Source: Dysgonomonas sp. Marseille-P4677
GTDB lineage: Bacteria > Bacteroidota > Bacteroidia > Bacteroidales > Dysgonomonadaceae
Assembly: GCF_016652235.1 (NCBI RefSeq)
Contig: NZ_JAEPKU010000024.1
Location: forward strand, 1 to 39,617
DNA length: 39,617 nucleotides
Direction: 5' to 3'
Positions 1 through 39,617 of this stretch are shown here, piece after piece. The notes beneath the pieces were generated by a model that searched no databases, was not told where the DNA came from, and saw only the letters and a list, made by a program, of their open reading frames with translations. Made by a program: the position numbers and the translations under genes. Positions within the stretch are counted from its first letter, which is position 1. The number at the start of each line of letters is the position of its first letter.

Positions 1-338
1 TCTCCATATTGTTCAATTTGCTTATAGCATTTGTCTGCAAAAGCCAGCCAGCCTCCTTCCGGTTCATTTTGTTTATCTAACGCTAAAAAATGATCGTAAG
101 ATACATCCAGAAATGCACCTGCATATTTCTTAGCAGAAGGTCTGAGAAGATTCATCGCTTGCTGAGTTATGGGATGATTATCGGTGAATGAGTCTATTTG
201 CCTGTGGATATGTATACCTCGTTGAATAGTCTCTGGATATTGTTCTATTTTTTTTCCTTTTATCAAATCGGCTATCATATTTCCAATTAAAATATCAGAG
301 TCGCCAAAGGATAAATACGCATGTGCAAGAAAATTCAT
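1..338 (-). CDS. acpH: Acyl carrier protein phosphodiesterase (AcpH/DUF479), 3' end outside window
   Basis: The reverse complement from the ATG at 338 reads MNFLAHAYLSFGDSDILIGN and continues open to the window edge, about 112 residues. This matches the conserved N-terminus of the AcpH family (NFLAHxyLs, GNxxaD, then GIxxHRxID), a metal-dependent HD-like enzyme. The family hydrolyses the 4'-phosphopantetheine link of holo-ACP to give apo-ACP in the cytoplasm. The His-rich segment GIHIHRQIDSFTDNHP (about residues 45-60) holds expected metal ligands. The C-terminal part lies outside the window. The gene is divergent from kbl and has its own TAnnTTTG element at 374-367. The family call is solid. 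Whether this homologue acts on ACP cannot be read from the sequence. Confidence 0.85.
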   Translation of the reverse strand, partial: MNFLAHAYLSFGDSDILIGNMIADLIKGKKIEQYPETIQRGIHIHRQIDSFTDNHPITQQAMNLLRPSAKKYAGAFLDVSYDHFLALDKQNEPEGGWLAFADKCYKQIEQYG

Positions 339-366
339 GTTCTCAAAAGTTAATAAAGTATTGAGA

Positions 367-374
367 CAAAGGTA
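367..374 (-). promoter_or_regulatory. Promoter -7 element for acpH
   Basis: The minus strand reads TACCTTTG, a perfect match to the Bacteroidota -7 consensus TAnnTTTG. It lies about 29 bases before the ATG, giving a leader of roughly 24 bases. No clear -33 TTG is seen. Confidence 0.5.
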
Positions 375-575
375 GTGTTTTTAATTGTCGGAAATTGTAT
401 TGTCAGATTTTATAAAGAGATGTGTATAGAGCGTTTGTTTTTAGATATTTATATTTACGGGGGTTATTGTACTTTTTTATTAAATTATCTTTTTCAATAT
501 TCTGAATTAAATTCGCATAAAACCATTCTATAATGTTTTGACATTTTATTACCTTTACTTAAAAATTTAAAGACT

Positions 576-1772
576 ATGAATGCCTATTTTAACTTTCAAA
601 AGTATTTGCAGACCGAACTTGCTGATATTCAGTCAGCGGGGTTGTATAAGAACGAACGTATTATAGTCTCTCCACAAGGGGCATCGATACGAGTTAGTAC
701 AGGTCAGGAAGTATTAAACTTTTGTGCCAATAATTATCTGGGTCTATCAGATAACAAAGAACTAATCGAAGCTGCAAAAGAGGCTATGGATTCACGCGGC
801 TTTGGTATGTCTTCAGTTCGTTTTATTTGTGGAACTCAGGATCTGCATAAAGAGCTTGAAGCTGCTATAGCCAAATTTTTCGGAACAGAGGATTCTATAT
901 TATACGCAGCCTGCTTCGATGCTAATGGAGGTGTATTTGAGCCCTTATTGAGTGAGCAGGATGCTATTATCTCAGACTCACTTAACCATGCGTCTATTAT
1001 TGACGGGGTGCGTTTGTGTAAGGCTGTCCGTTACCGCTATGCAAATGCAGATATGGAAGATTTGGAGAAACAATTAAAATTAGCTCAGTCGCAGCGTTTT
1101 CGCTTGATTGTAACTGATGGCGTTTTTTCTATGGATGGCAATGTAGCTCCTATGGATAAAATATATGAGTTGGCCCAGAAATATGATGCAATGATAATGA
1201 TTGATGAATCACATTCGGCTGGGGTGGTAGGTAAGACAGGTCGTGGAACAACCGAATTGTTTAACCTTAAGGGTAAGATTGAGATCATAACAGGAACTTT
1301 AGGTAAAGCTTTTGGTGGTGCTATCGGTGGCTTTACTACAGGTAAAAAAGAAATAATAGATATGCTCCGTCAGCGTTCACGTCCTTATTTATTTTCTAAC
1401 TCTATACCTCCCGCAATAACAGCGGCAGGCATAAAAATGTTTGAAATGATGGATAGGACAAACGAACTACAAGATAAACTGCATGATAATACGGCTTACT
1501 TTGTAGAGAAAATGAAAGCCGCAGGTTTTGATATTAAGCCGACACAATCATCTATTTGTGCAGTGATGTTGTATGATGCGAAATTGTCTCAGGATATGGC
1601 ATCTAAATTATTAGATGAAGGTATATACGTTACAGGTTTCTACTATCCTGTTGTACCTAAAGATCTGGCTCGTATTCGTGTGCAGATATCGGCCGGGCAT
1701 AATAAAGAACATCTCGATAAATGTATTTCAGCATTCACGAAAATAGGAAAAGAACTAGGTGTAATAAAATAA
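576..1772 (+). CDS. kbl: Glycine C-acetyltransferase (2-amino-3-ketobutyrate CoA ligase)
   Basis: A 398-residue PLP enzyme of the alpha-oxoamine synthase family, full length for Kbl. It cleaves 2-amino-3-oxobutyrate with CoA into glycine and acetyl-CoA in the cytoplasm. Visible marks are the N-terminal NFCANNYLGLSDN motif, the DESHSAG segment, and the PLP lysine K244 in TGTLGKAFGGA, the same number as in E. coli Kbl. The gene is followed after only 3 bases by a threonine dehydrogenase of the SDR type, so the two form an operon for threonine catabolism. This context separates it from the related 8-amino-7-oxononanoate and 5-aminolevulinate synthases. Confidence 0.96.
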   Translation: MNAYFNFQKYLQTELADIQSAGLYKNERIIVSPQGASIRVSTGQEVLNFCANNYLGLSDNKELIEAAKEAMDSRGFGMSSVRFICGTQDLHKELEAAIAKFFGTEDSILYAACFDANGGVFEPLLSEQDAIISDSLNHASIIDGVRLCKAVRYRYANADMEDLEKQLKLAQSQRFRLIVTDGVFSMDGNVAPMDKIYELAQKYDAMIMIDESHSAGVVGKTGRGTTELFNLKGKIEIITGTLGKAFGGAIGGFTTGKKEIIDMLRQRSRPYLFSNSIPPAITAAGIKMFEMMDRTNELQDKLHDNTAYFVEKMKAAGFDIKPTQSSICAVMLYDAKLSQDMASKLLDEGIYVTGFYYPVVPKDLARIRVQISAGHNKEHLDKCISAFTKIGKELGVIK

Positions 1773-1775
1773 ACG

Positions 1776-2735
1776 ATGAAGAACATTCTTATAGTAGGTA
1801 GTACCGGGCAGATAGGCTCTGAGCTAAGCATAAAGTTGCGCTCAATTTATGGTGATAATAATGTAATCTGTGGGTATTACAAGCCTCCTTACCCAAAAGG
1901 TTTTTTCGATTGGGGCCCAACAGTCGAAATAGATGCAACAAACATACAGCAGATTGCTGATGTTGTGAAAAAATATAAAATTGATACTATCTACAATTTG
2001 GCGGCGATATTGTCTGCTACGGCAGAGAAGAACCCAAAGTTAGGTTGGGATGTCGGCGTCGGTAGTTTGATGAACTGCCTGGATGTGGCAAGAGAATTTA
2101 AATGTGCCGTTTTTACCCCGAGTTCTATTGGGGCCTTCGGGCCTTCTACTCCAAAGGATAAAACTCCTCAGGATACTGTGCAGCGGCCAAAGACTGTTTA
2201 TGGTATTACTAAAGTGATGGGAGAGCTGCTAAGTGACTATTATTATGATAAATGGGGGGTAGATACTCGTTCGGTGCGCTTTCCGGGTATTATATCAAAC
2301 CTGACTCATCCCGGAGGAGGAACGACAGATTATGCTGTTGAGATATTTTATAACGCAGTAAAAGGTGAGAAGTTTATTTGTCCGTTGCAATCGGGTACTT
2401 TCATGGATATGATGTATATGCCCGATGCTCTAAATGCCGCAATAAATATTATGGAAGCCAATCCTGATAAGCTAATACATCGCAATTCGTTTAATATTGC
2501 TTCTATGAGTTTCGATCCGGATATGATATATAATGCTATCAAAAAGCATTATCCTGATTTTGTAATGGAATATGATGTTGATCCTTTGAAACAAGCCATA
2601 GCCGATTCGTGGCCAAATTCGTTAGACGATACTTGTGCCCGCGAGGAGTGGGGGTGGTGTCCGGAATATGATCTGGAAAGGATGACTCTAGATATGATAA
2701 CAGTGTTGAAGGAACGGGAAGTACACTTAGTATAG
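1776..2735 (+). CDS. tdh: L-threonine 3-dehydrogenase, short-chain (extended SDR/epimerase) type
   Basis: A 319-residue extended SDR protein. The NAD-binding glycine motif GSTGQIG is at residues 8-14 and the catalytic YxxxK is at Y142-K146. The pattern WGPTVEIDATN...YNLAAILSATAE is typical of SDR-type threonine dehydrogenases rather than sugar epimerases. It oxidises L-threonine to 2-amino-3-oxobutyrate, the substrate of the upstream kbl product. The start codon lies 3 bases after the kbl stop, so the genes are probably co-transcribed and translationally coupled. This type is unrelated to the zinc-dependent MDR-type Tdh of E. coli. A strong hairpin terminator follows at 2746-2771. Confidence 0.93.
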   Translation: MKNILIVGSTGQIGSELSIKLRSIYGDNNVICGYYKPPYPKGFFDWGPTVEIDATNIQQIADVVKKYKIDTIYNLAAILSATAEKNPKLGWDVGVGSLMNCLDVAREFKCAVFTPSSIGAFGPSTPKDKTPQDTVQRPKTVYGITKVMGELLSDYYYDKWGVDTRSVRFPGIISNLTHPGGGTTDYAVEIFYNAVKGEKFICPLQSGTFMDMMYMPDALNAAINIMEANPDKLIHRNSFNIASMSFDPDMIYNAIKKHYPDFVMEYDVDPLKQAIADSWPNSLDDTCAREEWGWCPEYDLERMTLDMITVLKEREVHLV

Positions 2736-2745
2736 AACGAATATA

Positions 2746-2780
2746 TAAGCACGGAATAAGTTCCGTGCTTAATTTTTTTT
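2746..2780 (+). terminator. Intrinsic terminator after tdh, probably bidirectional
   Basis: A perfect 11-bp stem (TAAGCACGGAA / TTCCGTGCTTA) with a TAAG loop is followed by a run of T. It lies between the convergent kbl-tdh and 3480-2791 genes. Confidence 0.9.
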
Positions 2781-2790
2781 TCTACAATGC

Positions 2791-3480
2791 TCAAAATATT
2801 CGAAAACCTAGTCCGACGAATAGATTCATGTTATAAGAAGACAAATCGGAGCCTTCTTTATATTGATTAATGAAACCATATTCGTATCCAATATTTATCA
2901 GGCAACGATAGTATTCGATACCTACATTCCCTTTTAATCCCATATCGAAGCGATTGAGTGCATCAAAAGACTTTCCACTGCTACCTGAATAATCGAATTG
3001 ATGCTGGGCCCCATCTTCTGTCGAAGAAATCATTTCCATCAAGGCTTGTTCTATTCTAAACTTTCCTGCAATACCATAGGAAAAGTATGGGCCTAACGAC
3101 AGATTCATTCTTATCTTGTCTGAAACGCTTAAGCGATAACCAGCCATAAGAGGTATTGTAAGATAATGTGTATTATATTTTCCTTTTACGAGTTTAAAAT
3201 AAATGTAGTCGTTATTAAAACTACCTTTTTCTGTATGATCGACTTTTGCTCCTTTAGAGGTATATCCGAAACTGGTTTGAAGAAATAGCTTCTTGGAAAG
3301 ATTGTATTCCAATCCGATATTTTCAGCAAAACCAATTTTAGGGTTTGTGTTTAAATGCTGGATATCCATATCCGAAACATTTATTCCTGTATTTACAGTC
3401 ATAGAGAAGGGTAAGCCCTGACTAAATACATTATTTACTGTAAATATAAAAATAAGTAGTGTGAGTGTTTTTTTGATCAT
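2791..3480 (-). CDS. PorT-like outer-membrane beta-barrel protein
   Basis: A 229-residue protein with a signal peptide (MIKKTLTLLIFIFTVNNVFSQ, cleavage near residue 20). Alternating beta segments such as GLEYNLSKKLFLQTSFGYTSKGAKV and the C-terminal FVGLGFRIF end are typical of the small Bacteroidota outer-membrane barrels (OMP_b-brl/PorT-like). It is the last gene of a three-gene minus-strand cluster (5048 to 2791) and starts 22 bases after the stop of the TolB-like gene. The specific function is unknown. Family placement is from overall pattern, not a diagnostic motif. Confidence 0.7.
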   Translation of the reverse strand: MIKKTLTLLIFIFTVNNVFSQGLPFSMTVNTGINVSDMDIQHLNTNPKIGFAENIGLEYNLSKKLFLQTSFGYTSKGAKVDHTEKGSFNNDYIYFKLVKGKYNTHYLTIPLMAGYRLSVSDKIRMNLSLGPYFSYGIAGKFRIEQALMEMISSTEDGAQHQFDYSGSSGKSFDALNRFDMGLKGNVGIEYYRCLINIGYEYGFINQYKEGSDLSSYNMNLFVGLGFRIF

Positions 3481-3502
3481 ATTCGTAGTTTTTAATTCGT
3501 AT

Positions 3503-4378
3503 TTAGTTTTCTATTCTGTAGCTCACAAAAGCAAATTGTTTACTGTCAGGAGCCCATGAATTTACATTGAAGCTGCCTTGTCCCCCGAATAATTTTGCTA
3601 GTGTTCGGGGTTCTCCTCCTTCTGTTGGCATTATTCGAAGTTCCACATTTTTGTAGCGTAAGTGTTCATGAGGTTCAAGGTCTCCCTTGCGATAGGCAAT
3701 ATATACTACATGTTTTCCATCAGGAGATATATGTGGAAACCATGAGTTACGGTCATCGTCGAATGTCATCTGTGTCTGTTCTGAGCCATCTGTCCTCATT
3801 CTCCATATTTGCATTAAGCCGCTTCTTACAGAATTGAACCAGATGTATTTTCCGTCAGGTGAATATTCCGGGCCATCGTTCAATCCTTCTACTATAGTAA
3901 GCCGCTGTTCGTTTGTTCCGTTAGTCTTGATTGTGTATACATCCATTTCTCCATTACGGTTGGCGCAATATGTGAGGCTGTTTCCATCCGGACTCCATCC
4001 ATGTAGATAGCTGGGTTGTGGCGGTGTGACTTGTTTGGGCCTACCACCTTCGAAAGGTAAAATGAATATGGTAGGCTTACCTTCGGGTAACGATCGGTGG
4101 CTTATTGCCAAGTATTTTCCATCAGGAGAAACAATATGATCATTGTTACATTTTGTGGCAAAATCAGTGTCAATTAGCAATGGTTCTCCGATAGGGTTAA
4201 CAGACAGTTTATATATGAGTCCTTCGCTATTATATACCAGCCATTTTCCATCAGATGTCCAATCCGGGGCTTCTATTAAATATGGAAATTCTTTTATTAC
4301 TCTTCGTTCGCCACTTGTTATATTAAATATTTCAAGAATACTTGTTACTTTTTCTGTATCTCGTCGAAATTGACTCAT
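3503..4378 (-). CDS. TolB-like WD40/PD40 beta-propeller protein without signal peptide
   Basis: A 291-residue protein built of repeated PD40 blades. The SPDGKY / SPDGKH type motif occurs several times (e.g. IVSPDGKYLAIS, YSPDGKYIWFNS, ISPDGKHVVYIA), followed by WAPDSKQFAFVSY. This is the TolB C-terminal propeller fold. TolB itself has a signal peptide and an N-terminal domain; both are missing here. Upstream in frame there is a stop codon shortly before the ATG, so the short start is real. The protein is therefore probably cytoplasmic, although it lies between two outer-membrane barrel genes (gaps of 10 and 22 bases). Its ligand or partner is unknown. Confidence 0.78.
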   Translation of the reverse strand: MSQFRRDTEKVTSILEIFNITSGERRVIKEFPYLIEAPDWTSDGKWLVYNSEGLIYKLSVNPIGEPLLIDTDFATKCNNDHIVSPDGKYLAISHRSLPEGKPTIFILPFEGGRPKQVTPPQPSYLHGWSPDGNSLTYCANRNGEMDVYTIKTNGTNEQRLTIVEGLNDGPEYSPDGKYIWFNSVRSGLMQIWRMRTDGSEQTQMTFDDDRNSWFPHISPDGKHVVYIAYRKGDLEPHEHLRYKNVELRIMPTEGGEPRTLAKLFGGQGSFNVNSWAPDSKQFAFVSYRIEN

Positions 4379-4388
4379 GTGTTTTTTC

Positions 4389-5048
4389 TTATTGCTTTAT
4401 AATATAATTGAATCCAATACCGATTTGAATTGGTGTCGAATTTCTGTATTCTATAGCCTCAGGCTTTACTTTCGAAAAGTCGAATGTGTTGTATCCAAGC
4501 CAGCATGACATAGCCCATCGGGTATCAATAGGGAACTGGTACCCAGCTCTTATTTCATACTGAAATTGGAATTTGTGGGTCGAACCCTTCATATTACTTA
4601 CTTCATCCAGATCTAGATTAACTTGTGTGTATGAAAACCTATTTTCAACAAAAATATACCGAGCTCTGTCTTTTTTATCATCATAGCTGATCGGCAGGTA
4701 AATTTTGGGTGCTATGTATGGAGCCCAATACATTCCTTTGTATACGTTTTTGCTATAACTGTTCGGATTGTTCATTACATCTGTACCGAGGTTTGGATCG
4801 TAATAGCGTACACTCTGATTAAAACCTCCAAAGCGAAAGCCTCCTTCGATACCGAAAAACATGTTGACATCATATTCATACCCGAGGCTCATACCAAGTG
4901 CGGCCGGGTCTTTTATTCCATCTTCATTTTTAAACATATAGTTCATATTGAATGAAGCGTCTATGTTTATATCTAACTTATGACCTTCTTGAGCTGTGAT
5001 GGATAGACAAGAAAATATAAAACATAAAATGGTTAAGCTCTTTCTCAT
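4389..5048 (-). CDS. Predicted outer-membrane beta-barrel protein
   Basis: A 219-residue protein with a signal peptide (MRKSLTILCFIFSCLSITAQ). It has alternating aromatic and hydrophobic beta-strands, e.g. GYEYDVNMFFGIEGGFRFGG and IQIGIGFNYIIKQ at the C-terminus, as expected for a small outer-membrane barrel. I recognise no specific family motif. It is the first gene of the minus-strand cluster shared with the TolB-like propeller and a second barrel protein. The region upstream (5049-5262) contains no clear TAnnTTTG match for it. Confidence 0.6.
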   Translation of the reverse strand: MRKSLTILCFIFSCLSITAQEGHKLDINIDASFNMNYMFKNEDGIKDPAALGMSLGYEYDVNMFFGIEGGFRFGGFNQSVRYYDPNLGTDVMNNPNSYSKNVYKGMYWAPYIAPKIYLPISYDDKKDRARYIFVENRFSYTQVNLDLDEVSNMKGSTHKFQFQYEIRAGYQFPIDTRWAMSCWLGYNTFDFSKVKPEAIEYRNSTPIQIGIGFNYIIKQ

Positions 5049-5262
5049 GATTATAATTTTTTAGTTATTCTATATCTACAACTTACTTATCCATATTAAT
5101 TTGTCTGTAACTATGGATTCGAACAAGAAGGTTTAATACTAAGGTAAACAGAAATGTATATTGTTGTTTTATTTTATATTGTCGTTCTACAAATCTAATA
5201 AAAAAATGTAATAAGATGTTTGATAATTTTATATATTGCACTGTATTTATAAAACGTATAGA

Positions 5263-5640
5263 ATGAAGAAACTTGTATTTTGCTGCTTATGTATATTTGC
5301 TTTGATGGCTTGTGGTGAACGAAATGCAATTATTGGCCGTTGGGCAATGGAAATAGAAGGTACAGGAGAAACCTCCATAAGAATGCCGGATGACACGATA
5401 GTGTCACCTGAATTACGGTTTGAATACGATACGGTTTATATGGATGTGAAATCAGATAACGGTTTGGTAAGAAGCGAGTGTATGGGTATATATACTGTGA
5501 CCGGAAACGAAATGAAAATAACGGATAGTTATGGTAAACAGCAAATATGTAAATACGAAATAAAAGACGATATTCTGACAGTTGTAGATAAAGATGATCC
5601 TGATAAAATAATAATGCGACTAAGGCGAATAGAAAAGTAG
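5263..5640 (+). CDS. Small lipoprotein, lipocalin-like
   Basis: A 125-residue protein read from the ATG at 5263. An in-frame TTG at 5236 would add nine residues before the signal peptide and is rejected. The signal ends in the lipobox FALMAC with lipidated Cys17. The mature part starts with IIGRWAMEIEGTG and has alternating strands ending in IIMRLRRIEK. The 'xIxGxW' opening and the beta-rich pattern resemble the lipocalin-like lipoproteins common in Bacteroidales. The function is unknown. It appears monocistronic, with a terminator directly after the stop codon. Confidence 0.65.
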   Translation: MKKLVFCCLCIFALMACGERNAIIGRWAMEIEGTGETSIRMPDDTIVSPELRFEYDTVYMDVKSDNGLVRSECMGIYTVTGNEMKITDSYGKQQICKYEIKDDILTVVDKDDPDKIIMRLRRIEK

Positions 5641-5664
5641 AGGTGACAAATGTCACCTTTTTTA
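5641..5664 (+). terminator. Intrinsic terminator after the lipocalin-like gene
   Basis: Perfect inverted repeat AGGTGACA / TGTCACCT starting one base after the stop codon, followed by TTTTTTAT. Confidence 0.85.
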
Positions 5665-5875
5665 TTTGAGAATATTTTTCAATTGTTTATCTATATAATA
5701 CTATAGCTATTGAAATGATACAATAGGATAAAAGTTACACTTCAAAAGTATCGAAAAACTGTTACTTTTGTCACCTTTTGTTTTATTTGGGAGTTTCATA
5801 ATGTTTGCAAAATGTAATATTAGTGGATAAAAGTTTTTTTATCGTTCAAAATGTATAAGTATGTTGTCTTTTATG

Positions 5876-5883
5876 TATTTTTG
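5876..5883 (+). promoter_or_regulatory. Putative -7 element for glmS
   Basis: TATTTTTG fits TAnnTTTG and lies 17 bases before the glmS ATG. A second match (TACTTTTG) is at 5763-5770. Neither has a clear -33 TTG at the usual distance. Confidence 0.4.
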
Positions 5884-5900
5884 TGTTCAAAAAGAAATAT

Positions 5901-7745
5901 ATGTGTGGAATAGTTGGATATATTGGATTTCGTGAAGCTTACCCCATTTTGATTAAAGGATTACACAGGCTTGAATATAGAGGATATGATAGTGCTGGTG
6001 TTGCAATCATAAACGAGGAGAATAAATTATCAGTGTACAAAGCCAAAGGGCGAGTTAAGGATTTAGAAGAATTTGCCCGCGATAAAGATATCACAGGTAC
6101 TATTGGTATTGCGCATACTCGTTGGGCTACGCATGGCGAACCAAGCAATGCAAATGCTCATCCTCATTACTCCCAATCAGAATCGTTAGCCCTTATCCAT
6201 AATGGGATTATAGAAAATTATGCGGTCTTAAAAGCTGAATTAATAAACAACGGATATACATTTCAAAGTAGTACCGATACAGAAGTTCTTGTACAGTTTA
6301 TCGAATATATTAAAGGAATAAATAACTGTGATCTCTTTTCAGCTATACAAATAGCTTTAAATCAGGTTGTAGGAGCGTATGCAATTGCCGTATTAGAAAA
6401 AGGAAACCCCGATCAGATCATAGCAGCCCGTAAAAGTAGTCCGTTGGTTGTAGGTATTGGTGAAGGCGAATTCTTTATTGGATCGGATGCTTCACCGATT
6501 ATAGAGTTCACAAAGAAAGTCGTTTATCTTGATGATGAGGAAATCGTGATAATTAAGCGTAATGAGGAAGCCAAAATTGTAACGATATCTAACATAGAAA
6601 AGACTCCCAAAGTAAAGGAGTTGGAAATGAATCTCAGCGAATTGGAACGAGGCGGTTATCCGCACTTTATGCTTAAAGAAATATTCGAACAACCCGATAC
6701 ACTTAAGAGTTGTATGAGTGGGCGTGTTAATATCGAAGGTACAAATGTTACATTATCAGGGATTATCGACCATAAGGATAAATTTATAAATGCAAAACGC
6801 ATAATAATTATAGCCTGTGGTACATCGTGGCATGCCGGCCTTATTGGTGAATATTTATTTGAAGAATATTGTCGCATACCTGTGGAAGTGGAGTATGCCT
6901 CAGAGTTTAGATATCGTAATCCGGTTATTTGTCCTGATGATATAGTGATTGCAATTTCACAATCGGGTGAGACTGCCGACTCATTGGCCGCTATCGAATT
7001 GGCACGTAAGGCAGGTGCGTTTGTCTATGGAGTATGTAACGTGGTTGGCTCTTCCATACCTCGTAATACCGATTCCGGTTCATATACACATTGCGGGCAT
7101 GAAATAGGTGTAGCTTCTACCAAGGCTTTTACTGCTCAAGTCACAGTTTTAACCTTAATGGCCCTGGCTATAGCAAAAGAGAAAGGAACAATCGAAGAAC
7201 AAAAATATCTTGAAGTTATAAAAGAATTACAACTTATTCCTTCGAAAATAGAGCGTGTACTTACTTTGAGCGATAAAATAAAAGAGTTATCTCTAATATT
7301 TACATATGCTCAGAATTTTATTTATTTGGGACGAGGCTATAACTATCCCATAGCATTAGAAGGGGCTTTGAAGTTGAAAGAGATATCATATATACATGCC
7401 GAAGGATACCCTGCCGCAGAAATGAAGCATGGCCCGATTGCTCTTATTGATAATGAAATGCCGGTAATAACGATTGCTACACATAGTGCAATTTATGAAA
7501 AAGTTGTAAGCAATATACAGGAAATAAAAGCCCGTAAAGGTCGGGTAATAGCAATTATAAATGAAGGTGATGAAACAATGAAAGCATTGGCCGACCATTA
7601 TATTGAGATTCCTGAAACAAAGGAGTGTTTAGATCCTTTATTGACGTCCATACCCCTACAATTATTAGCATATCATATTGCAGTAAATAAGAATAGAGAT
7701 GTCGATATGCCTCGTAATCTGGCAAAATCAGTTACTGTAGAATGA
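5901..7745 (+). CDS. glmS: Glutamine-fructose-6-phosphate aminotransferase (isomerizing)
   Basis: A 614-residue enzyme making glucosamine-6-phosphate from fructose-6-phosphate and glutamine, the entry step to peptidoglycan and LPS amino sugars. An upstream in-frame GTG at 5883 is rejected because the family needs Cys directly after the initiator Met as the glutaminase nucleophile. The ATG at 5901 gives MCGIVGYIG. The N-terminal class II amidotransferase domain shows HTRWATHG and the ENY segment. Two SIS isomerase domains follow, with ACGTSWHA, AISQSGETADS and LKLKEISYIHAEGYPA. The C-terminus DVDMPRNLAKSVTVE is the invariant GlmS end. The gene is monocistronic by context. I see no glmS ribozyme upstream. 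Confidence 0.98.
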   Translation: MCGIVGYIGFREAYPILIKGLHRLEYRGYDSAGVAIINEENKLSVYKAKGRVKDLEEFARDKDITGTIGIAHTRWATHGEPSNANAHPHYSQSESLALIHNGIIENYAVLKAELINNGYTFQSSTDTEVLVQFIEYIKGINNCDLFSAIQIALNQVVGAYAIAVLEKGNPDQIIAARKSSPLVVGIGEGEFFIGSDASPIIEFTKKVVYLDDEEIVIIKRNEEAKIVTISNIEKTPKVKELEMNLSELERGGYPHFMLKEIFEQPDTLKSCMSGRVNIEGTNVTLSGIIDHKDKFINAKRIIIIACGTSWHAGLIGEYLFEEYCRIPVEVEYASEFRYRNPVICPDDIVIAISQSGETADSLAAIELARKAGAFVYGVCNVVGSSIPRNTDSGSYTHCGHEIGVASTKAFTAQVTVLTLMALAIAKEKGTIEEQKYLEVIKELQLIPSKIERVLTLSDKIKELSLIFTYAQNFIYLGRGYNYPIALEGALKLKEISYIHAEGYPAAEMKHGPIALIDNEMPVITIATHSAIYEKVVSNIQEIKARKGRVIAIINEGDETMKALADHYIEIPETKECLDPLLTSIPLQLLAYHIAVNKNRDVDMPRNLAKSVTVE

Positions 7746-7815
7746 TATTTAGGCTTATGCCAAAGATTATTTGCTCATATATCAAAGTCTGCTTATATCT
7801 TTTACAAAATATTTC

Positions 7816-7823
7816 TATCTTTG
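7816..7823 (+). promoter_or_regulatory. -7 element for the Hint-like gene
   Basis: TATCTTTG is a perfect TAnnTTTG match 35 bases before the ATG at 7859. The predicted leader is about 30 bases. Confidence 0.6.
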
Positions 7824-7858
7824 CACAAAACTTTACATACAAATAAAACAAAATTATT

Positions 7859-8386
7859 ATGAAAATCAAGACTTTATTTTTTACACTGCTTTGCCTGCTG
7901 GTATTCAATAATAGCGTAAGGGCTCAAAGCTCTCTTGCTACAGGTACCCAAATAACAATGGCCAATGATACGAAAAAGGCTATTGATGAGATTGTTGTAG
8001 GAGATATTGTTTTGTCATTTAATATTAAAGATAAGGTATACGAGGAAGATAAAGTTAAAAGTATTGAAAAGATCATGTATTATCGTCTGGTACGTGTTAC
8101 ATTAGAATCGGGAGTGCAATTAACAATGACCGCTGATTATCCTATATGGGCAGAGAAAGGTTGGATTTCGGTCGATCCGGATCAAACTAGTGCAAACGGT
8201 CGAAATATAGATGTAAAAAGATGTCAGATAGGAGATTTTGTCCTATTTTATAATATAACAAGTACCGACTATATTGAATTGAGTACCATACAAGGTGTAA
8301 TGGAACCAACCCAAGCATATATGATAGAGCTTGAGGGTAGAGGTACAATTATAGCTAATGGATTCCTTGTCGGTCAGAAACAATAA
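7859..8386 (+). CDS. Secreted stand-alone Hint/intein-like domain protein, degenerate active site
   Basis: A 175-residue protein with a signal peptide (cleavage near A22). Almost the whole mature part matches the Hint (hedgehog/intein) pattern. It opens with SLATGTQITM, then has IDEIVVGDIVLSFN like the intein block A region (I.dl.vGD.Vls), then LTMTADYPIWAEKGWI like block B (T..HP.w...GWV), then a second GD motif (QIGDFVLFYN). It ends in YMIELEGRGTIIANGFLV, which mirrors Y.leVeg.htyfaNGilVHN. Catalytic positions differ: Cys1 is Ser25, the block B His is Tyr94, and the terminal His-Asn is Gly172-Gln173. Self-splicing or cleavage is therefore unlikely. A MenI-type thioesterase gene follows after 8 bases. 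Family by pattern; function unknown. Confidence 0.72.
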   Translation: MKIKTLFFTLLCLLVFNNSVRAQSSLATGTQITMANDTKKAIDEIVVGDIVLSFNIKDKVYEEDKVKSIEKIMYYRLVRVTLESGVQLTMTADYPIWAEKGWISVDPDQTSANGRNIDVKRCQIGDFVLFYNITSTDYIELSTIQGVMEPTQAYMIELEGRGTIIANGFLVGQKQ

Positions 8387-8394
8387 ATTGATAG

Positions 8395-8832
8395 ATGAAG
8401 CTCGATGCTAATAATATAAGAGAGCGGATAAAAAATACATTTATGGAGACATTAGATATCACATTCATCGAATCTGATGATGAAATGTCTCTCGAAGCTA
8501 TAATGCCAGTTACTCAGCAGATGACTCAAACTATGGGTATACTGCATGGAGGAGCAACTATTACGCTAGCAGAATCAGTAGCCGGAGCAGGTTCGAATGC
8601 TCTATGTGCCGGTGATGAACGGTGTTTTGGTATGCAAATAAGCGCCAGCCACATATCAAGTGCTCAAGTAGGAGAGGTAGTGCGTGCAATAGGTGTAATC
8701 CAACATAAGGGACGTTCTACTCATGTGTGGAATGTTGACGTAATTTCAGATACTACAGGCAAATTGATTTCTACAATCCGAGTGACTAACGCCGTAGTCA
8801 AACAAGTCGTTTATTTTAAGAAGACTGAGTGA
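8395..8832 (+). CDS. Hotdog-fold acyl-CoA thioesterase, MenI/YdiI-like (PaaI superfamily)
   Basis: A 145-residue cytoplasmic hotdog thioesterase of usual family length. The signature MGILHGGATITLAESVAGAGS carries the HGGA segment and the acidic residue (E in LAES) that activates water in the YdiI/MenI branch. In that branch the enzyme hydrolyses 1,4-dihydroxy-2-naphthoyl-CoA in menaquinone synthesis, which fits a Bacteroidota host. No other men gene is nearby, so the substrate is inferred. The start lies 8 bases after the Hint-like gene, and co-transcription is likely. Other PaaI-superfamily acyl-CoA substrates remain possible. Confidence 0.83.
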   Translation: MKLDANNIRERIKNTFMETLDITFIESDDEMSLEAIMPVTQQMTQTMGILHGGATITLAESVAGAGSNALCAGDERCFGMQISASHISSAQVGEVVRAIGVIQHKGRSTHVWNVDVISDTTGKLISTIRVTNAVVKQVVYFKKTE

Positions 8833-8891
8833 GGATAAGTTTTATTCCTTTTTCCAACCCATATTTTTATTCTTCAGATTAAACCTTTCGG

Positions 8892-8899
8892 TAGTTTTG
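8892..8899 (+). promoter_or_regulatory. -7 element for the BamE-like lipoprotein gene
   Basis: TAGTTTTG matches TAnnTTTG and lies 37 bases before the ATG at 8937. Confidence 0.5.
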
Positions 8900-8936
8900 C
8901 TGTTCTAATAAGAAAATAACTACAAAAAAGATAGTG

Positions 8937-9479
8937 ATGAAAAAGTATGTATTTATAGCAATATTTGCCACCCTTTTGCTTTCGGCTTGTGGTGCGATGA
9001 AGGTCGCTGATATAGGGTATCTTTCGCAAGGCATGTCGTATAGTGAGGTGAATAGAATAATGGGAAATCCGAAACGAATCCTATCTTCAGATTATACTCA
9101 AGATGGCTTGATCGAAGTATTTGAATATCATACATATCAAAATGATGCATATGCTATAGAATTCTGGGATGGAAGATTGTCTCGGTATGATTTCATGTAT
9201 GAAAATAATGGTCCATCCACCATAGTAGTTCCTTCTCCATCCCGTCCACGACCTGATTATGTAGCACCATCTCGTCCGTCCAGACCATCAGAGCCTAGTC
9301 GTCCGAGTGGGGGAGGCAGGCCTGGTACATCTACATCCCGACCTGAAACCAAGCCATCAGAATCGGGTAGGCCAAGTAATGTAAGGCCATCTACTAGTTC
9401 GGGGCGAAACCCAAGCAGTAATATACAAAAAGAAGAAGACAAGAAGACCGACAATAAAGTAGATAAGGATAAGAAATAA
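8937..9479 (+). CDS. Lipoprotein with BamE/SmpA-like domain and Arg-Pro-Ser tail
   Basis: A 180-residue lipoprotein from the ATG at 8937. An in-frame GTG at 8934 only adds one residue. The signal ends in LLLSAC with lipidated Cys18. Residues about 28-90 (YLSQGMSYSEVNRIMGNP ... AIEFWDGRLSRYDF) resemble the BamE/SmpA fold, in which a short 'xGMsxxEVxxxMGxP' helix leads into a small sheet. From about residue 98 to 160 follows a low-complexity tail with repeated SRP/RPS units. The last residues are Lys/Asp-rich and likely disordered. The tail is highly basic and could contact peptidoglycan, LPS or other polyanions, but that is a guess. The gene ends in a strong terminator. Confidence 0.72.
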   Translation: MKKYVFIAIFATLLLSACGAMKVADIGYLSQGMSYSEVNRIMGNPKRILSSDYTQDGLIEVFEYHTYQNDAYAIEFWDGRLSRYDFMYENNGPSTIVVPSPSRPRPDYVAPSRPSRPSEPSRPSGGGRPGTSTSRPETKPSESGRPSNVRPSTSSGRNPSSNIQKEEDKKTDNKVDKDKK

Positions 9480-9487
9480 AAGATAAA

Positions 9488-9516
9488 ATGCTCTCCCAAG
9501 GAGAGCATTTTTTATA
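9488..9516 (+). terminator. Intrinsic terminator
   Basis: Perfect 9-bp stem ATGCTCTCC / GGAGAGCAT with CAA loop, then a T run. It closes the BamE-like gene. Confidence 0.92.
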
Positions 9517-9549
9517 ATATATCTTTTAATGATGTATATACGAGATTCA

Positions 9550-9657
9550 TTATAGGGACATTGTTAATATATCTATTATCTTATATATTATAACAACTAA
9601 ACATGCTACAACTATTGCTATCATAATCAATAAAATTTTATTTGCGTACTTTTTCAT
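9550..9657 (-). CDS. Possible 35-aa single-span membrane peptide
   Basis: An ATG at 9657 opens a short frame ending at 9550. It starts with the basic MKKYANK, then has about 23 hydrophobic residues (ILLIMIAIVVACLVVIIY) and ends KIIDILTMSL. This is one transmembrane helix with an N-in basic flank. It begins 6 bases after the stop of the gntR gene, so it would be the fourth gene of the ABC operon. Small membrane peptides often bind and modulate transporters, which would fit the neighbours, but this is inference. AT-rich DNA can encode such frames by chance. The tight spacing and clear topology argue for a real gene. Confidence 0.5.
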   Translation of the reverse strand: MKKYANKILLIMIAIVVACLVVIIYKIIDILTMSL

Positions 9658-9663
9658 AATATT

Positions 9664-10023
9664 CTAACCTTTTGACTTATTATATCTATCTACTATTTCA
9701 TCGATGCTAATATCCAAAATATCCATTGCGCTAAAGGTCTCAGGCAATATCTCATCAAAGAATTCTTTCTTTTGAAGAATTAATATTTGTTTACGGGCAT
9801 TTTCTGCTACATAGTATCCCATTCCACGTTTTGAATAGATAATGTTTTCTGCTTGCATATATTCAAATGCGCGCATAGCTGTATTTGGATTGACTTGCAA
9901 GAGGGAGCCTAATTCTCTGACAGAAGGTATACGTCCATCTTCCAACCATTCATTAGTAAGTACTTTTTGAAAACAAAAGTCTACTATTTGCAGGTATATC
10001 GGTTTATTTGTTTTAAAATCCAT
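9664..10023 (-). CDS. GntR-family transcriptional regulator (YtrA-like)
   Basis: A 119-residue protein with an N-terminal winged helix (residues 1-75) and a short helical C-terminus, the size and shape of the YtrA subfamily. Characteristic elements are PIYLQIVDFCFQKVL, then IPSVRELGSLLQVNPNTAMRAFEYMQAENIIYSKRGMGYYV. It starts 4 bases after the permease stop, so it is co-transcribed with the ABC transporter. YtrA-type regulators usually repress their own transporter operon. An imperfect dyad just downstream of the operon's -7 box (11657-11678) is a candidate operator. Unusually, the regulator comes third in the operon rather than first. Confidence 0.9.
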   Translation of the reverse strand: MDFKTNKPIYLQIVDFCFQKVLTNEWLEDGRIPSVRELGSLLQVNPNTAMRAFEYMQAENIIYSKRGMGYYVAENARKQILILQKKEFFDEILPETFSAMDILDISIDEIVDRYNKSKG

Positions 10024-10027
10024 AGCT

Positions 10028-10807
10028 TTAAATTTCTGTTTCTCTTAATTTAAAGAAACTTATAACCCAGAGTCCTACTATAAGTACAACATCTATCGCT
10101 TTTTCCAGCGTGCTTATTATGCTATTCCTAAATATATCAAGACCTATTGTTTTTCCTGTAGAATATCCAATGTTAAAAGCTGTTTCATGTGGGGTATTCG
10201 AAGATAAGTCCATTGATAGATTTCCTCCTTTAAGTGCAAAATGCCCTATAAGTATTGCTATAAATATTAGAATTGTGGATAATAATAGCATGATAAGGCA
10301 GGTTTTAGCAAAAGCATATTTTCTGAAATAGAAATATCCAGCCATGAAGAATGCTTGATTCAGTACTATCAGATTCAATATCTTAGATCTAAAAAGTTGG
10401 TCTACAGACATTTTTACAGCATGCTCATTTATACTTTCATTAGGTATGATACTCGATATTAAGTTCAGTATAAATAATATGAGGAATATCAATAGTGGAA
10501 GAAATAGTACATACTTTATCCATATGCAGAGATACTTCTCAAAAGTGGAAGCCGGGAGAGTGAAATCGAGAATACTCGCATGTTTACTGATATTTCTTTC
10601 CAAGAAACAAGGGGATGTAATAATCAAGGTTGCTGCTGCAAAAAAGATTAATCCATTCAACTGATTCTCAGTCAATATATATAGTAGCATTGATAATAAA
10701 TATAGTCCGATTAATCCTCCGGCAATATATATGAACTGTGTTTTAGATAGGTAAATGTTTCGTTTTCCTACCTTCCAAAAACGGTCTATACTAAAAAATG
10801 TATTCAT
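10028..10807 (-). CDS. ABC transporter permease (ABC-2-like membrane protein)
   Basis: A 259-residue hydrophobic protein with about six predicted membrane segments, among them FIYIAGGLIGLYLLSMLLYIL, YVLFLPLLIFLILFILNLIS, CLIMLLLSTILIFIAILIG and the last, VVLIVGLWVISFF. It lacks a signature motif. Its place between an ATPase gene (5 bases upstream) and the GntR gene (4 bases downstream) makes it the membrane partner of the ATPase. YtrA-linked transporters often respond to cell-envelope stress or export small compounds. The substrate here is unknown. Confidence 0.8.
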   Translation of the reverse strand: MNTFFSIDRFWKVGKRNIYLSKTQFIYIAGGLIGLYLLSMLLYILTENQLNGLIFFAAATLIITSPCFLERNISKHASILDFTLPASTFEKYLCIWIKYVLFLPLLIFLILFILNLISSIIPNESINEHAVKMSVDQLFRSKILNLIVLNQAFFMAGYFYFRKYAFAKTCLIMLLLSTILIFIAILIGHFALKGGNLSMDLSSNTPHETAFNIGYSTGKTIGLDIFRNSIISTLEKAIDVVLIVGLWVISFFKLRETEI

Positions 10808-10812
10808 CTTAT

Positions 10813-11649
10813 TTATAGGTTAGAATTATTAAACAATTCTTTTATTCGTTTCTTATTATTTACCACTGTATTAAATAGAGCTTCGATATTAAGGGTGCTT
10901 TCTTCCTTATATTTATTCTCTTCTACTATTAGATAACCCTGCATTGTTTGTTCCCAATATAGAGCGTCTTCCGGCTTGTTTGGTGTAAGTGAAAATAATA
11001 GCTTTTGAGTAATTTCTTCTATCGAATTATTTAAAAGAACCTGATTACGGTCGAGTATGATTATAGGATCTATAAGACTCTCAAGGTCTCTAACCTGATG
11101 GGTTGAAATTAATATACATTTCTCGTCATCAAATGCCGATGATACGATTTTTCTGAATTGAGATTTCGATGGGATATCCAATCCATTAGTAGGTTCATCG
11201 AGTAAAGTTATCGGAGTATTGAGAGCTAAGGCGTATGCAATAAGTGTTTTCTTTTTTTGCCCGAATGATAGTTCAGACATCTTTCTGTCTTTTTCTACTT
11301 GAAAATCATTTAGATAAGTATCGAATTGAACTTCGCTAAAATGAGGATAGAATACCGAATTATATTTTATAAATTCTTTTATTGGTATAGAAGGTGCGTT
11401 GAACTCTTCTGGTAGAAAGAATAATTGTTTCAGCATATTTGGATTGCGATATGCGGATTCATTTTCAAATACTTTGCAACTTCCTTTTTTAGGAAAGCTC
11501 AGGCCACTAATTAAATGTAAAAAAGTTGTTTTCCCAACTCCATTCTCACCTAATAAGCCGTATATGCCACCTCTCAGATTGAATGAAACATTCTCAAAGA
11601 CCGGCCTTTTCTTATTGTAATAAAAACTGAGATTGTTTATAGTTATCAT
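10813..11649 (-). CDS. ABC transporter ATP-binding protein
   Basis: A 278-residue ABC ATPase. Walker A is GENGVGKT (residues 34-41), the signature is LSFGQKKK, which varies from LSGGQ, and Walker B is ITLLDEPTNGLD. The switch-region His is in LISTHQVRDLE. After about residue 210 comes a C-terminal extension of about 65 residues, common in YtrB-like ATPases. First gene of a compact minus-strand operon with permease, GntR regulator and a possible small membrane peptide. It likely forms a homodimer on the 10807-10028 permease. A TATATTTG -7 element lies 42 bases upstream. Confidence 0.93.
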   Translation of the reverse strand: MITINNLSFYYNKKRPVFENVSFNLRGGIYGLLGENGVGKTTFLHLISGLSFPKKGSCKVFENESAYRNPNMLKQLFFLPEEFNAPSIPIKEFIKYNSVFYPHFSEVQFDTYLNDFQVEKDRKMSELSFGQKKKTLIAYALALNTPITLLDEPTNGLDIPSKSQFRKIVSSAFDDEKCILISTHQVRDLESLIDPIIILDRNQVLLNNSIEEITQKLLFSLTPNKPEDALYWEQTMQGYLIVEENKYKEESTLNIEALFNTVVNNKKRIKELFNNSNL

Positions 11650-11656
11650 ATATTTG

Positions 11657-11678
11657 GTGTATTAGTTTATTAGTGCAC
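11657..11678 (-). promoter_or_regulatory. Candidate GntR operator in the ABC operon leader
   Basis: A 22-bp imperfect dyad with GTG and CAC ends lies just downstream of the -7 box and overlaps the likely start of the transcript. It also contains two ATTAGT copies, and next to it is the palindrome AGTGCACT. YtrA-type regulators bind spaced inverted half-sites at such positions. Binding itself is inferred. Confidence 0.4.
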
Positions 11679-11690
11679 TGCAAATATATG

Positions 11691-11698
11691 CTTAATTT
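11691..11698 (-). promoter_or_regulatory. -7 element of the ABC/gntR operon
   Basis: The minus strand reads TATATTTG, a perfect TAnnTTTG, with a predicted start about 36 bases before the ATPase ATG. Confidence 0.6.
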
Positions 11699-11840
11699 TT
11701 ATATTAGCAATAAAAAATTGTAATTATTTTTTGATAAGGCTAATTTTGCTTTCCAAGAACAATTAAAATATGTATAAAAATATGTTAATTTAAATGAATG
11801 TGTTTTATTTTATGTATATATTCGCAAACTAATATAAACT

Positions 11841-11891
11841 ATGGAGTTCAGAAACCAAAGACAAACGAGGCGGAACCGAAAAGCCATATGA
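11841..11891 (+). CDS. Possible 16-aa basic leader peptide upstream of the DUF805 gene
   Basis: An ATG at 11841 encodes MEFRNQRQTRRNRKAI and a stop, 31 bases before the DUF805 ATG. Seven of 16 residues are Arg or Lys. It sits downstream of a TATATTCG near-match (11817-11824) to the -7 element, so it would be inside the transcript. Translation of the leader could affect the main gene, but chance is possible for so short a frame. Confidence 0.25.
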   Translation: MEFRNQRQTRRNRKAI

Positions 11892-11922
11892 GTAGGACAC
11901 TAAACATAAACTTATAAACAAC

Positions 11923-12282
11923 ATGGAGTGGTTTTTAAAAGTCCTGAAAGGACACTACGCAGATTTTAACGGAAGGGCCAGACGCAAAGAGTATTGGATG
12001 TATGCACTAGTATACGGTATCATCTATATAGCTCTCTATATCTTGGCTATTATCCTTGCATTTATTTCCGGAACTCTTGCGAGCATTGTATTTGGTCTTT
12101 TAGTAATATTTCTGTTGGCTGTATTGGTGCCAACAATAGCTGTCGGTGTGCGCCGAATGCACGATGTCGGCAAGAGTGGTTGGTTTTTGCTTGTACCGAT
12201 CTACAACCTTATCTTAGCTATCACAGAAGGTGACAGAGGAGACAACCAATATGGGCCGGATCCTAAAGCTAATGAAAACTAA
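11923..12282 (+). CDS. DUF805 inner-membrane protein (YhaH/YhaI-like)
   Basis: A 119-residue membrane protein. The N-terminal YADFNGRARRKEYWMYALVY is the DUF805 signature (F.GRaRR.efW.f). Three or four transmembrane helices follow, and the family's second motif VGVRRMHDVGKSGWFLLVPI is present before the C-terminal EGDRGDNQYGPDPK. The length is normal for the family. DUF805 proteins are widespread inner-membrane proteins of unknown function. The gene is monocistronic between divergent and convergent neighbours, with an imperfect terminator hairpin behind it. It is preceded by a 270-base leader region holding a possible short basic peptide. Confidence 0.93.
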   Translation: MEWFLKVLKGHYADFNGRARRKEYWMYALVYGIIYIALYILAIILAFISGTLASIVFGLLVIFLLAVLVPTIAVGVRRMHDVGKSGWFLLVPIYNLILAITEGDRGDNQYGPDPKANEN

Positions 12283-12303
12283 TCAAATGCGAGAATTTAT
12301 AAA

Positions 12304-12343
12304 GATGAGCGAAGGTTAAAATGACTTTTGCTCATTTTTTTAT
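12304..12343 (+). terminator. Probable terminator after DUF805 gene
   Basis: ATGAGC (12305 region) pairs with GCTCAT about 25 bases later with a few extra imperfect pairs, followed by TTTTTTT. It lies between convergent genes. Confidence 0.6.
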
Positions 12344-12359
12344 AAGTATATATTGTTCA

Positions 12360-13607
12360 TTAAAATTTATATCTTAATCCAGCTCCCATCCCTAATACAT
12401 TGGGTTTTTCGGTCCTTATATTTATAGGTTGATTATTATCGAAATAGTAAGAATAACGAGGTTCGAAATATATACTCCAATCCTTATAAAAGGTATAAGA
12501 AACTCCAATTGAAGCATTGAATGACCATTGCATACCGTTTATCCGTCCTCTATCTTTAGCATTAAATATTCTTTCGTTATTTTTATATATATCTTGTCTG
12601 TAATTAAACCTGATGCCTTTCTCACCCATTACTCCAGTAGTGAAATATAAATTCCATTTAGGGTCATTCCATAAGTAAACAACTAAGTTGACAGGAATAC
12701 CCAGGTAATGCAATTCCTGATGTGCTATATGTGTATAATAACTACTCGAATTTTTATATTCAGAAGAAAGATAAGTATATATAAGGCCTGTTTCTATACC
12801 AATATATTTGTTGAAATCTTTGCGAACACTAATGCCTAATGAAATAGGAAGTGAATGATTTACGTTAGAAAAATCAGTTAAATTCAATTCATTACTATTC
12901 CCCAAAAATAGAGGTGGATTTTCATCCATATCTGAAGGTGAGTAACCATACATCATATCTGAAGACGTACTGAGATTTATACCACCGCCAGAAGAAAAAG
13001 AAGCCGCTAGTAGCCATTTGTTATCATCCTTTTTTGTGTCAGCAATCAGCAACTTATTACGTTTGTCCGATTCTTTTCGTTTATTATTTTTTCTAATTGA
13101 AATAGAATCGGATTTTATAATTCTTGAGTCAGTACTATTATTGTTAGATTCTGGTGTATTATTATTTGCCAGATAAGTTGTGTCTACTATTGCATCAACA
13201 CGATCTTGCTCATTTTCAATTACTATGCCAGCATTCTGTTTTACAGTTACTAATTTTTTATGAGATGTCTTCTTGTTTAATAATTTTTCCGGTTCTATAG
13301 TTATTTCTTTCGTGTTTTCGTCTGAGACAGGCTGTTTTATAATTCTATTTCCTATAGAGACTGGTTCAGCAAGATGAACGGGGGGCTCATTATCATGTCG
13401 TATAGAGAGTAGTAAAACTATAATAACAGCTATCGCAGCCACAGAGCCCCCTATCCACCAAACAGAACGTTTCTTCTCGGGCTTCATATGAAGCTCGATT
13501 TTATCCCAGCAATTTGTGTCGACAGGCATTCGGTGGTCTTCCAGTTTTTGCCTAATCAGATTGCTGAAATCATCAGGTTGATTATTTATTTTATTTATAT
13601 CCGGCAC
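12360..13607 (-). CDS. Anti-sigma-like membrane protein with C-terminal barrel-like domain
   Basis: A 415-residue protein with three parts. Residues 1-48 are a cytoplasmic N-terminus with a helical DFSNLIRQKLEDH segment and the motif CWDKIELHM. One transmembrane helix spans about 50-69 (WWIGGSVAAIAVIIVLLLSI). A polar linker of about 120 residues is rich in Asn, Asp, Lys and Ser. Residues about 195-415 resemble a small outer-membrane barrel (PorT-like), with GISVRKDFNKYIGIETGLIYTYL-like strands and the end LGMGAGLRYKF. There is no signal peptide. It overlaps the upstream ECF sigma gene by 17 bases, the usual arrangement of a sigma/anti-sigma pair. Anti-sigma activity is inferred from context and topology. 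Confidence 0.65.
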   Translation of the reverse strand: MPDINKINNQPDDFSNLIRQKLEDHRMPVDTNCWDKIELHMKPEKKRSVWWIGGSVAAIAVIIVLLLSIRHDNEPPVHLAEPVSIGNRIIKQPVSDENTKEITIEPEKLLNKKTSHKKLVTVKQNAGIVIENEQDRVDAIVDTTYLANNNTPESNNNSTDSRIIKSDSISIRKNNKRKESDKRNKLLIADTKKDDNKWLLAASFSSGGGINLSTSSDMMYGYSPSDMDENPPLFLGNSNELNLTDFSNVNHSLPISLGISVRKDFNKYIGIETGLIYTYLSSEYKNSSSYYTHIAHQELHYLGIPVNLVVYLWNDPKWNLYFTTGVMGEKGIRFNYRQDIYKNNERIFNAKDRGRINGMQWSFNASIGVSYTFYKDWSIYFEPRYSYYFDNNQPINIRTEKPNVLGMGAGLRYKF

Positions 13608-14145
13608 TTCTATGCTTTATTAGCGATTCAACATTTTTTTGTAACGTTTTTCTTGCTCTAACAAATTGTGAGCGAGAAGTACTTTCTTTTATGTTTAGCA
13701 TTTCTGCTATTTCTTTGTGGCTATAGCCTTCGATGGCAAAAAGATTGAAAACGGTACGAAAACCATCAGGTAACTCGCCTATACAAGATAATAGCTCTTC
13801 GGCTGAAAGGCGGTCAACAACAGAGGTGTCGATATACTCAATCTTATCATCACAATCTTCTATGTTTATACTTAGTTTGAGTGCATTGCTCTGACGGAGA
13901 TATTCAAGAGCTGTGGTAACAAAAATCTTACGCATCCACCCGCCTAGTGATCCTATTTCGGAATATGTATTTATTTTTGTGAAAACTTTGATAAAACCAT
14001 CTTGAAGTATATCCTTAGCGGTCTCTTTGTTATTAATATATCGCATACAGACACTCATCATGACAGGTGCATGGATCTCGTATAATTGTTTACGAGCCCA
14101 CGATTCGCCACGTTTGCATCCTGCGATTAATAACTGTTCGTCCAT
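13591..14145 (-). CDS. ECF-type RNA polymerase sigma factor
   Basis: A 184-residue sigma-70 family protein with region 2 (about 20-90: YINNKETAKDILQDGFIKVF and the GWMRKIFVTTALEYLRQ segment) and region 4 (about 120-172: ELPDGFRTVFNLFAIEGYSHKEIAEMLNIKES). Region 1 and region 3 are absent, as in ECF factors. It overlaps the following membrane protein gene by 17 bases, which suggests translational coupling and a regulator/antagonist relation. Its target promoters cannot be named. No perfect TAnnTTTG element is seen upstream, so it may use its own promoter type. It is not the SusR/FecI-FecR type, because the neighbour is not a FecR protein and no TonB receptor follows. Confidence 0.95.
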   Translation of the reverse strand: MDEQLLIAGCKRGESWARKQLYEIHAPVMMSVCMRYINNKETAKDILQDGFIKVFTKINTYSEIGSLGGWMRKIFVTTALEYLRQSNALKLSINIEDCDDKIEYIDTSVVDRLSAEELLSCIGELPDGFRTVFNLFAIEGYSHKEIAEMLNIKESTSRSQFVRARKTLQKNVESLIKHRSAGYK

Positions 14146-14408
14146 TTTTTGTTTTACACTCTATTTACATTGATGCGAAACTCTTCCCAAAAGTTGCATA
14201 GCTATAAAAATAATGTGATAAATAATAGTAGCAAGATGAAAGTTAATTTTATCTTGTGTAGTAAAAGTAACAGTCTTACTTAGAATATATAGATATTATA
14301 TTTGGTTATTTTATGGGCTAATCTTTCGTTATATATAATTATAGTAAGGTTTATAATTTGAACTATAAAGAGGAGTAAATGCTTTCTAGAATCAATAGTA
14401 TAAAATTA

Positions 14409-14960
14409 TTATTCTAATACGCTGATGCGAATTGATTTTTTGTTTTCAGGAAATTGTTTGTTTAACATTCCTATCGTGTGATTATCTATCTCAATATTTA
14501 AAGGTGTTATCGGAAGTACCTCTCGCATTGGTTTTTCTACTTTTAGAGTAATCTTATTAATCTGTGATTCTTTTGTAGGAGACCAATTGACATTAATATC
14601 TCCTATATAGTAGACTTCATCTGTTTGTGTAATATTGGCAAATTTATATTCAGCCAATATACTGTAAAATTTAAGTCCTACTATGTAATCGAAACGTTCT
14701 AAATAAAGCCTGCCTAAAGGCGCTTTAGTATAAAAATAACCATCTTTATCCAGTTTAGCCATTATTGGGCTCCCATCTTCGGAATATAAATAGGCTATCA
14801 TATGTCTGTAGTTTATTTCTTCTTCTCCTGTTATGACCAAACGTCCGAATATTACAGCTTCATTGCTTTTGGTTTCTGTGTTATTTATCTGAGAAACAAC
14901 ACATCCCGATAAAAGGATTGTCATGAATACTATAATGTATCTAGCTTTAAAGATTAACAT
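14409..14960 (-). CDS. Lipoprotein of unknown function
   Basis: A 183-residue lipoprotein. The signal ends in ILLSGC with lipidated Cys20, followed by VVSQINNTETK. The body is beta-rich and includes AVIFGRLVITGEEEINYRHMIAYLYSEDG, which looks like a small Ig- or transthyretin-like sheet carrying a polypeptide 'G.V.' start. I recognise no named family. It has its own promoter (TATCTTTG at 14995-14988) and is followed by about 260 bases without a gene before the sigma gene, so it is probably not in that operon. It is divergent from the double TonB-domain gene. Confidence 0.6.
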   Translation of the reverse strand: MLIFKARYIIVFMTILLSGCVVSQINNTETKSNEAVIFGRLVITGEEEINYRHMIAYLYSEDGSPIMAKLDKDGYFYTKAPLGRLYLERFDYIVGLKFYSILAEYKFANITQTDEVYYIGDINVNWSPTKESQINKITLKVEKPMREVLPITPLNIEIDNHTIGMLNKQFPENKKSIRISVLE

Positions 14961-14987
14961 TTTTTTTAGTTATTATATTAGATTGTA

Positions 14988-14995
14988 CAAAGATA
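14988..14995 (-). promoter_or_regulatory. -7 element for the 14960-14409 lipoprotein
   Basis: The minus strand reads TATCTTTG, a perfect TAnnTTTG, 27 bases before the ATG. Confidence 0.6.
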
Positions 14996-15038
14996 ACATT
15001 ATTATGAAATCTTAAATTCCTTAATTTGGAGTTATATA

Positions 15039-15046
15039 TAATTTTG
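15039..15046 (+). promoter_or_regulatory. -7 element for the double TonB-domain gene
   Basis: TAATTTTG matches TAnnTTTG and lies 41 bases before the ATG at 15088. Confidence 0.45.
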
Positions 15047-15087
15047 TAAATCTTTGTGCATTAAACGAATTATAATTTTAAAAGAAT

Positions 15088-15951
15088 ATGATATACAAAT
15101 GTTTAATTCTAACTATTATACTTTTTATTTCTAGCATATCAGGCATAACAGCGAAAGGCGGTATATCAGCTAAGCTCATTGAAAAGCAAAAAACCTCAGA
15201 GAATATGTCCGCTCCTCAATATATTGGAGGAGATTCGGAATTATATAAATTTCTGGAAAGTAATATCAGATATCCTTACATTTTGGCTCAGATAGAAATG
15301 GAAGGAGAGGTAGAGGTGAAATTTACAATAGAAAAAGATGGTGAAGTTAAGAATGTAGAGATTGTTCGAGGTTTTGACCCGCTTGCCGATGATGAGGTAA
15401 TGAGGGTGGTTAAGGCTTTACCAAAATGGAGTCCGGCCAAGATGGATGAAGAAGCGATTGATGCCAACCTGAAATTGGTAATCTCTTTTACCTTAAATGA
15501 TGAATTAATTGCTCAGGCTCAGCAAATGAAAAAAGATGGTGCTGCAGACGATACCTATATAGGCTCTTCCAATATACAAGATAAGGTGCCTGAAAAAGAA
15601 AACGCAGAATCGATAGAGAATGTCTCTAACGATATAAAAGATGACTCTCTAAATAAAGCTCCTCAATTTCCGGGAGGTCAGGAAGCTTTGGCTGCTTATT
15701 TCAAAAATAATCTGAAATATCCTAAACGAGCCATACAGATGAAAATAGAGGGGCGTGTTATCTTTAAATTACTGGTTTCGGAAGAAGGCGAAATAACGAA
15801 GATTATGCTTTACAAAAGTATATTTCGGGATTGTGATGAAGAAGCATTTTATCTGGTCAAAAAAATGCCTAAATGGATTCCTGGTCTGAAAGATGGGAAT
15901 CCAGCAGCAATGGAAGTAATGGTTCCCATACCATTTGTATTGCCGGGATAA
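15088..15951 (+). CDS. Secreted or anchored protein with two TonB C-terminal domains
   Basis: A 287-residue protein. The N-terminal hydrophobic stretch (MIYKCLILTIILFISSISG) is either a signal peptide or a membrane anchor. Two TonB_C domains follow in tandem. The first is about residues 42-135 (PQYIGGDSELYKFLESNIRYP ... VKALPKWSPAK). The second is about 190-286 (PQFPGGQEALAAYFKNNLKYP ... VKKMPKWIPGLKDG). Each has the PxFxGG, YP and lPkW marks of Bacteroidota TonB C-terminal domains. A polar linker separates them. It lacks the Pro-rich spacer and typical ExbBD-contacting helix of TonB. It may bind receptors or peptidoglycan in the periplasm rather than transduce energy. The DoxX gene follows 76 bases after the stop. 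Confidence 0.82.
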   Translation: MIYKCLILTIILFISSISGITAKGGISAKLIEKQKTSENMSAPQYIGGDSELYKFLESNIRYPYILAQIEMEGEVEVKFTIEKDGEVKNVEIVRGFDPLADDEVMRVVKALPKWSPAKMDEEAIDANLKLVISFTLNDELIAQAQQMKKDGAADDTYIGSSNIQDKVPEKENAESIENVSNDIKDDSLNKAPQFPGGQEALAAYFKNNLKYPKRAIQMKIEGRVIFKLLVSEEGEITKIMLYKSIFRDCDEEAFYLVKKMPKWIPGLKDGNPAAMEVMVPIPFVLPG

Positions 15952-16027
15952 ATATAGAGTTACCGCTAAGGGAACAATTTTATATAGTCGGGTGTTTTAT
16001 TCTTTTAACTTTAATAATTTTAAATGT

Positions 16028-16438
16028 ATGAAGGTATTAGATAGAAACATAGATTTAGGCTTGCTTATTCTTCGATTAAGTGTTGGAGTATTGATGTTGT
16101 TGCATGGCATCTCTAAACTTATATATGGAGTGGGATTTATAGAACAAACAGTTATTGATGCAGGATTACCATCTTTTGTCGCATATGGTGTATATGTGGG
16201 TGAGTTAATAATGCCTTTGTTTATAATTCTGGGTTATGCAACTCGCATTGCTTCTGCTATATTTGCATTTAATATGATTGTTGCAGTTGGGTTAGCTCAT
16301 GTTGCAGATATCTTTACATTGAATGCAGTTGGAGGTTGGGCTATCGAATTGCAAGGATTATATTTCTTTGCAGCGGTGGCTTTAGTATTCACAGGTGGAG
16401 GAAAATACGCTTTAAGTAGCAAACATCTTTGGGATTAA
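16028..16438 (+). CDS. DoxX-family membrane protein
   Basis: A 136-residue protein with four hydrophobic helices. The ATG at 16028 is chosen; an upstream frame to 15935 overlaps the previous gene and adds no homologous residues. The N-terminus (IDLGLLILRLSVGVLMLLHGISKLI) carries the DoxX mark R...G....hG..K. It also has GELIMPLFIILGYATRIAS, and the C-terminus has EL.GLYFFAAVALVFTGGGKYAL. DoxX proteins are small membrane proteins, some linked to redox (quinone) or sulfur chemistry. No partner is adjacent here, so the role is open. A terminator follows. Confidence 0.88.
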   Translation: MKVLDRNIDLGLLILRLSVGVLMLLHGISKLIYGVGFIEQTVIDAGLPSFVAYGVYVGELIMPLFIILGYATRIASAIFAFNMIVAVGLAHVADIFTLNAVGGWAIELQGLYFFAAVALVFTGGGKYALSSKHLWD

Positions 16439-16463
16439 TCGTTGAATTTATAATAATATATAT

Positions 16464-16504
16464 GTCGGTTAATAATTAAAGTTATTGACCGACTTTATTT
16501 TTTG
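16464..16504 (+). terminator. Intrinsic terminator after doxX
   Basis: A 12-bp stem (GTCGGTTAATAA / TTATTGACCGAC, one G-T pair) with a 6-base loop, then TTTATTTTTTG. Confidence 0.88.
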
Positions 16505-16561
16505 TATATAAGATGTTATGTTTATATAGTATTGATTGTATAAGGTATAATTTAAAAGATG

Positions 16562-16569
16562 TAACTTTG
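16562..16569 (+). promoter_or_regulatory. -7 element for the FAD dehydrogenase gene
   Basis: TAACTTTG, perfect TAnnTTTG, 20 bases before the ATG. A TTG at 16536-16538 is slightly farther (23 bases) than the usual spacing. Confidence 0.6.
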
Positions 16570-16589
16570 CACCCGAAATATAATAGTTC

Positions 16590-18158
16590 ATGCAAAAAGA
16601 TTTAGACTTACGAATTACGCCAGAGCAGGCGTCCGACATGGAAATAGTCAAAAAAATATTTTCCTCTCAGTCAGGCATACCCATAAAAGATATAAATTCG
16701 GTGCGTATTCTTCGTCGTTCTATTGATGCCCGTCAACGCAATATATATGTAAATTTAAAAGTACGGGGGTATATAGACGAAGTGCAGACAGAACCCGATT
16801 TTACAAGTACGTATTATCCAAATGTGAAAGACAGTCCGCAAGCTATTATTGTTGGAGCAGGACCAGCTGGATTGTTTGCAGCTTTAAGGCTTATCGAATT
16901 AGGCATCAGACCAATTGTGATTGAACGCGGCAAGAATGTTCGTGACCGTAAACGAGATACAGCACTGATGAATAGGGAACATCTTGTAAATCCAGAGTCT
17001 AATTATTGTTTTGGAGAAGGTGGTGCAGGAGCTTATTCCGATGGTAAACTGTATACTCGGAGCAAGAAGCGAGGAAGTGTAGAAAAGATACTGAATGTAT
17101 TTTGTCAGCATGGAGCCGAACCTTCTATCCTTATAGATGCTCATCCGCATATAGGAACCGACAGATTACCAGGGATCATAGAGAAGATGCGGGTTCAGAT
17201 TATTATGTCAGGAGGCGAAGTTCATTTCCAAACGCGGATGGATAAGTTGATTATTAAAGACAATCAAGTAAAAGGGATAGAAACGAATACAGGGGAAATA
17301 TTTTTAGGGCAAGTTATTTTAGCTACAGGACATTCGGCCCGTGATGTATATTATATGTTGTACGATCAGAAAATAAAGATAGAGGCTAAAGGTCTTGCTG
17401 TGGGATTTCGTGTCGAGCATTCTTCCCATCTTATTGATCAGATACAATATCATTGCAAAGAGGGGAGGGGAGAATTTCTTCCTGCTGCCGAATATAGTTT
17501 TGTAGTACAAGCCGGAGGGCGTGGTGTATACTCTTTTTGTATGTGTCCGGGAGGAACGATTGTTCCATCAGCAAGTGGGCCAAAGCAAGTTGTAGTCAAT
17601 GGTATGTCTCCGTCTAATCGTGGTTCACGCTGGTCTAATTCGGGGGTTGTCGTTGAAATTCATCCTGAAGATTTTGCTGAATATGCAAAGTATAACGAAT
17701 TGTCTTTACTCAAATTTGTAGAAGACCTAGAAGAATTAGCCTGGATACATGGTGGTAAAACTCAGGTAGCTCCGGCTCAACGATTATATGATTTTGTGAA
17801 TGGTAAGCAAAGCGATACTCTACCCGATACTTCTTATTCGCCAGGTGTTGTATCTTCTCCAATGCACCAATGGATGCCAAAGTTTGTATCTAGTCGCTTG
17901 CAAGAAGCCTTTAAGAAGGTAGGGAATAGTTATAAAGGCTATCTTACCAACGATGCTATATTATTGGGAGTGGAAAGCCGCACATCATCACCTGTACGTA
18001 TTTTGCGCGATAGAGAAACTATGCAACATATAGAGATAAAAGGTCTGTATCCTTGTGGGGAAGGTGCCGGGTATGCCGGAGGAATTGTATCTGCAGCAAT
18101 GGATGGTGAACGCTGTGCCGAAGCCTTAGCTGAAGAAATAATGAAGCTGGGTAATTAA
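16590..18158 (+). CDS. Uncharacterised FAD-dependent dehydrogenase (COG2509 type)
   Basis: A 522-residue flavoprotein. Residues 1-80 are an N-terminal domain with the paired-arginine segment VRILRRSIDARQRNIYVNLKV, typical of COG2509 proteins. The dinucleotide fold starts at IIVGAGPAGLFAALRL (GxGxxG at 89-94), followed by the ERG segment. FGEGGAGAYSDGKLYTR is the second diagnostic motif. The C-terminus has GLYPCGEGAGYAGGIVSAAMDG, which binds FAD. The length is normal. Members are annotated as 'FAD-dependent dehydrogenase' and have no agreed substrate. The gene stands alone between the doxX terminator and the convergent mgtE. Confidence 0.9.
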   Translation: MQKDLDLRITPEQASDMEIVKKIFSSQSGIPIKDINSVRILRRSIDARQRNIYVNLKVRGYIDEVQTEPDFTSTYYPNVKDSPQAIIVGAGPAGLFAALRLIELGIRPIVIERGKNVRDRKRDTALMNREHLVNPESNYCFGEGGAGAYSDGKLYTRSKKRGSVEKILNVFCQHGAEPSILIDAHPHIGTDRLPGIIEKMRVQIIMSGGEVHFQTRMDKLIIKDNQVKGIETNTGEIFLGQVILATGHSARDVYYMLYDQKIKIEAKGLAVGFRVEHSSHLIDQIQYHCKEGRGEFLPAAEYSFVVQAGGRGVYSFCMCPGGTIVPSASGPKQVVVNGMSPSNRGSRWSNSGVVVEIHPEDFAEYAKYNELSLLKFVEDLEELAWIHGGKTQVAPAQRLYDFVNGKQSDTLPDTSYSPGVVSSPMHQWMPKFVSSRLQEAFKKVGNSYKGYLTNDAILLGVESRTSSPVRILRDRETMQHIEIKGLYPCGEGAGYAGGIVSAAMDGERCAEALAEEIMKLGN

Positions 18159-18254
18159 AATCCAACCTTCATCAATCATTATATGTAGATAAAAGTTGGA
18201 CCTTAAAATAATATTTTTAATCGTATTGAAATCTCAAACTATCTGAACCTCGTA

Positions 18255-19646
18255 TTATCCGTTTAGTAACGGGCCGAATATCCAGCTGGCAATAGTAAGA
18301 TAAATCATCAATCCGGTAACGTCTACTATTGTTGCTACAAACGGAGCTGATGAAGTTGCCGGATCAGCACCACATCTGCGAAGAATGAATGGGAGCATAG
18401 AGCCAATTAATGATCCCCATAATACTATACCTACAAGTGCTAACGATACGGTAGTTCCGACCATGATCCAATGTTCCCCATATAGATTTGGGAATATTAG
18501 ATGCCATATATAAATGCGGAAAAAGCCGATAGTTCCCAATATTATACCTAAGCTAAAGCCAGATATTACTTCCCGACGGAAAACACGCCACCAATGTTTT
18601 ATTTTTACTTCTCCGGTCGCCATTGCTTGTATGACGAGAGTTGAAGCTTGTGACCCACTATTACCTCCACTGGAAATCATCAGAGGAAGAAAGAGTGCTA
18701 ATACAATAACCTGAGCCAATTGTTCTTCATAGTATTGCATAACCGAAGCAGTCAATAGTTCTCCTATGAATAATATAATCAACCATCCGGCACGTTTCCA
18801 TATGAGCTTATATACCGGGAGGTCTAAATAGGGTTCATCTAAAGCTGATGTACCCCCCATTCGTTGCATATCTTCAGAATATTCTTCGTCGGCAACCCAT
18901 AATATATCATCTATCGTTACAATGCCGAGTAAGATGCCTTTAGGGTCTATTACAGGTAAGGCAACTCTATTGTTCATTTTAAATACTTTGATTCCTTCCT
19001 CTATTGGATCAGTTGCATATAGTGAAATGAGCCGTCCGTCCATCAAATCGGATATAGATGTTTGCGGATCGCTAATCAATAATTCTTTTATACGAAGGTC
19101 GTCTATAAGGATTCCTTTCTCGTCGAGGATGTAAATAACATCGATCGTTTCTGAATTCTTTCCATTCTTGCGTATATATTGCAAAGTCTCTTCCACAGTA
19201 TAATCTTTCGAGATAGCAAGAAAATCGGGAGTCATCAACCTGCCTATACTATCTTCGGGATATGATAATAGTGTGTATACTTCCTTTCTGTCGGCAGGTG
19301 AAAGCATTGAAATAAGGCGGAGTTGTAATTCCTGATCTTTTAGCTCTCCAAAAAATGCTGTTCGGTCATCGGGTGGTAATCCGTTGACTATTTCCGATAT
19401 CTTTTTTACTGATAATTTTTCTATTATACGTTCTTGTGTAGGTACATCTAGTATTCGAAATACGTTAATGGCTCTTTTTATACTCAATGTATCAATTAAT
19501 AGCGGGGCATATTCGGGAAGTTCGTCAATGAGATTTTCTACATCAGAAATGTTTAATTCGTCAATGTAAAGACGCAATGCTGAGATTTCACCAGCTTCGA
19601 TCAGAAGCTTTGTTTGGTCTGTTAGTTGTATGATATTCTCCTTCAT
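18255..19646 (-). CDS. mgtE: Magnesium transporter MgtE
   Basis: A 463-residue Mg2+ channel/transporter of normal length. Residues 1-130 are the MgtE N-terminal superhelical domain (LIDELPEYAPLLIDTL..., IVNGLPPDDRTAFFGEL). A CBS pair (about 140-260) shows MTPDFLAISKDYTVEETLQYIR and the second repeat near VALPVIDPKG. The membrane domain (about 285-463) has LPLMISSGGNSGSQASTLVIQAMATGEV, the conserved ion-path motif, and the terminal DVTGLMIYLTIASWIFG. The start at 19646 is preferred; an ATG at 19650 is out of frame. The gene is divergent from the Fur-like gene and has its own TACCTTTG element. I see no M-box riboswitch in the 133-base leader. Confidence 0.96.
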   Translation of the reverse strand: MKENIIQLTDQTKLLIEAGEISALRLYIDELNISDVENLIDELPEYAPLLIDTLSIKRAINVFRILDVPTQERIIEKLSVKKISEIVNGLPPDDRTAFFGELKDQELQLRLISMLSPADRKEVYTLLSYPEDSIGRLMTPDFLAISKDYTVEETLQYIRKNGKNSETIDVIYILDEKGILIDDLRIKELLISDPQTSISDLMDGRLISLYATDPIEEGIKVFKMNNRVALPVIDPKGILLGIVTIDDILWVADEEYSEDMQRMGGTSALDEPYLDLPVYKLIWKRAGWLIILFIGELLTASVMQYYEEQLAQVIVLALFLPLMISSGGNSGSQASTLVIQAMATGEVKIKHWWRVFRREVISGFSLGIILGTIGFFRIYIWHLIFPNLYGEHWIMVGTTVSLALVGIVLWGSLIGSMLPFILRRCGADPATSSAPFVATIVDVTGLMIYLTIASWIFGPLLNG

Positions 19647-19783
19647 CCATAAGATAATTTATGAGGTGTAACAATACAAAAACAAATTTATAACTAAAAG
19701 TGTTTTTGGGATGAACTGGCATTTTTAAGATACGGATCAAGAATATTATTCGCAACATTCCATTATCCCTTGTAAATGCGGTG

Positions 19784-19791
19784 CAAAGGTA
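19784..19791 (-). promoter_or_regulatory. -7 element for mgtE
   Basis: The minus strand reads TACCTTTG, perfect TAnnTTTG. It implies a leader of about 130 bases. Confidence 0.6.
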
Positions 19792-19867
19792 GCTTTTTTA
19801 TTTGGAAGATTAATTTTTTTTGAAAAAAGTCCCTTTTTATAATTGTATTTGTTGATATATTATTACA

Positions 19868-19896
19868 TTTGCATCAATGTTTCATTTATAACTTTG
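19868..19896 (+). promoter_or_regulatory. Promoter of the Fur-family gene (-33 TTTG, -7 TAACTTTG)
   Basis: TTTG (19868-19871), 17 bases, then TAACTTTG (19889-19896). The expected transcript start falls at about 19900-19903, at or next to the ATG (19903), so the message may be leaderless or nearly so. Confidence 0.6.
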
Positions 19897-19902
19897 TTGC
19901 AT

Positions 19903-20307
19903 ATGAATGCTGAAGAAATACTCAAATATCATAAATTGAAGAATACGGGTTGTCGTAAGTTTATAATAACTGCATTACTTCAGAAGGATTTAGCGTTATC
20001 CGAAAATGAGATTAAGCAGTCATTACCCGACTTATTTGATAGAGTTACGTTCTATCGTTCCCTAAAGACTTTAGAGGAGTACAAAATTATACATCGTATC
20101 GTTTTGCATGATGCAGTTGTAAAATATGCACTAAATCGTGAAATATTACCCGAAGGAGATCATGCCCATTTTCATTGTGTAAAATGTGATAGCGTAACAT
20201 GTCTTGAAACAAAGTTGAAAAGTCCGACAAGCCTGCCTGATGGGTTTTCTGTTAATTCAATAGATGTGTTGCTGGAGGGTACATGTCCCGAATGTAAAGG
20301 AAAATAA
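19903..20307 (+). CDS. Fur-family metalloregulator, probably Zur-like
   Basis: A 134-residue DNA-binding repressor. The start at 19903 follows family length; the frame opens upstream to 19843 but overlaps the promoter. The winged helix contains the Fur mark DRVTFYRSLKTLEEYKIIHRI. The dimer domain has HAHFHCVKCDSVTC and the final CPECKGK, giving two CxxC pairs for a structural zinc. The normal Fur HHHDH motif is reduced to HAHFHC, more like zinc-sensing Zur or a generic Fur relative. The next gene is a His-rich ZnuD-like TonB receptor with GATAAT boxes in front of it, so zinc regulation is likely. The metal is inferred from context. Confidence 0.88.
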   Translation: MNAEEILKYHKLKNTGCRKFIITALLQKDLALSENEIKQSLPDLFDRVTFYRSLKTLEEYKIIHRIVLHDAVVKYALNREILPEGDHAHFHCVKCDSVTCLETKLKSPTSLPDGFSVNSIDVLLEGTCPECKGK

Positions 20308-20347
20308 AATCAGTTGAACAATAGAGATATTGGAGAGATACATAGCC

Positions 20348-20360
20348 CCTATATTATAGG
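20348..20360. promoter_or_regulatory. 13-bp dyad CCTATATTATAGG in the fur-receptor gap
   Basis: Perfect 6-1-6 inverted repeat. Together with the AGAGATCTCT palindrome at 20395-20404 it makes this gap rich in potential operators. Binding is not shown. Confidence 0.3.
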
Positions 20361-20410
20361 CAAATTATCTAATCAATTTTTTTCTTTTAAGGGAGAGATC
20401 TCTTATTTAG

Positions 20411-20438
20411 ATTATCTTATTTGGGATAATACGATAAT
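20411..20438 (+). promoter_or_regulatory. Candidate Fur/Zur box upstream of the zinc receptor
   Basis: ATTATC at 20411-20416 is followed by GATAAT at 20425-20430 and again at 20433-20438. The classic Fur box is built of GATAAT and ATTATC hexamers. The arrangement lies about 100 bases before the receptor ATG. No clear TAnnTTTG is seen next to it. The inference is that the upstream Fur-like protein binds here. Confidence 0.5.
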
Positions 20439-20537
20439 AAAGTAAAATGTTTTTATGCATTTTCGTCATTACTATACTTATACAATAATAGATATACAAT
20501 TCTAATATATACTTACAAATTATTATTCAATATAAAG

Positions 20538-22994
20538 ATGAGGAAACTAGCTTTTCTGCTACTATCTACATGCTTTACTATGCAGGTAGTAGCCCAACAA
20601 ACAAATAAAATATCGGGAAGGGTTACAGATAAATATAATGGGAATACCGTCGAAAACGCCGCAATTAGTATTCTGGGTACTGATATAGGAGTATTGTCGG
20701 ATAGTATAGGTTATTATGAATTATGCCATTTGCCAAGAAAAAAATATGTGTTGCAAGTAAATAATATCGGATATAAGAATGATACAATATCTGTATTTTT
20801 GGATAGGGATTTAGTTTTAGATATACGAATGGAGCCCTCCGATATATTGTTGGATGAGGTAGTGGTAAATGCAAAAAGTAGAGCAGAAGTAACCATTATA
20901 AAGAATACGATTGACAGACCTGATGCAGACTTTAACAAGTTATTAAATGTTTTGCCGGGAGTAACAACTATGAACATAGGAGTGGGTATATCAAAACCTG
21001 TTGTTCGAGGACTCGGTTATAACCGTGTAGCTGTTGTAGATAATGGTATTATACAGCAAAACCAGCAATGGGGTGCTGATCATGGTATTAGCATAAACCA
21101 ATTTGATGTATATAAAGCAAAAGTTTATAAAGGGCCTACTTCTCTATTGCTGGGTTCGGGTACTATGAGTGCTATAGAAATAGAACCTTTTGGTTTTGAT
21201 AAAGGGTATAATCCCAGCTCAGCGTTTTCTGGTGAGGCTGCTACATGGGGTGCATCTAACAACGGACAATTAGGAGGTGCACTTGCTGCCGCTTGGCATA
21301 AGGGTAATTGGTATGTACGAGGTTCATATAAATATCAGGAATATGGAGATTATAGAGTTCCCGCTGATAAGTTTACTTACGATGGAGAAGACATTCTTTT
21401 GTCTGATAAACGTCTACAAAATACGGCGGGTCGGGAACAGAGCTTATCGGGTGTGGTTGGATATCGTAATAAGCATATAACTACGTATCTTACTGTAAGT
21501 AATAATCATCAGAAGAATGGTTTGTTTGAATTGGGACATGATCATGATCACGAGGAGGCAGACCATGACCATGACCACGATCACGATCATGAAGATATAG
21601 ATCATGATCATGATCATCACCACGACCACGATATAGCAGACACTTCGCACCGTAATATAGGGCTGCCTTATTCAATATCTAATCATTTTAGTATAACAAA
21701 TAATACAGAGTGGAAAAACTCAAGGGTAAGATTATTAGTTAATACAGGTTATCAAAACAACCACCGTCGTGAATTCGAGCATTTCCATGAGCATTACGAA
21801 GGACAACCTGAGCCTTTGATTGACGATGATTTAGCTGTCGATTTTAAACTACAAACTTATTCTACCAATGCACGCTTATATCTAGATGAAAGAAAATCTT
21901 GGAAAAAAATAATAGGAATGAGCGCGGAATATCAACAGAATAGGGTTGGTGGATTCGAGTATTTTTTACCTCGCTATAATCAGGTTACAGGAGGGGTGTC
22001 GTTTGTTAACATCTATGAAGCTTCCCGAAAATTAAAATTTGAAGGCGGCATAAGATACGATATCGGACATATAGATATAACAGGATACTATGATGATGCT
22101 CTAGCCCAGCATTTGCTGGAAGAGGGGTATTCATCCCCGATAGTGCAAGGGTATGCTCAACGGGCTTATGATGTAAATCGTAATTTTGGAAGCATATCAG
22201 GTAGTATTAGTGGTGAGTATCTTCCCGATATGGAAACAGGCAGATTATCTTTAAAGTTGAATATAGGCAAAAGCTTTCGTTTTCCCTCTGCTAACGAATT
22301 AGGCGCAAACGGATTGCATCATGCGGCTTTCCGTTACGAAATAGGGAATCCCGATCTGAAGGCAGAACATGGATATACCTTCGATTTTGATGTCAATTAC
22401 AATAAATCGAAGAAACTTACACTCAATGTAAATCCATTTGTAAGTTATTATACCAATTTTATCTACTTGAGTCCTGTAATAAATTCACCAATTGATTTGT
22501 ATGAAAGTCAACCTTATAAATATTTACAGGCAAAGGCTCTGTCCGGAGGAGGAGAGTATAAAGTTTCATGGCGTACGATAGAAAAACTGGAATTGTCTAC
22601 AAGTGGGAGTCTCGTACTGAACAAGAATCTTGACAATCACGAACCGTTACCATTCACTCCGCCATTTACAATGGTAAATGAAATAAAATTTTTAGATGAT
22701 TCAAGATATTATAAAAAAATCAGCTATTATCAGCTATCTTTTTCACATCAATGGTATGCTAACCAGAACAGGGTTGCTGTAGGAGAAGAAAAGACACGGG
22801 GAACTAGTTTGTTTAATTTTAGTGCAGGAATGGTACTGAAACTGAATCGTAAATGGGCTATAGATATGAACATGCAGGTGAATAATATCTTTGATACCCG
22901 CTATCTGAATCATATGAGTCTTTATCGTCGGTTGAATATTCCGGAGCAGGGTAGAAATGTGAAGTTTTTTATCCGTATACCATTTAATTCATAA
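20538..22994 (+). CDS. TonB-dependent receptor with His/Asp-rich loop (ZnuD-like, probable zinc uptake)
   Basis: An 818-residue outer-membrane receptor. The signal peptide is cleaved near A19. Residues about 24-105 are a carboxypeptidase-regulatory-like domain (ISGRVTDKYNGNTVENAAISILGT). The TonB box region is LLDEVVVNAK, then the plug (about 115-220) contains KPVVRGLGYNRVAVVDNGI and QGADHG-like QWGADHGIS. The barrel fills the rest and ends KFFIRIPFNS. At residues 334-365 is a run with 14 His and 13 Asp, likely an external metal-binding loop. The plug motif GADH is also seen in ZnuD-type zinc receptors. The upstream Fur-like gene and box support zinc. Nickel or another metal is the main alternative. 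Confidence 0.9.
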   Translation: MRKLAFLLLSTCFTMQVVAQQTNKISGRVTDKYNGNTVENAAISILGTDIGVLSDSIGYYELCHLPRKKYVLQVNNIGYKNDTISVFLDRDLVLDIRMEPSDILLDEVVVNAKSRAEVTIIKNTIDRPDADFNKLLNVLPGVTTMNIGVGISKPVVRGLGYNRVAVVDNGIIQQNQQWGADHGISINQFDVYKAKVYKGPTSLLLGSGTMSAIEIEPFGFDKGYNPSSAFSGEAATWGASNNGQLGGALAAAWHKGNWYVRGSYKYQEYGDYRVPADKFTYDGEDILLSDKRLQNTAGREQSLSGVVGYRNKHITTYLTVSNNHQKNGLFELGHDHDHEEADHDHDHDHDHEDIDHDHDHHHDHDIADTSHRNIGLPYSISNHFSITNNTEWKNSRVRLLVNTGYQNNHRREFEHFHEHYEGQPEPLIDDDLAVDFKLQTYSTNARLYLDERKSWKKIIGMSAEYQQNRVGGFEYFLPRYNQVTGGVSFVNIYEASRKLKFEGGIRYDIGHIDITGYYDDALAQHLLEEGYSSPIVQGYAQRAYDVNRNFGSISGSISGEYLPDMETGRLSLKLNIGKSFRFPSANELGANGLHHAAFRYEIGNPDLKAEHGYTFDFDVNYNKSKKLTLNVNPFVSYYTNFIYLSPVINSPIDLYESQPYKYLQAKALSGGGEYKVSWRTIEKLELSTSGSLVLNKNLDNHEPLPFTPPFTMVNEIKFLDDSRYYKKISYYQLSFSHQWYANQNRVAVGEEKTRGTSLFNFSAGMVLKLNRKWAIDMNMQVNNIFDTRYLNHMSLYRRLNIPEQGRNVKFFIRIPFNS
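21535..21633 (+). repeat. In-gene CATGAT-type repeats coding for the His/Asp loop
   Basis: Degenerate tandem His-Asp codons (CAT/CAC and GAT/GAC) make a low-complexity stretch inside the receptor gene. The codon choice varies, so the repeat is under protein-level selection rather than a recent DNA expansion. Confidence 0.75.
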
Positions 22995-23091
22995 TCATTG
23001 GAATTATACATATTTTTTTCTTAATTCTTTCTTTCTCATTTATATCAACTTTTTGTATTATTTTCGTAGCCATAACCGGATAAAAAATAAA

Positions 23092-23718
23092 ATGAGAAAT
23101 TTCTGTTTACTGATATTATTGTTGATTTGTATACCGGCAATCTACTTTTCTTCATGTGCAAAGGTTGAAAATGATGAGAAAGACCTGCCTGTTATGTCCG
23201 AAATAAGTATCAATCTGAATGATACTATCATGTATTTGGATCCGCTCACTAATAAGCGACGCGCTCTGAAGTTTAACGATAGCATATCTAGAAGTAAAAT
23301 AGATCCTAAAGATCGGGTAGATACGGTCATTATAGGGAAGTGGATGTATATATCTGCACGTTTTAAGGATGAAGGTGGATTATCTACTTTCAAAGCCGGA
23401 GATACACTCGTTTATAAAGATATAAATGATAATAAAAACAATAAATTGGATTCTGCTTTGAAAATAGTAAAGTTGGGACAGTCCATTTTCGGGCAAACAG
23501 ATATTTATGTTTCGCGCAGCAGATTAATCCAATTACCCGATACTATCAGAAGGACAGGGATAGCATACGGAAATCAGAGAAATGATACATTGATAAGAAG
23601 AACCGAAAATCATAAATTACTTGTAGCCTGTATGGATAAATCGGGAAATAAAGATTCAACATATGTTCCGATAAGGATTATTACTCGTAAGGAATTTATA
23701 GAAAGCAGAACAAGATAA
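23092..23718 (+). CDS. Lipoprotein, probably DUF4625-like, next to the zinc receptor
   Basis: A 208-residue protein read from the ATG at 23092. The frame extends upstream to a TTG at 23053, which is rejected because the signal peptide (MRNFCLLILLLICIPAIYFSSC) starts at the ATG. The lipobox is FSSC with Cys22. The body is beta-rich: one Ig-like region around WMYISARFKDEGGLSTFKAGDT and another ending TYVPIRIITRK. It lies 97 bases after the receptor and is probably co-expressed with it. The resemblance to Bacteroidota DUF4625 lipoproteins, often near TonB receptors, is a pattern guess. A strong terminator follows. Confidence 0.6.
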   Translation: MRNFCLLILLLICIPAIYFSSCAKVENDEKDLPVMSEISINLNDTIMYLDPLTNKRRALKFNDSISRSKIDPKDRVDTVIIGKWMYISARFKDEGGLSTFKAGDTLVYKDINDNKNNKLDSALKIVKLGQSIFGQTDIYVSRSRLIQLPDTIRRTGIAYGNQRNDTLIRRTENHKLLVACMDKSGNKDSTYVPIRIITRKEFIESRTR

Positions 23719-23739
23719 AAGGTTATATAGATGTATTAG

Positions 23740-23773
23740 AGCATGAATCTATTAGAGATTCATGCTTTTTTTA
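23740..23773 (+). terminator. Intrinsic terminator after the zinc-module lipoprotein
   Basis: Perfect 11-bp stem AGCATGAATCT / AGATTCATGCT with loop ATTAG, then TTTTTTT. Confidence 0.93.
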
Positions 23774-23782
23774 TTTATTTTA

Positions 23783-23814
23783 TTGGCATACTCTACCTAT
23801 AATATGTACTTTTA
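23783..23814 (+). promoter_or_regulatory. Putative promoter of the BtuB-like receptor gene
   Basis: TTG at 23783-23785, 21 bases, then TACTTTTA (23807-23814), a 7/8 match to TAnnTTTG. The start would be about 35 bases before the ATG at 23854. Confidence 0.5.
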
Positions 23815-23853
23815 CGGCGATAATTTTTATTTTTATTAACAAATTCTAAAAAA

Positions 23854-25890
23854 ATGAATCGTAAACATTTTGAAGAACAACGAGCTTATCGTTTCAAGCG
23901 ATTTGCTAGGAAGGCTTATAGTGCATTCAACAGCATGCGCAGAGTCGTAAACATCGGAGTCGTCAGAGGTTGTGCTATTGCATTTCTTACTGTATCTACA
24001 GTTTCAGCTCAGACTTCGACTAATGGCGAGGAGCAGCAAAAGGTAATGGAGAAAGAACTGGATGAAGTGATGGTAACGGCCTCGCGGATAGAAACTCCGA
24101 TTAATCAAGTTGCAAAGCTGGTTACAGTAATTTCTAAAGAGCAAATTGCGCAGGCCCCCGTCCAGAGTATCCAGGATCTTCTCAACTATGTAGCCGGCAT
24201 AGACGTAGTACAAAGAGGAGGTCATGGCGTACAAGCCGACATATCGATCCGTGGCGGATCATTTGATCAAAGTGCCGTACTACTCAATGGAGTCAATCTT
24301 ACCAACCCACAAACAGGACACTACAGTCTCGACTTTCCTATCAACCTTTCCGACATCGAACGTATTGAAATCATTCAAGGACCTTCAGCTCTTATATATG
24401 GCTCAGGTGCTTTTTCGGGAGGAATCAACATTATTACTAAAAAGAATACCAACTATAAGGCCTATGCCAAAGTGCAATCGGGAATGCACAAGCTGCGAGG
24501 TATCGAGGTACGTGGAGCGACTAAGATAGGCGCAACAATCAATACTTTATCGGTCGGTAGCAATTCGTCGGCAGGATATATCGACAACAGCGAATATGAT
24601 ATTTATAATATGCTTTGGCAAACACGTTTGCAACTGAGAGATGAATCGAGAATAGATTTGCAACTTGGCTACAACGACAAAGAATATGGAGCGAATACTT
24701 TTTATTCGGCAAAGTATCCTAATCAGTACGAACGAACAAGTACTTATATGGGAACACTCAAAGGTGAGTTCGGTTCTCAACTCAAAGTAATTCCTATCGT
24801 TTACTGGTATCGTCACCATGACCAGTACGATCTAACCAAAGATAGCCCTGAGTATAGAAACTATCATCGAAACGATACTTACGGGGCTAATCTTATTCTC
24901 TCTTACAAATCCCGACTTGGAAATACCAGCCTTGGTGGAGAGCTTCGCCGCGAGGATATAATGAGTTCCAATCTGGGTAAACTAATGGTAGAACCGCATC
25001 GAAAATACACAAAGTATGATGACCGCACTAATATGTCTGTATCTTTAGAGCATACAGTCTCTATTAGTAAGGTTGTACTATCAGCAGGAGTTTTACTCAA
25101 TCATAATACTTTACGCGATTCCGAAAATCGTTTCTATCCTTCGGCTAGTGTTTGTTATCGTCCTTCGGATAATGTAACGGTTGCTTCATCATGGAGTAAA
25201 GCTACCCGCATGCCTACTTTTACCGACCTGTCATATGATGGGCCTATTCATCAAGGTAAGGCAGACCTTGATGCTGAACGGTCGGAGTCAGTGGATATGA
25301 CTTTCAAATATAGACACAGACTATTTAGTGCCCATGTTACGGGCTATCTGCTTTGGGGACGCAATATGATAGACTGGGTAAAAGAACCTGGTGCGGGTCC
25401 CAATGATCCATATATGGCATGGAACCTTACAAGGTTGAATACACAAGGCGTAGAGGTCGGTGCGCAGTTACGAATAGGAGAATTGCTGCCTGTATTGGGA
25501 GACAAAGCTTTATTATCAGCAGATTATGTACGTTTACATCAATCAAGCAATGCAGGAGAATTATTATCGAAAAATGCCCTCAATTACTTACGAGATAAGT
25601 TCACGCTACACTTGCATCATCGTATCATAAACGATTTGTCAGCCGACTGGAACTATCGTCTGCAAAAACGAATGGGAGCTTTTGAAAAGTATCTCGATGG
25701 AGTAAAAACTGGCGAGCGGACACCTTATTCTACGGTAAACAGACTTGATCTGCGTCTTAGTTATAAATATAGAGATGTGTTGCTCAATCTCGATTTGAAC
25801 AATATAGTAAATAACAAGTATTACGACTTAGCAAATATTCCTCAGGCCGGATTTTGGCTGATGGGTGGTATTAGTTATACTTTTAAATAA
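23854..25890 (+). CDS. TonB-dependent receptor, BtuB-like, with extended signal region
   Basis: A 678-residue receptor. Residues 1-52 form a long signal region: a polar and basic stretch of about 35 residues (MNRKHFEEQRAYRFKRFARK...) precedes the hydrophobic core CAIAFLTVSTVSA. The TonB box region DEVMVTASRIETPINQ follows. The plug (about 70-190) includes VQADISIRGGSFDQSAVLLNG and ERIEIIQGPSALIYGSGAFSGGINIITK, like BtuB. The barrel ends with YYDLANIPQAGFWLMGGISYTFK. The length is close to other BtuB-type receptors. There is no cobalamin riboswitch in front, unlike the convergent receptor operon. The YiiX-like gene starts 10 bases after the stop. The substrate is unknown, with cobalamin or a metal chelate likely. 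Confidence 0.88.
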   Translation: MNRKHFEEQRAYRFKRFARKAYSAFNSMRRVVNIGVVRGCAIAFLTVSTVSAQTSTNGEEQQKVMEKELDEVMVTASRIETPINQVAKLVTVISKEQIAQAPVQSIQDLLNYVAGIDVVQRGGHGVQADISIRGGSFDQSAVLLNGVNLTNPQTGHYSLDFPINLSDIERIEIIQGPSALIYGSGAFSGGINIITKKNTNYKAYAKVQSGMHKLRGIEVRGATKIGATINTLSVGSNSSAGYIDNSEYDIYNMLWQTRLQLRDESRIDLQLGYNDKEYGANTFYSAKYPNQYERTSTYMGTLKGEFGSQLKVIPIVYWYRHHDQYDLTKDSPEYRNYHRNDTYGANLILSYKSRLGNTSLGGELRREDIMSSNLGKLMVEPHRKYTKYDDRTNMSVSLEHTVSISKVVLSAGVLLNHNTLRDSENRFYPSASVCYRPSDNVTVASSWSKATRMPTFTDLSYDGPIHQGKADLDAERSESVDMTFKYRHRLFSAHVTGYLLWGRNMIDWVKEPGAGPNDPYMAWNLTRLNTQGVEVGAQLRIGELLPVLGDKALLSADYVRLHQSSNAGELLSKNALNYLRDKFTLHLHHRIINDLSADWNYRLQKRMGAFEKYLDGVKTGERTPYSTVNRLDLRLSYKYRDVLLNLDLNNIVNNKYYDLANIPQAGFWLMGGISYTFK

Positions 25891-25900
25891 ATATATTCAG

Positions 25901-26542
25901 ATGAAGAATTTACTTTTACTCATCAACTTTCTGTACTGCTTGTTTTCGTACGCGCAAGACTTCAAACTCCAAAAAGGAGATTTGATTTTCCAGGAAAGTT
26001 GTACGGGGAAAGCTGATAATATGATTAAGGCTGTAACAACGAGTATCGGTGATTATTCGTTTACACATGTTGGTATTGTTTACATAGACAATCAAGATAG
26101 TGTCTTTATAATAGAAGCTACCCACCCAAAGGTGACAGTCACTCCACTAACTGAATATCTTTATCCTACAAAGAAAGGACAGAATTGTTTTCCAAGATCT
26201 GTGGTTGGCCGATTGAAAGAAGAATACCGACATTGTATTCCTAAGGCTATAGACGAGGGCTTGGCTTTAGTCGGGAAAGACTATGACGATGGCTTTGTGA
26301 TGGGAAATGATAAATATTACTGTTCAGAATTGTTGTATGAAATCTTTCTTAAGGCTAATGAAGGTATTCCTATATTTCCTTTGAATATAATGACCTTTAA
26401 GTCCCCCATAACAGGTGATATAACAGATGGCTGGAAAGAATATTTTGAGAAGTATAGCCTACCTGTACCTGAAGGTGAATTAGGTATTAATCCGGGTGCA
26501 ATGTCAAGGTCAGATGTGATCGATATAGTTCATTGCTACTAA
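25901..26542 (+). CDS. YiiX-like permuted NlpC/P60 cysteine hydrolase
   Basis: A 213-residue exported protein. The ATG at 25901 gives a signal peptide (MKNLLLLINFLYCLFSYAQ); the longer frame from 25865 overlaps the receptor and is rejected. The motif FTHVGIV holds the catalytic His (H56) and YYCSELLYEIF holds the Cys (C141), in the circularly permuted order (His before Cys) of the YaeF/YiiX subgroup of NlpC/P60 proteins. Such enzymes cleave peptide or amide bonds in peptidoglycan or lipid substrates. It is 10 bases behind a TonB receptor, so the two are co-transcribed. A direct functional link between them is inferred only from this. Confidence 0.86.
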   Translation: MKNLLLLINFLYCLFSYAQDFKLQKGDLIFQESCTGKADNMIKAVTTSIGDYSFTHVGIVYIDNQDSVFIIEATHPKVTVTPLTEYLYPTKKGQNCFPRSVVGRLKEEYRHCIPKAIDEGLALVGKDYDDGFVMGNDKYYCSELLYEIFLKANEGIPIFPLNIMTFKSPITGDITDGWKEYFEKYSLPVPEGELGINPGAMSRSDVIDIVHCY

Positions 26543-26553
26543 TCTATAAATTG

Positions 26554-26594
26554 AAAAGGCTCTAGTGAACAATTCATCTAGAGCCTTTTCTTGG
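26554..26594 (+). terminator. Bidirectional terminator between convergent operons
   Basis: A 12-bp perfect stem AAAAGGCTCTAG / CTAGAGCCTTTT with a 12-base loop. It has A-rich and T-rich flanks and serves both the YiiX operon and the minus-strand B12 operon. Confidence 0.92.
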
Positions 26595-26611
26595 AAACCT
26601 ATATACAACAT

Positions 26612-27745
26612 TTACTCGCCAATCTTTTTGTAATATTTAGGAACATATTCCGGGTATAACTCAGGATGGAATATGTAAGCCATGTCTTTTAATATATAAT
26701 CCGGATGGATGGGTAAATCTTCATAATAGCTTGAGTATGCCGTGTTACATCCATAAATATTCTTTTCCTTAAAGGCTTTAAAGTATGAATATGGTTTGTA
26801 TTCCTTTTCTAAAGCTTTGTATGTCATATCTTCGGGCCAATTGTATTTAATAATCCAAAAGTCCGCATCTCCAGCTTTATCCAGTACTGTTTCGAAGGTC
26901 AGAGGCATATAGGAAGAAGCGTTATTATCAGACCAAGGATATGATGCTCCTGCATCGGTCAACATATTTGCCATGAAGCTTTTACCTCCGGGCATATTCC
27001 ATTTTCCCTGATAACGCATATCTGTAAATACTGATGGACGTACATTTATTTTAGCTACGGCTTCTTTAATATTGTTGTAACTTTTTTCTGTAACGGCAAA
27101 AAGCGAATCGGCGAGATGTTCTTTTCCTATGAAAAGAGAGTAGAAGCGTATCCATTCAGCTCTGCCCAAAGGATGCGATTCTGTATAGTCTATCGTTTCC
27201 AGAATCGGGATTCCTGTTTTCTCAATACTACCATATGTCCAACCTTGTATCGGAGTGGCGAAGATGGCGTCAGGGCTAAGCATTATAAGTTTTTCCGTGT
27301 CTGGTTTACTCGCCATACCCAAATCAATTATTTCACCATTCTTTATTCCATTTTGTATATTGGATAGTTTGATATATTGAGGTTCACATACACCTTTTAT
27401 GAGATCTACGGCATCTAGTTCATTCAATATAGAACAATGAATTGTAGAATAAGTGGCTACACTATTTAATGGCACTTTTACTATCGTGCCCTTTGGTAAG
27501 TTGAGTGGTAAATCTTTTGTCTTATCTACCAATATGTATGTTTGTAGCATACGTGTGGTATCCCAAGGATCACGAACAGAAATGATTGTGTAATGCTCAT
27601 ACTTTTTTACCTGAAATCCTTTGGCATAGTGTATCTTATATTCGGAATCTACCGAAATGTTGCTTTCTCCGGCAGGCCTACGGTTATTGCAGGCTGCCAG
27701 AATAAAGATAAAGAATATGAGTAGAGATATATTGCTGAATTTCAT
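26612..27745 (-). CDS. ABC transporter substrate-binding lipoprotein (BtuF-like)
   Basis: A 377-residue periplasmic binding protein of the class III fold (PF01497 type). The lipobox is FILAAC with Cys19, so it is a lipoprotein. After an N-terminal region with EHYTIISVRDPWDTT, typical features are VKGVCEPQYIKLSN-like helices and EKLIMLSPDAIFAT. The latter corresponds to the 'eki..l.PDlVia' helix of BtuF/FepB proteins. It is the third gene of the cobalamin-riboswitch operon (8 bases after the BtuG-like gene). Cobalamin or a corrinoid is therefore the likely cargo. No BtuC or BtuD gene follows, so the inner-membrane parts must be elsewhere. Confidence 0.85.
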   Translation of the reverse strand: MKFSNISLLIFFIFILAACNNRRPAGESNISVDSEYKIHYAKGFQVKKYEHYTIISVRDPWDTTRMLQTYILVDKTKDLPLNLPKGTIVKVPLNSVATYSTIHCSILNELDAVDLIKGVCEPQYIKLSNIQNGIKNGEIIDLGMASKPDTEKLIMLSPDAIFATPIQGWTYGSIEKTGIPILETIDYTESHPLGRAEWIRFYSLFIGKEHLADSLFAVTEKSYNNIKEAVAKINVRPSVFTDMRYQGKWNMPGGKSFMANMLTDAGASYPWSDNNASSYMPLTFETVLDKAGDADFWIIKYNWPEDMTYKALEKEYKPYSYFKAFKEKNIYGCNTAYSSYYEDLPIHPDYILKDMAYIFHPELYPEYVPKYYKKIGE

Positions 27746-27753
27746 TTTCTCTG

Positions 27754-28875
27754 TTATTTCGCACCTGTTATAAAGTATGCTCCCATTGGATTAATTCCTC
27801 CGGTCTTAAATGATTTAACATATCCTCCATTTCCATTAAAAATATGCATATTACCTTCGTTTTTATAATCAGAAGTAGCCATGTAAATATTATTAGTCAA
27901 AGGATCTACTGTTATATTATATGTGTTGGTCAAATCGGCCTTACCTTCTTCTACAAATGATTTGTTTACAATCTTATTTTCTTTGATATCGTAATAAGAC
28001 AGAGCAGTCGTACTCTTTTTTGTTTCGCTATTGTACACCTCTTTCATCAATAATAATTTGTCCCCCGCAATTTCCATATTGGTTGCAGCATCAGTGCCTA
28101 TTGTTGTTACTATATTACTACCGGCGGCTATTTTTTGAAGTGAGGAAGGAACGTCTACATAGTTACCATTTGATATGATATATATATTGCCATTTTTGTC
28201 ACTTTTTATTTTGGTCGGATTTAAAGCTACAGCAATGTCGGAATCTTTACTGAAAGAACTTAGGTTTATAACTGATAGCACCTTTCCTATACCAGTTCCC
28301 AGATAGTCTGATATGACAGTATATAGTTTATTATTAACAATGGTCATTTCCTCCGGATATGTTCCCCCGGTTGCTGTTTTCTTGTCAATGTTGATAGCTG
28401 TAGTATCGATGCGAACGATGTCTCCATCGTATGTGCTTACATACACATAGCCAGCATGAGCTATAACAGAACGAGGTTGTTGGGGCTGATTGCTGTTGTT
28501 CATAGGTTTGATAATAGCATCCTTACCTTCGTTGTTTTTTAGTAATTTACCGGTTTTATCCGTTACATATATACAATTCGATTTAGTTACGGAGATGTAC
28601 ATCTTTGATCCGTAAATTACCATGTCTTGTGCTCCATTTCCAAGTTCAATACCATTCTTATTAGTAAATATATCTTTGGTGACAGAACCTGTTTTGTAAT
28701 CGTAGTAAGTTAATGATCCTCCGACTTTAAGTCCAGAACTTCCAGAGTTTAACACATATACCCCTGAAGTTGTGATCTCTGGTTCCGTCCATGGAGAGTC
28801 ATTGTCAGAATCACATGCTATAAAAGCGCATACTAATAAGGAAAGGAATAAGCCTTTTAATAAAATATTTTTCAT
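27754..28875 (-). CDS. BtuG-like surface beta-propeller lipoprotein (DUF5074/YncE-like)
   Basis: A 373-residue lipoprotein with lipobox AFIAC and Cys21. The residues directly after it (DSDND) are acidic, like the signal that sends Bacteroidota lipoproteins to the cell surface. The body has repeated YVxxxxG/DG...I.. blades such as SVIAHAGYVYVSTYDGDIVRID and NNIYMATSDYKNEGNMHIFN, suggesting a seven-bladed YncE-like propeller. BtuG proteins of Bacteroides are surface propellers that bind B12 tightly and cap the BtuB receptor. Here the gene lies between a BtuB-type receptor (31 bases) and a BtuF-like protein (8 bases), under a cobalamin riboswitch. The BtuG assignment is strong by context. Confidence 0.82.
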   Translation of the reverse strand: MKNILLKGLFLSLLVCAFIACDSDNDSPWTEPEITTSGVYVLNSGSSGLKVGGSLTYYDYKTGSVTKDIFTNKNGIELGNGAQDMVIYGSKMYISVTKSNCIYVTDKTGKLLKNNEGKDAIIKPMNNSNQPQQPRSVIAHAGYVYVSTYDGDIVRIDTTAINIDKKTATGGTYPEEMTIVNNKLYTVISDYLGTGIGKVLSVINLSSFSKDSDIAVALNPTKIKSDKNGNIYIISNGNYVDVPSSLQKIAAGSNIVTTIGTDAATNMEIAGDKLLLMKEVYNSETKKSTTALSYYDIKENKIVNKSFVEEGKADLTNTYNITVDPLTNNIYMATSDYKNEGNMHIFNGNGGYVKSFKTGGINPMGAYFITGAK

Positions 28876-28906
28876 ATCGTTATAATAAATGAAATAAATA
28901 GAATAA

Positions 28907-30913
28907 TTAGAATTTTAAATTTGCAGAAATATTAAAAGAGCGTCCCGGCATAGGATAATACTTCATGACCTCGTATTGTTCGTTCCAAAGGTTTGAAATC
29001 CCTGCCTGAAGCAATATATCTTTATTTTTGTTTATATTCACTTGTCGGTTTATGCTTATACTATGTTCCGAATAACTCTTTAATTTATATGTTGGGATAT
29101 TTTGATGCCAGAAATACCTTTCCCCTGTGATGAGAACAGAATATGAGAAATTAACCCATGGATTTTTAAAAACAGCAGATATAGCTCCCGAATGTTCGGG
29201 CGTATATATTAATTGATTTTTATAACTGTCTTCCTTCGGATCGGTTACATCTATTGCTTTCATATAGCTGTATGAACCGGATATATCTATATTCATATTA
29301 TTTGAAATATCTAATCCGGCCGCTAGCTTAGCATCTATACCCGAAATCTCAACTTCACCCAGATTCGTTGTGTATGCATAAAATGTAGAAGGTTGGATTA
29401 CTATTTTATCTTTTACTTTATTATAGTATCCATCTATAGATAAGCTGATGTAATTAGATTTAGTTCCGGAAAGGCTACCTATCCAAGTAATACCGCCATT
29501 GAATTGCCTAGCCGATTCGGGTTTTATTATAGACAGAGATCGTGTATAAAACGCTTCCGTGAAAGTCGGTATTCTGAATATGTCCTTATAAGATGCTCTT
29601 ATTCTTAGTTGATTGTATGCTGAAAACGGAACAAAAGACAGACTAACTGTTGGCGATAGCTTTTTGTATGTATTGTCTTTTTCTGATTTCTTTATTTTTT
29701 CTGTAATATACGTTCCAAGTAGGCTCGTATTGACTGTTATTCGGGACGTTTTATATTGTGTGGCTAAAGCCGTAAGCGAATTATATCTTTCAGGTTCCGA
29801 CATATTGCCTCCAAACTTGGTAGTCTCATCTTTCAATTTATTATAGGACAGGTCTTCGGCAAGTGATAATGATAAGTTATTGTTTAGAGTATACAAAATA
29901 GAGTTTGACCAATAAACCTCTTGTTGTTTGTATCTGTCCACTCTTGCCCCATTTTCATAGGCATCATATATATCTCTATAGCGTGTATAGTTATAATCAT
30001 ACTTGGCTTGAGATTTAAATTTGAATTGTTTGTTAAAATATTTATTATATGCTATTTGCGTGAAGAAATTTTTCTCCCAAAGTCGCTCAACTCTATAATC
30101 ATTCTGAAAATCAATAGCACCGGGAAGCCCTCTTTCCGAGTCGAAATAGTAGATCTTTATATCCAGATTACCTGCTTTTCCTAACTTGTTATAAAGATTC
30201 GTTTCTATTCGGTAAATATTTACGTCGCTGTTATTCCTTTTACTCTTGAATGGTCTTTTTCCATTTATCATTTCAAAAGGATATTGTCCATCGACTCGTT
30301 GCCAACTTCCATTAATCGATATTATTGATTTTTTATTAAGTCGGTGCGCATATTCTAAAGCCGGATTAAATAAGCCGAAAGAGCCTGTTTTTATACGTAT
30401 TTTTCCTTCATCCTTTTTGCCACTGAGCTTGGGTGTTACAGTTTGAAGATTCAAAACACCAACCGATGCAAATGCTTTAGCTGTTTGGAATATATTATCT
30501 GCTTGTCCTATATTAAGAGAAATGGATGATATGTTATCTAAAGCAAAACGACCTATATCGACCTGTCCCGACTGCGTATTTGTTACCATTATACCATCAT
30601 AGCTAATAGCCGTATGTTCGGCACCCATACCACGTATAGCGATCGTTTTCAGTCCGCCGACACCCCCGTAATCTTTCAGTACAATACCATTAAAGCGACG
30701 TACGACATCTGATATGGATTGGAGTCCTTGGTCTATAATAGATTCTGCAGATATCACCTGTAACGGTGTAGTCGAACGTGACGTTGAGGGCTTTATATGA
30801 GCAGAAACCTCTACTTCCGATAGTTTTTGAGTCTTGATGCTATCGACAGTTTGGCCCTTTGTCGTACAAACAAATAAACAGAATAGTGAAAAAGAAAATA
30901 AGAAAGTTCTCAT
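28907..30913 (-). CDS. BtuB-type TonB-dependent receptor, riboswitch controlled
   Basis: A 668-residue outer-membrane receptor from the ATG at 30913; an in-frame TTG at 30922 is rejected. The signal peptide is MRTFLFSFSLFCLFVCTTKGQ. The TonB box segment is LSEVEVSAHIK, and the plug (about 45-155) contains LKTIAIRGMGAEHTAISYDGIMV. The barrel ends in MPGRSFNISANLKF with the terminal Phe. It is the first gene of the cobalamin operon, followed by the BtuG-like and BtuF-like genes. Cobalamin uptake is therefore the best call. The plug phrase 'RGMGAEHTAISYDG' is more like the Bacteroidota B12 receptor group than siderophore receptors. The leader contains the riboswitch and, just before the ATG, a TACTTTTG. 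Confidence 0.9.
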   Translation of the reverse strand: MRTFLFSFSLFCLFVCTTKGQTVDSIKTQKLSEVEVSAHIKPSTSRSTTPLQVISAESIIDQGLQSISDVVRRFNGIVLKDYGGVGGLKTIAIRGMGAEHTAISYDGIMVTNTQSGQVDIGRFALDNISSISLNIGQADNIFQTAKAFASVGVLNLQTVTPKLSGKKDEGKIRIKTGSFGLFNPALEYAHRLNKKSIISINGSWQRVDGQYPFEMINGKRPFKSKRNNSDVNIYRIETNLYNKLGKAGNLDIKIYYFDSERGLPGAIDFQNDYRVERLWEKNFFTQIAYNKYFNKQFKFKSQAKYDYNYTRYRDIYDAYENGARVDRYKQQEVYWSNSILYTLNNNLSLSLAEDLSYNKLKDETTKFGGNMSEPERYNSLTALATQYKTSRITVNTSLLGTYITEKIKKSEKDNTYKKLSPTVSLSFVPFSAYNQLRIRASYKDIFRIPTFTEAFYTRSLSIIKPESARQFNGGITWIGSLSGTKSNYISLSIDGYYNKVKDKIVIQPSTFYAYTTNLGEVEISGIDAKLAAGLDISNNMNIDISGSYSYMKAIDVTDPKEDSYKNQLIYTPEHSGAISAVFKNPWVNFSYSVLITGERYFWHQNIPTYKLKSYSEHSISINRQVNINKNKDILLQAGISNLWNEQYEVMKYYPMPGRSFNISANLKF

Positions 30914-30917
30914 TTTT

Positions 30918-30925
30918 TGCAAAAG
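30918..30925 (-). promoter_or_regulatory. TACTTTTG just before the receptor ATG
   Basis: Minus strand, about 4-6 bases before the ATG at 30913. It matches TAnnTTTG but lies downstream of the riboswitch. Transcription from here would be leaderless and bypass the riboswitch. It may also be a chance match. Confidence 0.25.
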
Positions 30926-31035
30926 TAACTTTAAATCAATAAATTACTTTCGACAAGAACAAAGAAAAGAAAGGGGAAATTCTTTTACGGATGTTTCTTA
31001 AGCCTTATTCCTCGAAAGCTATCTGAAAATATTTA

Positions 31036-31185
31036 CTTTGCAGGTCTTCTGACTTACTCTATTCTTGTATGCCTTCCCATTTTTTTTAACAGTGGCTTTC
31101 TATATACAAGCTTTTATGAGTTTACAGCAGCGGGTCTGTTCAGGATTTTCACCTGATTCCCTTTTAATCCGGTCGTTTTTATTCG
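31036..31185 (-). ncRNA. Cobalamin (vitamin B12, adenosylcobalamin-type) riboswitch
   Basis: The minus strand reads, in order, GGGAATCAGGTGAAAATCC, then CAGACCCGCTGCTGT, then the B12-box piece AGCCACTG (plus strand 31090-31097), then GGGAAGGC, and finally AGTAAGTCAGAAGACCTGC. This is the conserved core of the cobalamin riboswitch. It heads the receptor/BtuG/BtuF operon and represses it when cobalamin is present. The expression platform between 31036 and 30914 shows no strong terminator, so control may act on translation or on a weak hairpin. The exact ends are approximate. Confidence 0.94.
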
Positions 31186-31204
31186 ATCGCGGAACAAAGC
31201 GAGA

Positions 31205-31212
31205 CAAAGATA
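31205..31212 (-). promoter_or_regulatory. -7 element of the B12 operon
   Basis: The minus strand reads TATCTTTG, perfect TAnnTTTG, about 20 bases before the riboswitch 5' end. The leader to the receptor ATG is about 285 bases. Confidence 0.6.
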
Positions 31213-31398
31213 AGAAGAAGTTGTCAATTTATAGACAGGTTTTTTCTTATTTAATAGTTAAAGTTGAATCTGAAGTTTTAAAGTAGTGTACTCAGGCTAG
31301 TTTACTCTAAAAGGTTTTTACAAATTATTATTTTTCTATGGAAATAAATAAAAAGTCAAAATGTAATAAGATTTGAGTGAGTTAATTTTGTTTCTGAC
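31213..31398. other. Gap with no gene seen between the B12 operon promoter and the 31995-31399 gene
   Basis: AT-rich sequence. The short frame at 31065-31286 on the plus strand runs through the riboswitch antisense and is not a gene. I see no other motif here. Confidence 0.5.
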
Positions 31399-31995
31399 TT
31401 AGTGGGTTAATTTATATAGTTCATTTCTCCTTATAGCTATCATAAAAGGTAATATAAGTAAAGAGATAGGAGCCAATAAACCTATGCCAATACAAGATAT
31501 AATATATCCTATTGCTATTTTTGTTTCACTAAGGCGTTTTTTGACAGCTTGATAAGAAAAAGATATTCCAGAAATAAGAATTATAAGACAGATGAACGGT
31601 AGATACCAGTAGTCTTCATAAGAATCTACGAAATAATTGATGAGGAAGGAAAAGAAAATAACAAAATAGAGGAACATGCAAAATGAAGGTATCATGAAGC
31701 TAGGTGCTTCAGAAACCAGATTAACTCTTTTTGCAATATTTAAGACGGCCTGTTTTTTTTCTCTTACCCTGTTAATATTCAATATCCCATTTCCGTTGCG
31801 ATGATGTACATATAATGCTTTACCTTGATAAATAATTTTTGCATTATTTGCATATTTTGGTGTAAATACTTCTTCTCGCCCATATTTCCATACTATTTCC
31901 AGATCGGGGATTTCTTTTGATAGTTCAGTGTGTAATTTTTCTACAAAGTTTGTATCGAACGGGCGTTTAAAAGGTTTGTGTGATATTAATGTCAT
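31399..31995 (-). CDS. Hypothetical protein with four C-terminal membrane helices
   Basis: A 198-residue protein. Residues 1-95 are soluble with a beta-strand pattern (KIIYQGKALYVHHRNGNGIL) and basic VREKKQAVLNIAKRV. Four hydrophobic helices follow: about 100-120 (MIPSFCMFLYFVIFFSFLI), about 128-147 (YLPFICLIILISGISF), and two in the stretch IAIGYIISCIGIGLLAPISLLILPFMIAI. No family recognised. It is monocistronic and divergent from the aminotransferase gene. A cytoplasmic sensor-like head joined to a membrane anchor is one possibility, not supported by a motif. Confidence 0.65.
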   Translation of the reverse strand: MTLISHKPFKRPFDTNFVEKLHTELSKEIPDLEIVWKYGREEVFTPKYANNAKIIYQGKALYVHHRNGNGILNINRVREKKQAVLNIAKRVNLVSEAPSFMIPSFCMFLYFVIFFSFLINYFVDSYEDYWYLPFICLIILISGISFSYQAVKKRLSETKIAIGYIISCIGIGLLAPISLLILPFMIAIRRNELYKLTH

Positions 31996-32106
31996 AGTTA
32001 AATTATTTGGTAGTCTATAATCGATTGCGATTTTGTAAATATACTTATTTTTTTTGTTAAAGAAAGTTTGATAGAATTTTTCTACTTTATGTCTTCAAAT
32101 TCAGTG

Positions 32107-32135
32107 TTGTGGCATAACTAAAATTTGTATATTTG
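32107..32135 (+). promoter_or_regulatory. Promoter of the aminotransferase-rdgB operon
   Basis: TTG at 32107-32109, 18 bases, then TATATTTG (32128-32135). This is the best -33/-7 pair in the window. The leader is about 33 bases. Confidence 0.75.
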
Positions 32136-32173
32136 CGCCTTATTGACAAATAAGTATATATTTTAATAGCATT

Positions 32174-33376
32174 ATGCCACATATTTCACAACGAGGAGTA
32201 GAGATGCCAAGTTCTCCTATCAGGAAACTGGCTCCATTATCAGACTCAGCTAAAGCTCGGGGCCTCAAGGTATATCATTTAAACATAGGGCAGCCCGATT
32301 TGCCCACTCCGCAAGAAGGCTTGGATGCTATCCGTAATATGGATCGCACCATATTAGAGTATAGTCCTAGCGATGGATATCGTTCTTATCGCGAAAAGCT
32401 CGTGGGTTATTATGCCAAGTATAAAATAAACGTATCGGCAGATGATATTATAATTACTACTGGCGGATCAGAAGCGGTTTTATTTGCCTTTCTTGCTTGT
32501 TTAAATCCGGGTGATGAAATTATAGTTCCTGAACCTGCCTATGCAAATTATATGGCCTTTGCAGTATCGGCAGGAGCCATTATTCGTGCAGTTCCATCTT
32601 CAATAGAAGAGGGTTTTTCCCTTCCTCCTATTGAGAAATTCGAAGAACTGATAAATGAACGTACTAAAGGTATTATGATTTGTAATCCAAATAATCCTAC
32701 AGGTTATTTATATTCACGTGCCGAAATGAATCAGATTAAGCATTTGGTTCAAAAACACGATTTATACCTATTCTCGGATGAGGTTTATCGTGAATTTATA
32801 TATACTGGTTCTCCTTATATTTCAGCATGTCATTTAGTAGGAATCGAAGATAATGTGGTGTTGATAGATTCGGTATCGAAGCGTTATAGTGAATGCGGCA
32901 TTCGTATTGGAGCATTGATAACAAAAAATAAAGAACTGCGTAAAACCCTGATGAAGTTCTGCCAAGCACGGTTAAGCCCACCTCTTATAGGGCAGATTGT
33001 AGCAGAAGCTTCTTTAGACGCAAGTGAAGACTATTTACAGGATACCTACGATGAATATGTAGAGCGCCGTAAATTTCTTATCGACCGTTTAAATCGGATA
33101 CCGGGAGTATATTCACCTATTCCGATGGGTGCTTTTTATACAGTGGCCCGTCTTCCTGTCGACGATGCTGATAAATTCTGTGAGTGGTGTCTTTCAGACT
33201 TTGAATATGAGGGACAAACCGTATTTATGGCTCCAGCGTCCGGATTTTATACAATACCTGGATTAGGGAAAAATGAAGTACGTATAGCCTATGTACTCAA
33301 TAAAGATGATCTGGGGAACGCTCTTAACGTACTGGAAAAAGCCTTGGAAACATATAACTCCATAACAAAGAAGTAA
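32174..33376 (+). CDS. Class I/II PLP aminotransferase (aspartate-aminotransferase-like)
   Basis: A 400-residue fold-type I aminotransferase. Visible marks are [11 protein letters not shown] at the N-terminus, [26 protein letters not shown], the DEVYREFIY segment, and PLP lysine K236 in [17 protein letters not shown]. The arginine near the C-terminus (EVRIAYV) binds the substrate carboxylate. The substrate is not clear; aspartate or aromatic or branched amino acids are possible. The stop codon overlaps the rdgB ATG by one base (TAATG), so the two are translationally coupled. Why an aminotransferase would be coupled to a nucleotide sanitation enzyme is not obvious; shared growth-phase expression is the simplest idea. 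Confidence 0.92.
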
Positions 33377-33957
33377 TGAAAAATAAACTTGTTTTCGCTA
33401 CTAATAATGCACATAAGTTAGAGGAAGTAAGGATTGTAGTTAAAGATAACTTCGAAATTCTTAGTCTTAAAGATATTGGCTGCGATGAAGATATAGCCGA
33501 ACCGGGAGTAACCTTGCAAGAGAACGCCTTAATCAAGGCCCGCTATGTAAAAGAAAAATATGGTTATGATTGCTTTGGCGATGATACAGGTTTGGAAGTA
33601 GAAGCTTTAGATGGTGCACCCGGAGTTTACTCAGCTCGTTATGCCGGTGATGGGCATGACGCTAAAGCGAATATGAAGAAGCTCTTGGCGAATATGGAGG
33701 GCGTTGAAAATAGGAAAGCTCATTTCAGAACTGTTATTGCACTTATCCTTAATGGGAAAGAATACATCTTCGAGGGACAGATTAATGGTGTTATTATATC
33801 AGAGGAAAAAGGGAGTGCTGGTTTTGGTTACGATCCAGTATTTATGCCGGATGGATATGCCGAAACATTTGCTGAACTGGGGATGGATGTAAAAAATGAG
33901 ATAAGTCACCGCGCCTTAGCCATAAAAGCTTTATGTAGATTTCTCCAAGGTATGTAA
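33376..33957 (+). CDS. rdgB: Non-canonical purine NTP pyrophosphatase (RdgB/HAM1)
   Basis: A 193-residue cytoplasmic enzyme that hydrolyses ITP, dITP and XTP to monophosphates and keeps them out of DNA and RNA. Family motifs are [14 protein letters not shown] at the N-terminus, [23 protein letters not shown] in the centre, and [15 protein letters not shown] with [18 protein letters not shown] near the end. The length is normal. It overlaps the upstream aminotransferase stop codon (TAATG). After the stop come 240 bases without a gene that contain an AATCTG / CAGATT hairpin near 33978-33996. Confidence 0.96.
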
Positions 33958-34122
33958 TTGGAGTTTTACTTCACATAAATCTGAAAAAACAGATTAAATT
34001 AACCTTTGGGATTTAGAAGACGACCTCTGTTTTTATTTTATCCCAACATGATTTATATATTACACTTTTATACTGACAAAAACTTTTACTGTTTTTAAAT
34101 CGTAGTTCAGGTTTTTATTTTG

Positions 34123-34130
34123 TACTTTTG
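34123..34130 (+). promoter_or_regulatory. -7 element for the CoA-transferase gene
   Basis: TACTTTTG, perfect TAnnTTTG. The transcript start is expected near 34135. No -33 TTG at the right distance. Confidence 0.6.
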
Positions 34131-34132
34131 CA

Positions 34133-34144
34133 GCGCGAAAGCGC
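34133..34144 (+). other. GCGC-GAAA-GCGC stem-loop at the expected 5' end of the CoA-transferase mRNA
   Basis: A 4-bp all-GC stem with a GNRA tetraloop starts within a few bases of the predicted transcript start. A 5' hairpin of this kind could slow 5'-end-dependent decay. The sequence also lies in a very AT-rich stretch, which makes the GC cluster stand out. Confidence 0.5.
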
Positions 34145-34197
34145 AAGGTGTGAAAAAAAACTTAATACTTATATAAATCATATTTTTTTTAGAAACA

Positions 34198-35682
34198 ATG
34201 GCTTTAAAAATTATGACTGCTGAAGAGGCAGCCGCACTTATCAACAATGATGACAATGTGGGATTTAGCGGATTTACGCATGCTGGATGTCCCAAAGTAG
34301 TGCCAGTAGCTCTCGCTAAGCGAGCAGAAGCAGAACATGCTAAAGGCAATCCTTTCAAAATCGGGATGTTCACAGGAGCATCAACCGGCGACTCTATCGA
34401 CGGACAATTATCCAGAGCACAAGCTATTAAATTCCGCACGCCTTACCAGACTAATAAGGATTTGCGAAATGCTATCAACAGTGGAGAAGTAAAGTATTTT
34501 GATTTGCACCTTTCTACCTTGGCCCAAGATATACGTTATGGTTTTATGGGGCCTGTAGATGTAGCTATAATTGAAGCTTGTGATGTGACCGAAAACGGTG
34601 AAATAGTTCCAACATGTGGAGTGGGGATTTCTCCTACAGTAGCGCGTCTTGCTAAAATTGTAATTGTAGAACTAAATAGCTGGAATCCAAAAGGTATGAG
34701 AGGAATGCATGATCTTTCAGAGTTACAAGATCCTCCATATCGAGATGAAATAGGTATCAAGACTGTACGGGATCGCGTAGGTTTAGATCATATAAAAGTT
34801 GACCCCTCTAAAATAGTTGTAGTTGAAGGTAATACTCCAAATGAAGGTGGTTGCTTTGCGCCGGTAGATGAAATTACTGCTAAAATTGGAGACAATGTAG
34901 CAAACTTCTTTGTAAATGAAATGGCTGAAGGCCGCATGCCTAAATCTTTCTTACCGGTACAATCGGGAGTAGGTAATATAGCAAATGCAGTACTTGCTTC
35001 AATGGGGGAGAGTAAGGATATACCTGATTTTGAAGTTTATACCGAGGTTATCCAAGATGCGGTTATTGGCTTAATGGAAACCGGACGAATAAAATTTGCG
35101 AGTGGTTGTTCATTAACTGTAAGTAACCCTTGTATCGAAAAAATATATCAGAACCTGGATTTCTTCAAGGAAAGGATAGTTTTACGTCCATCAGAATATT
35201 CTAATAATCCTGAGATTGTTCGTCGTTTAGGAGTTATTGCTATCAATACTGCTTTAGAGGCTGATATTTTTGGAAATATCAATTCTACGCACGTTACCGG
35301 AAACAAGATGATGAATGGTGTAGGAGGTTCGGGTGATTTTACCCGAGGAGCTTATGTGTCTATTTTTGTTACACCTTCCGTTGCTAAAGGAGGAAAGATT
35401 AGTGCCTTTGTTCCAATGGTTTCTCACATGGATCATAGTGAGCATTCGGTTAAGATTATTATTTCAGAGTATGGTATTGCTGACTTGCGGGGCAAATCGC
35501 CAAGAGAACGTGCCGAGCTGATAATCGAAAACTGTGTACATCCTGATTATCGTCCATTGCTTAGAGAATATTTAGAACGTGGAGAGCAAGGACAGACACC
35601 GGTTAATTTATATGATGCATTTGCTTTTCATGAGGCTCTTATGGAAACAGGTGATATGAAAAATGTGAAATGGCGTAAATAA
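34198..35682 (+). CDS. Acetyl-CoA hydrolase/succinyl-CoA:acetate CoA-transferase (Cat1/ScpC family)
   Basis: A 494-residue CoA-transferase of usual length for the family. The N-terminal domain starts with GFSGFTHAGCPKVVP. The segment DFEVYTEVIQDAVIGL holds the Glu (E283) that should carry the CoA thioester. Other family marks are NSTHVTGNKMMNGVGGSGDFTRGA and SEYGIADLRGKSPRERAELII. It moves CoA from succinyl-CoA to acetate or propionate, making it part of Bacteroidales succinate-propionate metabolism or acetate formation. It is monocistronic with a perfect -7 element, a GC-rich 5' hairpin and a strong terminator, the layout of a highly expressed gene. The exact donor and acceptor are not readable. 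Confidence 0.92.
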   Translation: MALKIMTAEEAAALINNDDNVGFSGFTHAGCPKVVPVALAKRAEAEHAKGNPFKIGMFTGASTGDSIDGQLSRAQAIKFRTPYQTNKDLRNAINSGEVKYFDLHLSTLAQDIRYGFMGPVDVAIIEACDVTENGEIVPTCGVGISPTVARLAKIVIVELNSWNPKGMRGMHDLSELQDPPYRDEIGIKTVRDRVGLDHIKVDPSKIVVVEGNTPNEGGCFAPVDEITAKIGDNVANFFVNEMAEGRMPKSFLPVQSGVGNIANAVLASMGESKDIPDFEVYTEVIQDAVIGLMETGRIKFASGCSLTVSNPCIEKIYQNLDFFKERIVLRPSEYSNNPEIVRRLGVIAINTALEADIFGNINSTHVTGNKMMNGVGGSGDFTRGAYVSIFVTPSVAKGGKISAFVPMVSHMDHSEHSVKIIISEYGIADLRGKSPRERAELIIENCVHPDYRPLLREYLERGEQGQTPVNLYDAFAFHEALMETGDMKNVKWRK

Positions 35683-35718
35683 AAAACTTAACACAATATA
35701 TATTAAACATTATAACTG

Positions 35719-35757
35719 AAAGCCTTTCAATTTTAAATTGAAAGGCTTTTCTTTGTA
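35719..35757 (+). terminator. Intrinsic terminator after the CoA-transferase gene
   Basis: Perfect 15-bp inverted repeat AAAGCCTTTCAATTT / AAATTGAAAGGCTTT around one T (35719-35749), then TTCTTT. In practice the inner AT pairs form the loop. Confidence 0.92.
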
Positions 35758-35775
35758 GCAAATTTAAATCATATA

Positions 35776-36456
35776 ATGACAGTACTCTACGAAGATAATC
35801 ATATCATTATAGTCAATAAAACCGTCTCTGAAATCGTACAAGGAGATAAAACTGGAGATAAGCCGCTTTCGGAAATTGTAAAAGAATATCTGAAAGAGAA
35901 ATATAATAAGCCCGGTAATGTTTTTTGTGGTGTGACTCATCGTCTCGACCGGCCAACAAGCGGGATTGTTGTCTTTGCAAAGACAAGTAAGGCTCTTCCC
36001 CGTTTGAACGATATGTTTAAAAATAAGGAGATAGATAAGACCTATTGGGCAATAGTGAAAAAGATGCCTAAGCAACCCGAAAGAACACTGAGGCATTATC
36101 TGGTCAGAAATGAAAAGCAGAACAAATCTTATGCTTATGATGAAGAGAAGCCAAATTCTAAACAAGCTATATTACATTATAAATTAATAGCTCACTCCGA
36201 TAAATACAATTTACTTGAAATAGATTTGGAGACAGGGCGTCATCATCAAATCCGTTGTCAGTTAGCGAAAATTGGTTGTCCTATAAAAGGCGATTTAAAA
36301 TATGGTGCAGAACGCTCTAATCCTGATGGTGGAATTAGTTTGCATGCCCGGAAGATATCTTTTATACATCCTGTATCTAAAGTGAAGATAGAAGTTGTTG
36401 CTCCAACACCGGAGGATAATCTTTGGAAGGCATTAGAAAGTATTGTTAAAAAATAA
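35776..36456 (+). CDS. RluA-family pseudouridine synthase
   Basis: A 226-residue RNA pseudouridine synthase without S4 domain. The core opens with VLYEDNHIIIVNK, the catalytic aspartate is D58 in THRLDRPTSGIVVFAK, and LETGRHHQIRCQLAKIGCPIKGDLKYG forms the second conserved block. It isomerises uridine in rRNA or tRNA in the cytoplasm. The target is not specified by sequence; RluA/TruC-like substrates are likely. It stands alone with tex starting 34 bases downstream (36491), so the two may be co-transcribed. Confidence 0.93.
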   Translation: MTVLYEDNHIIIVNKTVSEIVQGDKTGDKPLSEIVKEYLKEKYNKPGNVFCGVTHRLDRPTSGIVVFAKTSKALPRLNDMFKNKEIDKTYWAIVKKMPKQPERTLRHYLVRNEKQNKSYAYDEEKPNSKQAILHYKLIAHSDKYNLLEIDLETGRHHQIRCQLAKIGCPIKGDLKYGAERSNPDGGISLHARKISFIHPVSKVKIEVVAPTPEDNLWKALESIVKK

Positions 36457-36490
36457 ATGTAATATCATTATTTCAAATTTAGATTTTGTT

Positions 36491-38614
36491 ATGACTATCA
36501 TAGACTTAATTTCGTCAGCTTTAAATATTAAAGCCACACAAATAGAAAAGACTATAGAATTGCTCGATTCGGGAGCAACTATACCTTTTATTAGTCGTTA
36601 TCGAAAAGAAGTTACAGGAGCACTCGATGAAGTTCAGATAGGAGCAATAAAAGAACAAAATGACAAGCTGAACGAATTGGTTAAGCGTCGGGAAACAATT
36701 CTTAAATCGATAGAAGAACAGGAAAAACTCACTCCTGAACTGAAAACACGTATAGAGAATTGTTGGAATAGCTCTGAATTGGAAGATATATACTTGCCGT
36801 ATAAGCCCAAGCGCCAAACACGTGCCGAGATCGCTCGTAAGAAAGGTCTAGAACCTTTGGCGAAGATTATTATGGCGCAACAACCGATGGATGTTGAAGC
36901 AAAAGCAGGTGGATTTGTCAAAGGTGATGTAAAAGACGTAAAAAGTGCTATAGCTGGTGCATGTGATATTATTGCTGAGTGGATAAGCGAAGATGAATAC
37001 GCACGTAATTCTATCCGTAATCTATTTGAAAGGGAGGCTGTGATCACTTCTAAAGTAGTAAAGGGTAAGGAGGAGGAAGGCGATAAATACCGTGATTATT
37101 TCGATTTCTCTGAAAAGTTGAGTAAAGCATCATCACATCGTATACTTGCCATACGTCGTGGAGAATCGGAAGGATTCTTACGTGTAAGTATTTCTCCTGA
37201 TGAAGATGCTGCATTGGAGCGTTTAGATAAACGTTTCTTAAAAGGTGATAATGATAACGAAGCTACAAACTATGTAGCTGATGCGATAGAAGATTCATAC
37301 AAGCGGTTATTAAAACCTTCAATAGAAACGGAGTTCTCGGCTCTTTCGAAGCAAAAAGCTGATGAAGAAGCTATTCGTGTATTTATTGAAAACCTTCGTC
37401 AACTGTTGCTTGCTCCTCCATTAGGGCAACAAAGAGTATTAGGTATTGATCCCGGTTATCGTACAGGTTGTAAGTTGGTATGTCTTGATGCAGAAGGGAA
37501 TCTACTCCATAACGAGACGATATATCCGCATCCTCCACAAAATGAAACATCGAAGGCTGGGAATAAAGTTGTGAAAATGGTATCGACCTATAATATAGCG
37601 GCAATTGCCATAGGTAATGGAACTGCAAGCCGTGAAACGGAACGATTTATAACTAATCTTCGATACGAAAAAGAAGTAAAAGTGTTTGTCGTCAGTGAGA
37701 ATGGTGCATCTATTTATTCTGCATCGAAAACTGCCCGCGAAGAATTTCCCGATTATGACGTAACAGTAAGAGGTGCCGTTTCTATTGGCCGTCGCCTGAT
37801 GGACCCACTGGCCGAATTAGTAAAGATAGATCCAAAATCGATTGGTGTAGGCCAATATCAGCACGATGTAGATCAGACAAAATTGAAAAATTCTCTTGAT
37901 TTAACGGTGGAAAGTTGTGTGAATCTTGTGGGTGTAAACGTAAATACAGCCAGCAAACATTTGCTGACATATGTGTCGGGTTTAGGGCCTGTATTAGCTC
38001 AAAATATTGTTGATTATCGTGCGGCGCATGGAGCTTTCAAGTCACGAAAAGAATTGATGAAAGTAGCTCGTATGGGGGAAAAGGCATTCGAGCAATGTGC
38101 CGGATTTTTGCGTATAGCTGAAGCCGAGAATCCTTTAGATAATTCGGCCGTTCATCCCGAAAGCTATTATGTTGTAGAGAAAATGGCTAGAGATTTGAAG
38201 TGTACAGTGGCAGAATTAATACAGAATAAAGAATTAAAAAAAACGCTTGATTTAAAAAAATATATTACGGATACTGTTGGGTTGCCAACGCTAAACGATA
38301 TAATGGATGAACTTGATAAACCCGGACGAGATCCGCGAAAGGGAATCAAAATGTTCGAATTTGATCCTAATATAAGGACTATCGACGATCTGCGTGAAGG
38401 AATGGTGCTTCCGGGTATTGTGACTAATATAACTAACTTTGGTTGCTTTGTTGATGTCGGGATAAAAGAAAATGGGCTTGTACATATTTCCGAAATTGCC
38501 GATCGTTTTGTTTCCGATCCTACTGAAGTGGTATCGCTTCACCAACATGTAGAAGTGAGAGTTCTCTCTGTGGATACAGCACGCAAGAGAGTACAATTAT
38601 CTATGAAGAAATAG
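36491..38614 (+). CDS. tex: Transcription accessory protein Tex (S1 RNA-binding)
   Basis: A 707-residue protein from the ATG at 36491. The frame is open upstream to 36443 but would overlap the RluA gene and add no conserved residues. The order is a Tex N-terminal helical domain with TIPFISRYRKEVTGALDE, a YqgF-like RNase H domain with RVLGIDPGYRTGCKL and a helix-hairpin-helix region around NIVDYRAAHGAFKSRKEL. A C-terminal S1 domain (about 630-705: GMVLPGIVTNITNFGCFVDVG ... LVHISEI) completes it. Tex binds nucleic acid and RNA polymerase-associated complexes. The length is slightly below E. coli Tex but complete. A bidirectional terminator follows. Confidence 0.97.
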   Translation: MTIIDLISSALNIKATQIEKTIELLDSGATIPFISRYRKEVTGALDEVQIGAIKEQNDKLNELVKRRETILKSIEEQEKLTPELKTRIENCWNSSELEDIYLPYKPKRQTRAEIARKKGLEPLAKIIMAQQPMDVEAKAGGFVKGDVKDVKSAIAGACDIIAEWISEDEYARNSIRNLFEREAVITSKVVKGKEEEGDKYRDYFDFSEKLSKASSHRILAIRRGESEGFLRVSISPDEDAALERLDKRFLKGDNDNEATNYVADAIEDSYKRLLKPSIETEFSALSKQKADEEAIRVFIENLRQLLLAPPLGQQRVLGIDPGYRTGCKLVCLDAEGNLLHNETIYPHPPQNETSKAGNKVVKMVSTYNIAAIAIGNGTASRETERFITNLRYEKEVKVFVVSENGASIYSASKTAREEFPDYDVTVRGAVSIGRRLMDPLAELVKIDPKSIGVGQYQHDVDQTKLKNSLDLTVESCVNLVGVNVNTASKHLLTYVSGLGPVLAQNIVDYRAAHGAFKSRKELMKVARMGEKAFEQCAGFLRIAEAENPLDNSAVHPESYYVVEKMARDLKCTVAELIQNKELKKTLDLKKYITDTVGLPTLNDIMDELDKPGRDPRKGIKMFEFDPNIRTIDDLREGMVLPGIVTNITNFGCFVDVGIKENGLVHISEIADRFVSDPTEVVSLHQHVEVRVLSVDTARKRVQLSMKK

Positions 38615-38623
38615 AATATAAGA

Positions 38624-38654
38624 ATAAAGCATCTCTTACCTTGAGATGCTTTAT
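38624..38654 (+). terminator. Bidirectional terminator between tex and the TonB gene
   Basis: Perfect 12-bp stem ATAAAGCATCTC / GAGATGCTTTAT with a 7-base loop. It lies between convergent genes. The T tract is short. Confidence 0.8.
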
Positions 38655-38705
38655 TCAATTCAAAAATAGAGTAGTTTAGTTGAGATACCTTCTTCGAAGG
38701 TTTTT

Positions 38706-39548
38706 TTAGTTTAATTTAAATACGATTGGCATTGTGAAGTAAACAGGAACCGCGATTCCATTATTTTTACCCGGTATCCATCTTGGCATACTCTTTAAAA
38801 CTCTTATTGCTTCTTTGTCACAAGTCGGGCTTATGCCTTTCAATAATTGGATATCTGTGATTTCCCCGGTTTTGCTTACAACAAATCTTACTGTGACTTT
38901 TCCTTGTATTCCCATTTCCTGATCTACTATCGGGTATTTAATTTGATCGTATATATATTTATACATTTCTTTTTCTCCACCTGGATATTGAGGCATAAAC
39001 TGCGCACTTACAAATATTTCAGGTTCCTTCGGTGCAGCTCCACCTTTACCATCACCTATAACGTCTGTTTCAAACTCTTTACGTATTGCATCCTTGTCTG
39101 TCGATCCATCCTTTACATCAAAAGCACCAATTGCCTCTTTGCCTTCAGTTACGTCACTCATATTTACCATTTCCGTTTCATCGGGAGCATCCTCATTTTT
39201 TACAATTGTTGGTGGAACAAATTTTGTCATTTTTACAAATTTAGGTGGCTCGGGGATTTCGGGTTTTGCTATTTCAGGTTCTGGTAATTTGTTGTCTACT
39301 TCTATTACCGATGTTACATAGGTTTCATCAATACCGGCAGTGTGACCTTTTGAGGTAGCAGCATTGATCGTGCTAATAATAGCCGGCATGGCAGAAACTA
39401 CTGCGGCAAACAAAACCACTACACCGAAAGCAACGATATGTCTCTTGGAAGAAGATTGACGCAATTCAAATGCACCATATGATTTATTTTTACCTTCAAA
39501 AATAATATCACACCATTCTGCGGAATTTAGATTAGTTAAGTTTTTCAT
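38706..39548 (-). CDS. TonB-family energy transducer
   Basis: A 280-residue protein with a cytoplasmic N-terminus (GKNKSYGAFELRQSSSKRH) and one membrane helix about residues 39-60 (IVAFGVVVLFAAVVSAMPAII). A periplasmic Pro/Glu/Lys-rich spacer follows with EPEIAKPEIPEPPKFV. A C-terminal TonB_C domain (about 190-280: QFMPQYPGGEKEMYKYIYDQIKYP ... MPRWIPGKNNG) completes the usual Bacteroidota TonB layout. The N-terminal GKNKSYGAFELR is the common 'ksYGAfeLR' mark of this group. It would work with ExbB/ExbD-type partners not in the window and could power receptors such as the three encoded here. The upstream region is cut off by the window edge. Confidence 0.93.
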   Translation of the reverse strand: MKNLTNLNSAEWCDIIFEGKNKSYGAFELRQSSSKRHIVAFGVVVLFAAVVSAMPAIISTINAATSKGHTAGIDETYVTSVIEVDNKLPEPEIAKPEIPEPPKFVKMTKFVPPTIVKNEDAPDETEMVNMSDVTEGKEAIGAFDVKDGSTDKDAIRKEFETDVIGDGKGGAAPKEPEIFVSAQFMPQYPGGEKEMYKYIYDQIKYPIVDQEMGIQGKVTVRFVVSKTGEITDIQLLKGISPTCDKEAIRVLKSMPRWIPGKNNGIAVPVYFTMPIVFKLN

Positions 39549-39617
39549 AACTGTAAGTTTTATATGTTATTAATCTATTTCTCTTTTGTACTTAATAGAT
39601 ATACGAAAGGATTAAAT

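Follow-up and report, generated by a model that had tools for sequence, protein, structure and literature searches.

The stretch of DNA analyzed here, hereafter the window, comprises 39,617 nucleotides of Dysgonomonas sp. Marseille-P4677 and carries on its forward strand, at positions 7859..8386, an open reading frame for a 175-residue protein that we describe as an exported pseudo-Hint. A homologue search matched 25 of 101 genomes of the family. Among the 25 Dysgonomonas genomes, the window's own included, 20 hold an orthologous short gene, one (G028) holds only a two-domain form, and four have no match (G012, G027, and the 51% and 74% complete G015 and G017). Upstream of the window gene lies a glutamine-fructose-6-phosphate aminotransferase-like gene with SIS and GATase domains (5898..7745, forward strand), presumably glmS, which is found directly upstream in 14 of the 20 short loci. 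Eight nucleotides past the stop codon of the window gene begins a hotdog-fold thioesterase gene (8395..8832, forward strand; TIGR00369, 74.4 bits against a cut-off of 36.6) that is possibly co-transcribed with it.

The first-pass annotation of this DNA had asked whether the gene always neighbors a thioesterase. The pairing is common, the two genes being no more than about 200 nt apart at 16 of the 20 short loci (within about 20 nt in 15, and roughly 200 nt off in L014), but it is not universal. The thioesterase of L019 lies about 3.3 kb away, and none was found in the flanks searched of L012, L017, and L018; a constant functional link was rejected. Among same-genus genomes without the short gene, G012, G027, and G028 have a thioesterase match, with no glmS found in flanks of up to 1.5 kb around it, and the incomplete G015 and G017 show no such match; a clean empty site was seen in none of the five. 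Synteny points to no binding partner, the neighbors being a probably cytoplasmic thioesterase and glmS. Farther downstream, a lipoprotein-like open reading frame (8937-9479, forward strand) combines a GMSYSEVNRIMGNPKR segment, which we take to resemble BamE/SmpA proteins, with a long Pro/Ser/Arg-rich tail. It has matches downstream of the short Hint gene in nine of the 16 loci L028-L043, which duplicate the contigs of L002, L003, L005-L015, and L017-L019 and so add no evidence.

A promoter-like element, TATCTTTG, precedes the window gene (7816..7823, forward strand) and matches TAnnTTTG, which we assume to be the consensus of the -7 element of Bacteroidetes promoters. This motif occurs 28-45 nt before the start codon in 19 of the 20 short genes, which are related rather than independent sequences, and 146 nt before it in L006; it is present in 9.8% of shuffled 150-nt upstream regions. 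An upstream TTG at the right spacing accompanies it in eight of the 20 genes, the window gene not among them.

Export signature and fold of the window protein

Eighteen of the 20 short genes fall into a single clade (support 100/99 in a 38-row tree), referred to below as the dead clade for the catalytic residues it has lost; the other two, L019 and L022, keep theirs. Residues 1-22 of the window protein (7859..7924, forward strand) look like a Sec signal peptide with cleavage expected between Ala22 and Gln23, a pair found without exception in the 18 dead-clade rows, in keeping with the earlier proposal that the protein is secreted. The invariance fits a rule that one study gives for Bacteroidetes, in which signal peptidase I exposes a Gln at +1 that becomes pyroglutamate (PMC5837995). 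The predicted mature protein would consist of Gln23 and Ser24 followed by the domain from Ser25 on, leaving an N-extein of two residues, so that the expectation of almost no N-extein holds.

Several lines of evidence identify residues 25-173 (7931..8377, forward strand) as a Hint domain. A phmmer search with the window protein retrieved the structure of Tetrahymena BIL2 at 3.3e-8, and a family profile of 27 rows did so at 4.6e-18. In hhalign, whose E-values here apply to single pairs of profiles with no database behind them, the protein's profile and that of 16 intact bacterial Hints aligned across 155 columns at 100% probability (E 1.9e-50). From these scores we conclude that the similarity is not due to chance. 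A structure search against Hint and intein structures had been suggested at the outset; Foldseek of an AlphaFold model gave BIL2 (4.1e-9) and inteins as its best PDB matches. Together with the 155 hhalign columns, this agrees with the view that the whole mature protein is one Hint domain. The model itself is moderate (pLDDT 71.2, pTM 0.48), and its superposition as a whole on BIL2 is poor, with an rmsd of ~14 Å, which counts against our reading. On its own, the window protein stays under the Pfam cut-offs of all Hint families listed (19.0 versus 29.7 bits for PF01079). It nonetheless has the beta fold, as far as the moderate model goes, and blocks A, B, and F in the order expected of the superfamily. 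GD motifs occur at residues 48-49 and 125-126, and a block-F-like IIANG follows, whose Asn167 (8357..8359, forward strand) is invariant in the 27-row alignment.

Loss of the catalytic residues

Self-processing is what Hint domains are known for. The proposal that all three catalytic positions of the window protein are replaced proved correct: Ser25 (7931..7933) occupies the position of the intein Cys1 nucleophile, Tyr94 (8138..8140) that of the block-B His of TxxH, and Gly172-Gln173 (8372..8377, all on the forward strand) that of the C-terminal His-Asn. It was also suggested that the conservation of Ser25 and Tyr94 be checked, and both positions turn out to be variable across the 18 dead-clade rows, which supports a loss of catalysis. 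The Cys1 position is S in nine rows (the window included), Y in three, M in two, R in two, and A and H in one each, with Cys in none; the block-B His position is Y in six, C in four, N in three, L in two, and T, S, and H in one each, the single His being that of L011. The Thr of TxxH is T in 14 rows and S in four. At the His-Asn position, all 18 rows have Gly172 followed by Q, L, I, H, A, V, or T.

The comparison with intact proteins suggests an order for these losses. All 16 intact rows have the T, H, and P of TxxHP, and Cys1 is present in all 15 whose fragment reaches it; in the remaining one, L056, it lies just before the fragment. L019 and L022 likewise keep both Cys1 and the block-B His. 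The terminal His-Asn is absent from 15 of the 16 intact rows, with L056 the only exception, and nine of the 16 end in VGQE. The replacement of His-Asn noted for the window thus stands, but it is not specific to the clade: this pair was probably lost first, before the dead clade arose.

The window protein has none of the marks of an active intein or BIL domain, namely a conserved Cys1 or Ser1, a block-B His, and a C-terminal His-Asn. Nor does its open reading frame contain the Cys nucleophile and N-terminal cargo of a hedgehog-type Hog; it is stand-alone, with no host protein and no cargo domain. One alternative is that the protein is still autocatalytic without the block-B His, using Ser25 or another nucleophile, for example to trim its two N-terminal residues or to transfer them. 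Ser1 is functional in some inteins, and with Ser in nine of the 18 rows, weak residual chemistry in those rows is possible; the Thr of TxxH, kept as T or S throughout, and the invariant block-F Asn also favor this idea. Against it, the other nine rows have A, M, H, Y, or R at position 25, position 94 accepts seven different residues in a domain that is constrained overall, and only two residues are available for release. We regard continued autocatalysis as improbable.

Selection on the domain

The dead clade is under purifying selection. NG86 dN/dS was 0.059-0.113 in seven of ten pairs, the other three being saturated; dS was below 1 in three of the seven usable pairs (dN/dS 0.059, 0.062, and 0.113), and several of the others have dS above 1. 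A chance open reading frame or a pseudogene is ruled out: the short gene recurs in 20 genomes of the genus, with dN/dS values of 0.06-0.11. With the nucleophile and block-B His unconserved and an N-extein of two residues, this selection is unlikely to act on self-processing. Loss of the cutting residues has here been accompanied by retention of the fold under selection in a small exported protein.

Some of the constraint is common to the intact short rows (Ala27, Gly29, Gly48, Asp49, Tyr61, Val66, Leu82, Pro95, Gly101, Trp102, Ala166, Asn167, and Gly172). Three further residues, Leu52, Glu62, and Glu99, do not vary in any of the 18 dead rows and occur in neither L019 nor L022. Another four (Met73, Arg76, Tyr131, and Gly146) are equally constant in the dead rows and are also found in L019, but not in L022. 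Both sets would suit a protein that re-uses the fold at a new site, as another enzyme or as a structural part of the envelope. We recognized no familiar active-site pattern among these residues, however, and consider re-use of this sort rather unlikely.

Relatives and descent

In the 38-row tree, L019 is the sister of the dead clade (support 95/93), and the clade sits among proteins that join a secreted discoidin-like NADase_transloc domain to a C-terminal Hint. L022 is placed apart from them, on a long branch (1.29), and its position is unsure. The same thioesterase follows it immediately, an arrangement suggestive of the locus shared by the other short genes; no glmS was found in the 1.2 kb upstream of L022. 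With 14 of 35 inner branches open, the tree has a weak backbone, and on this topology we favor an origin of the short genes from two-domain NADase_transloc-Hint proteins.

Seven such two-domain proteins, with an N-terminal domain and a C-terminal Hint, came from the 101 family genomes and four more from 295 genomes of the order. Pfam PF25302 (NADase_transloc) matches seven of the sequences in the 27-row alignment, and a separate scan detected it in L020 and L045; the NCBIfam NADase_discoid model scores above its cut-off in L021, L024, and L026. L046-L048 share a GCSWYCG segment, seen by eye, and are candidates for the same N-terminal domain. All of these secreted proteins (L020, L021, L023-L027, and L045-L048) carry Cys1 and TxxH and lack His-Asn; their layout could be a bacterial counterpart of hedgehog, with release or transfer of the N-terminal domain. 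Hint domains also close L051 and L055, again with no terminal His-Asn, after repeats of a YGFINEKG-like motif that are presumably WG repeats.

Another alternative is that the short protein acts in trans on active Hints, for instance by interfering with NADase_transloc-Hint autoprocessing as a decoy or inhibitor. G011 and G021 would allow this, each holding a dead short form together with a two-domain Hint, but no more than these two of the 18 genomes carrying the dead form show a second match, and the window's genome has none at E up to 1 (or, when profiles were used, at E up to 1e-6 and 1e-10). We give action in trans very little credence.

The statement that Hint domains are usually not free secreted proteins needs qualifying, given stand-alone exported parallels with Cys1 and block-B His in L019, L022, L049, and L064. 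The first three carry apparent signal peptides, and L064 is lipoprotein-like: this stand-alone Hint of 217 residues, with Cys1 and DHP intact and without His-Asn, begins with what by eye appears to be a lipobox and is possibly a lipoprotein. We read the window protein as a pseudo-Hint with a traceable origin and not as an isolated oddity.

Relation to the AXH domain of ataxin-1

Residues 28-129 of the window protein (7940..8245, forward strand) match the Pfam AXH family (PF08517) with 30.9 bits (E 4.1e-7), which is below the curated cut-off of 33; a genome search scored the same stretch at 31.6 bits. The cut-off is passed by the relatives L056 (73.6 bits), L050 (72.0 bits), and L049 (45.6 bits). 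A search of 296 genomes from the phylum detected PF08517 in two, one of which is the window's, and in none of 14 control genomes. L056 (orf 1-1971) ends in VHN followed by a short tail; annotation of L056 and L050 as AXH proteins would hide their identity as Hints.

Because the Pfam AXH seed may contain bacterial sequences, we built bacterial-only profiles and did not rely on the Pfam model alone. The AXH-Hint match with such a profile reached 2.3e-11 (47.2 bits); no score in 1000 shuffles exceeded 4.9 bits, and the highest-scoring non-Hint sequence among 1318 open reading frames had 6.7 bits. In phmmer, ataxin-1 matched L050 at 3.7e-8; Pfam AXH matched a Hint ending in His-Asn at 2.5e-20; and the AXH domain of HBP1 retains DHPF...GWSS. 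A profile of the 18 dead rows scored only 18.1 bits (E 0.016) with ataxin-1, and hhalign of AXH with the short clade gave 86.8%, so the AXH link rests on the intact Hints. AXH chains are absent from the best 50 of 258 Foldseek matches and present in the VIA-align comparison.

The AXH domain of human ataxin-1 seems to belong to the Hint fold family. AXH has been described as an unusual OB fold, and the resemblance might instead reflect convergence among small beta folds, ataxin-1 being no relative of Hints; this alternative concerns the AXH part alone. Reciprocal sequence matches far above the shuffled and non-Hint controls, and the DHPF...GWSS of HBP1, speak against convergence, which we consider unlikely. 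In the open-access literature we found no paper treating AXH together with an intein or Hint domain, and articles on AXH, hedgehog, and fold do not, by title and opening of the abstract, concern a common fold; Pfam clans, ECOD, SCOP, CATH, and subscription papers may record the link. For degenerate or inactive Hints, the matches listed from the open-access literature included no work naming a Hint domain.

Discussion

The closest known structure, by sequence and by Foldseek, is BIL2 of the Tetrahymena BUBL1 locus (PDB 6TMM and 6Y75), which matches over nearly the whole domain. Unlike BIL2, the window protein has neither Cys1 nor the block-B His nor the terminal Asn, and no larger protein surrounds its domain. 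BIL2 has been reported to carry out splicing and conjugation (PMC8616854). The Bacteroidota proteins that join NADase_transloc (PF25302) to a Hint are the nearest relatives in the tree besides the short genes and likewise lack His-Asn, many ending in VGQE; they differ from the window protein in keeping Cys1, TxxH, and a potentially releasable N-terminal domain. The hedgehog C-terminal autoprocessing domain (Hog/Hint, PF01079; PDB 1AT0) has a similar fold, and hedgehog shares with the window line the absence of C-terminal Asn chemistry, whereas the Cys, the block-B His, the cargo, and the sterol-recognition region that is a hedgehog feature are all missing from the window protein. The AXH domains of ataxin-1 and HBP1 (PF08517; PDB 1OA8, 4J2L, and 1V06) resemble it in sequence and in the fold of half the domain. 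In ataxin-1, as in the window protein, a Tyr replaces the block-B His, and AXH binds a Capicua peptide and itself; AXH domains differ in belonging to human transcription regulators, and the match stops before blocks F and G.

We take the window protein as a pseudoenzyme retained as a binding or structural module, and consider it likely that the fold was kept, catalysis was lost, and what remains is an inert exported module that most probably binds a protein or peptide. Its ancestor may have been a secreted discoidin-like NADase_transloc domain with a C-terminal Hint, capable at most of cleavage on the N-terminal side, that gave rise in the Dysgonomonas lineage to a stand-alone exported Hint. 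One clade would then have lost the nucleophile and block-B His while the beta domain stayed under purifying selection. Sec export and a signal-peptidase cut would yield a mature protein starting at Gln23, probably as pyroglutamate. This bare Hint fold would have nothing to splice or release and should not cleave in vitro; it would reside in the periplasm or outside the cell, perhaps binding its partner through the cleft that formerly housed the scissile junction.

The AXH connection is a more surprising result than the pseudo-Hint itself. If AXH is a Hint descendant, the origin of the interaction domain of ataxin-1 and HBP1 would be explained, and its peptide groove would make structural sense. 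The Dysgonomonas protein, with its intact same-genus relatives, would then plausibly be an independent, bacterial, and extracytoplasmic case of a self-cleaving domain turned into a binding module. A dead, stand-alone exported Hint under strong selection indicates that this fold can be retained for another use, and the intact relatives within the genus make the transition from catalytic to dead testable.
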